Shown here piece by piece: positions 1 through 51,807 of a stretch of DNA of 51,807 nt (the stretch's first letter is position 1; each line of letters begins with the position of its first letter). The DNA comes from Acidimicrobiales bacterium (GTDB lineage: Bacteria > Actinomycetota > Acidimicrobiia > Acidimicrobiales > Iamiaceae). The translations under genes were made by a program, and so were the position numbers. The stretch spans positions 1 to 51,807 of the forward strand of contig JAOBWM010000102.1 of NCBI GenBank assembly GCA_025463365.1, in the 5' to 3' direction. Below the pieces are notes generated by a model. The model saw only the letters and a program-made list of their open reading frames with translations, did no database searches and had not been told where the DNA came from.

Positions 1-37
1 CGCCCGTGACCACGACCACTCGGTCCTGCAGCAACAT
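1..37 (-). CDS. Short-chain dehydrogenase/reductase, N-terminal fragment (cut by window edge)
   Basis: Only the first 12 codons are inside the window, reading leftwards from an ATG at 37-35. A good ribosome binding site (GGAGGTGC) lies just upstream. The peptide MLLQDRVVVVTG is the first beta strand and the start of the TGxxxGxG dinucleotide-binding motif of short-chain dehydrogenases. It follows the DUF4388 gene on the same strand after a 51-base gap, so the two may be co-transcribed. Substrate cannot be judged from this fragment. Confidence 0.6.
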   Translation of the reverse strand, partial: MLLQDRVVVVTG

Positions 38-88
38 CTCGCACCTCCGGCGGCTCGACCGCAGATGGCTACCAGGTTGCCGCTGGGA

Positions 89-1027
89 TCAACGCCGGCC
101 GCCGATGCGGCGCCGGCGCCGCCGATCCTCGACGGGCTCCACGCGGACCGGAGGTGGAGTGAGCGGTCCCTGGTGACCGCTGAGCGAGGCCGCCCGCACC
201 GGGTCGGCGGGAGCGATGGCGGCGTCGGCGAGCACGGCCTCGGCGGCCAGCACGGCGGCCGCCACGTCGCGTGCATCGGCGGCCCGCAACGCCCCGCCGC
301 CGTCGAACAGCGGCCTCCGCGACGCGGTGGTCGGCGCGGAGCGCACGACCGGCCCCGAGTCCGGCTCCGAACCCGACTCCGATCCCGATCCGGACTCCGG
401 CCCCGGGTCCACGAGCCGCGTCCGGGGATGAACCGGTCGAGCGCCGTGGAGGGGCAGGGCGCCCGACCGGTCCAACTCGTCGAGCGCGGCCACGAGGCGC
501 GCCGGGTCCCAGCCGAGGCGGCCGCGCAGCTCGGCGGCTTGCGCCGTGCCGGCCAGCTCGACCACCACGGCCCAGGCGTCGGCGCCGATGCGGACGTCGG
601 CGCGCTCGGGCACCTGCAACATGACCGTGCGGTCGCACCAGGCCGACAGCGACTGCTCGCCGTGGGTCTGTGCGTGGGCCTCGGTCAGGAGCGAGGCCGT
701 GTCCCAGCGCCACCCGCCGGACCCCCGGTGCTCCAACGGGTCGTGGTAGTACCACCCGCCCTCGCCCTGGAGCACGAGCGCGAGGACCGTGACGGTCTTG
801 CGCCGGGCCTCGCCCTCGTCGGCATCGGCTCGGGCGGCCGCAATCGCATCTTCGGTCTCACTCGAGATCCCGCGCACCGCAGCGGCGATCCGGCCGGCAT
901 CGAGGAACACCGTGACCGGCACCGGAGCATGGAACTCGATGCACCCGCTCGCGTTGTTCGTGCTCGCCTGGCGCAACACCCACTCCACCGGATAGCGGTC
1001 GAGGGGGCCTCGGCGCATCATGGGCAT
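89..1027 (-). CDS. DUF4388 (PATAN-like) domain protein
   Basis: Protein of 312 aa starting MPMMRRGPLDR. The ATG at 1027 has a CCGGAG ribosome binding site six bases upstream; the open frame continues further upstream without coding character. The N-terminal part (about residues 10-60, with VEWVLRQASTNNASGCIEF and then a strand FLDAGRIAAA) matches the DUF4388 pattern. That domain is found in bacterial signalling and gliding-type regulators and is thought to be a protein-interaction module. The middle region could be a winged-helix-like segment. About residues 215-235 are a low-complexity acidic Ser/Gly/Glu/Asp repeat, and the tail is rich in Arg. No catalytic motif is visible. Role unknown. 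Confidence 0.6.
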   Translation of the reverse strand: MPMMRRGPLDRYPVEWVLRQASTNNASGCIEFHAPVPVTVFLDAGRIAAAVRGISSETEDAIAAARADADEGEARRKTVTVLALVLQGEGGWYYHDPLEHRGSGGWRWDTASLLTEAHAQTHGEQSLSAWCDRTVMLQVPERADVRIGADAWAVVVELAGTAQAAELRGRLGWDPARLVAALDELDRSGALPLHGARPVHPRTRLVDPGPESGSGSESGSEPDSGPVVRSAPTTASRRPLFDGGGALRAADARDVAAAVLAAEAVLADAAIAPADPVRAASLSGHQGPLTPPPVRVEPVEDRRRRRRIGGRR

Positions 1028-1450
1028 GGCGTCTCCGGAGGGTGCGACGGGAGCTGGTTGGTGACCACGGTTCGGCGCAGGCGTCCCACGGCGCCCTGGT
1101 CCACCGGAGGTCCGGTGGCATGGTCCCGCGGCCCTGCCCATCGGCAGTAACGGGCCATATGGCCCATGGCTTGAGTGGAAATCCGTCCGATGTCGGCCGC
1201 CGCAGCGATCGCGCTCAGATCGCGCTCCTTCGTCCTGCACGCCACCGTAGGACCATCCGAGCCGAAGACCCCGAGCCGGCGTTCTGGATCGGCCGCGTGC
1301 GATTCGACAGCGGACGGACGGCGGGCAAATCTGCCCGAAGCTCGCGCGATGACCGCGCAGATGGAGCACCGAAGAGGCCCCATCTCGCGGAGTCTTGCCG
1401 GAGGAGCGGTCCCCTCACCGCTAGCGGCATCTCCGAAGTGTCGGTTCTGG
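1028..1450. other. Intergenic stretch without a recognisable gene
   Basis: About 420 bases between the DUF4388 start and the recombinase remnant. Several open frames cross it but none has a ribosome binding site, a recognisable family or consistent GC-biased third positions. The only structure I can point to is a perfect 14-bp palindrome at 1152-1165. The stretch probably holds the promoter of the DUF4388 gene plus decayed accessory DNA next to the recombinase fragment. Confidence 0.4.
1152..1165. promoter_or_regulatory. 14-bp perfect palindrome upstream of the DUF4388 gene
   Basis: The sequence GGGCCATATGGCCC is its own reverse complement and lies 125 bases upstream of the DUF4388 start codon. 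It could be an operator, but it is a single copy and there is no promoter element that I can place confidently beside it. Confidence 0.25.
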
Positions 1451-1585
1451 TCAGCCGCCGGCGACGAAGGCGGCGATGATGTAGGCGGCGTCGCGGTCGA
1501 AGGGCTGGCGTCGTCGGTCGTAGATGGTGGTGGTTCCCGGGTCGGAGTGGCGTGCGGTGGTCTGGACATCTCGCAGCGGGATGCC
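1451..1585 (-). pseudogene. C-terminal remnant of a tyrosine recombinase (integrase)
   Basis: Reading leftwards from about 1585 to a TGA at 1453-1451 gives 44 codons. They contain GIPLRDVQTTARHSDPGTTT followed by IYDRRRQPFDRDAAY. This is the end of a tyrosine recombinase catalytic domain: the His of ARHSD is the H/W active-site position, and the Tyr after TTTI is the nucleophile that attacks DNA. The upstream part, with the Arg and HxxR residues, is absent. Similarity stops where the 19-bp inverted repeat begins at 1584, so the gene appears cut there. No start codon or ribosome binding site precedes it. It is a relic of a mobile element, not a working enzyme. Confidence 0.65.
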
Positions 1586-1602
1586 GGGTGGTGGGTCAGT
1601 TT
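1584..1602 (+). repeat. Left 19-bp inverted repeat of the GNAT cassette
   Basis: CCGGGTGGTGGGTCAGTTT is the exact reverse complement of 2198-2216. The TGA stop of the GNAT gene (1598-1596 on the minus strand) lies within it. Confidence 0.85.
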
Positions 1603-2096
1603 GGTTGGGCTGCGTGTCGGATCATCGTCATGGCTGTCTCGCGGGGCTTGCCGACAGGCTGGAAGCCAACCGACTCGTAAAGGTGACGCGCCGGATTGCC
1701 GAGGTTGACGCTGAGACTCAGAGCCGCACACCCCTGAACCTCGCCGGCCTCGATGAGGTTGATGAGGAGCAGGCGTCCGATCCCCTCGTGACGACGGGAC
1801 GCGATGACGGCGATCGACAGTTCGGGGACGTCCTCAGCGACGAAGCCAAGGCAGTGGCTCTGCTCGGTGTACGCCCGATACCAGGCCGCGCCCAGAGGTC
1901 CGTCCTGCTCGGCAACCAGTCCGAAGTCGCCGTGCCTTGGCCACCCAGCGAGGTACATCGCGTAACGCTGATCGGCCATCACCTCATCAGCGGTCGGCGT
2001 CGGTTTGTCAGGTCGCCAAACCGCCGCCTCGCCAAGCATCGCCGCGAGGAAAGGGAAGTCCTCAGCTCCGGCCGGGCGACACCGAACCTCCTCCAC
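1596..2096 (-). CDS. GNAT-family N-acetyltransferase
   Basis: Protein of 166 aa, a normal length for a single-domain GNAT. It would transfer an acetyl group from acetyl-CoA to an amine, substrate unknown. The acetyl-CoA pyrophosphate-binding loop is RRHEGIGRLL at residues 101-110, preceded by the strand ELSIAVIAS. The usual C-terminal motif ARHLYESVGFQPVG is at about 136-149. The start is a GTG at 2096. The GGAGGAG just downstream of it looks like a ribosome binding site, but no in-frame start follows closely, so the start is uncertain. The gene is the only one inside a pair of perfect 19-bp inverted repeats, and its stop codon is inside one of them. That suggests it arrived as cargo. Confidence 0.8.
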   Translation of the reverse strand: MEEVRCRPAGAEDFPFLAAMLGEAAVWRPDKPTPTADEVMADQRYAMYLAGWPRHGDFGLVAEQDGPLGAAWYRAYTEQSHCLGFVAEDVPELSIAVIASRRHEGIGRLLLINLIEAGEVQGCAALSLSVNLGNPARHLYESVGFQPVGKPRETAMTMIRHAAQPN

Positions 2097-2197
2097 CTGG
2101 GTCAGTCAAGCAGGGCGGCGATATCGGTGGCGGACCGGCGCGTAGTCGATCCCGTAGCGCCACAGGGCGTCCACGAGGTCAAGCACCAGGAAAACTC

Positions 2198-2216
2198 AAA
2201 CTGACCCACCACCCGG
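2198..2216 (-). repeat. Right 19-bp inverted repeat of the GNAT cassette
   Basis: AAACTGACCCACCACCCGG is the exact reverse complement of 1584-1602. Just inside it, read on the minus strand, is GAGTTTTCCTGG. The 120 bases between this repeat and the GNAT start would hold the gene's promoter. Confidence 0.85.
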
Positions 2217-2270
2217 GAGGGGTGCCCCTGACGTGCCGTTGGAGGACGGGGCGGACCTTGCAGACGGGGG

Positions 2271-3704
2271 CTAGCGGATCGGGATGAGCCGTAGGGAGTC
2301 CGTTGCCTGGCCGGGGTACTCGCGCGAGCCCGACAGGACGGCGACGAGGTCGCCGCGCCGGAGCTCGCCCGCCTCGCGCGCCTGCTCGACCACGCGGGCC
2401 ACGACCCCGTCGGAGTGGTAGTCGACGTCGAGCAGGTAGGGGGTGGCGCCCCAGCTCAGGGTCAGCTGGCGGAGCGTCTGGGGGTCGGTCGAGAAGGCGA
2501 GGATCTTCGACTGCGGCCGGAAGCGAGCGATCGAACGCACGGTGAAGCCGGTGTGGCTGAGGCAGATGATCGCGGCGGCGCCCGTCTCCTGGGCGGCCCG
2601 CCACGCGGCGTTGGTCATGCCGTTCGTGACGGCGTCGTCGACGTGAGGTTGCATGGTGGCGGCGATGGCGTGCACCTTGGCGCCCCAAGCGTCGTAGTCG
2701 AACTCGTCGTCGGCGCGGGCTGCGATGCGGGCCATGGTGGCCACCGCGTTGATCGGGTCGTGACCGATGGCCGACTCGCCCGAGAGCATGAGCGCGCTGG
2801 ATCCGTCGAACACCGCGTTGGCGACATCGGAGGCCTCGGCCCGGGTGGGCGACGGTGCCGTGACCATCGACTCGAGCATCTGGGTGGCCGTGATCGCCGG
2901 GCGGCCCAGGGTGATGCAGCGCTGGAGGATGCGCTTCTGGAGGTGGGGGAGCTCCTCGATGGGCATCTCGGCGCCGAGGTCACCACGGGCGATCATCACG
3001 GCCCCGGATGCCTCGATGATGCTGTCGAGGTTGTCGACGGCAGCGCGGGTCTCGATCTTGGCGACGACGAGCGGACCGCGCGGGTGCGGTTCCACCCCGA
3101 CCCGCCGCACGTCGTGGGCCGAGCGCACGAACGAGAGCGCCACCATGTCGACGCCTTCGGTCACGAACGCGTCGAGCATCCGAAGGTCGTCGGGCGTAGG
3201 CGAGGAGATGCGGAGCCGGTCGGACGGGATGTGCACGCCGGGCCGGCCCTGGAGCAGGCCGCCGTGGGTGATGCGGGCCTCGAGGCGGTCGCTCTTGCGG
3301 TCCGTGACCTGGGCCATGACCACGCCGTCGCCGAACGTCACGCGATCGCCCATGTGGAGGTCGACCAGCAACCCGTCGTGGTCGACGTTGATCGTCTCGG
3401 CCGTGGAGGCGCCGTTGCCCGGGGCCAGGCGGATGATCTCGCCCTCGACCACCGGCAACCCCTCCGGGGGCATGTGCCCCGCCCGCACCTTGGGACCGGG
3501 GAGGTCGACCATCACGCCGATCGGTCGACCGAGGGCCGCCTCCACTCGGCGCACCCGCCGGAACTTCTCGATGCCCTCGTCGAGCGAGCCGTGGGCGAGC
3601 CCGATGCGGGCCACATCCATCCCCGCCTCGACGAGATCCTTGATCATCGCCTCGGAATCCGATGCCGGGCCGATGGTGGCGATGATCTTCGTACGTCGTG
3701 CCAT
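2271..3704 (-). CDS. pyk: Pyruvate kinase (divergent)
   Basis: Protein of 477 aa, the usual size, converting phosphoenolpyruvate and ADP to pyruvate and ATP in the cytosol. It starts MARRTKIIATIGPASDSEAM. The catalytic Lys lies in AKIETR (K216) and the metal-binding loop in MIARGDLGAEMP (about 237-248). ITATQMLESM and the C-terminal allosteric-type domain are also present. Two features are odd. The N-terminal motif, normally RxNFSHG, reads RIGLAHG (residues 33-39), so the Asn and Ser that bind K+ in the classical enzyme are missing. Residue 72 in DLPGPK is Lys where the muscle enzyme has Glu; Lys there is known from K+-independent pyruvate kinases. The ATG at 3704 has only a weak GGGG ribosome binding site. 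Confidence 0.88.
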   Translation of the reverse strand: MARRTKIIATIGPASDSEAMIKDLVEAGMDVARIGLAHGSLDEGIEKFRRVRRVEAALGRPIGVMVDLPGPKVRAGHMPPEGLPVVEGEIIRLAPGNGASTAETINVDHDGLLVDLHMGDRVTFGDGVVMAQVTDRKSDRLEARITHGGLLQGRPGVHIPSDRLRISSPTPDDLRMLDAFVTEGVDMVALSFVRSAHDVRRVGVEPHPRGPLVVAKIETRAAVDNLDSIIEASGAVMIARGDLGAEMPIEELPHLQKRILQRCITLGRPAITATQMLESMVTAPSPTRAEASDVANAVFDGSSALMLSGESAIGHDPINAVATMARIAARADDEFDYDAWGAKVHAIAATMQPHVDDAVTNGMTNAAWRAAQETGAAAIICLSHTGFTVRSIARFRPQSKILAFSTDPQTLRQLTLSWGATPYLLDVDYHSDGVVARVVEQAREAGELRRGDLVAVLSGSREYPGQATDSLRLIPIR

Positions 3705-3787
3705 GACCCCAGTGTCGCAGCTGGGCACCGACTTCCACACCGCGTTGGCGTCCTTCTGGCGTTCCCGCCGCCCGAGGACTGGGTGGG

Positions 3788-4198
3788 TCAGGCCTTGCCC
3801 TGGCCCTCGGACATCATCAGCCCGGGAGCGCCGATCCAACGCTCGAGGGACTCCTGCACGGCCAGGGTGCGCAGCGGCTTGGTGAGGTAGTCGTTCATCC
3901 CGGCCGCGAGCGCGATCTCGCGGTCGCCGTCCATGGCCCGGGCGCTCAGCCCGATGATCGGGACGTGGGCACCACCACGGGCGTTCTCGATGCTGCGGAT
4001 CTGGGCGGTGGCCTGGTAGCCGTCGACCCCGGGCATCATCACGTCCATGAGGATGGCGTCGTACGGGCGGCTGATGCTGGCCGCGACCGCCTCACCGCCG
4101 CCCTCGACGATGTCGACCTCGTAGCCGAGCTTCTTCAAGGTGCCGACGGCGACGACCTGGTTGATCTTGTTGTCCTCAGCGAGGAGGATTCGGTGCAT
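3788..4198 (-). CDS. Single-domain response regulator (CheY-like receiver)
   Basis: Protein of 136 aa, almost entirely one receiver domain. It shows the acidic pocket LLAEDN, the phospho-acceptor Asp in ILMDVMMPGVDG (D52), the conserved Ser in GLSARA and the Lys in YLTKPL. There is no DNA-binding output domain, so it probably passes phosphate on or acts by protein contact. I chose the ATG at 4198 because an AAAGG ribosome binding site is eight bases upstream; an ATG three codons earlier sits right on that site. The gene overlaps the end of the hybrid histidine kinase by 23 bases, so the two are translationally linked and should form one phosphorelay. Confidence 0.88.
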   Translation of the reverse strand: MHRILLAEDNKINQVVAVGTLKKLGYEVDIVEGGGEAVAASISRPYDAILMDVMMPGVDGYQATAQIRSIENARGGAHVPIIGLSARAMDGDREIALAAGMNDYLTKPLRTLAVQESLERWIGAPGLMMSEGQGKA

Positions 4199-6452
4199 TG
4201 GTTGCATCCTTTCGGGATTGACCGGCGGCGGTGGGCTCGATCGCCGGTTGGGTGATCAGGGCGTCGACGATGCGCCGAAGCAGGTAGGTGTTGCGGACAG
4301 GCTTGATGAGGACGGACTCGATGCCGGCGTCGTGGGCGGCCTGACGGGACAGGTCCACGGCCGAGCTGAGCAGGAACGTGACCGCCGAAGCAGTGGGTCC
4401 TTGGGTGCGCAGGATGCGGGCGAGCTGCATCCCGTCCATGCCTTCGAGGCGGTGCTCGATGATGACGATGGCATAGACCTGGTCGGGCGAGCCGGTCCAC
4501 GCGTAGTGGTGGAGGGCCTCCTCGGCGGTGGTGGCCTGGTCGACCACGAAGCCCCAGCTGTGCAGGGTGTGGGCCAGGACGCTGCGGTTCACCGCGTTGT
4601 CGTCGACGATGAGGGCGCGCTTGCCGACGAGGCCGGCGAGGCCCTTCTCGGTCTCCTGCTGGGTTCCGACCGGTAGCGGCAGCGTGATCCGGAAGACGGT
4701 GCCGACGCCCTCCTCGCTCGCCATGTCGATCGAGCCCTTGTTCAGGTCGACGAGCCCGCGGACGATGCCGAGGCCGAGGCCGGTGCCGCCGAAGTTGCGG
4801 GTGGTGGACTCGTCCAACTGCGAGAACGGCTCGAAGAGGCGGGACTGCTCGGTCTCGGGGATCCCGATGCCGGTGTCGATCACGAGGAACGCGACCTGCT
4901 CGGGGCCGCCGTCGCCGGGCATGGCCTGGATCGTGACCGAGCCCTCGCTCGTGAACTTCACGGCGTTGTTGGCCAGGTTCAGCAGGATCTGGCGGAGGCG
5001 GACCGGGTCGCCTCGCCGCTGGGTGACGAGTCCGGGCTCGCAGTAGGCGACGACCTCGATGCCCTTGCGGCGGGCGGCGTCGCCCACGATCATGGCGACC
5101 TCGTCGATGAGGTCCACCAGGTCGAGGTCGATCTCCTCGAGCTCCATCTTCTGGGCTTCGATCTTCGAGAAGTCGAGCACGCCGTCGATCAGGCCGAGGA
5201 GTCCTTCGGCCGACGTGGCCACCCCGACGGCGAGCTCTCGTTGGTCGAATTCGAGCTCGGTGTCGAGCAGGAGGCCGGTGAGCCCGATCACCGCGTTCAT
5301 CGGGGTCCGGATCTCGTGGCTCACGTTGGCCAGGAAGTGGGACTTGAGGACCGACGCGTGGATGGCCTCGTCGCGCGCCAGGGCCAGCTCGCCGCTGAGG
5401 GTGTGGTTCTCGAAGATGACGGTGATGTGCAGGAGCACGCTCAGGCTCAGGACGCCGATGGTGATCCAGGTCAGCTGGGCGGCCACCGGCTTGCCGGTGA
5501 CCTGACGCAGCGTGGTGCCGACCACGATGAGGACCGACAGCCCGGGCGCCGACAACAGCATCAGCTGGGTGCGTTCGCGAACCCGCGCGATCCCGTCCTC
5601 GGCGGCGAGGCGCCAGGCCTTCCCGGCCGCGAGCACGACGGCGAGGAACCCGGAAGCGGTGGCCGCGTCGACGAGGCGCATCCGGGCGACCTGGGTCGGG
5701 TCGAGCTCGCTCACCGCGGTCGAGAGCATGGCGATGGCTCCGATCCCGCCGAGCAGCAGCAGGCTCCACCGGCCGAGCTGCGGCAACTTGGTGATGGCGA
5801 AGACCACGATGCCGATGAGGAGGACGTCGCTGATCGGGTAGGCGAGCAGGCGTGCCTGGTCGAGGAGGGGCCGCCCCTTGACGGCTTCGAAGGCGGGCGG
5901 AAGGACCGTGACCCAGCTGGCGAACAGGATGCTGGCCGCGATCATCAGGGCCTCGGCGAGGAGCCGAAGGCGTGCCGCCGCCCGCTGAGGCTTCTCCAGC
6001 AGGGCGAGGATCCCGATCCCGAACAGGATCATGCCGCCGAGCGCGGCGAGGTCTCGGACGGTCATGGACACCGCGACGCCGGCTCGGGCCGTCTCCCAGA
6101 TCGGGCGGGCGTGGTAGCCGGCGCACCAGAACACGCCCCCGATCCCGATCGCTCCCCAGCCCACGCGCAGGCGGCCCGACGCCTGCCACGCGACGCCGAT
6201 GCAGGTCGCCGCGGCGATGGCGGCCGCCATTCCGGCGAAGTTGCCGAGGCCCGCCCCGCCGGCCGCCTCGAGGGCGATGGCCCCCGACACCACGGCGACG
6301 AGGATCCCGGGTAGCGCCAGGCGCTCCCAGAGGGACCGGCCGGCCGCGATCAGGGCGTTCCGAGCGATCTCGGACCACTCGTCGAAGACGGTCTGCGGTT
6401 CGGGCGGACGGGTGCCGTCCTCAAATCCGCGCGTGGAGACCGACAGTGTCAC
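4176..6452 (-). CDS. Membrane hybrid histidine kinase with a C-terminal receiver lacking the phospho-acceptor Asp
   Basis: Protein of 758 aa. Residues about 45-345 hold roughly eight to ten hydrophobic membrane segments with no recognisable ligand domain. The HisKA dimerisation helix has ANVSHEIRTPMNAVIG with the phosphorylated His at 379. The ATPase domain shows the N box LNLANNAVKFT, the G1 box IDTGIGIP and the G2 box GGTGLGLG. A receiver follows from about residue 612 (IVDDN; Lys in LIKPV, K718), but the phospho-acceptor position reads VIIEHRLEGMDG, that is Glu666 (GAG at 4457-4455). This receiver probably cannot be phosphorylated, and the adjacent stand-alone receiver at 3788-4198 may be the true target. 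Start is GTG 6452 with GAAGGTAG upstream. Confidence 0.88.
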   Translation of the reverse strand: MTLSVSTRGFEDGTRPPEPQTVFDEWSEIARNALIAAGRSLWERLALPGILVAVVSGAIALEAAGGAGLGNFAGMAAAIAAATCIGVAWQASGRLRVGWGAIGIGGVFWCAGYHARPIWETARAGVAVSMTVRDLAALGGMILFGIGILALLEKPQRAAARLRLLAEALMIAASILFASWVTVLPPAFEAVKGRPLLDQARLLAYPISDVLLIGIVVFAITKLPQLGRWSLLLLGGIGAIAMLSTAVSELDPTQVARMRLVDAATASGFLAVVLAAGKAWRLAAEDGIARVRERTQLMLLSAPGLSVLIVVGTTLRQVTGKPVAAQLTWITIGVLSLSVLLHITVIFENHTLSGELALARDEAIHASVLKSHFLANVSHEIRTPMNAVIGLTGLLLDTELEFDQRELAVGVATSAEGLLGLIDGVLDFSKIEAQKMELEEIDLDLVDLIDEVAMIVGDAARRKGIEVVAYCEPGLVTQRRGDPVRLRQILLNLANNAVKFTSEGSVTIQAMPGDGGPEQVAFLVIDTGIGIPETEQSRLFEPFSQLDESTTRNFGGTGLGLGIVRGLVDLNKGSIDMASEEGVGTVFRITLPLPVGTQQETEKGLAGLVGKRALIVDDNAVNRSVLAHTLHSWGFVVDQATTAEEALHHYAWTGSPDQVYAIVIIEHRLEGMDGMQLARILRTQGPTASAVTFLLSSAVDLSRQAAHDAGIESVLIKPVRNTYLLRRIVDALITQPAIEPTAAGQSRKDATNAPNPPR

Positions 6453-6658
6453 GCATCTACCTTCGACGCATCCGCGTGGTTTTGGAGGAGTCGGGCCGGA
6501 AAGGTCCGAACGACCCTGACCCCCATCGGCCGCACCCGCCAGATGACCAGGGAATCTCCCGACGACGTGACCGAACCGCGAACGAAGAAACCTTGGCTCC
6601 GCACCTCGATCGGGCGGCCCCAGGGCACGTCAGCGCTGGCAGCGGCGCTGCCGGGAGG

Positions 6659-7471
6659 TCATCCGTTCGGGGTGGACGGGCGTCCGGATGCGGCTGCTTC
6701 GAGATGGCCGGCGAGCGTGGCCAGCGACACCCGCGCGTTCAGACCACTGGTCGACGGCAGGACGTACACGGGTGCGCCGCCCGCGCCTCGCGGCTGCCAT
6801 CCCACGACGGCCTTGCGGTCCACCGCGGCGCGCCAGCCCGCGAGCCCGACGACGGCAACTGCAGCGGGTCGGAGCCACGCGCACAGCCGGGCGAGGCGCT
6901 CGAACCCCACCCGGTACTCATCCGCGGTCAGCTCGTCGGCCCGGGCGGTCGGACGCTTCACCAGATCGGTCATGCCGACGCGATCGTGGCGCAGCAGGTG
7001 GCCAACGTCGCGCGGCCTGGTGGACAGGCCCGCGGCCACCATCGCCGGCCAGAACCGGTTCGATGGCGTCACGTAGCCGATGCCTGCATCCGCGGCGTGC
7101 AGCGAGGGGTTCAGCCCGCAGCACAACAACCGCATGCCCGCGCCGACGTGGTCGGGCAGGGCCCGCAACGCCGTGGCCGACACCTCGATCCGGCCGCCGC
7201 GGGCCGCGGCGCGCTGGGTGACGGCGCGCTCGGTGACGGCTCGCTCGGTGACGGCTCGCTCGGTGACGGCGAGCTGGTCCACCTGGAAGCCACCCGCCCC
7301 GATCACGATGCCGAGGTGCTCGGGCTCCCAGGTGGGACCACACGTGAGCGCGACCATACGGCCGACCGCCACCTCGTGGTGGAGGTCCGCCAGCGCCATC
7401 GGGAGGTCCGTCGGGTCCAGCCCGGCCAGGTCTCTGGCCAGGTCCCTTTCCGAGACTCGGCGCGGGTCCAC
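6659..7471 (-). CDS. mug: Mismatch-specific uracil-DNA glycosylase (Mug-like) with an extra N-terminal region
   Basis: The C-terminal two thirds carry the Mug/TDG fold: LLCCGLNPSLHAADAGIGY with the key Asn of the GxNP motif, then SNRFWPAMVAAG, GMTDLVKRPTARADEL and the late LPSTSGLNAR motif. Such enzymes excise uracil or ethenocytosine opposite G. About 110 N-terminal residues precede this domain and are not part of minimal Mug. They include the repeated pentapeptide AVTER/AVTQR. The start is uncertain: I used GTG at 7471 (270 aa), but the frame is open to ATG 7540, overlapping the upstream gene. It is the last gene of a leftward run with a 92-aa protein and an SDR. Confidence 0.78.
   Translation of the reverse strand: MDPRRVSERDLARDLAGLDPTDLPMALADLHHEVAVGRMVALTCGPTWEPEHLGIVIGAGGFQVDQLAVTERAVTERAVTERAVTQRAAARGGRIEVSATALRALPDHVGAGMRLLCCGLNPSLHAADAGIGYVTPSNRFWPAMVAAGLSTRPRDVGHLLRHDRVGMTDLVKRPTARADELTADEYRVGFERLARLCAWLRPAAVAVVGLAGWRAAVDRKAVVGWQPRGAGGAPVYVLPSTSGLNARVSLATLAGHLEAAASGRPSTPNG
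7211..7270. repeat. 15-bp tandem repeat, four copies, in frame inside the mug gene
   Basis: Four head-to-tail 15-base units, of which the last two are identical (TCGCTCGGTGACGGC) and the first two differ by one or two bases. On the coding strand they specify AVTER, AVTER, AVTER and AVTQR. Because the unit is a multiple of three, changes in copy number would lengthen or shorten the linker without a frameshift. Confidence 0.85.
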
Positions 7472-7488
7472 CGGTCGGCCCTCGGCGG

Positions 7489-7767
7489 TCAGAACAGGCC
7501 GAGCTGGAGGCCGCCGGCGGCCTCGGTGAGCGGCACCCACTGCTCGCCGCCGCGCGGGCCGAGGACGCGCACCTCGATGCGGTCGACGGGGATCGCCCGG
7601 GCCCGGCCCCGGTCGTCGCGCAGGCCGACCGAGCCGTCGCGCTCGCGCCGCAGGACCACGCCGTCGCGGAACCGCTTGTCGGAGGCCCCGACGTAGCGGA
7701 TGAGCTGGCCGATCTCGAGGCCCACCTCGGCCAGGCGATCATCGACCGGCGACGTGCGCTTGGTCAT
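7489..7767 (-). CDS. Conserved hypothetical 92-aa protein
   Basis: Starts MTKRTSPVDDRLAEVGLEIG and ends GGLQLGLF. The ATG overlaps the stop codon of the upstream SDR gene in an ATGA arrangement, so it is translationally coupled to it. The protein is basic with a beta-rich middle (VLRRERDGSVGLRDDRGRARA) suggestive of a small SH3-like or barrel fold. There is no signal peptide or membrane segment. I do not recognise a named family. It lies between an SDR and a Mug-type DNA glycosylase on the same strand. Confidence 0.7.
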   Translation of the reverse strand: MTKRTSPVDDRLAEVGLEIGQLIRYVGASDKRFRDGVVLRRERDGSVGLRDDRGRARAIPVDRIEVRVLGPRGGEQWVPLTEAAGGLQLGLF

Positions 7768-8567
7768 CCCGGGGCGTCCCCGAGGCCGGCGAGGATGTTG
7801 GCCTGCAGCCGGCGCATCCCGGCCAGCCAACGATCCGGATCGGTGGCGCGGCGCTGGTAGTACCGGGCGACCTCGGGGTGCGGGAGGATCAGGAACTGCT
7901 CGGCCCCGATGCCTGCGACCACCGCCGCCGCCACCTCGGCCGGTTCGAGCAGGCCCTGGGACACGACGGTCTCCACCGACGAGATCCCCATGGCGTTGGC
8001 CAGCAGATCGGTGCGCACGCCCTGGGGGCACAGGCACGACACCTTGATGCCACGGTCGCCGTAGGTGATCGCGAGCCACTCGGCCACGGACACGGCCGCG
8101 TGCTTGGTGACGGAGTACGGCAGGTCTCCGATCTGGCTGAGCAGGCCGGCCGCCGACGCGGTGGAGAGCAGGTAGCCCTCGCCCCGGGCGAGCATCGAGG
8201 GGAGCACCGCCTCCGCGGCATGGACGTGGGCGAGGACGTTGACCCGCCAGATCCGGTCCCACACCTCGTCGGTGGCCTCGACCCCGGCGCCGGTGCCGAT
8301 GCCCGCGTTGGAGACGAACAGGTCGATCGGACCCAGGCGCTCCTCGACCTCGGCCACCAGCGCCCGGACGGCTGCCGCGTCGCTCACGTCGGCCGCGAGC
8401 CCGATGGCCGCGTCACCGAGCCTCGCGGCGGCCGCATCGACGTCGGCTTGGGCGAGGTCGACCACCGCCACGCCACGCGCTCCCTCGGCCACGAAGGCCT
8501 CCGCCAGGGCGAACCCGATGCCCTTCGCCCCACCCGTGACCACTGCGATCCGATCTCGAAGCTCCAT
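7764..8567 (-). CDS. Short-chain dehydrogenase/reductase
   Basis: Protein of 267 aa, a normal SDR length. It shows the cofactor motif VVTGGAKGIG at the N-terminus, VSNAGIG in the NAG position, the catalytic Ser in LLSTASAAG and the YxxxK pair in YSVTKHAA. Asp in VVDLAQ after the second strand suggests preference for NAD(H). The ATG at 8567 (MELRDRIAVV) is the first start that fits the fold; the frame is open further upstream. It lies 47 bases after the F420-type oxidoreductase and overlaps the next gene by four bases. Substrate is not evident; the neighbourhood suggests lipid or alcohol metabolism. Confidence 0.88.
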   Translation of the reverse strand: MELRDRIAVVTGGAKGIGFALAEAFVAEGARGVAVVDLAQADVDAAAARLGDAAIGLAADVSDAAAVRALVAEVEERLGPIDLFVSNAGIGTGAGVEATDEVWDRIWRVNVLAHVHAAEAVLPSMLARGEGYLLSTASAAGLLSQIGDLPYSVTKHAAVSVAEWLAITYGDRGIKVSCLCPQGVRTDLLANAMGISSVETVVSQGLLEPAEVAAAVVAGIGAEQFLILPHPEVARYYQRRATDPDRWLAGMRRLQANILAGLGDAPG

Positions 8568-8614
8568 GGGCCGCACCCTACCGAGGGGGTCTGACGGCAA
8601 CCGGGAGCGCACCG

Positions 8615-9598
8615 TCAGGCGGAGGCGGCTGCCTCCATGGTGTCGGTGACGACCTGGCGCCGGTCGCCGCCCCACGGCATGGGCATGAGCACCGGCACGT
8701 CGACGCCGGCGTCGACGTAGGCCCGGAAGGCCGCTCGGACCGTGTCGGCGTCGCCGAGGATGTCGATGGCATCGCAGAAGCGATCCGACACGGCCGCGAG
8801 GGCGCCTTCGCGGTCGCCGGCTGCGTGGCGCTCGCGGATCTCATCGACCTCATCACCGAACCCGGCCCGGCGGAAGTTGGCGGCGTAGGCATCGACCACC
8901 GCGTAGGAGAACAGGTCCCGGCGGGCCTTGTCGATCCCCTGCTCGCGGTCGCCCACCCCGGCGTGGACGTAGGCGTAGATCTCGGCCGCGCCCCCGGCGC
9001 GGACCTGCTCGACGGACCAGGCCACGTGCGAGGCCGGCAAGTAGTTGAGGAGCACGCCGTCGGCGACTTCGCCGGCGAGGCGCAACATCGCGGGGTTGAG
9101 GGCGCCCACGACGATCTTCGGGCGCTTGTCGCCCAGGCGCAGCCCGAGCCGGAACCCCTTGACCCGGTAGAAGTCGCCGTCGAAGTCGACCTTCTCGCCG
9201 GTCAGGCAGGCCCGCACGAGCGTCACGTACTCCCGGACGTGGGCCAGGGGCCGGTCCCCGTAGGCGACGCCGTGCCAGCGGCTCGTGACCACCGGAGAGG
9301 AGATCCCGACACCGAGCAGGATGTCGGCCTCGGGATGCAGCGCCTGGAGCGTGGCGGCGCCCATGGCGGCCACCATCGGCGTGCGGAGCTGGAGGGCGAG
9401 AACGCCGGTCCCGAGGTCGAGGCCCGGCGCGGCCGCACCCGCCGCGGCGAGGAGGGAGAACGCCTCGGGCCCTGTGGTCTCGGCCGTCCAGAAGGAGCGG
9501 TAGCCGAGTTCAGCGGCCTGACGAGCGGTGTCGATGGCGAGCTCCGGGCCGAGCGCCATGAGGCTGGCGAAGGTGAACCCGAGTCGATCGTGAGCCAT
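8615..9598 (-). CDS. LLM-class (luciferase-like) F420-dependent oxidoreductase
   Basis: Protein of 327 aa starting MAHDRLGFTFASLMALGPEL. It has the TIM-barrel signature of the bacterial luciferase-like superfamily: FWTAETTGPEAF, TGVLALQLRTPMVAAMGAATL, LGVGISSPVV with WHGVAYGDR, and KIVVGALNPAMLRLAGEVADGV. The closest style is that of F420-dependent reductases abundant in actinobacteria. It would pass hydride between reduced F420 and an unknown substrate. It lies 16 bases downstream of the Ser/Thr kinase gene and upstream of an SDR on the same strand, so these three genes may share a transcript. Confidence 0.87.
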   Translation of the reverse strand: MAHDRLGFTFASLMALGPELAIDTARQAAELGYRSFWTAETTGPEAFSLLAAAGAAAPGLDLGTGVLALQLRTPMVAAMGAATLQALHPEADILLGVGISSPVVTSRWHGVAYGDRPLAHVREYVTLVRACLTGEKVDFDGDFYRVKGFRLGLRLGDKRPKIVVGALNPAMLRLAGEVADGVLLNYLPASHVAWSVEQVRAGGAAEIYAYVHAGVGDREQGIDKARRDLFSYAVVDAYAANFRRAGFGDEVDEIRERHAAGDREGALAAVSDRFCDAIDILGDADTVRAAFRAYVDAGVDVPVLMPMPWGGDRRQVVTDTMEAAASA

Positions 9599-9614
9599 GC
9601 GACGACCCTACGGG

Positions 9615-11066
9615 TCAGAACGATCCCGACCGGGTGAGCACGTAGCGGTGGTCCGTGCGGTCCGATCCCACGGACTCCACCCGGACGCGGAGCGTGCCGC
9701 TGTCGTCGGATCCGCAGCCCGGATCGCTGATGCTGACCGTCGCGGCGGCCCCGTCACCGCTCACGGCGGTGCCCTCCACCTCGCCGTTGCGGAGCACCGT
9801 GAGCTTCTCGCTCACCCCTTCGGGAGCGGTGAGCGTGACGTGGACGGACCCGTCGCACAGCAGTTGGAGCTTGTCCTCGACCGGCAGCCGGTACGAGTCG
9901 ATGTCGTCGCGCGGCACGAGGTTGGCCGCGAGGCGGTCCTCGATCGCCGTGGTCGCCGTGTACGGGTCGGGCGCGGCCTCGCAGCCGTTGGCCCGGTCGC
10001 GGTCGTAGTCGTCGAAGCCGCGCCGGCACCGATGCCCATCGGAGTTCGGCGCCTTGGTCCCGCCGCACGGGAGGTAGCGCAGCGGCACGCAGGCCTCGGT
10101 GGTCGTCGTGGTGGCGTGCGGGCGGGGCTGGGTGCCGGGAAGGGCGGAGAGCCGGCCGCCGTTGCCGTCGCCTCCGGTGGCGACCGCGAGGACGGCGCCG
10201 GCGGCGAGCACCGAGACGGCCACCGCCGCGGCGACGCCCCTCCGGCGCCCCGGCCGGACGACGGTCCGCGCCGCCGTGCGTGGGTGGGTTCCCGCGGGGC
10301 CGCCGCGTGCCTCGGCCGCCGTGGGACGGCGTTCGGGATCACGATCGAGCATCCACTCGAGGCGGCGCCGGAGATCGGCCGGCACGGTCTTGGGCACCTT
10401 CTCGACGCGGCCGCTCGCCGCTCGCATCATCAAGACGCGGGGGTCGGCGGTGCCGAACGGACCGGTCCCGGTCGCGGCGAAGTTGACGGTCGCGCCGAGG
10501 GAGAAGATGTCGGACGCTGCGGTGGCCGTCTCGCCTCGCGCCTGCTCGGGGGCCATGAAGCCAGGCGTGCCGACCACGATCTCCGAGCCGGTGAGCCCGA
10601 GCGTCGCGTCCCGGTGGATGGCGGCGCCGAAGTCGGCGAGGGCGGCCTTGCCGTCGGCGTCGAAGAGGACGTTTGCCGGCTTGATGTCGCGGTGGACGAT
10701 GCCTTGGCGGTGGGCAGCGGTCAAGCCGTCGAGCAGGCGGTCGGCGAGGGCGCGGATCTCGTTCGGGCGCATCGGGCCGGTCTCGGCGATCCGCTGGGAC
10801 AGGTTGCCGCCCGGCAGGTATGCCATGACGAGGACGAGGTCGTCCCCGTCGTCCACCACGTCGAGGAGGCGGACGAGGGCGGGGTGATCGAGCTGCCGCA
10901 GCACCTCGGCCTCGCGGCGGATCCGCTGGCGGGCCTGCTCGAGCTCTTCGGGCGTGCCGTGCAGCGACAGGCGCTTGAGGGCCACCTCTCGACCGTCGGG
11001 ATCGCGCCCGAGGTCCACGACCCCCATGCCGCCCCGCCCGATGCGGCGGATCGTCTCGTAGCGCAC
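9615..11066 (-). CDS. Transmembrane serine/threonine protein kinase with a cysteine-rich extracellular domain
   Basis: Protein of 483 aa, Hanks type. The Gly loop is IGRGGMGVVDLG (residues 9-20), VALK gives the ATP-binding Lys31, HRDIKPANVLF has the catalytic Asp127, DFG is at 145-147 and APE at 172-174. A single membrane helix is at about 278-297. Outside it, a Cys-rich segment (C326 to C362, ending DYDRDRANGCEAAPD) precedes a beta-rich C-terminal region. That layout is typical of a sensor kinase that reads an extracellular cue. The start is GTG at 11066 (VRYETIRRIG), the only one matching the kinase N-terminus. It heads the leftward run with the F420-type oxidoreductase. Confidence 0.9.
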   Translation of the reverse strand: MRYETIRRIGRGGMGVVDLGRDPDGREVALKRLSLHGTPEELEQARQRIRREAEVLRQLDHPALVRLLDVVDDGDDLVLVMAYLPGGNLSQRIAETGPMRPNEIRALADRLLDGLTAAHRQGIVHRDIKPANVLFDADGKAALADFGAAIHRDATLGLTGSEIVVGTPGFMAPEQARGETATAASDIFSLGATVNFAATGTGPFGTADPRVLMMRAASGRVEKVPKTVPADLRRRLEWMLDRDPERRPTAAEARGGPAGTHPRTAARTVVRPGRRRGVAAAVAVSVLAAGAVLAVATGGDGNGGRLSALPGTQPRPHATTTTTEACVPLRYLPCGGTKAPNSDGHRCRRGFDDYDRDRANGCEAAPDPYTATTAIEDRLAANLVPRDDIDSYRLPVEDKLQLLCDGSVHVTLTAPEGVSEKLTVLRNGEVEGTAVSGDGAAATVSISDPGCGSDDSGTLRVRVESVGSDRTDHRYVLTRSGSF

Positions 11067-11195
11067 GGCGGCAAGGGTACGGCGAACCCACGACCAGCCG
11101 AGGGGTCGCGCCGTCGTGTTTCCGTCGGGTGAAACCCGTCGACGAGGCGGCAAGGCGCGCGTCGATCGCGGGTGGTGCCGGGTAGGGTGGCCCTC

Positions 11196-11378
11196 GTGAC
11201 CGAGACCGCAGTGCCAGAGATCGTCATCCAAGAAGCCCTGGCCGTGATCGACCAGGCCCTCGGGACCATGCAGCAACGAGAGCTCGTCTCCACCGATGAG
11301 GTGGCGGACCTGCTGTTGGACCTGCGGCTCCTGCTGGCCACCGCTCCCGCGCCCTTGCCCGTCCCCTCGGGCGTCTGA
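11196..11378 (+). CDS. Small conserved hypothetical protein (60 aa)
   Basis: Starts at GTG 11196 with GGTAGGGTGG just upstream, reading VTETAVPEIVIQEALAVIDQ. It is predicted to be mostly helical and slightly acidic with a Pro-rich tail. It is divergent from the Ser/Thr kinase and ends 15 bases before the end of the convergent WS/DGAT gene. Codon use follows the GC-biased pattern of real genes here. No family is recognised. Confidence 0.6.
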   Translation: MTETAVPEIVIQEALAVIDQALGTMQQRELVSTDEVADLLLDLRLLLATAPAPLPVPSGV

Positions 11379-11393
11379 CCTGCCCCCAGGCGG

Positions 11394-12788
11394 TCAGCGT
11401 CCCAACGCGACCAGTTCTGCGAACGCGTCGATGATGTCGTCGCGCAGCGCAGCGGGATCGTCCACGGCGGCGGCATCCACGTGCAGGCCGAGGTCCAAGA
11501 GTCCTCGGTAGCTCATCGTGGTGAGGTTCCAGGCGGTGCCGGCGATCGGGCCGAGCGGGAAGTTCCCGGTCATGAGCGCGCCCCCGATGTAGAGGTCGAA
11601 GGGTGCGGCGCGCACGTTGGACGTGGCGAAGTCGACCGTCTCGACCTGTTGGCGGGCCAGGCGCACCACGGCGGGGCGGGGGAGCAGGTTGACCAAGCCG
11701 GCGAACGACGCGGTCAGGCCCAGGGCCCGCTCGGTCTTGGTGACGGCGAGCCGCTGGTGGATCTCGGCGAAGCGCGTGCGAGGGTCGGCCTCGAGGGGGA
11801 CGAGGACGCGGGTGGGGGTGAAGGCGTTGCCGCCGGGTGCCCGGTCCGTGCGCGTGCTGACCGGCATCGACATGCGCAGCTCGGCCACCTCGACGCCACG
11901 GCGACGGTGGTAGGTGCCGGCGCCGCCGGCGGCGGCCGCCACGAAGACGTCGTTGACGCTGCCGCCCAGCGCGGTGGCAGCGGCCTTCACGTCGGCCAGG
12001 GGGACCTCGAAGGTGTGGAGCTCGCGGCGCAGGGACCGGCCCGTCCACAGTGGCGACCGGTGGCTGTCGACCACGCCCAGCTGGCGGATCAGTGACCGGG
12101 CCGTGGCCGCCGCCTCCGTGGGAAGCCCGGCGACGAGCGCCGCCAGGTGGGCGGGGTCCCGGGCGAGGTCCGCGGCGGTCCCGACGATGGAGCGGGCGGT
12201 CTCGGCGTTGCGCCGAGTGGCGTCGGTGACGGCGCCGAGGGCAGCCGACCAGGGCGGCCGGTTGCCGGCGGGCGGCGGACCGTCGTCGATCGGTGGGGGC
12301 TCCGGGGCATCGCGCTCGAGGTCGATGAACTCCACCGACATCCGGATCCCGCCCTTCCCGTCGGTGATGGTGTGGTGCATCTTCTGCACCATGGCGGCCC
12401 GGCCGTCGGGGAGGCCGTCGACGACGGTGAACTCCCACAGCGGCCGGTTGCGGGGGAAGGGGGCGCGGGCCAGCGCGACGGCGAGCTCGCGGGCGTCGGC
12501 GTCGGTGGACCCAGCGGGGAGGGTGACGTGGCGGAGATGGCGGTCGAGGTCGAAGTCGGGGTCGTCCTCCCAGCCCGGGTTGGCGACCGGTCCGTAGCCC
12601 GACGTGACGCGGCGGCGCAGGCGGGGCACGACCCGGCTCGCCCGCCACAGGCGGCGGCGGAGGCGTTCGGGGTCGGGCAGCCGGTCGAAGAAGGTGAGGT
12701 TGGCGAAGGTGGAGGAGAGGTGCGGATCGGTCTCGAGGCTCCACATGAGGGCCTCGACGTCGGACATCCGCTCCACGTCGGCGCTCAC
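11394..12788 (-). CDS. Wax ester synthase/diacylglycerol acyltransferase (WS/DGAT)
   Basis: Protein of 464 aa, the typical length. The catalytic motif HHTITDG is at residues 138-144, matching HHxxxDG of this acyltransferase family. NDVFVAAAAGG and SNVRAAP correspond to the conserved later motifs (ND box and the SNVPGP-like motif). It joins an acyl-CoA to diacylglycerol or a fatty alcohol at the membrane face, making storage lipid. It starts at GTG 12788, overlapping the stop of the PAP2 gene as GTGA, so translation is coupled. PAP2-type phosphatase followed by DGAT suggests consecutive steps of triacylglycerol synthesis. Confidence 0.9.
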   Translation of the reverse strand: MSADVERMSDVEALMWSLETDPHLSSTFANLTFFDRLPDPERLRRRLWRASRVVPRLRRRVTSGYGPVANPGWEDDPDFDLDRHLRHVTLPAGSTDADARELAVALARAPFPRNRPLWEFTVVDGLPDGRAAMVQKMHHTITDGKGGIRMSVEFIDLERDAPEPPPIDDGPPPAGNRPPWSAALGAVTDATRRNAETARSIVGTAADLARDPAHLAALVAGLPTEAAATARSLIRQLGVVDSHRSPLWTGRSLRRELHTFEVPLADVKAAATALGGSVNDVFVAAAAGGAGTYHRRRGVEVAELRMSMPVSTRTDRAPGGNAFTPTRVLVPLEADPRTRFAEIHQRLAVTKTERALGLTASFAGLVNLLPRPAVVRLARQQVETVDFATSNVRAAPFDLYIGGALMTGNFPLGPIAGTAWNLTTMSYRGLLDLGLHVDAAAVDDPAALRDDIIDAFAELVALGR

Positions 12789-13354
12789 GACCGGCGCTCC
12801 ACCGGCCAGCGACGGGCCACGAACCGTCCGATGGCGGCCCCGATGGCCACGCCGACCAGCACGTCGGAGGCGTGGTGGACCTGGACGTGGACCCGGCTGG
12901 TGGCGACCACTGCGGCGAGGGCGACGTAGACCGGGGCCAGCTTCGGGTCCCGCTGGCTCAACAAGATGGCGGCCACCGTGGCGGAGCTGGCGTGCCCGCT
13001 GGGGAAGCTCGAGGTGAGGGGCTTGCGGACGTGGAGCGGGCGGGGCTCCGCCGGCGTCGGGCGAGGGCGTCGCACCAGGCGCTTGATGCCCTGGTTGACG
13101 AGGAGGGATTCGGCGCCGAGGGCCAGGGCGAGGCGGCCGAAGGCGTCGGCGTCGTCGTCGGAGCGAATGCCTTGGGCCGCCCCGATCATCAGCCACAGCA
13201 CGCTGAAGTCGCCGACCTCCGAGGCCACGTAGAAGAGGCGGTCGAGGCTGGGACGACCACGGAACGCCAGGCCCCAGAGGCGATCGGCCCCGTCGTCGAG
13301 GTGGTCGATCGGGCTCGGCAGGTTGTCGTCGGTGTGGCGTCCCGATTCGGTCAC
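12785..13354 (-). CDS. PAP2-family phosphatase
   Basis: Protein of 189 aa starting at GTG 13354 (VTESGRHTDDN). The three motifs of the PAP2/acid phosphatase superfamily are present: KRLVRRPRP, then SSFPSGHAS, then SRVHVQVHHASD. Hydrophobic segments indicate an integral membrane protein. Such enzymes remove phosphate from phosphatidate, diacylglycerol pyrophosphate or polyprenyl pyrophosphate. Because the next gene, overlapping by four bases, is a diacylglycerol acyltransferase, phosphatidate is a reasonable substrate, though this is inferred from context. It follows the RecB-type nuclease gene after 11 bases. Confidence 0.88.
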   Translation of the reverse strand: MTESGRHTDDNLPSPIDHLDDGADRLWGLAFRGRPSLDRLFYVASEVGDFSVLWLMIGAAQGIRSDDDADAFGRLALALGAESLLVNQGIKRLVRRPRPTPAEPRPLHVRKPLTSSFPSGHASSATVAAILLSQRDPKLAPVYVALAAVVATSRVHVQVHHASDVLVGVAIGAAIGRFVARRWPVERRS

Positions 13355-13365
13355 GACGGGCGAGC

Positions 13366-14199
13366 CTAGGTGGCCGCTGCGACCGCCGGACCCGGCGCGG
13401 TGATCTCGACCGGTGTGGGCACGAGGTCCAGCGAGCCGCCCTGGGCGGGGCAGTACGCGTGGAAGCCGCACCAGTTGCACAGCGGACCGGGCCGGGGACG
13501 GAAGTCCTCCCGCTCACACGCGCGCTCGACCGCCTGCCACAGCGCGCCGATCTTGTTCTTCAGGCCCCGGATCGATTGCTCCGTGGGCTCGGTGGTGATG
13601 GTGAGGCCGTCGGCGAGGTACTGGAGCTGGATGCGTGCCGGCAACACGCCGAACAGTTCCTTGCACAGCAGCGCGTAGAACGTGACCCCGCCGAGGCGGC
13701 CCTGCTGGTGGGTGGAGCTCGGCGAGCGACCCGTCTTGTAGTCCGTGACCACGAGGCCGCCGGCCTCGTCGAGCTCGAGGCGATCGATGATGCCGCGGAC
13801 GCGGATCTCCCCCACGCGGGCTTCGAGCTTGAGCTCGAGGCCGATCGGGTTGACACCCCGCGGGTCCTCGATGTCGAAGTACCGCCGGACGAGCCGGGCA
13901 GCGTCGGCCAGGAACGCTGCCTCTGCCTCGGCGTCGAGATCCAGGCCGGTGTACTCCGGATGGGTGCGCAGCTCGGCGAAGGCCCGGTCCAGGTTTGCTT
14001 CCGCGGCCTCCACCGTGCGTTCCGGGCCGGGCCGGCCGAACAGGTGCTGCAGGGCCAGGTGCACGAGGGTGCCCTTGGTGGCGGGGGCCGACGGCGGCTC
14101 CGGAAGACCGTCGATCGCGGACAGCCGGAAGGCCAACGCACAGTCGGAGAAGGACGAGATCTTCGACGGGGACAGGGTGCCCGGCGGCGTCAACGGCAT
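13366..14199 (-). CDS. RecB-family PD-(D/E)XK exonuclease with probable Fe-S cluster
   Basis: Protein of 277 aa starting MPLTPPGTLSPSKISSFSDC. The nuclease core is GIIDRLE (D139) and VVTDYKTGR (D153, K155), followed by QQGRLGGVTFYAL, the QxxxY-type motif of RecB/Cas4/AddB nucleases. Cys20 together with CNWCGFHAYC (C241, C244, C250) matches the four-Cys 4Fe-4S staple of AddB and Cas4 enzymes. There is no helicase partner and no CRISPR genes nearby, so it is a stand-alone actinobacterial type. It would act in DNA end processing or repair. It is the first gene of a tight leftward run with PAP2 and WS/DGAT, although the functions look unrelated. Confidence 0.85.
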   Translation of the reverse strand: MPLTPPGTLSPSKISSFSDCALAFRLSAIDGLPEPPSAPATKGTLVHLALQHLFGRPGPERTVEAAEANLDRAFAELRTHPEYTGLDLDAEAEAAFLADAARLVRRYFDIEDPRGVNPIGLELKLEARVGEIRVRGIIDRLELDEAGGLVVTDYKTGRSPSSTHQQGRLGGVTFYALLCKELFGVLPARIQLQYLADGLTITTEPTEQSIRGLKNKIGALWQAVERACEREDFRPRPGPLCNWCGFHAYCPAQGGSLDLVPTPVEITAPGPAVAAAT

Positions 14200-14259
14200 G
14201 AGGCCACGGTACCCGGGGCCCCTGACAACGAAGGGGAGGGTGGTCGGTACGCTCGCCCG

Positions 14260-14655
14260 GTGCCCGAGCCCGCCGCCACCGCCGACACCGAGGCGCTGCT
14301 GGAGGCGAACGCCGCGTTCTACGCCGCCTTCGAGCAACGGGACCTCGACGCCATGTCGGACGTCTGGCTGCACGAGGAGCACGTCGTGTGCACCCATCCG
14401 GGGTGGACCACGCTGCGGGGCTGGGCGGGGGTCGCGGCCTCCTGGTTCGCCCTGTTCCAGGGCGATCGCCCCATGCAGTTCATCCTCACCGAGGTCGCCG
14501 CGGTCGTGGCCGGTGACGCCGGCTGGGTGACGCTCGACGAGAACATGCTCTCGGGTTCGCAGACCCAGACGGTCGCGGCGACGAACGTGTTCCAGCGGGT
14601 CGAGGGCCGCTGGTGGCTCGTCGTGCACCACGGCTCGGGCATCGCGACGGGCTGA
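14260..14655 (+). CDS. SnoaL-like / NTF2-fold protein
   Basis: Protein of 131 aa from GTG 14260, divergent from the nuclease gene 60 bases away. It begins with a helix (LLEANAAFYAAFEQRDLDAM) followed by WLHEEHVVCTHPGW, WFALFQG, TNVFQRVEGRWWLVVHHGSG. This is the pattern of SnoaL-like ketosteroid-isomerase-fold proteins, specifically the subgroup with HP-G-W and a C-terminal VHHH-like strand. It may bind a small hydrophobic ligand or act as an isomerase or hydratase. Substrate is unknown. Confidence 0.82.
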   Translation: MPEPAATADTEALLEANAAFYAAFEQRDLDAMSDVWLHEEHVVCTHPGWTTLRGWAGVAASWFALFQGDRPMQFILTEVAAVVAGDAGWVTLDENMLSGSQTQTVAATNVFQRVEGRWWLVVHHGSGIATG

Positions 14656-14728
14656 CGCCCGCCGGTCCCAGACGGCCGCGGCAGCTCACCGACGTAGGCT
14701 GAGGGTGCCGACTGCCCCGAGGCGTGCC

Positions 14729-15340
14729 GTGACCACACCCCAGCTCGACGAACCGATCGACGGCCGTACGGCCCGCGCGGTCCGCACCCGCGATGGGATC
14801 GTCGATGCCTGCCTCGAGCTCATCGACGAGGGCGACATCCGGCCCACCGGGCCTCGCATCGCTGAGCGCGCCGGCGTGTCGGTCCGCTCGGTGTTCCAGC
14901 ACTTCGACGACCTGGAAACCCTGTTCTCGGCGGTTGGTGACCGCGTGGCCCGCCGGATCGCGTCGATCGTCGAGCCCATCGACGCGTCGGACCCGCTGGC
15001 CGACCGGGTCGAAGCCTTCGCCCGCCAGCGGTCCCGGGTGCTCGAGGTCCTCACGCCGGTCCTGCGCGCCGCCATGGTCTATGCCGCGTCGTCGGAGGTG
15101 ATCACCCGGCAGTTCCAGGACGGCCACACCTTCCTGCGCGAGCAGGTCCGCCAGGTGTTCGCCCCGGAGCTGGCCGCCGGCGAGCACGCCCGCGAGCTCG
15201 GGGACACCCTCATCGCCGCCTCGTCGTGGCCGTCGTGGAACCTGTGGCGCTCGAGCGAGGGCCGCACCTTCGAGCAATCCCGCGAGGCCATGGCTTGGAT
15301 GATCGGCGCCGCGCTGGCCGCGACGGGCGCCCGGCTTTGA
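14729..15340 (+). CDS. TetR-family transcriptional regulator
   Basis: Protein of 203 aa. The N-terminal helix-turn-helix is GPRIAERAGVSVRSVFQHFDD, the classic TetR pattern, followed by a helical ligand-binding domain. I chose GTG 14729 because GAGG lies six bases upstream; GTG 14705 is in frame but its ribosome binding site is too close. The next gene starts at a TTG that overlaps this gene's stop (TTGA), so it should be co-translated. The regulator could control itself and the two orphan genes after it. Whether it also binds the CTTGACCG palindromes further on is unknown. Confidence 0.88.
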   Translation: MTTPQLDEPIDGRTARAVRTRDGIVDACLELIDEGDIRPTGPRIAERAGVSVRSVFQHFDDLETLFSAVGDRVARRIASIVEPIDASDPLADRVEAFARQRSRVLEVLTPVLRAAMVYAASSEVITRQFQDGHTFLREQVRQVFAPELAAGEHARELGDTLIAASSWPSWNLWRSSEGRTFEQSREAMAWMIGAALAATGARL

Positions 15341-16212
15341 GCGCGGACGCGGTGTCGCCCGCGGGGCCCGGGTCCGATGCCGGTCACCGCCTCGCCGTGT
15401 GGGGCCGGGCGCTGGTGCCGCGTGTGCCTGACCTCGTCCGGGCCTACCTGCCGGGATCGCCGATCGATGCCCGTCGGCGGGAGCTGCTCGTCGCGACGGT
15501 GGCCGCCGGGCTCGGGTGCGACCGCCTCGAACGGGTGCACCGCGACTGGCACGACCTGCTCGGCCCGCCCGAGCTCAGTGAGGTCGACGACGATGTCGCC
15601 GCGTGGGCTATCGCCATCGCCCTCGGCGGACCCGATGCCGAGCCGTCGGTCGGCCTGCCCGAGGAACTGACCGGCGCGTCGCGGCGGGCCGCGATGGCCC
15701 TCGTGGCGCACACGGCCGCGTCCGTCGCGTCGATCGATGCCACCGCCGAGCTCGTCCGCCGCCTGCGCGGTGAGCGCTCGGAGCACGGCGAGCAGGAGGG
15801 CGGCCTGGCCGGCCGGCTGCTCGCCTCGATGGCCGGGCTCGCGCTCGTCACGCCCACCGCCGCGGTCGGGGCGGTCGTCGCCGTCGCAGGTCGGCTGGTG
15901 CCGCCACCGGCGGCGCTCGAGCTCGCCGAGGACCCGAACCTGCTCGCCCAGCTGCTGTCGGAGACGCTGCCCACCTGGTTCGGCAGCGCCTGGGGCCGCA
16001 CGTTCGTCGCCGCGCTGCCGGCGGCGATCCCGGTGGGCGTCAGCTCGGGGCGCACCGGCGCCACGGTCCGGGTCGGCGAGGGTCGCCTGCGCATCACCAA
16101 CGGCATCGACCCCGACGTCTGGGCGGTGTTCGACGGAGAGATCGACGCCCTCGTGCGGGCCGGGTCGCTCAGCCTCACGCGCGAGCTTCGGGCCGACCGC
16201 CTCCCGCGTTGA
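15337..16212 (+). CDS. Conserved hypothetical protein (possible AhpD-like fold)
   Basis: Protein of 291 aa from TTG 15337, overlapping the TetR stop by four bases (a GTG five codons later is an alternative). The N-terminal third (PIDARRRELLVATVAAGLGC, then VHRDWHDLLG) resembles the carboxymuconolactone decarboxylase/AhpD helical fold but lacks its CxxC redox pair. A hydrophobic stretch follows at about residues 160-195. The C-terminal part (RLRITNGIDPDVWAVFDGEI) could be a small lipid-binding or SCP2-like domain. All these assignments are weak. It is coupled to TetR upstream and to a 67-aa gene downstream. Confidence 0.6.
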   Translation: MSADAVSPAGPGSDAGHRLAVWGRALVPRVPDLVRAYLPGSPIDARRRELLVATVAAGLGCDRLERVHRDWHDLLGPPELSEVDDDVAAWAIAIALGGPDAEPSVGLPEELTGASRRAAMALVAHTAASVASIDATAELVRRLRGERSEHGEQEGGLAGRLLASMAGLALVTPTAAVGAVVAVAGRLVPPPAALELAEDPNLLAQLLSETLPTWFGSAWGRTFVAALPAAIPVGVSSGRTGATVRVGEGRLRITNGIDPDVWAVFDGEIDALVRAGSLSLTRELRADRLPR

Positions 16213-16412
16213 GCGCCGACCTCGCCGGCGCACTGGCCCGCACGCACGAGTGGTTCGAGGTCAACAGCGGATGGGCCCCACCCGATCCCGAGACGATGGC
16301 CGATTGGGCGGCCGAGGGTGCGTGCCGCGCGCCCGACGACTGCTGGGTGGCGCTGCGGGGCACCTGCGAGCACGGCCTCGTGTCGTGGCAGGTGGTGCTC
16401 GACGACCTGTAG
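16209..16412 (+). CDS. Small conserved hypothetical protein (67 aa)
   Basis: Starts at TTG 16209 inside the stop of the previous gene (TTGA), with the same junction sequence TTGAGCGC as the TetR/291-aa boundary. The protein is acidic and aromatic-rich (ARTHEWFEVNSGWAPPD, ADWAAEGACRAPDDCW) with three Cys. It looks like a small folded cytoplasmic protein. No named family is recognised. It ends 16 bases before the CTTGACCG palindrome that precedes the acyl-CoA dehydrogenase gene. Confidence 0.6.
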   Translation: MSADLAGALARTHEWFEVNSGWAPPDPETMADWAAEGACRAPDDCWVALRGTCEHGLVSWQVVLDDL

Positions 16413-16428
16413 GTTGGGCCCACCCCCA

Positions 16429-16446
16429 CTTGACCGAGCGGTCAAG
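16429..16446. promoter_or_regulatory. 18-bp palindromic operator (copy 1 of 4), upstream of acyl-CoA dehydrogenase
   Basis: CTTGACCGAGCGGTCAAG has perfect eight-base arms CTTGACCG/CGGTCAAG around a two-base centre. The same palindrome with a different centre occurs at 25401, 29305 and 31663. It lies 31 bases upstream of the start codon of the acyl-CoA dehydrogenase at 16478. The shape suits a TetR-type repressor dimer; the regulator is not identified. Confidence 0.7.
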
Positions 16447-16477
16447 AGACCGCCGGGGGCCGAAAGGGGAACCACCG

Positions 16478-17734
16478 ATGGACGACGTGCGCGCCGAGGT
16501 CCGGAGCTGGCTGGCTGACAACTGGGATCCCGACCTGACGGTTGGCAAGTGGTGGGAGCGCCTCGGCGACTCGGGCTGGGCCGTCCCCATGTGGCCGGTC
16601 GACTGGCACGGCAAGGGCCTGTCGCGCGACGACGCCAACGCGGTGCGGGCCGAGATCACGGCCCACGGCGCCCTCGGCGCGCCGGGCGGGCTCGGCGTGC
16701 TGCTGGCGGGCCCCACCATCGTCACCCACGGCACCGACGAGCAGAAGCTGCGCTACCTCCGTCCCATCGTCACCGGCCAAGAGGCCTGGTGCCAGCTGTT
16801 CTCCGAGCCCGAAGCCGGCTCCGACCTCGCCGGCCTGCGATCCAGCGCGCTCAAGGATGGCGAGGAGTGGATCGTCAACGGCCAGAAGACCTGGACGTCC
16901 GGCGCCCAGATCGCCGATCTGGGCATGCTCATGGCCCGTACCGATCCGAGCGTCCCCAAGCACCGTGGCATCTCGTACTTCGCCATCGCCATGCACCAGC
17001 CCGGCATCGAGATCCGTCCGCTGCGTGAGATGACGGGCCGGGCGTTGTTCAACGAGGTCTTCATGACCGATGCCCGCGTGGCCGACGACGCCCTCCTCGG
17101 CGGCGCCGGGAACGGCTGGGCGGTCGGGAACACCACCCTCATGTTCGAGCGGTCCGGCCTCGGCGCGGGCGGCGGTGGCGCGGCCTCGGCGGCCCAGCCC
17201 GGCACGATCATGGGCCACCTCGACAAGCGTGCCGGCGACTTCGTCGGCGCCGCCGACAGCGCCCTCGGCGACGCCATGGCAGGGACCAACGCGCAGGGCC
17301 TCATCGCGCTGGCCCGCAAGCGCGGTGTCGCCGACGACCCGGTGCTGCGCCAGGACCTCGTGCAACTGCACATCATGGGCGAGCTGGCCCGGATGTCGAA
17401 CCTGCGCCTGAAGGCGGCGCTGGCGGCCGGCAAGGACATCGGTGGCCTGCCGAACATCTCCAAGCTCTCGATGAGCAACATGATGCGGCTCGTGCGCGAC
17501 CTCGGGCCGCGGATCCTCGGGCCCGGCGGCATGCTCGTCGGCCGGGACGCGCCGGCGGGTGGCCGGGTGGCCGAGGCCACCTTGTTCGCCCCCGCAGTGT
17601 CGATCTACGGCGGCTCCGACCAGGTGCAGCGCAACATCGTCGGCGAGCGCGTCCTGGGCCTCCCGAGCGAGCCCCGCACCGACAAGACCCTGCCGTTCAA
17701 CGAGCTGGCCAAGAGCCGCAGCGCTACGGACTGA
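16478..17734 (+). CDS. Acyl-CoA dehydrogenase family protein
   Basis: Protein of 418 aa from ATG 16478 with ribosome binding site AAAGGGGA. It shows the flavin- and substrate-binding blocks of the family: WCQLFSEPEAGSDLAGL, EEWIVNGQKTWTSGAQ, FNEVFMTDARV and, near the C-terminus, IYGGSDQVQRNIVGERVLGLP. It would oxidise an acyl-CoA (or act in sterol or branched-chain side-chain degradation), passing electrons from FAD to electron-transfer flavoprotein. A Gly/Ala-rich insertion is visible at about residues 228-238. It is preceded by the 18-bp palindrome and overlaps the convergent gamma-glutamyltransferase gene by 11 bases at the 3' end. Confidence 0.92.
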   Translation: MDDVRAEVRSWLADNWDPDLTVGKWWERLGDSGWAVPMWPVDWHGKGLSRDDANAVRAEITAHGALGAPGGLGVLLAGPTIVTHGTDEQKLRYLRPIVTGQEAWCQLFSEPEAGSDLAGLRSSALKDGEEWIVNGQKTWTSGAQIADLGMLMARTDPSVPKHRGISYFAIAMHQPGIEIRPLREMTGRALFNEVFMTDARVADDALLGGAGNGWAVGNTTLMFERSGLGAGGGGAASAAQPGTIMGHLDKRAGDFVGAADSALGDAMAGTNAQGLIALARKRGVADDPVLRQDLVQLHIMGELARMSNLRLKAALAAGKDIGGLPNISKLSMSNMMRLVRDLGPRILGPGGMLVGRDAPAGGRVAEATLFAPAVSIYGGSDQVQRNIVGERVLGLPSEPRTDKTLPFNELAKSRSATD

Positions 17735-19301
17735 CGCGGGTCGCGCCGACCCGAGTCGCGCCGCCGCGCCTCGGGTCGCCGGCGGCATCGAGGCCCGGGC
17801 GCACCGCGTGCACGCCGCCGAAGTACATGCTCTGCGCCGGCCAGGCGTTGATCGGTCCGACGGTGGCCAGCGCGGCGAGCACGTCGTCGGCCAGGCCCGG
17901 TTCCACCTCGAGGTGGTCGGTGTCCCAGTGCACCCGCGGCGCCTCCACGGCTCGTCGCAGGTCGGCGTCGTGGTCGATCACGGCCGTGAGGACCTGTAGC
18001 AGCGCCGAGCGGATGCGCTTGGAGCCGCCGCTGCCGAGGGCCAGGTCGACGGCGCCCGACCCGTCGAGCACGAACGTCGGCGACATCATCGAAGCCACGC
18101 GCAGCCCTGGGGGAGAGGCGTGGAAGCCGTCGGGGTGGAGGTCGTCCTCGCCCAGCATGTTGTTGCAGGAGATGCCGGTGCCAGCGATCACGTCGCCCGA
18201 GCACTCACCGTTGGAGGTGGTCATGGCGGCGACGTTCCCCTCGGCGTCGGCCACCGTGACGTGGGTGGTCCCGCGGTTCACCGACGGACGGGTGCGGGGG
18301 TCGTCGCCAGCGTCGTCGCCAATGTCCTCCCCCGGGCCGCCACCGAGGTCGCCCCGCAGCGCGGCAAGCACCTCGGGGTGGCCGGCAGCTCGGTCCCGAT
18401 CGATGCCGAGCATCACGGTGGCGAGGGCCACCGCGAGGTCGGGCGACCCGGCCGGCGGGAGCGGTCCGGCGGCATCGAGGCGGCGTAGGGCGAGACCCAG
18501 GAGCGCGCCGCCGAAGGTCGGGGGCGGATTGGTCACGATGGTCCGGCCGCGGTAGCTGGCACGCAACGGCACTCGCTCGATCACTCGGTACGCCGCCAGG
18601 TCCTCGACGGTGAGGAGGCCACCTCCGGCACCGAGCTGGTCGACGAGGGCCCTCGCCGCGGCACCGACGTAGAACGTCGCCGACGGATCCGATCCGAGAC
18701 GGTCGAGGAACGCGCCGAGGTCCGGGTTGTGCAGGAGGTCGCCGGCGCCGAGCAGGGTGCCCTCGGGGAAGAAGATCGCCCGGCTCGCCTCGGTGCGGCT
18801 GAGGATCGGTGCGAGGAGCGCGAGGTCCGTTGCCTGGCTGGCTGACACCGCGACGCCGTGCTCGGCGAGGCGCACGGCCGGAGCCACCACCTCGGCGAGT
18901 GGCAGTCGGCCGAGGCGGGCGTGGACGTGGAGGTAGCCGGCGAGGATGCCGGGGACGGCGACCGAGCCCGGCCCGCAGTGGAAGCTCTGGTCGGCCGCGG
19001 CGAAGGCCACCGACACCTCCTCGAACACGGGATCCGGCGCGCCGTCGGGCCGGCCGCGGCCAGGGGTGTCGACGAAGAAGTCGAACAGCGTGTCGCGCCC
19101 GTCGGGCGTGCGGGCGAGCAGGAAGCCGCCTCCGGCGAGGCTCGTGAACCCCGGCTCGCACACCGTCGCTGCGAAGCCGGCCGCGAGCACCGCGTCGAAC
19201 GCGTTGCCTCCCGCCGCGAGGATGGCCGCGGCCGCGTCCGCGCTGGCCTCGTGGCCGGCGGCGACCATGGCCTGCGGGGTCCGGGTGCTCATGGTCGCCA
19301 A
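17724..19301 (-). CDS. ggt: Gamma-glutamyltransferase family protein
   Basis: Protein of 525 aa. The family N-terminus is visible (MVAAGHEASADAAAAILAAGGNAFDAVLAAG), as is the autoprocessing site: NRGTTHVTVADAEGN, where the first of the two Thr is the expected nucleophile exposed after cleavage. GGSKRIRSALLQVL matches the conserved late motif. GGT enzymes hydrolyse or transfer the gamma-glutamyl group of glutathione-type or polyglutamyl substrates. There is no clear signal peptide at the N-terminus (MATMSTRTPQAM), so it may be cytoplasmic or an acylase-like relative. It lies 39 bases downstream of the SGNH lipoprotein gene on the same strand. Confidence 0.88.
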   Translation of the reverse strand: MATMSTRTPQAMVAAGHEASADAAAAILAAGGNAFDAVLAAGFAATVCEPGFTSLAGGGFLLARTPDGRDTLFDFFVDTPGRGRPDGAPDPVFEEVSVAFAAADQSFHCGPGSVAVPGILAGYLHVHARLGRLPLAEVVAPAVRLAEHGVAVSASQATDLALLAPILSRTEASRAIFFPEGTLLGAGDLLHNPDLGAFLDRLGSDPSATFYVGAAARALVDQLGAGGGLLTVEDLAAYRVIERVPLRASYRGRTIVTNPPPTFGGALLGLALRRLDAAGPLPPAGSPDLAVALATVMLGIDRDRAAGHPEVLAALRGDLGGGPGEDIGDDAGDDPRTRPSVNRGTTHVTVADAEGNVAAMTTSNGECSGDVIAGTGISCNNMLGEDDLHPDGFHASPPGLRVASMMSPTFVLDGSGAVDLALGSGGSKRIRSALLQVLTAVIDHDADLRRAVEAPRVHWDTDHLEVEPGLADDVLAALATVGPINAWPAQSMYFGGVHAVRPGLDAAGDPRRGGATRVGATRVSP

Positions 19302-19340
19302 GCTAGGCAGCGGTGCGGGGCCGCCCCGCGATCGGCTCGG

Positions 19341-20231
19341 TCAGCTCGTGACGACGGCGTTGATCGCCGCCTTCACGACCGTGGCCGTGTTGCGCATGCC
19401 GGCCGCGTTGGGGTGCACCGGCGCCGCGACCGAGGTGGGGATGAGCCCCTCCACCCACTTGCTGCCCGAGCAGAAGTCGTGGCCGATGCTCGACGTGGCG
19501 GTGTCGACGTAGCGGACGTGGCCGGCGGCAGCCCGAGCCTTCAACATGGCGTTGAGAGACTTGGCCACGCCCCGCAGGTACGGGATGTCACTCGGGAGGA
19601 TCGGCACGAGCGGGTAGCAGCCCGAACCCGTCTCCGGGATGATCGTGGGATAGCCGATCACGAAGACCTTGGCCTGGGTGCCCTTCTTCTTGATGTCGGC
19701 GATGGCCTTGTCGATCTTCGGCGCCGCCGCATCGATGCGCTCCTGCAACTCGTCGCGGCCGTCGTGGACGTAGTCGCCCTTGCAACCGGCGCCGAACGGG
19801 TTCTGGGTGGCGCAGTTCTTCACGATGTCGGTGAAGCCGATGTCGTTGCCGCCGAGGCCCATGGTGACGACCTTGCTGTGGTCGTTGACCGAGTTGAGCT
19901 GCGGCGGGTTGGCGGGGCCCGGCGTGACGTTCTGGGCCGCGTACAGGTCCTTGGTCGTCGCCCCCGAGCAGCTCACGTCGACGAACTTCGTCGTCTTGAT
20001 CGCGCCGTTGGTGAGGTGCGGGTAGTTCTTGTCCGAGCGGAGGCACCCGAGCGGGCTGGTGGACTGGTTCGGGATCAGCGGCCCGGCGGTGTAGCTGTCG
20101 CCCAGCGCGACGTAGGTGTCGGGGATCGGTGGCTTGCAGGCCGTGAGGCCGGTGGTCGCCAGCACGAGTCCGGCCAGACCCAAGGCCGCTCCGCCGAGCG
20201 ACCGGCGGCGTCCATTGATGAAGCGTCCCAT
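19341..20231 (-). CDS. SGNH/GDSL-family lipase or esterase, lipoprotein
   Basis: Protein of 296 aa from ATG 20231 (MGRFINGRRRSLGG). The N-terminus is a lipoprotein signal: basic residues, a hydrophobic stretch and the lipobox LTAC with Cys at about residue 32. The four SGNH blocks follow: YVALGDSYTAG (Ser nucleophile), a Gly in block II, GLGGNDIGF (Asn) and the late HPNAAG with the catalytic His. This group resembles the Streptomyces SGNH lipases. It should be exported, lipid-anchored and cleave ester bonds outside the cell. The longer upstream frame has low-complexity Pro/Arg/Ser content and is not coding. Confidence 0.9.
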   Translation of the reverse strand: MGRFINGRRRSLGGAALGLAGLVLATTGLTACKPPIPDTYVALGDSYTAGPLIPNQSTSPLGCLRSDKNYPHLTNGAIKTTKFVDVSCSGATTKDLYAAQNVTPGPANPPQLNSVNDHSKVVTMGLGGNDIGFTDIVKNCATQNPFGAGCKGDYVHDGRDELQERIDAAAPKIDKAIADIKKKGTQAKVFVIGYPTIIPETGSGCYPLVPILPSDIPYLRGVAKSLNAMLKARAAAGHVRYVDTATSSIGHDFCSGSKWVEGLIPTSVAAPVHPNAAGMRNTATVVKAAINAVVTS

Positions 20232-20255
20232 GATCGATTCCCCCTTCGACCGGCG

Positions 20256-20276
20256 GGGGCCCTCGTGCAGGGCCCC
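20256..20276. promoter_or_regulatory. Hairpin in the leader between the SGNH lipase and sigma genes
   Basis: Perfect eight-base stem GGGGCCCT / AGGGCCCC with a five-base loop CGTGC, located 25 bases upstream of the lipase start in the divergent region 20232-20353. On the minus strand TACGAT just beyond it (about 20300) resembles a -10 box, which would place the hairpin in the lipase 5' leader. Function is unknown. Confidence 0.4.
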
Positions 20277-20353
20277 GGCGCGCCGGACATCGGTCCGGAT
20301 CGTATCCCAGCCGGCGCGCACAAGCGGGTAAACCTGGGTGCCGGCTGCGGCGA

Positions 20354-21133
20354 GTGGGCGTCGTGCGAGGACCGGTGAGCGGAGGGGCAGTGGACGTGGG
20401 GGTCGTGCGGGCGGTGAGCGGGGGGATCGTGGACGTGGGGCTCGTGGACGTGGGGGTCGTGGACGTGGAGGTCGTGGACGTGGGGGTCGTGGAGGTGGGG
20501 CTGGATGCGGTGCCGTCCCCGGCATCGTTCGACGACCTGTACCGAGCCGAGTGGAGCGGGCTGGTCGCGCTCGGGTGGTCGCTCACCGGCTCGTGGACCG
20601 CCGCCGAGGAACTGGCCCAGGACGCGTTCGCCGATGCGTACCGCCGTTGGGACGAGGTCTCGGGTCTCGATCGACCCGGTGCCTGGGTGCGCAGAGCGGT
20701 GCTCAACCGGGCCGCCTCGCACCACCGGAGCCAGGGCGTCCAGGCCCGCGGACTTCGCCGGTTCTCGGCTCGGGCCGAGGCGGAAGCTGACCGGGCCGGC
20801 ACCGATCGCACCGGGGACCGGGCCGCAGACCAGGTGAGCGACCCGGCCTTCTGGGCTGCGGTGCGATCTCTGCCTGATCGCCAGGTCGCGTGCGTCGCGC
20901 TCCACTACCTGGAGGACCGATCCGTCGCCGACATCGCCGACGTCCTCGGCATCAGCGCCGCCACCGTGAAGGTCCACCTCCACCGCGGTCGCCTGAACCT
21001 GGCCAAGCAACTCGCCGCCTTGGCCGATACCTCGCCACCCGGCACCGACTCCTCGCCCGAGGTGGGCACGACCACCGACCGCACGACCACCGACCGCACG
21101 ACCACCGCTCCCACCGGGGAGGAGGACCGATGA
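20354..21133 (+). CDS. ECF-type RNA polymerase sigma factor
   Basis: Region 2 is FDDLYRAEWSGLVALGWSLT through AAEELAQDAFADAYRRW. Region 4 is LPDRQVACVALHYLEDRSVA followed by the helix-turn-helix DIADVLGISAATVKVHLHRG. This is the SigE/SigM-like group of extracytoplasmic sigma factors. The start is uncertain: GTG 20354 gives 259 aa, but residues 20-50 are only VVDVG-type repeats encoded by 15-bp tandem repeats. A start after them near 20500 would still give a full sigma factor. The C-terminal tail carries a second repeat (DRTTT). It overlaps the next gene by four bases (ATGA), where an anti-sigma factor would be expected. Confidence 0.85.
   Translation: MGVVRGPVSGGAVDVGVVRAVSGGIVDVGLVDVGVVDVEVVDVGVVEVGLDAVPSPASFDDLYRAEWSGLVALGWSLTGSWTAAEELAQDAFADAYRRWDEVSGLDRPGAWVRRAVLNRAASHHRSQGVQARGLRRFSARAEAEADRAGTDRTGDRAADQVSDPAFWAAVRSLPDRQVACVALHYLEDRSVADIADVLGISAATVKVHLHRGRLNLAKQLAALADTSPPGTDSSPEVGTTTDRTTTDRTTTAPTGEEDR
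20426..20500. repeat. 15-bp tandem repeat, five copies, at the 5' end of the sigma gene
   Basis: Five head-to-tail units close to GTCGTGGACGTGGGG (20426, 20441, 20456, 20471, 20486), differing by one or two bases. In the sigma reading frame they encode VDVGL/VDVGV-type pentapeptides. The repeat also multiplies possible GTG start codons, which makes the true start hard to place. Confidence 0.85.
21071..21109. repeat. 15-bp tandem repeat at the 3' end of the sigma gene
   Basis: Two identical copies of ACCACCGACCGCACG followed by a partial third. They encode the TTDRT/DRTTT repeat in the C-terminal tail of the sigma factor, just before the ATGA overlap with the next gene. Confidence 0.8.
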
Positions 21134-22683
21134 ACGACCGCGACCTGCTCGACCAGCTCGATCGCCGGGGCCGCACTGCCGCCGACGACCTCACCGCCCG
21201 GGCCGCCGCCCGGCCCCGGCCGCCGGCCCCCGTGGACGGTGACGTCCATCTGGCGGCGCGGACCCCGGCGCGCCTCGGGACACCCCGCCGCCGGGTGCTC
21301 GCGATCGCGGCCGCCGTGCTCGTCCTGGCGGCCGGAGCCGCCGGCCTCGCCCTCCGTGATCATCGCGACGACGACAAGCCCGCCGACGTCATCAGCACCG
21401 ATCCGCCCCCCTACGTCGCCACCGACCTGCCGAAGGGGTACACCGCCGCCGGAGTGTCCGATCCCCCTGCGCTCGATGTCGATCTGACGCCCGGGGACCT
21501 CGGGGTCTACGGACCATCGGGCGGACGACCCGAGCTCGGCATCCAGGTGCTCGCCGTCGTTGGAGCCGGACTACCAGGCGACGCGCCGCGGATCGCCGTC
21601 GGCGGCCGCACGGGTTACCGCCTCGGCGATGGTCGGACCGGACCCAGGCAGGTCGTCGTCCCGGTCGGCCGCCGGTTCGTGTACCTGATGAGCCCCACGG
21701 TCGGGTTCGACCGGCTCGCGGCAGCCGGTGCACACGTGCACGTGCACGGGCTCGAGGTGGACGTCGACGCGGCAGACCTCCCTGCGGGATGGACGAAGCT
21801 CGGGTCCACACCGGCAGGCACGGTCCTGGTCGGGGCCGGCGCGTTCGTTCAGACGGGCTCGGGCAAGACCGCGTCCTATTCGTCAGCCGCTCCGAGGGGC
21901 GGCGGTCTTGTCTACGTACGCAGCGCAACGGGGGACGCGCTTGGGGTCGAAGCCTCCCGGATCGTCGTCGGCACGGCCCGCGACGCCCGGGTGCGCGGCC
22001 ATCACGCGGTGCTCGGGCAGACCCGTGTCCGGCTGGCTGGCGGCACCACCACGCTGCCGGTCCGCACCCTCATCTGGCTCGAGGCGCCGGGTCACCTGGT
22101 TGCGGTCACCGGCTACAACCTCTCCGAGCGCGACTTGATCGCCGTCGCCGCAGGTGTGCGACCGGCTACGCCGTCACAGTGGAACGAGCTCGAAAAGCGC
22201 ACCCGCCTGAACGACTTCGATTCCGACAACGCAACCTCGAAGACGATCGGCACAGGGCGATTCGCCGACGGCCAGGCGTGGAAGCTCCGATTCCAGACAG
22301 AGTCCTCCGGAGGTGAGCACCAGCCCCAACCCACGCCGCACCTCGACATCGCCCGCCCTCGCCTCGGGAACATCGGTCGGTCCTATTCCGGGCATGGTCC
22401 GGCGGCTGAGGGGGACGAAGGTCCCGACGGGCTCACCGACCCCGACGAGCGGTTCACCTGGACCGAGGTCGTGTCCGCTGACGGGCGGCGGTACGCGGAC
22501 GGGTTCCTGGCTGGGCCGGTCGCCGATGTGGTGGTGCGCGACCGAGAGGGACGCACCGTGGCGACAGCCGAGATCGTGACGGGCCAGGGCGTGCGGGCGT
22601 GGGTGGTCGTCCTCCCCGCGGACGCTCGATCCGTGGTGGCCCTGGATGCCGGTGGAGTGGAGCTCGGCCACATCACCGTCTGA
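21130..22683 (+). CDS. Membrane-anchored protein in the anti-sigma position
   Basis: Protein of 517 aa whose ATG overlaps the sigma stop (ATGA). The N-terminal 60 residues are cytoplasmic and charged (MNDRDLLDQLDRRGRTAADD), followed by a single membrane helix VLAIAAAVLVLAAGAAGLAL at about residues 57-77. The remaining 440 residues are extracytoplasmic and beta-rich. This matches the topology of ECF anti-sigma factors, but there is no zinc-binding HxxxCxxC signature, and the outer part is much longer than usual. It may sense an envelope signal. The C-terminal domain (DPDERFTWTEVVSADGRRYA) looks like an immunoglobulin-like fold. Family not recognised. Confidence 0.7.
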   Translation: MNDRDLLDQLDRRGRTAADDLTARAAARPRPPAPVDGDVHLAARTPARLGTPRRRVLAIAAAVLVLAAGAAGLALRDHRDDDKPADVISTDPPPYVATDLPKGYTAAGVSDPPALDVDLTPGDLGVYGPSGGRPELGIQVLAVVGAGLPGDAPRIAVGGRTGYRLGDGRTGPRQVVVPVGRRFVYLMSPTVGFDRLAAAGAHVHVHGLEVDVDAADLPAGWTKLGSTPAGTVLVGAGAFVQTGSGKTASYSSAAPRGGGLVYVRSATGDALGVEASRIVVGTARDARVRGHHAVLGQTRVRLAGGTTTLPVRTLIWLEAPGHLVAVTGYNLSERDLIAVAAGVRPATPSQWNELEKRTRLNDFDSDNATSKTIGTGRFADGQAWKLRFQTESSGGEHQPQPTPHLDIARPRLGNIGRSYSGHGPAAEGDEGPDGLTDPDERFTWTEVVSADGRRYADGFLAGPVADVVVRDREGRTVATAEIVTGQGVRAWVVVLPADARSVVALDAGGVELGHITV

Positions 22684-22701
22684 GGTGGGCCGAGCCGCAG
22701 G

Positions 22702-23601
22702 TCAGCCTCCGAGGGCCTTGAGGGTGCCCATGAGCTCCTCGGTGAGGTTGGCCGGGACGGCGTAGCCCTCTTCGTTGCGGATCTCGTCGAAGTGGTCGCG
22801 GATGTCCTCGACGGTGAGGCTCTCGGTGTCGGTCCAACCGGGGGTGACGCCGGTGAAGATGCGGGCCACGTGGCCGCCGCCGCAGGAGTACACCTCGCCG
22901 GTGACCGGCACGTCCTCGTGGGCGAGCCAGGCGACGACGGGGGTGATGAACGAGGGGTCGAGCTTGTCGGCCATGGCGCCGAGCAGCTCCTCGGTCATGC
23001 GGGTCTTGGCGACCGGGGCGATGGCGTTGGCCTTGATGTTGTTCTTGGCGCCCTCGACGGCGAGGACCCGGGTGAACCCGACCAGCCCGGCCTTGGCGGC
23101 GCCGTAGTTGGTCTGGCCGAAGTTCCCGAAGATGCCGGCGGCGGAGGAGGTGTTCACGATGCGGCCGTAGTTCTGCTCGCGCATGGGCTCCCACGCGGCG
23201 TGGGTCACGTAGAACGCACCCTTGAGGTGGACGTCGATCACGGGCTCGAGCTTCTCGGCGTCCATGTTCTTGAACGCCGCGTCCCGCAGGATGCCGGCGT
23301 TGTTGATCACGATGTCGATGCGGCCGAAGGTGTCGAGCGCGGTCTGGATGATCGCCTTGCCGCCCTCAGGTGTGGCCACGGTGTCGTAGTTGGCGACGGC
23401 CTCGCCACCGGCGGCCTTGATCTCGTCGACCACCTTCTGGGCGGCGGTGTGGGACCCACCCTCGCCGTCGACGGACCCGCCGAGGTCGTTGACCACGATC
23501 AGGGCGCCGCGCGTGGCCAGCTCGAGCGCGTGCGAGCGGCCGAGGCCGCCTCCGGCGCCGGTGATGACCGCGACCTTGCCGTCGTAACCGAGATCAGCCA
23601 T
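22702..23601 (-). CDS. SDR-family 3-hydroxyacyl-CoA dehydrogenase (multifunctional-enzyme type)
   Basis: Protein of 299 aa from ATG 23601 (MADLGYDGKVAVITGAGGGL). It has ITGAGGGLGRSHALELA, VVNDLGGSVDGEG, INNAGILRD, the catalytic Ser in VNTSSAAGIFGN and YGAAKAG as YxxxK. VNDLGG after the second strand and NTSSAAGIFGNFGQTNY are characteristic of the dehydrogenase part of peroxisomal multifunctional enzyme 2 (17beta-HSD4). A role in fatty-acid or sterol side-chain beta-oxidation is therefore likely. It follows the acyl-CoA synthetase gene on the same strand after 109 bases. Confidence 0.9.
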   Translation of the reverse strand: MADLGYDGKVAVITGAGGGLGRSHALELATRGALIVVNDLGGSVDGEGGSHTAAQKVVDEIKAAGGEAVANYDTVATPEGGKAIIQTALDTFGRIDIVINNAGILRDAAFKNMDAEKLEPVIDVHLKGAFYVTHAAWEPMREQNYGRIVNTSSAAGIFGNFGQTNYGAAKAGLVGFTRVLAVEGAKNNIKANAIAPVAKTRMTEELLGAMADKLDPSFITPVVAWLAHEDVPVTGEVYSCGGGHVARIFTGVTPGWTDTESLTVEDIRDHFDEIRNEEGYAVPANLTEELMGTLKALGG

Positions 23602-23710
23602 GGGTTCGTTGCTCCTGAGGGGGTCGTTTGAGGGCCCGACCACGCTACTTCGTGCCGCTCGGCGCCCCTGAACCCTCGTCCGACCCGAACCTGGTCGCGC
23701 CGCGGCTGGA

Positions 23711-25330
23711 TCAGTCGGTGATGCCCAGCTCGTCCTTGGCGAACTGCTTCAGCCGCTTGTAGTCGACCTTGCCGTTGGGTGCCCGGCCGATGGAGTCGAT
23801 CGGCAGCACCCGCTTGGGAGCCTTGTACGAGGCGAGCTTCCCCTTGACGTGGGCGATGATGGCGGCCTCGTCGAGCTCGGTGTCGGGGGCCAGCTCGACC
23901 ACGGCGGTGATGGCCTCGCCGAACTTCTCGTCGGGCACGCCGACGGCGACCGCGTCGCGGATGGACTCGTGGGTCTTCAGGATCTCCTCGACCTCTTCGG
24001 GGAAGACCTTCTCCCCGCCGGTGTTGATGCACACCGATCCGCGGCCGAGGAGCGTGATCGACCCGTCGGCCTCCACTGTGGCGAAGTCGCCAGGGATGGA
24101 GTAGCGCTGGCCGTCGACGGTGAGGAAGGTCGCCGCCGTCTTCTCCGGGTCCTTGTAGTACCCGATGGGCTGGTGGCCGCCGACGGCCACGCGGCCGATC
24201 TTGCCCGTACCGGGCTCGACCTCGCGGAGATCCTCGGTGAACACCTTGGTGTGGGCGCCGAGCGAGAACTTGGCCGTGCCCGAATCGGCGCCGGCAGCCG
24301 ACACCGACTGGCCCATGCCGACGGCCTCCGACGAGCTGAAGGCGTCCACGATCATGGCGTGTGGCAGGTGACGGATGAGCCCGTGCTTGGACGCCTCGGA
24401 GAACATCACGCCCGACGACGTGAAGAGGAAGAGGCTCGAGAGGTCCCAGCGGTCGGGCTCGGCGTCGAGCGCCCGGAGCATGGGCTTGGCGAAGGCGTCG
24501 CCCACGATCGCGGTGGTGTTGCCCTTGTGCTTCTCGATGGTGTCGAACAGCTCGTCGATGTCGAGGGCGCGGCCCTCGAGGGTGACCACGCAGCCGCCGC
24601 CGGACAGGGCGATGAGCTGGGTCATGCAACCGGTGCCGTGCATGAGGGGGCACGCGGGCACGCTGACGATGCCGGGCTTGGTCACGAACTCGCGGACGAC
24701 CTCGTAGTCGACCGGATCCTCGCCGTACCGGGGGTTCACGCCGAGGGCGATGATGTTGCGGATGTTGTCGTCCTGGCGCCACATCACACCCTTGGGCATG
24801 CCGGTGGTGCCGCCGGTGTAGAGCATGTAGAGGTGGTCGCCGTCTCGGCCCCAGGGGGCTTCGGTCTTCTCGGGGTGCGACGCCGCGGCCTCCTCGTAGG
24901 GCGTGGCCCACGCCGGACAGGTGCCGCTGCCGTCGTCGACCCACAGCCACGTCTTCACCTTCGGCACCCGCTCGCGGATGCGCACGATGTTGTCGGCGAA
25001 GGTGCCGTGGAAGACCACGGCCACCGCGTCGGCGTTGTCCCAGAGGTAGACGAGCTCGTCGTCGGCGTAGCGGTAGTTCGTGTTCACCGGGACGAGGCCG
25101 GCCTTCCACGCCCCGAACATCGACTCCATGTAGGCCGGGCAGTTGTGGAGGTACTGGGCCACCTTGTCCTGCTCGGCGGCGCCGGCCTCGAGGAGGGTGT
25201 GCGCCACCCCGTTGGCCCGCTCGTCGAACTCCCGCCAGGTGAAGCTGGTGTCCCCGTGGATCTGGGCGGTGGCGTCGGGGATCTGGTCCGCGACGGTCTC
25301 CCAGATCTCGGCGTAGTTCCAACCCGGCAT
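23711..25330 (-). CDS. fadD: Acyl-CoA synthetase (AMP-forming, FadD type)
   Basis: Protein of 539 aa from ATG 25330 with ribosome binding site AAGGGGACGAC. It activates a carboxylic acid with ATP and CoA. The AMP-binding P-loop is YTGGTTGMPKG; the A5-like motif is DAFSSSEAVGMG; the hinge region is LLGRGSVCINTGGEKVFPEE; and the C-terminal catalytic Lys is in NGKVDYKRL. The sequence style is that of actinobacterial long-chain or steroid-side-chain FadD enzymes. It is divergent from an acyl-CoA dehydrogenase gene, with the 18-bp palindrome at 25401 between them. Confidence 0.92.
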   Translation of the reverse strand: MPGWNYAEIWETVADQIPDATAQIHGDTSFTWREFDERANGVAHTLLEAGAAEQDKVAQYLHNCPAYMESMFGAWKAGLVPVNTNYRYADDELVYLWDNADAVAVVFHGTFADNIVRIRERVPKVKTWLWVDDGSGTCPAWATPYEEAAASHPEKTEAPWGRDGDHLYMLYTGGTTGMPKGVMWRQDDNIRNIIALGVNPRYGEDPVDYEVVREFVTKPGIVSVPACPLMHGTGCMTQLIALSGGGCVVTLEGRALDIDELFDTIEKHKGNTTAIVGDAFAKPMLRALDAEPDRWDLSSLFLFTSSGVMFSEASKHGLIRHLPHAMIVDAFSSSEAVGMGQSVSAAGADSGTAKFSLGAHTKVFTEDLREVEPGTGKIGRVAVGGHQPIGYYKDPEKTAATFLTVDGQRYSIPGDFATVEADGSITLLGRGSVCINTGGEKVFPEEVEEILKTHESIRDAVAVGVPDEKFGEAITAVVELAPDTELDEAAIIAHVKGKLASYKAPKRVLPIDSIGRAPNGKVDYKRLKQFAKDELGITD

Positions 25331-25377
25331 GTCGTCCCCTTGGCTCAACGGTCGTGGCTCGCAGTCGGCGAGCATAC

Positions 25378-25394
25378 GGAACCTGGTCGGTTCC
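25378..25394. promoter_or_regulatory. 17-bp inverted repeat in the fadD/acyl-CoA dehydrogenase divergent region
   Basis: GGAACC-TGGTC-GGTTCC, six-base perfect arms with a five-base spacer. It lies seven bases from the CTTGACCG palindrome and close to a possible -10 box (TATGCT on the minus strand) for fadD. It could be a second operator. Confidence 0.4.
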
Positions 25395-25400
25395 TCCGAT

Positions 25401-25418
25401 CTTGACCGACCGGTCAAG
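25401..25418. promoter_or_regulatory. 18-bp palindromic operator (copy 2 of 4), between fadD and acyl-CoA dehydrogenase
   Basis: CTTGACCGACCGGTCAAG, perfect arms, two-base centre. It lies in the 108-base divergent region and can serve both promoters. The TTGACC of the arm could double as a -35 element; with TACGGT at 25427-25432 as -10 the spacer would be 19 bases, and the downstream GTG at 25439 would then be on a leaderless or nearly leaderless transcript. Confidence 0.75.
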
Positions 25419-25438
25419 TTCGACGCTACGGTCGCACC

Positions 25439-26596
25439 GTGGACTTCGAGCTGCCTCCCGACGACGACCTGAGGCGCTCGGAGGTCCGGGCCTGGCTCGC
25501 CGATCATCCGAGGCCCACGGGGCGCGAGCTCGCCGATGCCGGGTACGTCGCGCCGCACTGGCCCCGCCCCTGGGGCCTCGACGCCGACCCCATCACCCAG
25601 ATCGTGATCGACGAGGAGTTGCGGCGAGCCAAGGTCAAGCGGCCGTCCAACATCATCGGCATCGGCTGGGCCGGGCCGACGCTGGTGCATGCCGGGACCG
25701 CCGAACAGCAGGCCCGCTACCTGCCCCGCCTGCTGTCGGCCGACGACATCTGGTGCCAGCTGTTCAGCGAGCCCGGTGCCGGCAGCGACCTGGCCAACCT
25801 CGGCACGCGGGCGGTGCGCGACGGCGACGAGTGGGTCGTCAACGGCCAGAAGATCTGGACGTCGCTGGCGCAGTACTCCCGCTACGGCATCCTCATCGCT
25901 CGCACGAACCCCGATGTCCCGAAGCATTCCGGCATCACGTACTTCGTGTGCCCGATGGACGCGCCCGGCGTTGACATCCGGCCGATCACCGAGATGACCG
26001 GCTCGCAGACGTTCAACGAGGTCTTCCTCACCGACGTGCGGCTCCCCGCCGACTCGGTGGTGGGCGAGGTCGACCATGGGTGGGAGCTGGCCAAGGTCAC
26101 CCTCGGCAACGAGCGGGTGTCGCTCTCGTCGGGCGGTGCGCTCTGGGGGATGGGGCCGACGGGCGCAGACCTGCTCGACCTCGTGCGCTCGCGTGGGGGC
26201 AGCAACGATCCGCTCGTGCGCCAGCGCCTCGCTCGCCTCCACACCACCGAGGAGATCCTGCGCCTCATCCGCCTGCGGACCGTGTCGGCGCGCATCCGTG
26301 GCGAGCAGCCGGGGCCCGAGGCATCGATCCGCAAGGTCCTCGCCGACGAACACGGGCAGGAGATCATGGCGTTGGCGAAGGACCTGACCGGAGCCGGCGG
26401 GATGGTCGCCGACCGCGGTCCCCTGGGCACCCCGGCCGGGCCCTGGCCGTACGGGTTCACGTTCTCGCCGGCGCTCACGATCGGCGGCGGCACCGGCGAC
26501 GTCCAGCGCAACATCCTCGCCGAGCGCGTCCTCGGCCTGCCCCACGACCTCGACGTCGAGGCCAACAAGACCTGGACCGAGACCCGCCGGGGCTGA
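25439..26596 (+). CDS. Acyl-CoA dehydrogenase family protein
   Basis: Protein of 385 aa from GTG 25439 (VDFELPPDDDLRRSE). Family blocks are present: WCQLFSEPGAGSDLANL, EWVVNGQKIWTSLAQYS, GITYFVCPMDAPGVDIRPI, FNEVFLTDVRLPADSVVG and TIGGGTGDVQRNILAERVLG. It is a paralogue of the enzyme at 16478 and shares its upstream palindrome. It should be an FAD enzyme oxidising an acyl-CoA or sterol side chain. No clear ribosome binding site is seen upstream, which fits a leaderless message. It is followed by an 80-bp tandem repeat with two hairpins. Confidence 0.92.
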   Translation: MDFELPPDDDLRRSEVRAWLADHPRPTGRELADAGYVAPHWPRPWGLDADPITQIVIDEELRRAKVKRPSNIIGIGWAGPTLVHAGTAEQQARYLPRLLSADDIWCQLFSEPGAGSDLANLGTRAVRDGDEWVVNGQKIWTSLAQYSRYGILIARTNPDVPKHSGITYFVCPMDAPGVDIRPITEMTGSQTFNEVFLTDVRLPADSVVGEVDHGWELAKVTLGNERVSLSSGGALWGMGPTGADLLDLVRSRGGSNDPLVRQRLARLHTTEEILRLIRLRTVSARIRGEQPGPEASIRKVLADEHGQEIMALAKDLTGAGGMVADRGPLGTPAGPWPYGFTFSPALTIGGGTGDVQRNILAERVLGLPHDLDVEANKTWTETRRG

Positions 26597-26610
26597 ACCC
26601 GGGTTCCCCG

Positions 26611-26770
26611 TTCTGAGCGCTCTGCGTCGCGTAGATGCGACGTGGGGCGCTCAGAAACGACGAAGCGCTTGGTCGGGTGGGCGGTTCCCGTTCTGAGCGT
26701 TCTGTGTCGCGTGGATGCGGCGTGGGGCGCTCAGAAACGACGGGGCGCTTCGTCGGGTGGGCGGGTCCCG
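26611..26770. repeat. 80-bp tandem direct repeat, two copies, each with a hairpin
   Basis: Copy 1 is 26611-26690 and copy 2 is 26691-26770, differing at 8 of 80 positions by my count. Each copy has outer arms TTCTGAGCG(C/T) and GCGCTCAGAA. In copy 1 an inner stem CGTCGC / GCGACG surrounds a six-base loop. The repeat fills the gap between the convergent acyl-CoA dehydrogenase and MFS genes. It may serve as a bidirectional terminator, or may be a REP-like or other small palindromic repeat. There is no T-run, so a classical intrinsic terminator is unlikely. Confidence 0.8.
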
Positions 26771-26800
26771 TAGTGGCGGGCGGTTCGTCGGGGACGGGTG

Positions 26801-28204
26801 TCAGTCGGCGACGGCGACGGCCTCGTCGACGGTGCAGCGGGCGAGGGCCTTGTCGGTGAGGGCGTCGTCGGTGAGGGCGTCGTCGGTGAGGGCCTTGTCG
26901 GTGAGGGCGTCGTCGAGGAGCACCTCGTCGGTGAGAGCGGGGTGTTCGGCAGTCGTGGCGTCGGGGGTCGCCACCGAGTCGGAGGCGGGGGTCGTGTGGA
27001 GGATGCGGCGGCCGTAGATGGCGGCGACCACGCAGGACACGCCGCCGGCGGCGAGGCCGGCGCGGGGGCCGGCGACGTCGGAGAGCCAGCCGACGATGGG
27101 GCCGCCGATCGGGGTCGAGCCGAGGAACACCATCCCCTGGATGGCGAGCACCCGGCCGCGGTACTCGGGGCCGGCGAGCACCTGGACGATGGCGGTGGAG
27201 GAGGTCATGAAGGCGATCGAGCCCATGCCCAGCAAGGCGCCGACCGGGAAGGCGAACGCCAGGTTCGGCACGAGGGCCAGCAGGAACATGGCGACCCCGA
27301 ACGCGGACGCGGCATGCACCAGGTGCCGTCCGGTGACGGTGGTGCGCCGGGCGGTGTAGAGCGCACCGACCAGCGAGCCGAGGCTCACGACCGAGAACAA
27401 GAGGGTGAAGGTGGTGTTGCCGCCGTGCAGGGGACCGCTCACCATGAGCGGGAGGGTCACCGAGAAGTTGAAGGCGAACGTGCCGATCAGCGCCATCATC
27501 ACCAGCGGCACGTAGAGCTCGGCATCGGACCGGATGTAGCGCAGGCCCTCGCGCACCTGGCCCTTGGCCTTGGCCATCGGAGGCGAGCTGAACAACTCGT
27601 CGGGGCGCATCATCCAGAGGCCCACGAGCACGGCGATGTAGGTGGCGGCATCGATCACGAAGGGCCAGCCGTAGCTGTGGGTCGCGAGCACCAGTGCGCC
27701 GGCCGCGGCCGGGCCGACGACCCGGGAGCCGGTCATCACGGCGCTGTTGAGGCTGACCGCGTTCGACAGGTCCTCCTTCGGCACCATCTCGACCACGAAG
27801 GAGCGACGGGTGGGGTTGTCGAACGCCGTGAGCACGCCCTGGATCGCGGCCAGCACGAAGATCCCTCCGACGGTGGCGTGGCCCGACAGGACCAGCACGC
27901 CGAGGCCGATCGACTGCACCATGGCGAGCGCCTGCACGGTCATGAGGAGCTTGCGCTTGTCGGCCCGGTCGGCCACCGCCCCGGCCCAGGCGCCGAGCAC
28001 GAGCACGGGTCCGAACTGGCACGCGGTGAGCAGGCCGAGGGTGACGCCCGAGTGCGAGAGCTTCAAGACGAGGAGGGTCTGGGTGACCATCGTCAGCCAG
28101 GTGCCGGTCTGGGAGATGAGCTGCCCGACGAAGAAGAGGCGGAAGTTGCGGACGTGCAACGAGCGGAAGGTGTCGGTGGCGGCGGTGTGGAGCTTCTCGG
28201 TCAT
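26801..28204 (-). CDS. Major facilitator superfamily exporter
   Basis: Protein of 467 aa from ATG 28204, overlapping the marR stop by four bases (ATGA). It has about 12 hydrophobic segments and the loop motif GAVADRADKRKLL between helices 2 and 3, the MFS signature. VQVLAGPEYRGRVLAIQGMVF is typical of the enterobactin-exporter-like (EntS/MFS_3) group. Coupling to a MarR regulator suggests drug or metabolite efflux. The C-terminal 45 residues beyond the last helix are an acidic tail of repeated ALTDD/ALTDK pentapeptides encoded by 15-bp tandem repeats, which is unusual for the family. Confidence 0.9.
   Translation of the reverse strand: MTEKLHTAATDTFRSLHVRNFRLFFVGQLISQTGTWLTMVTQTLLVLKLSHSGVTLGLLTACQFGPVLVLGAWAGAVADRADKRKLLMTVQALAMVQSIGLGVLVLSGHATVGGIFVLAAIQGVLTAFDNPTRRSFVVEMVPKEDLSNAVSLNSAVMTGSRVVGPAAAGALVLATHSYGWPFVIDAATYIAVLVGLWMMRPDELFSSPPMAKAKGQVREGLRYIRSDAELYVPLVMMALIGTFAFNFSVTLPLMVSGPLHGGNTTFTLLFSVVSLGSLVGALYTARRTTVTGRHLVHAASAFGVAMFLLALVPNLAFAFPVGALLGMGSIAFMTSSTAIVQVLAGPEYRGRVLAIQGMVFLGSTPIGGPIVGWLSDVAGPRAGLAAGGVSCVVAAIYGRRILHTTPASDSVATPDATTAEHPALTDEVLLDDALTDKALTDDALTDDALTDKALARCTVDEAVAVAD
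26840..26914. repeat. 15-bp tandem repeat, five copies, in the 3' end of the MFS gene
   Basis: Five units close to GGTGAGGGCGTCGTC (26840, 26855, 26870, 26885, 26900). Two types alternate (GCGTCGTC and GCCTTGTC endings), encoding ALTDD and ALTDK in the cytoplasmic tail. It is the third 15-bp in-frame repeat locus in the window. Confidence 0.85.
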
Positions 28205-28728
28205 CGTTCGGTCTTCGTTGGGGGGAGGGGTGCGGGGGCCGCGACGGGGGAAGTCGTGGGGGGAGCCGCGGGGGGAGCGACGAGGCGCTCGAGGATGGCC
28301 ACGGCATCGGCCAGGGTGGCGAGCTCGTCGGCGCGGAGGTCGGCGAGGCGGGTGGTGAGCCATGCCGTCTTGCGGGCTCGGACCGTGGCGAGGAGCCGAG
28401 CGCCGTCGGGGCTGATGGCCACCCGCTTCACCCGACGATCGTCGCCGTCGGCGATGCGGTCCACGTAGCCCGCCGCGTGCAGCTTCTCCACGGCCTTGGT
28501 GGCGGTCGGGGCCGCGACCTGTTCGACCTCGGCGAGGGTGCCGATGGGCATCGGGCCGATGCGGTCGATGGTGGCCAGCGCGGCGAGTTGGGTGGGGCTG
28601 AGGCCGACGTCGGACTGCTGGCGCAGGAGCCGGGCGAGGCGGGTCACGCTGAACCGCAGGTGCGACGCGATCCCGTCGACGTCGGTCGGGTCGATGCTCG
28701 GTTGCGCTGCGGTCTCCACGGTGTCCAT
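28201..28728 (-). CDS. MarR-family transcriptional regulator
   Basis: Protein of 175 aa. The winged helix-turn-helix is visible: LSPTQLAALATIDRIGPMPI, LAEVEQVAAPTATKAVEKLH as recognition helix, and the wing DRIADGDDRRVKRVAISPDG with the conserved DxRR. Downstream, overlapping by four bases, is an MFS exporter. The usual MarR logic would be repression of its own operon, relieved by a ligand that the pump exports. A 31-bp dyad just upstream (28744-28774) is the likely operator. The tail is Pro/Ala-rich. Confidence 0.92.
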   Translation of the reverse strand: MDTVETAAQPSIDPTDVDGIASHLRFSVTRLARLLRQQSDVGLSPTQLAALATIDRIGPMPIGTLAEVEQVAAPTATKAVEKLHAAGYVDRIADGDDRRVKRVAISPDGARLLATVRARKTAWLTTRLADLRADELATLADAVAILERLVAPPAAPPTTSPVAAPAPLPPTKTER

Positions 28729-28743
28729 CGTGCTCTACAACTA

Positions 28744-28774
28744 CTTGCTCTTGGAAACTATTTCCAATGGCAAG
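28744..28774. promoter_or_regulatory. 31-bp dyad, probable MarR operator
   Basis: A symmetrical site centred at 28759, starting 15 bases upstream of the marR start codon. The inner part TTGGAAACTATTTCCAA (28751-28767) is a perfect palindrome with a three-base centre. The outer arms CTTGC (28744-28748) and GCAAG (28770-28774) are also perfect complements, separated from the core by TC and TG. It is unusually AT-rich for this window. TTGCCA on the minus strand could be the -35 box, placing the operator in the promoter spacer. Confidence 0.7.
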
Positions 28775-28851
28775 GGATTTCCCCGATCCGTCGGGGACGT
28801 GACCTGGCCCGGGTTGGCGGCACCCACGCCCACCGGGCACGATGGCGGCCC

Positions 28852-29238
28852 ATGGCCAAGACCGCTACCGCTCCGGGCACCCTCTCCAAGGGCACCAAGG
28901 TCGTCGCCCGCACCGACCTGCGCGACGTGCCCGCCGGCACCACGGGCAGGGTCTCCATGGTCACCGGGCTCAGTTGGATCCGCTACTGGGTGCGCTTCGA
29001 CAACGGCGTCTCGCTCGGGACGATCGATCGCAAGCGCCTCGCCACCAAGGACGAGTGGCAGCGGATCCAGGACGGCTACGACGACAGCGCGGTCGAGGCC
29101 ACCGAGGCCGACGGGGCCGGTGACGGCGGCGTGGCCGAAGAGTCCGACGGCGGCGGCGTCACGACTCCGAACGGCACCCTCGTGCCCCAGAAGTTCATCG
29201 ACCGGGCCAAGGCCGCCCGGGCCCGCCTCGCCGCCTGA
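28852..29238 (+). CDS. Hypothetical protein with SH3-like N-terminal part (128 aa)
   Basis: From ATG 28852 (MAKTATAPGTLSKGTKVVAR). Residues about 12-62 form a short beta-barrel-like segment (KGTKVVARTDLRDVPAGTTG, then WIRYWVRFDNGVSLGTIDR), resembling small KOW/SH3-like folds that bind nucleic acid or protein. A Gly/Asp/Glu-rich linker follows at about 85-105, then a C-terminal helix with TLVPQKFIDRAKAARARL. There is no signal peptide. It is divergent from marR and just upstream of the palindrome-controlled F420-type oxidoreductase. Function unknown. Confidence 0.68.
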   Translation: MAKTATAPGTLSKGTKVVARTDLRDVPAGTTGRVSMVTGLSWIRYWVRFDNGVSLGTIDRKRLATKDEWQRIQDGYDDSAVEATEADGAGDGGVAEESDGGGVTTPNGTLVPQKFIDRAKAARARLAA

Positions 29239-29304
29239 CACCCCCACCAGCCCGGATCCCACGCCGGTCCATCGCTGATCCGTGGGCGAGCGCGAACCAC
29301 TACC

Positions 29305-29322
29305 CTTGACCGGTCGGTCAAG
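29305..29322. promoter_or_regulatory. 18-bp palindromic operator (copy 3 of 4), upstream of an LLM oxidoreductase
   Basis: CTTGACCGGTCGGTCAAG with perfect eight-base arms. It ends 16 bases before the ATG of the F420-type oxidoreductase at 29339. TACCCT immediately before it could be a -10 box, in which case a bound repressor would block initiation. Confidence 0.75.
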
Positions 29323-29338
29323 TCAGTGGGAGACATCC

Positions 29339-30382
29339 ATGCAGATCAGCATGCAGCTCAGCTACAGCGGCGGGTTCAAGGAAGCGGCCGACACGGTCGC
29401 CGACCTCGAACAGGCGGGCCTCGACCTCGTCTGGGTGGCCGAGGCCTACGGCTTCGACGGCGCCAGCCTCATGGGCTACCTGGCCGCCAAGACCGAGACC
29501 GTGCAGATCGCGTCGGGGATCCTGCCGATCTACACCCGCACGCCCACGCTGCTCGCGATGACCGCGGCCGGCGTCGACGCCCTGTCTGACGGCCGCTGCC
29601 ACCTCGGCCTCGGGGCGTCGGGACCGCAGGTGATCGAGGGCTGGCACGGCGTTGCCTACGACGCCCCGATCGGCCGCACCCGCGAGATCATCGACATCTG
29701 CCGCCAGGTGTGGGCCCGCGAGGACAAGCTCACCCACGAGGGCCGCTACTACAACATGCCGCTGCCCGAGGGGCAGGGCACCGGCCTCGGCAAGCCGCTC
29801 AAGATCATCGCCCACCCCGTGCGCAGCCGGATCCCGATCTGGGTGGCGTCGCTCGGCCCCAAGAACGTGGCCATGACCGCCGAGCTGGCCGACGGCTGGA
29901 TGCCCATCCTGTTCGATCCCGCGAAGGCGCGCGACGTGTGGGGCGCCGACCTCGACACGGGTGCGGCCAAGCGTGCCGCGGACCTCGACCCGCTGATGGT
30001 GACCGCCGGCGGGCTCCTCGTCGTGGGCGACGACGTGAAGGGCTACCTCGACTTCGTGCGGCCGATGGTGGCGCTGTACGTGGGCGGCATGGGCGCCAAG
30101 GGGCGCAACTTCTACAACGACCTGTTCCGCCGCTACGGCTACGAGCAGGAGGCCGAGCAGATCCAGGACCTCTACCTCGACGGCAAGAAGGACGAAGCGG
30201 CCGCGCTCATCCCGACCGACTTCCTCGAGGCCATCTCGCTCGTCGGTCCCGAGGGCCATGTCAAGGAACGCCTCGCCGCCTTCGCCGAGGCCGGCGTGAC
30301 CCACCTGAACGTGATCCCGGTGCCCACCGAAGGCCAGACCCCGGCGAGCCTCGTGACCTCGCTCAAGGAGTGGACGGCCTGA
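29339..30382 (+). CDS. LLM-class (luciferase-like) F420-dependent oxidoreductase
   Basis: Protein of 347 aa from ATG 29339 with ribosome binding site GGGAG. TIM-barrel family blocks include DLEQAGLDLVWVAEAYGFDG, VQIASGILPIYTRTPTLLAM, LGLGASGPQVIEGWHGVAYD, PIWVASLGPKNVAMTAELAD and, late, YDLFRRYGYEQEAEQI-type helices. The subgroup is common in actinobacteria with many F420 enzymes, and members have been linked to lipid or sterol catabolism. The 18-bp palindrome directly upstream puts it in the same putative regulon as the acyl-CoA dehydrogenases. It converges with DUF3039, ten bases away. Confidence 0.9.
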   Translation: MQISMQLSYSGGFKEAADTVADLEQAGLDLVWVAEAYGFDGASLMGYLAAKTETVQIASGILPIYTRTPTLLAMTAAGVDALSDGRCHLGLGASGPQVIEGWHGVAYDAPIGRTREIIDICRQVWAREDKLTHEGRYYNMPLPEGQGTGLGKPLKIIAHPVRSRIPIWVASLGPKNVAMTAELADGWMPILFDPAKARDVWGADLDTGAAKRAADLDPLMVTAGGLLVVGDDVKGYLDFVRPMVALYVGGMGAKGRNFYNDLFRRYGYEQEAEQIQDLYLDGKKDEAAALIPTDFLEAISLVGPEGHVKERLAAFAEAGVTHLNVIPVPTEGQTPASLVTSLKEWTA

Positions 30383-30392
30383 CCTTGAGCCG

Positions 30393-30635
30393 TCAGCCCC
30401 GGGCCGCTCGGGCCGCGTGGAGGATCTCCTTGCAGGTGGGACAGACCGGGTAGCGGCCCGGGTCCCGGGTGGGGACCCAGGTCTTGCCGCACAGCGCGGT
30501 CACCGGCGTGCCCGTGATGTAGGCCTCGGTGACCGCCGAGGCCGGCACCACGACGTGGGCGAACTTCTCGTGGTCGCCCTCGTCGGTCGTGCGGATGTCG
30601 GTCCGCTCTTCGAGGTCGACGTCGACGTGGGTCAT
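30393..30635 (-). CDS. DUF3039 domain protein
   Basis: Protein of 80 aa from ATG 30635 (MTHVDVDLEERTDIRTTDEG). It matches the actinobacterial DUF3039 pattern: TDEGDHEKFAHVV, then ALCGKTWVPTRDPGRYPVCP with CPTCKEIL. The Cys of ALCGK and the CPTC pair suggest a small zinc ribbon. The family is nearly universal in actinobacteria and its function is unknown. It lies 40 bases downstream of the nitronate monooxygenase-like gene. Confidence 0.88.
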   Translation of the reverse strand: MTHVDVDLEERTDIRTTDEGDHEKFAHVVVPASAVTEAYITGTPVTALCGKTWVPTRDPGRYPVCPTCKEILHAARAARG

Positions 30636-30675
30636 GGCCTGAGTCTCGCGCTCGGGTCCCGGGGCCGACACAAGC

Positions 30676-31641
30676 TCAGCGCAGGGCGGACACCCGGCCG
30701 AGGGTGGCTTCGGCCTCGGCGACGAACGAGGCCACCAGCTCGGCGGCGGGTACGAGCTCCGCGATGGAGCCGGCACCCTGGCCGGCCGGGAAGAACTCGC
30801 GGTCGGGATCGATGCCCGTCGTGTGCTCGTCGTTGCCGAGGTGGTTGGCGCCGTCCTGCATCGACTTGATGACCTGGCCGGGAAACGGTTGCGGGGTGGC
30901 GCCCTCGTCGTCGAACGCCTGCGTGTAGGCGTTGCGCACCACTCGGCAGGTCTTGCCGGTGTAGGCGCGGGTCACCACCGTGTCGTCCTCGTGGAGGGCG
31001 AGCAGCCGATCCTTGTAGCCGGGCACGGCGCGGGCCTCGGGCGTGGCGATGAAGCGGGTCCCGACCCAGATCCCGTCGGCGCCGAGGCTCAAGGCGGCCG
31101 CGAGGCCGCGCCCGTCGACGATGCCGCCGGCCGCGACGACGGGCACGCGATCGCCGACCGCGTCGACGATCTGCGGTACGAGCGCGAACGTGGCGATCTG
31201 CCCGGTGTGGCCCCCGGCCTCGGTGCCCTGGGCCACCACGATGTCGCAGCCCGCCTCGACCGCGGCGATGGCGTGGCGGACCTTCCCGCACATGTTGACC
31301 ACGAGCATGTTCCGCTGGTGGCAGAGCTCGACGACGTCGCGGGGCACGCCGAGGCCGGCCACGAAGACGGTGCCGCCGCCATCGGCGATCTGGTTGACCT
31401 TGCGGGCGAGGTCTCCCGGCGCCGCGGTCAGGAGGTCGACGCCGAAGGGCTTCTGGGTGAGGGTCCGGACCGCGGCGATCTCCTCGACCATCTGCTCGTT
31501 GCCCATCGTGGAGGCGCCCATGCAGCCGAACCCTCCGGCCTCGGACACGGCGGCCACGAGCCGGTGGTAGGAGACGCCACCCATGCCGGCGAGCATGACC
31601 GGGTGTTCGACGTCGAGGATCTCGGTGAGGCGGGTGCGCAT
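30676..31641 (-). CDS. Nitronate monooxygenase-family flavoprotein
   Basis: Protein of 321 aa from ATG 31641 (MRTRLTEILDVEHPVMLAGM). FMN-binding TIM-barrel blocks are clear: PVMLAGMGGVSYHRLVAAVS, VVAQGTEAGGHTGQIATFAL with the conserved His, VVAAGGIVDGRGLAAALSLG and GADGIWVGTRFIATPEA. Enzymes of this family oxidise nitronates or act as enoyl reductase-like flavoproteins (FabK relatives). In actinobacterial lipid regions the true substrate is often unknown. The 18-bp palindrome is 22 bases upstream of the start, and TACGCT just before the gene could be its -10 box. Confidence 0.9.
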   Translation of the reverse strand: MRTRLTEILDVEHPVMLAGMGGVSYHRLVAAVSEAGGFGCMGASTMGNEQMVEEIAAVRTLTQKPFGVDLLTAAPGDLARKVNQIADGGGTVFVAGLGVPRDVVELCHQRNMLVVNMCGKVRHAIAAVEAGCDIVVAQGTEAGGHTGQIATFALVPQIVDAVGDRVPVVAAGGIVDGRGLAAALSLGADGIWVGTRFIATPEARAVPGYKDRLLALHEDDTVVTRAYTGKTCRVVRNAYTQAFDDEGATPQPFPGQVIKSMQDGANHLGNDEHTTGIDPDREFFPAGQGAGSIAELVPAAELVASFVAEAEATLGRVSALR

Positions 31642-31662
31642 GCGTCGAGCGTAGACCGCGGA

Positions 31663-31680
31663 CTTGACCGAACGGTCAAG
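31663..31680. promoter_or_regulatory. 18-bp palindromic operator (copy 4 of 4), upstream of the nitronate monooxygenase-like gene
   Basis: CTTGACCGAACGGTCAAG with perfect arms. It overlaps the end of the upstream flavoprotein gene: the TGA stop of that gene (31678-31676) is part of the right arm. It therefore sits between the two minus-strand genes and would control only the downstream one. Confidence 0.75.
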
Positions 31681-32899
31681 TCCGGTCGACGTACGCGCCC
31701 GGACGGTCCAGGAACTGCCGATGCCAACGGCGAGGGGTCACGGCGATGGCCCGCGGCTCGTCCTCGAACAGCCACCGGCCGAAGTTGCGGCGGGTCCACG
31801 GCGTCAGGCCGGCCACTCGCACCGCCGCCCGCGCGCCCTTGCGGTGCCGGAGGGCTCGCACGAGCAGGAGCGACATCTTGTGGTCGGGCACGAGCTCCCG
31901 GCGGACCACCTCCTCGTAGCGGCGGCGCACGGCGGCGGGATCTCCGGACCCGGCGAGGATGGCGTCGGCGGCCTGGATCCCGGTGAGGAGGGCCTGACCG
32001 ATGCCCTCACCGGTCATCGGGTCCGTCGCTGCGGCGGCGTCGCCGACCCACAGGACCCGCCCGGCGGCGAGGGTGACGCCGTCGACGCGCGCCGGGATGG
32101 GCCAGGCCTGGTGCCGGCTCTCGGGTTCGGCATCGGGGCCGAGCACGGCGCGGATGTGCGGGCGGGCCAGGAGGTCGGGCCACAGCGCCTTCATCTCCTT
32201 GGTGGCCACCTTGCCGCCCCGCTGGATCCCGAAGCCCACGTTCGCCCCGCCGTCGGGGAGCGGGAACGACCAGCAGTACCCCGGGAGGAGGTCCGGCTCG
32301 AACCAGACCCAGAGCTCGGCCGCCTTCGGGCCGACGTTGCGGAAGTACTGCCGGAATGCGTGCCACTCGCCGAGGTACCCGGGCACGGCGGTGCCCAGGT
32401 GCTTGCGGAGCGGCGACCACATGCCGTCGGCACCGATCACGAACGGCGCGGTGATCGTCGACGGCCCGCCGTCGAGCTCGAGCACGACCCGATCACCGTC
32501 CTCGCGGGCCGCGGTGACCTCGACACCCTCGACCACGGTGGCCCCGGCGGCGCGGGCTCGTTCGACGATCGCGGCGTCCAAGTCGGTCCGCCGGGTGACC
32601 GCGGCGTAGGTGCCGGGGCCGCGCGGGAGGGGGAACGTGACCACGTGACGAGACGGGGACGACACGTGGATGTCCTGCACGGGGGTCCACGAGGCGATGG
32701 ACCCGGGCGCCACGCCCAGCTCCTCGAGCAGCCGCAGCGCACCGGTGGTGAGCCCGTCGCCGCAGATCTTGTCGCGGGGGAACGTGGCCTTGTCGACCAG
32801 CACGACCTTGCGCCCGGCGGCGGCCAACCGGATGGCGGCGGCGGCGCCGGCCGGGCCCGCGCCGGCGATCACCACGTCGGCGGCGGTGGGCATCGACAC
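31676..32899 (-). CDS. Geranylgeranyl reductase-family FAD-dependent oxidoreductase
   Basis: Protein of 407 aa. The Rossmann FAD motif is VVIAGAGPAGAAAAIRLAAA with VLVDKATFPRDKICGDGL right after, which is the signature of geranylgeranyl reductases and related p-hydroxybenzoate-hydroxylase-fold enzymes. VLWVGDAAAATDPMTGEGIG is the second FAD motif. It probably reduces isoprenoid double bonds (menaquinone side chain or polyprenyl lipid). It starts at GTG 32899, or ATG two codons later. Its stop codon lies inside the palindrome for the downstream gene. Confidence 0.9.
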   Translation of the reverse strand: MSMPTAADVVIAGAGPAGAAAAIRLAAAGRKVVLVDKATFPRDKICGDGLTTGALRLLEELGVAPGSIASWTPVQDIHVSSPSRHVVTFPLPRGPGTYAAVTRRTDLDAAIVERARAAGATVVEGVEVTAAREDGDRVVLELDGGPSTITAPFVIGADGMWSPLRKHLGTAVPGYLGEWHAFRQYFRNVGPKAAELWVWFEPDLLPGYCWSFPLPDGGANVGFGIQRGGKVATKEMKALWPDLLARPHIRAVLGPDAEPESRHQAWPIPARVDGVTLAAGRVLWVGDAAAATDPMTGEGIGQALLTGIQAADAILAGSGDPAAVRRRYEEVVRRELVPDHKMSLLLVRALRHRKGARAAVRVAGLTPWTRRNFGRWLFEDEPRAIAVTPRRWHRQFLDRPGAYVDRT

Positions 32900-32979
32900 G
32901 CGGCGAAGGGTACGGGCCGGGCGGCCGAGGGAACCAGCCCAGGGCCCAGGACCCGGTCAGACGACCCGGCCCGTCACCG

Positions 32980-34647
32980 TCATCCGGTGCAGGTGGTGGC
33001 CCCCGGGTCGCGGTAGCGAGCCCGGACGGTATCGACGAAGGTTCTGCCGTCGGTGTGGTGGATGGTCCGCTGCGTGGTCACGCTCGTGCAGGTGCCCGAG
33101 TGCGACGAGGTCTGGCCGGTCTGCTCGCCGTACTTGTTCTGGGTGGACCACAGGGTGATCGTGACGCTGGTGTCGGTGTAGCTCGTCCAGACGAGGATCC
33201 CGAAGGGCGAGTCGTTCTTCCAGGCCATGTCCGGGTGCGGGTAACCCATGGTGGCCTCGCGGCCGTAGGGGTACCGGTCGAAGTGCTCGGAGTGGGCCTG
33301 GTACTCCTGGAAGTCGAGACCGGCGAAGAAGGCGGCGTTGAACATCGTCGTGGCGAACTGCGAGACGCCTCCGCCGACCTCGTTGGTGTGCTCGCCGTTG
33401 GCGATGGCCCCGGCGACCACGAAGCCCTTGGCGAGGGTCCGTTGGCCGACGACCTTGTTCACCGAGAACGTCTCGCCCGGCTTCACGATCGTCCCGCGCA
33501 CGAGATCGGCGATGCGGTGGATGTTGGTGACCCGCGGCGCGCCTGGGTCGTAGTAGGTGGTGAAGCTCTTGACCTGGGCCTGGCCCTTCCACTGGGTGGT
33601 GGTGCCGACGGGTTCCTTGATGCCGAGCTTCACCGCGGCCTCGGTCGTGAACCCCGGCTTGGCGACCTCGAGGTCGAGCGTGACCTTGCCGGTCCCGCCG
33701 TTGACGGCCGCCAGCAGGCGGCTGGCCGTGTCGGCGGCGCAGCACTTCTGCCCCTCGACGCTCGGGGTGATCTGCACGGCCCCGTTCACGAGCGTGATCG
33801 ACGCATCCTTGGCCTTGGTGACCTGGGGGAGCGCGGCGACGAGGTCGTGGGTGGCCTTCGCGGCGTCGAGCGCCACGACGAGGCGGCCCTGGTCGACCTT
33901 GGTGCTGATCCACGAGCGTTCGGTGTCGGCCGGGATGGCGGCGATGCGGTCACCGGCCACCACCGCCAGGCCCTTGGCCGTCGAGGCCGTCAGCCGGTCG
34001 GCGAGCGCCTTCGCCGTCGCGTCGGGGATGACGGGCTCGCGGTCGACCTGGGTGGCGTCGACGACGAGCGGCTTCTCGCCACTCGCGGCCCGAGCGAGGA
34101 GCTGCTCGCGGACGCCCGACGGGTCGACCTTGCTGCCGGTGCGGCCGCTGACGATGCCGAACCCGTTGCCCGTGTCGACCACCGACGGCTCCCCGGCCTT
34201 CGCGTTGCCGGCGAGCCCGGCGAGGCCCTGGTCGAGGACCTCGGGGTCGACGGTGAAGCGAAGCGGCGCCTTGCGCTCGTCCAGGAACGAGCCGAGCCAG
34301 ACGACGGGGCGCTTCGGCAAGACGGTGCCGTCGTCGAGATCGAGGGCGGCCTTGACGGTGGCCGGCTCGTCGAGGTGCAGCCCGAGCTCGGCCGCGGGGA
34401 CCTTGTACTGCTTGCCGCCGGCGCGGACCACGACGGGGGTCTTCGCGTAGCTGTCGGCGATGTCGCCCACGGTGGCGGCCAGCTCGTCCTCGGGAAGCTT
34501 CGAGATGTCCCGTCCGGCGAGGACGACGTTGCGGGGGACCTTGCCGCTCGCGCTCGACGAGTCGATGGCCCAGGCGGCGAGGAGGATCACCACGGCCAGG
34601 ATCGGGATGGTCAGGCCGAGGACGAGTCGGAGCTTCGGTCGACGCAT
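32980..34647 (-). CDS. VanW-family protein with peptidoglycan-binding-like repeats
   Basis: Protein of 555 aa. A short basic N-terminus and one membrane helix (LVLGLTIPILAVVILLAAWA) anchor it, with the rest outside the cell. Two to three copies of a YoaR-like/PG_binding_4 fold follow (for example VPAAELGLHLDEPATVKAAL). The VanW domain starts at about residue 365: RVTNIHRIADLVRGTIVKPG, FSVNKVVGQRTLAKGFVVAG, NEVGGGVSQFATTMFNAAFF and YPYGREATMGYPHPDMAWKN. The family is associated with the cell wall and, in some bacteria, with vancomycin resistance clusters; its biochemical role is unclear. The CC pair (KCCAAD) is unusual. Confidence 0.9.
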   Translation of the reverse strand: MRRPKLRLVLGLTIPILAVVILLAAWAIDSSSASGKVPRNVVLAGRDISKLPEDELAATVGDIADSYAKTPVVVRAGGKQYKVPAAELGLHLDEPATVKAALDLDDGTVLPKRPVVWLGSFLDERKAPLRFTVDPEVLDQGLAGLAGNAKAGEPSVVDTGNGFGIVSGRTGSKVDPSGVREQLLARAASGEKPLVVDATQVDREPVIPDATAKALADRLTASTAKGLAVVAGDRIAAIPADTERSWISTKVDQGRLVVALDAAKATHDLVAALPQVTKAKDASITLVNGAVQITPSVEGQKCCAADTASRLLAAVNGGTGKVTLDLEVAKPGFTTEAAVKLGIKEPVGTTTQWKGQAQVKSFTTYYDPGAPRVTNIHRIADLVRGTIVKPGETFSVNKVVGQRTLAKGFVVAGAIANGEHTNEVGGGVSQFATTMFNAAFFAGLDFQEYQAHSEHFDRYPYGREATMGYPHPDMAWKNDSPFGILVWTSYTDTSVTITLWSTQNKYGEQTGQTSSHSGTCTSVTTQRTIHHTDGRTFVDTVRARYRDPGATTCTG

Positions 34648-34800
34648 CCGTCAACCTTGGCACGTCGGCACCGCGCTCCTTGTGCACACAGGGTGACCGC
34701 GCGAGACCTGTTGCGCGTTTGTCATGATGGGCCGTCAGGTCCCGTCGCCCATGCGGCCGGACACGCCGAACCCGCTCCGGCGGGAGCAAAGGGGACGACC

Positions 34801-35703
34801 GTGGGGATCTGTGACGGACGGGTGTGCATCGTGACCGGGGCGGGCCGCGGGATCGGCCGCGAACACGCGCTCATGCTCGCCGACCAGGGAGCCAAGGTCG
34901 TGGTGAACGACATCGGCGGCGAGGTCGACGGCAGCGGTCGCAACACCGGGCCGGCGCAGGACGTGGTCGACGAGATCGTCGCGGCGGGCGGCGAGGGCGT
35001 CGTCAACGGCGACGACATCAGCACGTGGGCGGGCAGCGAGCGCCTGATCGCTCAGGCCATCGACGCCTTCGGCCGGCTCGACGTCGTGATCAACAACGCC
35101 GGCATCTTGCGCGACCGCATGCTCGCCAACATGACCGAGGCCGAGTGGGACGCCGTCATCCAGGTGCACCTGAAGGGCACGTTCGGCCCGTCTCGCCACG
35201 CCGCGGCCTACTGGCGCGAGCAGACGAAGGCCGGCGAGGCGGTCGACGGCCGGATCATCAACACGTCGTCGCCCTCGGGCATCTACGGCAACGTGGGCCA
35301 GACCAACTACGGCGCGGCCAAGGCCGGCATCGCCGCCTTCACCGTGATCGCCGCCAAGGAGCTCGCCCGCTACGGGGTCACCGTGAACGCGGTCGCCCCC
35401 GCCGCCCTCACGCGCATGACCGAGAACCTCGGCATGGGCCAGGCCGACGACATGACCAAGGCCATGCTGTCGCCGCGCTGGATCGCCCCGATCGTCACGT
35501 GGCTCGCGTCCGCCGATTCGGCCGACGTCACCGGTCGCGTGTTCGACGTGACCGGCCAGGCCTTGTCCGTCGCCGAGGGCTGGCACCGGGGCCCGACCAA
35601 GGAGCACCCGACCGACGACCCCGCCGCCCTCGGCGACGTCGTCCGTCAGCTCGTGGCCGAGGCGCGACCCAACGCCAACATGTTCGGCTACGACGAGACC
35701 TGA
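34801..35703 (+). CDS. SDR-family 3-hydroxyacyl-CoA dehydrogenase (multifunctional-enzyme type)
   Basis: Protein of 300 aa from GTG 34801 with ribosome binding site AAAGGGGA. Motifs: CIVTGAGRGIGREHALMLAD, VVNDIGGEVDGSG, INNAGILRDRML, INTSSPSGIYGNVGQTNYGA with catalytic Ser and YGAAK. It is a paralogue of the SDR at 22702-23601 and belongs to the same 17beta-HSD4-like group. The gene 60 bases downstream is a MaoC-type hydratase. Together the two carry the dehydrogenase and hydratase activities that are fused in the eukaryotic multifunctional enzyme. Confidence 0.9.
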   Translation: MGICDGRVCIVTGAGRGIGREHALMLADQGAKVVVNDIGGEVDGSGRNTGPAQDVVDEIVAAGGEGVVNGDDISTWAGSERLIAQAIDAFGRLDVVINNAGILRDRMLANMTEAEWDAVIQVHLKGTFGPSRHAAAYWREQTKAGEAVDGRIINTSSPSGIYGNVGQTNYGAAKAGIAAFTVIAAKELARYGVTVNAVAPAALTRMTENLGMGQADDMTKAMLSPRWIAPIVTWLASADSADVTGRVFDVTGQALSVAEGWHRGPTKEHPTDDPAALGDVVRQLVAEARPNANMFGYDET

Positions 35704-35763
35704 GCACGTCGCCAGGGCGTCTGCTACGAAACCTCTGCCCGCCTTCGAACCCAGGAGATCGCC

Positions 35764-36624
35764 ATGCCCATCAACCCGGACGCCGTGGGTTCGAAGGGAC
35801 AGCCCACGAAGCACTCGTGGGGCTCCAAGGACGCGATCTTGTACGCGCTCGGGGTCGGGGCGGGGGCGGTCGACCCGTTGACCGAGCTGGCGTTCACGAC
35901 CGAGAACACCTCCGACGTCGACCAGCAGGTCCTGCCCACGATGGCGGTCGTGCTCGCGGTCGGCGGGGCGGGCGCGTTCGGCTCGATCGGGACGTTCAAC
36001 CCCGCGATGCTCGTCCACGGCGAGCAGGCGATCACGCTGCACGGCCCCATCCCCGTGCAGGGCGAGGTCGAGACGGTGGGGGAGATCACCGCCATCTGGG
36101 ACAAGGGCAAGGGCGCGGTGATCGAGGTGACCTCGACCTCCACGGACACCGCCACCGGCAACCCGTTGTTCTCGTCGGTCATGTCGGCGTTCATCCGCGG
36201 CGAGGGTGACTTCGGCGGCGAGCGCGGGCCGTCGGGCCCCAAGAACGTCGCCCCCGATCGCGAGGCCGACCACATCGTCACCTACCAGACACGACCGGAC
36301 CAGGCGCTCATCTACCGCCTGTCCGGAGACCGAAACCCGTTGCACTCCGATCCTGCGTTCGCGGCGTTCGGTGGCTTCGACCGGCCGATCCTGCACGGGC
36401 TCTGCAGCTACGGCTTCACGGGCCGTGCCCTGCTCCACACGCTGTGCGGGTCGGACCCGGCCCGGTTCGGTGGCATGGAGGCCCGCTTCTCCTCGCCCGT
36501 GCTGCCCGGCGAGCCGCTGACCGTGAAGATGTGGGAGACCGGCGACGGCGAAGCGATCTTCCAGACCGCGGGCGGCGACGGCCGGACCGTGATCGACGCC
36601 GGCCGCCTCACCTTCACGAGCTGA
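35764..36624 (+). CDS. MaoC-family (R)-specific enoyl-CoA hydratase (hydratase 2)
   Basis: Protein of 286 aa, a double hotdog. The catalytic block is LIYRLSGDRNPLHSDPAFAA with the Asp/His pair of hydratase 2, followed by FGGFDRPILHGLCSYGFTGR. The N-terminal half (SKDAILYALGVGAGAVDPLT) is the non-catalytic hotdog with the usual Y-AxGVGA motif. It hydrates trans-2-enoyl-CoA to the (R)-3-hydroxy form, which the upstream SDR would then oxidise. ATG 35764 has AGGAGA upstream. The last codons and the stop lie in the first copy of a 20-bp tandem duplication. Confidence 0.92.
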   Translation: MPINPDAVGSKGQPTKHSWGSKDAILYALGVGAGAVDPLTELAFTTENTSDVDQQVLPTMAVVLAVGGAGAFGSIGTFNPAMLVHGEQAITLHGPIPVQGEVETVGEITAIWDKGKGAVIEVTSTSTDTATGNPLFSSVMSAFIRGEGDFGGERGPSGPKNVAPDREADHIVTYQTRPDQALIYRLSGDRNPLHSDPAFAAFGGFDRPILHGLCSYGFTGRALLHTLCGSDPARFGGMEARFSSPVLPGEPLTVKMWETGDGEAIFQTAGGDGRTVIDAGRLTFTS

Positions 36625-36653
36625 CCTCACCCGTCACGAGCTGACCTCACCCG
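36614..36653. repeat. 20-bp perfect tandem duplication over the MaoC stop codon
   Basis: TCACGAGCTGACCTCACCCG occurs twice head to tail (36614-36633 and 36634-36653). The first copy contains the stop codon of the hydratase gene, and the second repeats the end of the reading frame beyond it. It looks like a recent slippage duplication. Confidence 0.9.
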
Positions 36654-36668
36654 GCGGGCCTTCCCGCC
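36653..36668 (+). terminator. Weak hairpin after the MaoC gene
   Basis: GGCGGG-CCTT-CCCGCC, a six-base GC-only stem with a four-base loop, 28 bases after the hydratase stop. There is no T-run, so it is at best a weak or factor-assisted terminator for the SDR-MaoC pair. Confidence 0.35.
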
Positions 36669-36858
36669 AGGATCCACCGAATCGGGGATACAGGATTGCC
36701 CCGATCCTGCCGATGCCGGCATCTACGCTCCGCGGCGCAACGCGCGGAAGTGCGTTCGCACCCGGGGGAGCTCGCCTCGGCGCGGCGGCGGATCAACCGT
36801 CGCGGCAGGACGTCCACGAACCCATCCCTCTCCTCCATTCCGACGGAACCAGGATCCC

Positions 36859-38868
36859 ATGCACCTCAGCTCGCCTGCTCGCCCACGACGGATCCGACGC
36901 GGCGCCGCCGGGATCGTGCTGTTCGCGGCAATGGCCACGATGGCGGTGGTCCCGACCACGGCCGGGGCCCGACCGGCGCCCGCGTCCGCGCCATCCGCGC
37001 CATCGGTCACGCCGGCCCACCTGCCCGGCTCGGTCACCTACCTGCGGGCCAAGCACACACCTGCTGGCGGCTTCGTGGCGCCCCGCGCCCTCCCCAGCAC
37101 GCGCGTCAGCTCGGTGCACTCGTCGTTCGTGGTGACCTACGTCGGGTTCCCGACCGCGGCGAAGGCAGCGTTCCAGCGGGCGGTCGACCTCTGGTCGACG
37201 ATGGTCTCGTCGACCCAGCCGATCCGGGTGAAGGCCACCTGGACGGCCCTGGACCCCGGCATCCTCGGCGGCGCCGGCCCCTCCGACCTCATCCGCGACT
37301 TCGCCGGTGCCCCGAAGTCCGCCACCTGGTACCCGGTGGCGTTGGCCAACGCCCTCGCCAAGCAGGACCTGTCGACCCAGCCCGACATCGAGGCCGAGTT
37401 CACCAGCGCCACCAGCGAGTGGTACTTCGGCACCGACGGCAACACGCCGGGCAACAAGCTCGACTTCACCACGGTGGTGCTCCACGAGCTCGGCCACGGC
37501 CTGGGCCTGGTGGACAGCAGCGAGATCAACGGGTCCCAGGGCCGGTGGGGCCTCGGCACGCCGTACCCGTTCGTCTACGACCGCTTCGTGCAGAACGCGG
37601 CGGGCACGCCGGTCACGAGCATCACGAACCCGTCGACCACGCTCGGTTCGATCTACCAGAGCAACGCGGCGCGCTGGGGCGGCGCCCAGGCGATCGCGGG
37701 CGCCGGCGGCAGCCGCCCCTACCTCTACTCGCCGAACCCGTACCAAGCGGGCTCGTCGATCTCCCACCTCGACGAGTCGGTGTACCCGACGGCCACCGCC
37801 AACGCCCTCATGACGCCGTACCTCGACGACGGCGAAGCGATCCACGATCCCGGCGACATCGGCCTCGGGATGATGCGGGACATGGGCTGGACGACCGTCG
37901 GTGGCAAGGGCGTGCCCGCGGCCGCGACGGTGACGGCGGCGCTTGGTGGGAGCGAGAAGGTGTCGCTCTCGTGGAAGCCCTCGATCGACACCGGCCGGCA
38001 GTTCCTCACGGCCATGCGCCTCTCGCGCTACGAGGGCGGGTCGTCGTCGGCCAGCGTGGTCACCGACTACCCGGCATCGAGCACCGGCACCATCGTCACC
38101 GGGCTGACCAACGGCACGCAGTACCGCTTCGCGGTCGCCGCGGTGAACGCGACGGGAGCCGGCGCCCAGTCGGCGAAGACCGAGACGATCGTCCCGTTGG
38201 ACCTCACGCCGTTCACCTACACCAGCCACCTGGTGCGCCAGCAGTTCACCGACTTCCTCGGCCGCGCCGCCACCTCGGCCGAGGTGTCCACCTGGGACAG
38301 CTACCTCCACGCCGGTGCCCTCACGCCCGGCAGCGTGGTGTTGTCCATTGCGGCGCTGCCGGACTCGGCCACCGCTCGAGCCCGCATGACGCGTCTGTAC
38401 TCCGCCTACTTCGCCCGCCTGCCCGACTTCTCCGGCTTCACCTACTGGACCGGGAAGCTCGCCGCCGGCACCTCGCTGAAGAAGGCGTCCGACACGTTCG
38501 CCGCCTCGTCGGAGTTCAAGACCAAGTACGGCAGCCTCTCGAACAAGGCGTTCGTCCAGCTCGTATACGTGAACGTCCTCCACCGTGACGCCGATCACGC
38601 AGGCCTGGACCACTGGCTCGCCAAGCTCGACACCCACGCGCTCAGCCGCGGCTCGGTCATGTTGAGCTTCTCGGAGTCGTCGGAGAACACGCGCCACATG
38701 GCCTCCGAGGTCACCTCGGTGCTGCTGCGATCGGGCATGTTGCGGCGGATGCCCACCAAGACCGAGTACGACGCCGACGTGGCCGCCCTCGACGGCGGCG
38801 CGACCGCCGCGGACCTCGCCACCGCCACCTTGGCCCTGCCGGCCTACGCGACGCGGATCACCCCGTGA
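36859..38868 (+). CDS. Secreted zinc metalloprotease with fibronectin type III and DUF4214 domains
   Basis: Protein of 669 aa. It has a Sec signal peptide (basic start, hydrophobic stretch at about 17-35, then cleavage near AGA). The zinc site HELGHGLGL is at residues 209-217, matching HExxHxxGxx of metzincin-like proteases, with a nearby Met (GMMRDMGW) that could form the Met-turn. A fibronectin-type segment follows at about 355-445 (VSLSWKPSIDTG, GLTNGTQYRFAVAAVNATG). DUF4214-type helical repeats are at about 455-580 (YSAYFARLPDFSGFTYWTGK, YVNVLHRDADHAGLDHWLAK). It should cut an extracellular protein. DUF4214 may hold it at the surface. It starts at ATG 36859 after a gene-free stretch of about 230 bases. 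Confidence 0.87.
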   Translation: MHLSSPARPRRIRRGAAGIVLFAAMATMAVVPTTAGARPAPASAPSAPSVTPAHLPGSVTYLRAKHTPAGGFVAPRALPSTRVSSVHSSFVVTYVGFPTAAKAAFQRAVDLWSTMVSSTQPIRVKATWTALDPGILGGAGPSDLIRDFAGAPKSATWYPVALANALAKQDLSTQPDIEAEFTSATSEWYFGTDGNTPGNKLDFTTVVLHELGHGLGLVDSSEINGSQGRWGLGTPYPFVYDRFVQNAAGTPVTSITNPSTTLGSIYQSNAARWGGAQAIAGAGGSRPYLYSPNPYQAGSSISHLDESVYPTATANALMTPYLDDGEAIHDPGDIGLGMMRDMGWTTVGGKGVPAAATVTAALGGSEKVSLSWKPSIDTGRQFLTAMRLSRYEGGSSSASVVTDYPASSTGTIVTGLTNGTQYRFAVAAVNATGAGAQSAKTETIVPLDLTPFTYTSHLVRQQFTDFLGRAATSAEVSTWDSYLHAGALTPGSVVLSIAALPDSATARARMTRLYSAYFARLPDFSGFTYWTGKLAAGTSLKKASDTFAASSEFKTKYGSLSNKAFVQLVYVNVLHRDADHAGLDHWLAKLDTHALSRGSVMLSFSESSENTRHMASEVTSVLLRSGMLRRMPTKTEYDADVAALDGGATAADLATATLALPAYATRITP

Positions 38869-38889
38869 CGCCGAACCTCATGCACCGGA

Positions 38890-39654
38890 TCAGCTCCAGT
38901 CGAAGATCCAGTGGCGGCCGAACAAGGTGGCGGCGAGGGCTCCGATGGCGGGGACGAGGTTGTCCATGAGGGCCGGGCAGTAGGCGTACTGCTGCACGGC
39001 GAGCTCGAAGGCGGCGCGGGCATCCTCGGGGGGCCGTGCCACCAGGAGCTCCATGCGTTCGAGACCGAGCGCGACGAGCTCCGCGTCGTAGGTGTCGTGC
39101 CAGAACTGCAGGACGGACAGGTGCTCGGGGCCGCCGATGTGGTCGCGTTCGGCGCCCGACCAGGCGAGCAGGGCCGGGACCTCCCACCCGTGGCCCGCCG
39201 GCACCAGTGCGATCTGGATCTCGGCGCCGGCCAGCGCCTGCACCGCGTCCTCGTCGGGGCGGCCCTGCAGGCGCGCCGCGATCATGTCGCTGTCCTCGCT
39301 CAGCTTGGCGAGGTGGCGGGGGACGTCGTTCAGGTAGTCGTCGGTGGCCGGGTCGCCCATCCACTCGACGAACAGCTCCGGCGCGGGTGGCACGTCGTCG
39401 ATGCTCGGGATCCCGGGCGCATCGCGGGCCAACAGGTCGAGGCGCCACGTCAGCTGGTCGGCGACCTGCGGGTCCGAACCGAGCAGCACCGGCCACAGCC
39501 CGGTTCGCGGGTGGCGGTCGCGCAACGCCCTCCACGCGGCCAGCGCGGCCGCGCCGCCCGGCACCGCGAGCTGCCATGCCTGCTCGCCCCGGAGCGTGGT
39601 GCACCAGGGCTGGAAGCCGGGAGGTGGCTCGCCGCCACCGGGCAAGGTCGTCAC
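38890..39654 (-). CDS. DUF4253 domain protein
   Basis: Protein of 254 aa from GTG 39654 ([19 protein letters not shown]), right after the nucS stop. The C-terminal half has the DUF4253 pattern: PALLAWSGAERDHIGGPEHL, SVLQFWHDTYDAELVALGLE and a late AFELAVQQYAYCPALM. This family is widespread in actinobacteria and unassigned. It is downstream of nucS, with only two bases between them, so they are probably co-transcribed. That places an unknown protein beside a DNA mismatch-repair enzyme. Confidence 0.82.
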   Translation of the reverse strand: MTTLPGGGEPPPGFQPWCTTLRGEQAWQLAVPGGAAALAAWRALRDRHPRTGLWPVLLGSDPQVADQLTWRLDLLARDAPGIPSIDDVPPAPELFVEWMGDPATDDYLNDVPRHLAKLSEDSDMIAARLQGRPDEDAVQALAGAEIQIALVPAGHGWEVPALLAWSGAERDHIGGPEHLSVLQFWHDTYDAELVALGLERMELLVARPPEDARAAFELAVQQYAYCPALMDNLVPAIGALAATLFGRHWIFDWS

Positions 39655-39656
39655 GG

Positions 39657-40316
39657 TCAGAACAGCCGGAGCTCGTCCGACTCGATGCCGCGCAGCTCGT
39701 CGTAGTCGACCTCGACCCAGCCGATGCCCCGGTCGGTGGCGAGGACGCGGGCCTGCGGCTTGATCTGCTGGGCGACGAAGACGCCGCGGACCGGTCGCAG
39801 CATCGGATCCCGGTTGAGGAACTCGAGGTACCGGGTGAGCTGCTCCACGCCGTCGATCTCGCCCCGGCGCTTGATCTCCACGGCGACGGCCACACCGTCG
39901 GCGTCGCGGCAGAGCAGGTCGACGGGGCCGATGTCGGTGGGGTACTCGCGCCGGACCAGGCGCCAGCCGTCGCCGAGGTGCGTGCAGTTGGCGGCCAACA
40001 GCTCTTGGAGGTGCGCCTCGACGCCGTCCTTCTGCAACCCGGGATCGATGCCGAGCTCCCAGGCGGAGTCGCTCAGCACCTCCTCGAGCGTGATGCGCAG
40101 CGTCTCGCCCTTGGGGTTGGTCACCGTCCACTCGCCGTCGCCCTCGGTCAGGCGGTTGGGGGCGTTCATCCAGTTCAGGGGCTTGTAGGCGCCGCCATCG
40201 GCGTGGATCGCCACGCACCCGTCGGCCTTCACCATCAGCAGACGGGTGGCCGACGGGAGGTGCGCGCTGAGCCGACCCTGGTAGTCCACCGAACACCGGG
40301 CGATCACGACGCGCAT
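39657..40316 (-). CDS. nucS: Mismatch-specific endonuclease NucS (EndoMS)
   Basis: Protein of 219 aa from ATG 40316 ([20 protein letters not shown]), a textbook actinobacterial NucS start. The RecB-like C-terminal nuclease has D133 in GPVDLLC and VAVEIKRRG with E147 and K149. The C-terminus ends ELRLF, consistent with the sliding-clamp-binding tail of this family. It makes double-strand cuts at mismatches and, together with the clamp, replaces MutS/MutL repair in actinobacteria. It lies ten bases downstream of the AarF/UbiB kinase gene and is followed at once by DUF4253. Confidence 0.95.
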
Positions 40317-40326
40317 CCGGGCGACA

Positions 40327-41931
40327 CTACTGCCGGCGGGTCCTCCGAAGACCGGGCCGACCCCGCCCACCCATCCGCCGCTGGATCACCTGCCGGCGTT
40401 GGCGGACCTCTCGGTGGGTGAGGGAGCCCTCGGCATCGGGGTCGATGCCCACGCTGCTCTTGAGGGCGGACAGGTCGAGGTCCCAGGCCCGGCCGGCCAG
40501 CCCCGCTTCAGCGGCGATCCGGGCTCCGTGACGCTCGTTGAAGTACATGGCGATGGTGGCGATCTCGGCGAAGAGGTCGAGGTCGGGGGCAAGGGTGGCG
40601 ATCGCGCCGTCGAGGAACACGAGGTCCTTGACGAACAACATGAGCGACTTGGGCAGCTTGGCGCCCGATCCGAGCAGCGCCTTCACCACGCGCTGGATCT
40701 CGGCGGTCAGTTCGTCGGCGGTGAGGGTGGTGGGGTCGACCGGCGCTTGGTCGAGGCCGAGCTCGACCACGAGCGACGGCAGGTCGGCATCGGGCGGAAG
40801 GGCGCCGAGGTCGCGCAAGGCGCCGAGCTGCGTGCGGATGTCGTTCATCGACGCGCCGACGAGCAGGCGCAGGAACGCTTGGCGCTCGTGTTCGGGCAGT
40901 CGTCCGGTGATCCCGAAGTCGAGGAGGCCCGTGCGTCCGTCGGGCAGCACGAGGAGGTTGCCGCTGTGCAGGTCGCCGTGGAAGACCCCGTGGAACATGG
41001 CGCCCTCGAGGAACCCGATCATCCCGGTGCGCACCACCTCGGTGGTGTCGATCCCCGCGTCTCGCATCGTGGCGGCGTCGTCGAACGCGAAGCCCTGGAG
41101 CCGTTCCATCACCAGGACGCGCCGGGTGACGAGGTCGGGGTGTGGGCGCGGGACCACGTAGCCCCGCTGGCCGAGCTCGGCGAACGAGCGGCCGACGGCG
41201 ATCATGTTGTCGGCCTCCAACCGGAAGTCGAGCTCCTCGGCGATCGTCTCGGCGAACAGCTCGACCAACGCCGGTGGGTTCGCCAGCGCCGCGACCGGGA
41301 TGCGGCCCACGAGGTACGGGGCGATCCACGACATGACCCGGAGATCGGCCCGCACGCGATCGGCCACCGTCGGCCGCTGGACCTTGACGACGACCTCCTC
41401 GCCGGTGACGAGGCGCGCCAGGTGCACCTGGGCGATCGACGCCGCAGCGAGCGGGCGCCGTTCGAAGGTGGCGAAGACCTCGTCGAGGGGCCGCCCGAGG
41501 TCTTCCTCCACGACCCGCCGCACCACCGCGAAGGGCTCGGGCTGGACGCGGTCACGCAGGAGCGAGAACTCCTCGACGAGCTCATCGGGGAAGAGGCCCT
41601 GCCCGGAGGAGACGATCTGGCCGAGCTTGATGTACGACGGCCCGAGTGCCTCGGCCGCCACGCGGAGGCGGCGAGCGAGGTCCGCGCGTGACGCTGGGCC
41701 TCCGGCGCGCCCCTTGCCGAGCCGCCACGATCCGATGGCCCACCCCAGTCGGCGGAGCGTGACCGCGAGCCGTCGGCCCGGTGGGAGGGCGACGCGGCGG
41801 GTGAGCTCCGGCAGCGACGCGGCGATGGCCGCCCGATGGGCGGGCACCTCGGCCTCCCATGCGAGCGCGTCGGGGTCGAGCACCCAGGGGCCGTCATCGG
41901 TGAAGGCGGCCCACGCCACGTCGTCGCTCAT
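40327..41931 (-). CDS. AarF/ABC1/UbiB-family atypical kinase
   Basis: Protein of 534 aa from ATG 41931 ([14 protein letters not shown]). The family hallmark KxGQ appears in [20 protein letters not shown]. The kinase-like core shows [11 protein letters not shown] (Ala-rich loop), VVVKVQRP (ATP-binding Lys), [13 protein letters not shown] (catalytic loop) and [11 protein letters not shown] (DFG-like). Members act in ubiquinone/menaquinone or other isoprenoid lipid biology. The long C-terminal region has amphipathic helices rather than the usual membrane pair. It is divergent from the phosphatase gene at 42070. Confidence 0.9.
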
Positions 41932-42069
41932 CGGGGGAGTCTCGCAGTCGTCGGGACGATCTCGGCATCGTCAGGCGACGACAGCGGAAGTGGGCAGTAC
42001 CCTGCTCGTTGACCTGTCCTCTCGCGCCCTGTCCTCCACCATGTGGCCGCGTCCGACCCCCGAGAGCGC

Positions 42070-44367
42070 ATGACCTCCGACCGCAGCCAGGGCGAATGGG
42101 ATCAGGCGGTGCGCCAGCAGGCGGCCGTCGCCCGGCTCGGCCAGTTCGGGCTGCGATCGACGGACCTCGAGGAGGTCCTACGGGAGGCCATGCTGATCGC
42201 CGCCGAGACCCTGGGGCTGCGCGATGTCGGGCTCTTCGAGGTGGTGCCGCCCGATCGACAGCTCCGGGGCCGGGCCGCCCTGCACGACGGGCGGGTGGTG
42301 CCGCGGCCGACCATCGACCGGTTGCGGCTCCCGGCCGGACGGGGCTCGCTGCCGGGCTTCGCCGTGGACCAGGAGGGCCCCGTCGTCGCCGACGACATCG
42401 AGTCCGACGAACGCTTCGAGGCGGCCGCCGCGCAGTACGACCTCCCCGTGCGGTCGGCCATCGCCGCTCCCATCGGCTGGGGCGACCGCCCGTGGGGGGT
42501 CCTCGGCGTGTGGGACCGCGACGTGCGGGCCTGGACCGACGACGAGGTCCACTTCGTGCAGGCCGTGGCCAGCACCATGGGCCTGACGGTGCAGCGGAGC
42601 CGCGTGGAGCAGGAGCTCCGCGACAGCTCGCTGCGCCTCGACCTGTCGCTCAGCGCCGGCGGGCTCGGCACCTGGTCCTGGAACCTCGATCACGACCTCG
42701 TCACCCTCAGCCCGTCGGCGCTGCGCATGCACGGCTTGGACCCTGGAGGGTTCGGCGGCACGACCGACGAGTTCCTCGCCCTCGTCCACCCCGACGACCG
42801 TGCCACGTTGCGCGGCGCGGTGTTCGAGGCCGCCCAGACAGATGGCGAGCAGCACCACCTGTTCCGCATCGTGCGCCGTGACAACGGCGAGCTGCGATGG
42901 ATCGAATCGTGGGGCCGGATGCTGCGGGAGGAGGAGGACCTCTCCCGCAACATCGTCGGCGTCTCGACCGACGTCACCGACCGCCGCCGGTCCGAGGAGC
43001 AGAAGGAGACGATGCTCGCCCGCGAGCACGCGGCCCGGCTCGAGGCCGAAGCGGCCCGCGAGCGGCTGGCGTTCCTCAGCGAGTCGAGCGCGCGCCTGAG
43101 CACGAGCCTCGATCCCGAGGTGACGTTGGCCAACCTCACCGATCTGTGCGTGCCGTACCTCGCCGATGTCTGCCTGATCGACATCATCGACGACGACGGC
43201 GATCTCGCCGAGCAGGGCGGCCGGGCGATCAACGACGAGGCCCTGGCCGATGTGCGGAGCCTCAGGCGGCGGCGGGCCGAGCTGGGTGGCACAGGTGGCG
43301 TCTGGAGCGAGATGCAGGTCGCCGTGCAGGGTCGGAGCGTCCTGCACACCGAGCTCACCGACGACCACTTCGTGCAGGCCGCCGCCGACGAGGACCACCT
43401 GGCGCTGTTCCGCCGCTTCGGCGGCCGGTCCTCGGTGGTCGCCCCGCTCATCGCCCGCGGTCGCGTGCTCGGCGTCATCACCCTGCTGCGCCTCCACGGG
43501 AGCCGGGCGTACCAGGCCGACGACCTCTCGCTCGTGGAGGAGTTCGCGGCCCGGGCCGCGCTCGCCATCGACAACGGCAAGCTCTTCCACTCCCGGAACC
43601 GGGTGGCGCGCTCGCTGCAGGCCGCGCTGCTACCGCCGGCCCTGCCCACGGTCGAGGGCCTGCTGCTGGCCGCCCGGTACCAGGTCGCCGAGGCCGACGT
43701 CGCCATCGGTGGGGACTTCTACGACGTGGTGGAGCTCGGCGACCAGCACTGGGGCGTGGTGGTGGGCGACGTGTGCGGTCGCGGGCCCGACGCCGCCGCC
43801 CTCACCGGGCTGATGCGCCACTCGGTCCGCACGGTGGTGGTCCGCGAGACGCTCCCGAGCCGGGTGCTCGCCCAGACGAACGCCGCGGTCATCGACCAGA
43901 TCGACGACTCGAAGTTCTGCACGGCCGCCTACCTGCGCGTGTCGCTCGACGAGCCCGCCGGTCCCGGGTCCGTGCGGATCCTCGCATCGAGCGCGGGCCA
44001 CCCGCGGCCCGCGATCGTGCGTGCATCGGGGACGGCGGAGCTCCTCGACTGCGCCGGCACGCTGCTCGGCGTCGTGCGCGAGCCCCTGCTGGTCGACGTC
44101 GAGGTGCACCTCGGTCCCGGCGACGCGGTCGTCTTGTACACCGACGGGGTCACCGAGGCGCGCGACGGCCGCGAGCTGTTCGGGGAGAAGCGGTTGCTCG
44201 AGGCGCTGCGGCCCCTTGCTGGACAACCGGCCGAAGCCATCGCCGCCGGGCTGGAAGCGGCCGTCGACGCGTTCCGCCGCAGCGCCAACGACGACATCGC
44301 CATCGTGGTGACCCAGGCGGCACCGGCCGGATGGGTGTCCGCGGGAGGGACCACGAACCATGCCTGA
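42070..44367 (+). CDS. GAF-PAS-GAF sensor with PP2C/SpoIIE-type phosphatase domain
   Basis: Protein of 765 aa from ATG 42070 (MTSDRSQGEWDQ); GTG 42043 in frame is an alternative. An N-terminal GAF domain (about 10-180, IAAPIGWGDRPWGVLGVWDR) is followed by a PAS domain (about 190-315, SALRMHGLDPGGFGG to VTDRRR), a short coiled coil, a second GAF domain (about 340-510) and a C-terminal PP2C/SpoIIE phosphatase. That last domain has IGGDFYDVVELGDQHWGVVV, GDVCGRGPDAAAL, VLYTDGVTEARDG and SANDDIAIVV. This is an RsbU-like enzyme that would dephosphorylate an anti-sigma antagonist in a partner switch. No RsbV or RsbW gene is in the window. Confidence 0.93.
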   Translation: MTSDRSQGEWDQAVRQQAAVARLGQFGLRSTDLEEVLREAMLIAAETLGLRDVGLFEVVPPDRQLRGRAALHDGRVVPRPTIDRLRLPAGRGSLPGFAVDQEGPVVADDIESDERFEAAAAQYDLPVRSAIAAPIGWGDRPWGVLGVWDRDVRAWTDDEVHFVQAVASTMGLTVQRSRVEQELRDSSLRLDLSLSAGGLGTWSWNLDHDLVTLSPSALRMHGLDPGGFGGTTDEFLALVHPDDRATLRGAVFEAAQTDGEQHHLFRIVRRDNGELRWIESWGRMLREEEDLSRNIVGVSTDVTDRRRSEEQKETMLAREHAARLEAEAARERLAFLSESSARLSTSLDPEVTLANLTDLCVPYLADVCLIDIIDDDGDLAEQGGRAINDEALADVRSLRRRRAELGGTGGVWSEMQVAVQGRSVLHTELTDDHFVQAAADEDHLALFRRFGGRSSVVAPLIARGRVLGVITLLRLHGSRAYQADDLSLVEEFAARAALAIDNGKLFHSRNRVARSLQAALLPPALPTVEGLLLAARYQVAEADVAIGGDFYDVVELGDQHWGVVVGDVCGRGPDAAALTGLMRHSVRTVVVRETLPSRVLAQTNAAVIDQIDDSKFCTAAYLRVSLDEPAGPGSVRILASSAGHPRPAIVRASGTAELLDCAGTLLGVVREPLLVDVEVHLGPGDAVVLYTDGVTEARDGRELFGEKRLLEALRPLAGQPAEAIAAGLEAAVDAFRRSANDDIAIVVTQAAPAGWVSAGGTTNHA

Positions 44368-45160
44368 ACCCGACGACCACCTGTTCGCGGCTGACCTGGC
44401 TGCCGAAGCGGGGGAGCTGCTCCTGGCGCGGCGCGAGCAGCTCGTGGCGCGTGGCGCCTCGGCGGCGGAGCTCAAGGCCGAGGGCGATCGCCAGAGCAAC
44501 GAGTTGCTGATGCAGCGCCTGGCCGAGGGCCGGCCCGATGATGCGATCTTGTCGGAGGAGGGAACCGGCGGTTCGGCCGGCAACGGTCGGGAGGGCACCG
44601 GGCGGCTCGGTGCCGACCGGGTCTGGATCATCGACCCGCTCGACGGCACGCGCGAGTACTCCGAGCCGCCACGCACCGACTGGGCGGTCCACGTGGCCCT
44701 CGTGCAAGGCGGCGTGCCCGTGGCCGGGGCGGTGGCCCTCCCGGCGCAGGGCCTCGTGCTGTCGAGCCGGCCGGCCGCGGCGATGCCGCCTCCGCCGCCG
44801 GCGCGGCCGCGGGTCATCGTCAGCCGGACCCGTCCACCGGCAGTGGCCGAGCACCTGGCCGAGGCGCTGGGCGGCGAGCTCGTGGCGATGGGGTCAGCCG
44901 GGGCCAAGGCGGCGGCCGTCGTGCTGGGGGTCGCCGACGTGTACCCCCACAGCGGCGGTCAGTACGAGTGGGACTCGTGCGCACCGGTCGCCGTGGCCCA
45001 GGCCGCCGGCATCCACGCCTCGCGCCTCGATGGTTCGGCGCTCGCCTACAACAACGCCGATCCCTACCTGCCCGATCTCCTCGTGTGCCACCCGGCGATC
45101 CTCCAACAGGTCCGGGCCGTGCTCGACGCCTACCTCGCGGCGGTCAGCGACGCCTCATGA
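44360..45160 (+). CDS. cysQ: 3'(2'),5'-bisphosphate nucleotidase (CysQ/inositol-monophosphatase family)
   Basis: Protein of 266 aa from ATG 44360, overlapping the phosphatase gene by eight bases. Metal-binding motifs of the family are ILSEEG, WIIDPLDGTREY and, at the C-terminal site, YEWDSCAPVAVAQAAG. CysQ removes the 3' phosphate from PAP (and PAPS), preventing inhibition by that by-product. The next three genes, cysD, cysN and cysC, make PAPS, which supports this assignment over a general inositol monophosphatase. A Pro-rich loop (MPPPPPARP) at about 140 is a local oddity. Confidence 0.9.
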   Translation: MPEPDDHLFAADLAAEAGELLLARREQLVARGASAAELKAEGDRQSNELLMQRLAEGRPDDAILSEEGTGGSAGNGREGTGRLGADRVWIIDPLDGTREYSEPPRTDWAVHVALVQGGVPVAGAVALPAQGLVLSSRPAAAMPPPPPARPRVIVSRTRPPAVAEHLAEALGGELVAMGSAGAKAAAVVLGVADVYPHSGGQYEWDSCAPVAVAQAAGIHASRLDGSALAYNNADPYLPDLLVCHPAILQQVRAVLDAYLAAVSDAS

Positions 45161-45180
45161 GGCCGGGCGGCCTGCCGATA

Positions 45181-45199
45181 CCTGACAGGATTGGTCAGG
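45181..45199. promoter_or_regulatory. Inverted repeat upstream of cysD
   Basis: CCTGAC-AGGATTG-GTCAGG, six-base arms with a seven-base spacer, 56 bases upstream of cysD in the only sizeable gap of the sulfate operon. TACGCT at 45217-45222 could be a -10 box downstream. It is a candidate operator or promoter element for cysDNC. Confidence 0.45.
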
Positions 45200-45254
45200 A
45201 ATCCCGGGTTGCCGTCTACGCTGGCCGTCCCGCCGACACCGTTGAACAGGCCTG

Positions 45255-46166
45255 ATGTCCACCACGTACGAGCTCTCCCACTTGCGGGTCCTCGAGTCCG
45301 AGTCGATCCACATCATCCGTGAGGTCGCCGCCGAGTTCGAGCGGCCCGTGCTGCTGTTCAGCGGCGGCAAGGACTCCATCGTGATGCTGCGGCTGGCCGA
45401 GAAGGCGTTCTGGCCGGCCCGCATCCCGTTCCCGGTGATGCACATCGACACCGGCCACAACTTCGCCGAGGTGATGGAGTTCCGCGACCGCCGGGTGGCC
45501 GAGCTCGGCGTGAAGCTCGTGGTCGCCTCCGTCCAGGCCTCGATCGATGCCGGTCGGGTGGTCGAGGAGACCGGCCCCCGTGCCAGCCGCAACCGCCTGC
45601 AGACCACGGCGCTGCTCGACGGCATCGAGGAGCACCGCTTCGACGCCGCCTTCGGTGGGGCCCGCCGCGACGAGGAGAAGGCCCGGGCCAAGGAGCGGGT
45701 GTACAGCTTCCGTGACGACTTCGGCCAGTGGGACCCGAAGAACCAACGGCCCGAGCTGTGGAGCCTCTACAACGGCCGCCACAAGCCCGGCGAGCACATC
45801 CGGGTGTTCCCGCTGTCCAACTGGACCGAGCTGGACATCTGGCAGTACATCGCCGCGGAGGACGTGGCGATCCCGTCGATCTACTACGCCCACCGCCGTG
45901 AGGTGTTCCGCCGCGACGGCATGCTCCTCGCCGTGACCGAACACCTCACACCTGGTGAAGGCGAGGAGATCGTCGAGATGACCGTCCGCTACCGCACGGT
46001 CGGCGACGCCACCATCACCGGGGCGGTCGAGAGCAACGCCGCAACCGTCGAACAGGTCATCGAAGAGGTCGCCGCCACACGACTGACCGAACGGGGCGCG
46101 ACCAGAGCCGACGACCGGGTCACCGAAGCCGCCATGGAAGATCGAAAGAAGGAGGGCTACTTCTGA
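45255..46166 (+). CDS. cysD: Sulfate adenylyltransferase subunit 2
   Basis: Protein of 303 aa. The PP-loop motif SGGKDSIVMLRLAEKA identifies the adenylyl-transfer subunit; HIDTGHNFAEVMEFRDRRV, FGGARRDEEKARAKERVYSF and the C-terminal RKKEGYF are family hallmarks. With CysN it forms APS from sulfate and ATP. ATG 45255 follows the inverted repeat; no strong ribosome binding site is visible. The stop overlaps the first base of cysN's ATG. Confidence 0.96.
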   Translation: MSTTYELSHLRVLESESIHIIREVAAEFERPVLLFSGGKDSIVMLRLAEKAFWPARIPFPVMHIDTGHNFAEVMEFRDRRVAELGVKLVVASVQASIDAGRVVEETGPRASRNRLQTTALLDGIEEHRFDAAFGGARRDEEKARAKERVYSFRDDFGQWDPKNQRPELWSLYNGRHKPGEHIRVFPLSNWTELDIWQYIAAEDVAIPSIYYAHRREVFRRDGMLLAVTEHLTPGEGEEIVEMTVRYRTVGDATITGAVESNAATVEQVIEEVAATRLTERGATRADDRVTEAAMEDRKKEGYF

Positions 46167-47437
46167 TGAGTGAGCTCCTGAGATTCGCCACCGCGGGTTC
46201 CGTCGACGACGGGAAGTCGACGCTCATCGGCCGGCTGCTCTACGACTCGAAGGCGATCTTCGAGGACCAGATGGAGGCGGTCGAGCGCTCGTCGGAGGCC
46301 ATGGGCGCCGAGTACGTGAACCTGGCGCTGCTCACCGACGGCTTGCGGGCGGAGCGGGAACAAGGCATCACGATCGATGTCGCCTACCGCTACTTCGCCA
46401 CGCCCCGCCGGAAGTTCATCATCGCCGACACCCCGGGGCACATCCAGTACACGCGCAACATGGTCACGGGCGCGTCCACCGCGGACCTCGCCCTCGTCCT
46501 GGTGGACGCACGCAAGGGGTTGGTCGAGCAGAGCCGCCGGCACGCCTTCCTCGCCTCGTTGTTGCGCATCCCGCACCTCGTGCTGTGCGTCAACAAGATG
46601 GACCTCGTCGACTGGTCCGAGGACCGGTTCGAGGAGATCAAGTCGGAGTTCCGGGCGTTCGCCACCAAGCTGGACATCACCGACCTGGCGTTCGTGCCCG
46701 TGTCGGCGCTCCACGGCGACAACGTCGTGACCCGGTCGCCGAACTCGCCGTGGTACGAGGGATCGTCGCTGCTGCACCACCTCGAGGAGGTCCACATCGC
46801 GTCGGACCGCAACCTCATCGATGCTCGCTTCCCGGTCCAGTACGTCATCCGGCCGCAGAGCAACGAGTGGCACGACTACCGGGGCTATGCCGGCATGGTC
46901 GCCGGCGGCGTGATGAAACCTGGCGACGAGGTCATGGTCCTGCCCTCGGGCTTCACCTCCACGGTCGCCGCCATCGAGACCATGGACGGCCCGCTGGACG
47001 AGGCCCCGACCGGCCAGTCCGTCACGGTGCGCCTCGCGGATGAGATCGACGTGAGCCGCGGCGACATGATCTGTCGCCCCGCCAACCAGCCCCACGTCGG
47101 CCAGGACATCGACGCCATGGTGTGCTGGATGAGCGAGGTGGCGCCGCTGTCGGGGCGCGACAAGTTGGTGATCAAGCACACGACCCGCGTGGCGAAGGCG
47201 TTGGTGAAGAACGTGCAGTACCGCCTCGACGTGAACACGCTGCACCGCGACGAGGTGGCCTCGTCGCTGAGCCTCAACGAGATCGGTCGGGTGCAGCTGC
47301 GCACCACCGTGCCGTTGTTCTTCGACGAGTACCGCCGGAACCGCACGACGGGATCGTTCATCCTCATCGACGAAGCCTCCAACACCACCGTCGGTGCCGG
47401 CATGATCCTCGGGCCTTCCGCGGCCGTCGGCGCCTGA
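46166..47437 (+). CDS. cysN: Sulfate adenylyltransferase subunit 1 (GTPase)
   Basis: Protein of 423 aa. GTPase motifs: [15 protein letters not shown] (P-loop), [15 protein letters not shown] (switch I), [14 protein letters not shown] (G3) and [10 protein letters not shown] (G4). The EF-Tu-like barrel domains follow. GTP hydrolysis drives APS formation by CysD. It is not fused to APS kinase here; cysC is a separate gene 13 bases downstream. Confidence 0.96.
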
Positions 47438-47450
47438 GTCCGCTCCGCCG

Positions 47451-48023
47451 ATGAGCACCAACGTGACGTGGCATGACGGCGAGGTCAGCCGAGGCGATCG
47501 GCCCACGCTCGGTGCGACCGTGTGGCTCACGGGCCTGTCGGGATCGGGGAAGTCGACGGTCGCGGTCGCGCTGGAACGGCTCCTCGTGACCGCCGGCAGG
47601 CCGGCGTACCGCCTCGACGGCGACAACCTCCGCCACGGGCTCAACGCCGACCTCGGCTTCAGCACCGCCGACCGCGACGAGAACGTGCGGCGGGCCGGCG
47701 AGGTGGCCCGGCTGTTCGCCGAAGCCGGCGTCGTCGCCATCGTCCCGTTGATCAGCCCGTACCGCGAGGGCCGGGACCGGGCGCGCGCCGTGCACGAAGC
47801 CGCCGGGCTGCCCTTCGTCGAGGTCTTCGTCGACACGCCCATCGAGCTGTGCGAGCAGCGCGACCCGAAGGGTCTGTACGCCAAGGCGCGCGCCGGCGAG
47901 ATCACCGGCTTCACCGGGATCGACGATCCCTACGAGGCGCCCTCCGCGGCCGAGCTGGTGCTCACCCCGGCCGGCGGAGATCCGTCGGCCCAGGCCGCCG
48001 CCGTGCTCGCGCTGCTGCCCTAG
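47451..48023 (+). CDS. cysC: Adenylyl-sulfate (APS) kinase
   Basis: Protein of 190 aa. P-loop [14 protein letters not shown], then [34 protein letters not shown] and [12 protein letters not shown], all APS-kinase hallmarks; the lid loop is [15 protein letters not shown]. It phosphorylates APS to PAPS, ending this operon's pathway. Its TAG stop shares the palindrome CTAG (48020-48023) with the stop of the convergent transporter gene. Confidence 0.95.
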
Positions 48024-50602
48024 TCCTGCCCGACGCCGATGACCTCGCCGGCTCCACCGAGGTCGGCTGTGGCCTGATCGGCCTCGTCCTTGGTCCGGTT
48101 GCCGAGCTTGGACGGATCGATCATGCCTCGGGACACCCAGCCGCGCTCCTCGGCCCAGACCATGATCGGCGGCAGGACCACCAGGGCCGAGAGCAGGGCC
48201 ACCAGGACGTTCATGGCGACGATGGTGCCGAAGTCTCGGAGGAGCGGGAGCGAGGACGTGGCGATCACGCCCACGCCGGCGATGGCGGTCATGCCCGACA
48301 CGATGAACGCTCGGCCGGTGCGCGCCGCGGTGACGTCGGCCGCCGCCTGCGGTGACAGGCCGCGTTCGCGCTCCTCCAAGAACCGCAGGAGGATCAGTGA
48401 CGTGAACTCGGTGCAGACCGCGATCACGAGGGGGCCGCCGACCGCGGTCATCGGGCTCAGCTTCAGGCTGAAGGTGAAGGCCACCAGCGACGACAGGCCC
48501 ACCGCGATGAGGACGGGGACGAGCGAGAGCAACGACCGCACGACGCTCTTGAGCCGGACGGTGAGGAAGGCGAACACGAAGAAGATCGAGAGGTAGGTGA
48601 GCTGCACCCGGTTCGACTCGAGGTTCTTCAAGAGGCCGACACCCACGACGGCCAGGCCCGAGGGCGTGGCCTTCACGATCTGCGATGGCGGCTTCTCCCC
48701 GCCGGCGCCACCGTGGCCCAGCCGCGCCGACATGTCGTCGGTCATCTTCGCCCGTTCCTCGAGGCTGTTGGGCTTGGTGATGAACAAGATGTTGAACGCG
48801 GGGGACTTGTCCGACACCGTGAACTTCTGGACGGCCTCGGGAGCGGCCTCGTAGGACGCCTGGACGAGCGAGCCCGACGGCACGTAGTTCGAGGCGCCCC
48901 TCAGGTCGGTGAGATCGGCGAGCGGGGACAGCACGCTCGATCCGACGAGGAGCTTGTCGGGGTAGCGCTTCAGCGAGTCAGAGGTGAACTGTTCCAGCCA
49001 GTTCATGGTCTTGTCGGAGAAGAGGTCCTTGCGGTCCTTGGCCGTGACGAAGATGCCGAGCTCCGACGATGCGCCGGTCTCGTGCTCGAGCGTGGCCACG
49101 TCCTTGCGGTCCTGGCTGTGCTGGTTGACCCACTGGATCGGGTCGGTCTGCAGGGTGAGCTTGCCCTCGGTGATGATGCCGCCGACGAAGATCACCAAGC
49201 TGGCGAGCACCAGGGCCGGGGCGATCTTGGCCGGCATCGACCCGAGCCAGACCACCAGGCGCCCGAGCCTGCCCTCGCGGAAGTCGCGACCGGTGGTGGG
49301 CGACTTGAACTCGCGGATGCCCAAGGTGGCGAGCGGCATGATGATCGAGCAGAAGCAGATCACTGCGATGCCGATGCACAGCAGGAGGGCGAAGTCGCGG
49401 ATCATCGGGACCTTGGCGAAGCGCAGGGCCGCGAAGGCGAAGAGCGCGTCGAACGTGACGACGAGGAGGGCGGGGCACAGGTTGCGCGCCGTCTCCTGGA
49501 TCGGATGCGTCGCCCGGTCGATCACCACCTCCTCCTCGACGCGCGCGTGCATCTGGATCGCGTAGTCGATGCCGACGCCGAGCATCACCGGGAGGCCCGC
49601 GATGGTGACGATGGTCAGCGGGATGTGGAGGTAGCCGGCGAGCCCGAAGGCCCACGTCACCCCGAGGAGGATCACGGCCAACGGGAGCAGCCGCCATCGC
49701 ACGTCGAACAGCACCAGCAGGATCACCACCATGATCGCCACGGCGATGGCCCCGAGGGTGAGGATGCCGCCCCGCAGGTAGTTGTTGATGTCCTGGAGCA
49801 GCACGGGGGCGCCGGTGATCGTGAGCCGGGCGCCGTCGAGCCGGCCGTCGCCCCACGCCGCCCGCACGGCGTCGGCGCCCTTGCCCATCTCGACGATCGA
49901 GCCGTTGCCCTTGAGCCGCACGACCATCTGGGCATGGCGGTCGTCGAAGAAGAACGACCGCAGCGGCTTGCGGATCTGGCCGTCGTTGCCGACGAGCAGG
50001 AACTGCACCCACGCCGGGTTGTCGAGCGACCGGCTGGCGGGCTTGCTCAGGAACGGCGTGACGCGCCGGGTGGTCTCGGCCAGGTCCGCGGCGCGCACCT
50101 TGGCCGCGGCCGAGCCGGGCTTCTCCTTGGCCTCGGCGTCGTTGAGGATCGTGGCGGCGATCGAGCCGGCGACGTCCTGGAGGGTTGCGCGCTGCGGTGC
50201 GACGGCGACCGCCGGCGCCGAGTACGGCCGCAGCAGCAGGTTCTGGGTGAGCTCGAGGGCCGTGATCGGGCTGACGACGGCCTTGATCCCCGGATCGCGC
50301 TCGAGGGTGGCGGCGACCCGGTCGATCTTCGCCCGGTTCGCCGGTCGGGCCAGGTCGGCGACCGTGTGGCCGCCGTCCATGCTCAGGAGGCCGATCATGA
50401 TCTCGCCGCCGAACAGGTTCTGGTAGGCCACGTTGTCCTTTGCGACCTGGTCCCCCTTGTTGAGGTAGCTGTCCTGGCCGGTCGCGAACTGGAGCTTGGT
50501 GATCCCGAGGCCGAGCACCAGGGTCACGATCAGGCCCACGACCGAGACCAGCCCCGCTCGCTTCCCGAGCTGCACGGCCAGGGCGGACCAGAACTTGCGC
50601 AC
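48020..50602 (-). CDS. RND/MMPL-family membrane transporter
   Basis: Protein of 860 aa from GTG 50602 ([20 protein letters not shown]) with GGGAG upstream. It has the two-fold RND plan: one helix near the N-terminus, a large extracytoplasmic domain, a block of about six helices, then the same again. The sterol-sensing-like [20 protein letters not shown] and the matching later block [22 protein letters not shown] are visible; the first has the GxxxD element, and the second has Glu/Thr there. Members export lipids or hydrophobic molecules (MmpL, HpnN). No periplasmic adaptor gene is adjacent, and the substrate is not evident. Confidence 0.92.
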
Positions 50603-50790
50603 GTCGTGCTCCCAGCGGCGCTCGTCGAGCGGGGACGACCGACCATATCCCGGCGGCCGCGTGGTTCTCCGCTGGTGGAACGGGTGACGATCCGACCCTC
50701 GGAGGTGGCGCCGGAGCCGGTTGCAGAACCGTCGCGACGACCCCCGCTCCCGAGCATGGGTCGCCGAGGTGCGGCGGTAGGGTCGCCGGG

Positions 50791-51807
50791 ATGGACGAGG
50801 AGCGAGCGGCGCTGACCGACCTGATGGCCAGGGCCGACGAGCTCGAGGACCAGTGGCGGTGGGAGGAGTCGCTCGCCGCCTGGGAGGCGGCGCGCGCCGC
50901 GGCCGAGGGCGACGAGCGGGCACTCGGCGACTGCGAGGCCGGCCGTGGTCGGGTCCTGTTCGCCCTCGACCGTCACGATGAGGCCGATGCGGCCGAGGAC
51001 GTCGCCCGGCGCCACTACCTCGACGCCGGCCACCCCGCGCTCGCCCTCGTGTGCGAGGCGAACCAGGCGTGGCAGCGCGGGATCAGCGGCGAGGTCCAGG
51101 TTGGTCTCGATCAGGCGTTGGCCGCGGTCGAGGGCATCAGCGCCCTGACCGACGCCGACGACGACGAGCTGGTCTTGGCCGACGGGCGGGCGCGGCAGGC
51201 CGCGGCCCGGCTCCTGTTCGCCGCCGACCGGCCCGACGAGGGCACGGCGGCCTACCTGGCGGCGCGGGACCGCTACGCCGACGCCGGCGATGCCCGCCGG
51301 GTGGCGCGCTGCGATGCGTCGCTGGCCGCCGACCTGCTCGCCGTCGGCCGCAACGAGGACGCCGAGGGCCGGGCCGAGGCGGCGCTGGCCGCGTTCTCCC
51401 TGCTCGACGCGGCCGCGGATGCCGGCCGGATGGAGCTCGTGCTCGGCCAGATCCGGGTCCAGGACCCCGAGCGGCTGGGCGAGGCCCTCGAATCGTTCGT
51501 CGCCGCCAAGGACCGCTTCGCCGACCTGGACCTGCCGGCGTTCACGGCCGAGGCCCTGCACCTCGAGGGGCTCACGCTGACCGCGCTCGGCCGCGACGAC
51601 GACGCCGTCGACGCGTTCGAGGCGGCGGTCGAGGCGGGCGAGGCCGCCGGCCTCGATGCCGGGGTCGCGGCCACCCGCCTCGAGCTCGGCCCCGCGCTGG
51701 CCCGGCTGGGCCACGACGAGGAGGCAACCCGCTGCCTCGACGCGGCCCGCGAGCAGATGACCGCCGCCGGCGACGGCGTGGGTGCGGCGCGCGCCTCGTA
51801 CGCCCTG
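50791..51807 (+). CDS. TPR-repeat protein (cut by right edge)
   Basis: Starts at ATG 50791 (MDEERAALTDLMARADELED) and stays open through all 339 codons to the end of the window. The sequence is a run of helix pairs about 35-40 residues long rich in Ala, Glu, Asp and Arg: AAWEAARAAAEGDERALGDC, then RHYLDAGHPALALVCEANQA, then LEGLTLTALGRDDDAVDAFE. This is the tetratricopeptide pattern. There is no signal peptide, so it is a cytoplasmic scaffold. Its C-terminal half and any partner domain lie beyond the window. It is divergent from the RND transporter. Confidence 0.75.
   Translation, partial: MDEERAALTDLMARADELEDQWRWEESLAAWEAARAAAEGDERALGDCEAGRGRVLFALDRHDEADAAEDVARRHYLDAGHPALALVCEANQAWQRGISGEVQVGLDQALAAVEGISALTDADDDELVLADGRARQAAARLLFAADRPDEGTAAYLAARDRYADAGDARRVARCDASLAADLLAVGRNEDAEGRAEAALAAFSLLDAAADAGRMELVLGQIRVQDPERLGEALESFVAAKDRFADLDLPAFTAEALHLEGLTLTALGRDDDAVDAFEAAVEAGEAAGLDAGVAATRLELGPALARLGHDEEATRCLDAAREQMTAAGDGVGAARASYAL

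Follow-up and report, generated by a model that had tools for sequence, protein, structure and literature searches.

Mobile insertion cassettes (MICs), exemplified by MIC231 of Bacillus cereus (IS4 family) and mic-qnrD, consist of the inverted repeats of an insertion sequence (IS) around a passenger, with no transposase gene; they are modular with the parent IS, and their transposase can come in trans from a related IS (PMC3913671; PMC2266710). As of a 2008 review of the IS4 family, this modular pattern had not been seen in other IS families (PMC2266710). IS with extra genes between their ends, denoted tIS, occur, for example, in the IS1595 family (PMC7986276). Passenger-carrying IS and mobile insertion cassettes are, as kinds, already known; in our literature search, with ISfinder outside the comparison, no description of the passenger or MIC pattern was found for IS1-type elements.

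Here, we describe a segment of a 51,807-nucleotide stretch of DNA (the window) from an Acidimicrobiales bacterium of the family Iamiaceae (GenBank assembly GCA_025463365.1, contig JAOBWM010000102.1) in which, as in MICs, a passenger is bracketed by IS inverted repeats without a transposase gene. Sequence comparison suggests, with a probability of about 0.9, that positions 1587-2213 are a transposase-deleted derivative of an IS1-family passenger transposon, given the identity of the ends, the collinear remnants, the architecture of the family, and the 8-bp duplications of intact elements and transposase-less siblings.

Structure and surroundings of the cassette

The element is read from 2216 down to 1584, with its left end at high and its right end at low coordinates. 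The following features were delineated.

1451 to about 1586, minus strand: C-terminal fragment (~44 codons) of a tyrosine recombinase, adjoining the right end of the element but in the flank, outside it
1587 to 1604, plus strand: right terminal inverted repeat (GGTGGTGGGTCAGTTTGG), with the stop codon of the GNAT gene inside (1596-1598)
1596 to 2096, minus strand: GNAT acetyltransferase, 166 aa, intact passenger gene (Pfam Acetyltransf_1, E 4e-9) and sole intact gene between the arms
2102 to 2130, minus strand: last transposase codons (TDIAALLD-stop), directly upstream of the GNAT start
2133 to 2176, minus strand: internal fragment of an IS1-family transposase gene, matching the middle of the gene (VDALWRYGIDYA here versus VDALWRSNIDYA in genome G013)
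2177 to 2216, minus strand: left end and subterminal DNA; over 40 bp, identity with the corresponding end of an intact transposon in the same-genus genome G010 is ~85%
2196 to 2213, minus strand: left terminal inverted repeat (GGTGGTGGGTCAGTTTGA; family consensus GGTAGTGGGTCAGTTTGA)

The perfect 19-bp inverted repeats of the original prediction are real and one base longer: 1584-1603 and 2197-2216 are exact reverse complements over 20 bp, a match for which 0 are expected and which was seen in none of the shuffles of the window. The family end proper is 18 bp long (here 1587-1604 versus 2196-2213, agreeing at 17 of 18 positions), and both ends of the window element have the variant base GGTG for GGTA. 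The single-strand DNA fold of the segment is stabler than that of shuffles (z -4.2), which reflects only the paired arms. No target duplication was found at the window copy, the flanks GGATGCCG and CGGGAGGG agreeing at 2 of 8 positions. The palindromic CCGG at the outer edge of each arm had been proposed as a possible target duplication; this was rejected, as the family duplicates 8 bp. These few bases just outside the end are common to the window copy and the copy in genome G015 and are not predicted by the end model, and the likeness is taken as chance.

The arms were correctly described as enclosing no transposase gene, but two transposase remnants between them (2102-2130 and 2133-2176) had been overlooked. 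Their order and orientation are those of the intact gene, with BLAST E values, for the loci compared, of 2.5e-8 and 4e-8. Loci in G013 and G010 gave short matches to the stretch 2133-2216, and reading these loci revealed the transposon. From 2216 down, the order is preserved as left end with subterminal DNA, mid-transposase piece, last transposase codons, GNAT gene, and right end. The remnants are collinear with the G010 transposon, and the window segment thus corresponds to such a transposon with two internal deletions; the transposase gene of its own that characterizes an autonomous IS1-family element is missing from the window copy.

The GNAT stop codon lies, as originally noticed, within the low-coordinate arm (1596-1598). 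Judged from its codons, the GNAT passenger is under purifying selection (dN/dS of 0.24-0.40 for the window gene versus five homologues), and the gene may be of benefit to the host. Its homologues, 74-85% identical at the nucleotide level, are located at unrelated places in other genomes. The closest match, in G015, covers window positions 1582-2129 only, with the transposase C-terminus, the same GNAT, and the right end in a row; more distant homologues retain only weaker traces of this arrangement. The protein matches of the GNAT are family-level only, all below the NCBIfam cut-offs. Searches of plasmid and phage nucleotide sequences with the segment yielded no match, and neither did Rfam in window positions 1-6000.

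The segment had been thought to interrupt or replace part of an integrase. An integrase fragment indeed abuts one end, and its homology to the intact relatives that were found stops at the element, but the other flank is not integrase: the rest of the tyrosine recombinase gene is not on the other side, where a pyruvate kinase gene lies 50-60 bp beyond the high-coordinate arm. In the same-genus genomes G010 and G008, only ~115-150 bp separate pyruvate kinase from the gene across the islet, with neither integrase nor GNAT between, so that the acquired stretch is larger than 1584-2216; in this blastn comparison of neighbors, the extra DNA amounts to ~1.1-1.2 kb, including the integrase fragment. 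Empty sites lacking exactly 1584-2216, proposed as a check, were not seen in these two genomes, which lack the whole 1.1-1.2 kb islet.

The segment is present in a single copy in its own genome (a 219-contig assembly of 4.3 Mb), in which no matching family transposase was found; an rve (PF00665) match there is one unrelated transposase in contig C84. Apart from the window element, the family is represented in this genome by a pair of degenerate ends spanning 49 bp (C25:7330-7378, locus L024), which has no duplication and lies immediately downstream of an 1101-aa methyltransferase-like gene.

The family of IS1-type cargo transposons

An IS with the same ends, the search for which had been suggested, exists as an intact transposon in G010 (L152:1226-4631). 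It has GGTAGTGGGTCAGTTTGA ends and an 8-bp duplication (GGACACCC), and encodes a 291-codon transposase ORF followed by an ANTAR-domain gene before the right end. The family transposase scores 33.4 bits against PF03400 (DDE_Tnp_IS1; cut-off 24.1) and has an E value of 1e-16 against the NCBIfam IS1 model NF033558, where its 61.5 of 100 bits are below the equivalog cut-off; plasmid homologues are annotated as 'IS1 family transposase'. The parent transposons share with the IS1 family an IS1-type DDE transposase and the length of the target duplications, 8 bp here and 8-9 bp in that family.

Of the 397 genomes of the order, 11 have the transposase. The same ends delimit four further complete elements, three with perfect 8-bp duplications (G399, CGCGGATC; G067, CGATAGTG; G296, CACCAGGG) and one with a 7/8 match. 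Elements on alphaproteobacterial plasmids have identical or almost identical ends, an unchanged gene order, and, in most cases, duplications: the Mesorhizobium element shares the 18-bp end (duplication CGCTGGTG), and ends with 2-3 mismatches delimit elements of Hoeflea (duplication GATGATTG) and Acidiphilium (duplication AAGCCGAG). Allowing at most one mismatch, the 17-bp end was detected at 65 places in the 397 genomes, versus 15 for the reversed control, and the exact 18-mer in at least 120 stretches of viral contigs.

From the left end, the parent elements encompass a KGG-motif ORF of 70-80 aa (annotated as 'histone H1' in Mesorhizobium), variable cargo, usually on the minus strand, the transposase, an optional right-slot gene, and the right end. 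Against the defense models of PADLOC, the left-slot cargo of three elements matched RmrA of RosmerTA, that of another SoFic, and that of a fifth PD-Lambda-2 (PD-Lambda-2_B) (L187:6064-7047, L188:2456-3604, L152:1509-2600, L190:1688-2935, and L202:3739-4911). Right-slot genes elsewhere are the ANTAR gene in G010 and a second GNAT in G013. The right end reads TCA AAC TGA, or Ser-Asn-stop, and supplies the stop codon of six transposases and five passengers (GNAT-A, an ANTAR protein, a Hoeflea gene, a DUF2283 gene, and TnpB); the GNAT stop codon lies inside the repeat because the family encodes Ser-Asn-stop in its right end.

Eight elements in viral contigs have both ends and an 8/8 duplication but no transposase match (L234, L235, L241, L243, L248, L252, L260, and L286); in ascending order, their sizes are 153, 200, 290, 359, 616, 904, 1128, and 1142 bp. 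The closest analogue of the window element is L235 (616 bp), with a DUF2283 gene ending in the repeat. The 8/8 duplications around these siblings demonstrate that such transposase-less derivatives transpose, presumably in trans. The original idea of a non-autonomous mobile cassette with acetyltransferase cargo is supported, and elements with the same ends do carry different cargo, the very finding that had been put forward as a check.

Several smaller or atypical elements were also observed. Two facing ends alone, with 8/8 duplications, were found at L221:1501-1533 (G022), L231:1468-1517 (G206), and L259:6179-6214, and with a 7/8 duplication at L208:1501-1540 (G102). These minimal elements of 33-50 bp recur in unrelated genomes; transposition may need no more than the two ends, or deletion may regularly lead to such elements as its end product. 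At L226:416-1517 (G176:C6), family-like ends enclose a TnpB gene (Cas12f1-like_TNB, OrfB_IS605) and no other cargo; the 8-bp duplication is perfect, and the TnpB stop codon again lies inside the end. To our knowledge, TnpB elements normally lack such ends. Finally, an 869-bp transposase-less cassette (L212:1501-2369, G339:C39) carries a dCTP-deaminase-like gene and has a 7/8 duplication.

Origin and state of the window copy

In the parent of the window element, the left end would have been followed by the small KGG-motif ORF, variable cargo on the minus strand, the IS1-family transposase, the passenger gene, and finally the right end. One deletion would have taken out everything between a point just within the left end and mid-transposase, and the other the stretch between the retained mid-gene piece and the last transposase codons. 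The right-slot GNAT gene would have come through complete, the end repeat providing its final codons and stop. As both ends are intact, a related transposase making 8-bp duplications could, in principle, mobilize the derivative in trans.

It is very improbable that the repeats are instead the ends of an IS21-family element and that the GNAT gene was captured by IS21-like transposition. Although GTGGGTCA-TTT motifs are likewise found at some IS21 ends in this order, with GGGTCA(G/T)TT near the ends of 3 of 30 IS21-type loci, the remnants between the ends of the window element are not of istA or istB; their match is to an IS1-type transposase, which in effect refutes the IS21 assignment. Furthermore, the subterminal match over 40 bp is to an IS1-type transposon end, and the duplications of the family are constant at 8 bp. 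We likewise give very little credence to the possibility that the GNAT gene is inherited and was never mobile, the low-coordinate arm being its native 3' end and the other arm a chance match or a template-switch inverted copy. The AAC TGA at the gene end is indeed kept in homologues without the full end repeat, but Ser-Asn-stop is common to unrelated genes and transposases of the family, so that the conserved end of the GNAT gene is the transposon end itself. Moreover, inward of the high-coordinate arm lie 20 bp of subterminal transposon DNA, followed by transposase sequence, and these collinear remnants in effect refute an origin of the arms outside a transposon.

Against the preferred reading, a transposase-deleted derivative of an IS1-family passenger transposon, we counted the missing target duplication, the single copy, the lack of a transposase in the genome and of an exact empty site, the CCGG likeness of G015, and the transposase score below the NCBIfam IS1 equivalog cut-off. 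The window copy may have come by transposition or inside a larger acquired islet, and might still be mobilizable. With no duplication and no matching transposase in the genome, it looks stranded, and we would describe it as a stranded, possibly still mobilizable cassette of the mobile-insertion-cassette type. The chances are roughly even that the element is a completely dead relic that either arrived as part of a larger degraded islet, integrase fragment included, or decayed within one, and that has stayed in place since the deletions, an account that retains the identity of the element and dispenses only with movement of the deleted form. The absence of a target duplication and of a family transposase in the genome, the abutting integrase fragment, and the 49-bp remnant in C25 point in this direction, whereas the ends, which remain perfect to each other down to the variant base GGTG for GGTA, and the similar transposase-less cassettes with fresh duplications elsewhere argue against it.

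Relation to known elements and implications

The window element differs from MICs in having an IS1-type parent with 8-bp duplications, in keeping transposase remnants, in the position of its passenger between transposase and right end with a stop codon from the end repeat, and in the defense-type cargo of the parent family. It also differs in lacking a duplication, a usual although not obligatory trait of MICs: the flanks agree at 2/8 here, versus 8/8 in the siblings L235 and L243. As rearrangement of a flank can erase a duplication, the element is filed as a MIC-like derivative. The family resembles the IS1 family in its DDE_Tnp_IS1 transposase, 8-bp duplications, and ends that begin, as do those of IS1, with GGT, but the parents are 2.6-4.2 kb elements with cargo rather than bare IS and have a single transposase ORF of ~290 aa that falls below the NCBIfam IS1 equivalog cut-off. 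Similarly to tIS, including those of IS1595, a relative of IS1, the elements carry extra genes between their ends; however, their Pfam match is to the IS1 model and not to IS1595, and they have a conserved KGG ORF and defense-type cargo on the opposite strand. Among MITEs, likewise non-autonomous and bounded by IS ends, the family's siblings of 33-50 bp and 150-360 bp would fit, but the window element carries an intact gene. Nothing about the ends calls for reading the element as an integron gene cassette, in which an attC site lies downstream of the gene.

The family of IS1-type passenger transposons is likely, albeit not proven, to be new and is widespread and apparently little described, with interchangeable passengers, many of them resembling toxin-antitoxin or phage-defense genes. 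We see even odds that the window element is a relic of a widespread and apparently uncatalogued clade of cargo-carrying IS1-family transposons, whose 18-bp end is almost without variation, is common to Acidimicrobiia, Alphaproteobacteria, and phage-associated contigs, and doubles as the 3' coding end (Ser-Asn-stop) of the adjoining gene. If so, the right end would be a landing slot at which passengers (acetyltransferases, ANTAR, DUF2283, and TnpB) are exchanged, and the left slot would ferry toxin-antitoxin or defense genes. The cargo matches to RosmerTA, SoFic, and PD-Lambda-2 defense proteins point to small transposons as a possible route for the spread of defense genes. A stop codon built into the end provides a simple rule to predict which neighboring gene is cargo, and, with a single 18-bp end serving as the marker of autonomous and transposase-less cassettes alike in different phyla, genomes are directly searchable for them.

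Unusual arrangements of the ends were encountered as well. In G278:C69 (~12470-12520; L058 and L198), two end motifs ~20 bp apart face outward, the reverse of the usual orientation, possibly as two abutting elements or a junction. At L236:4873-4924, two end copies in the same orientation lie 34 bp apart on one side of an otherwise complete element, as if it had inserted beside another.
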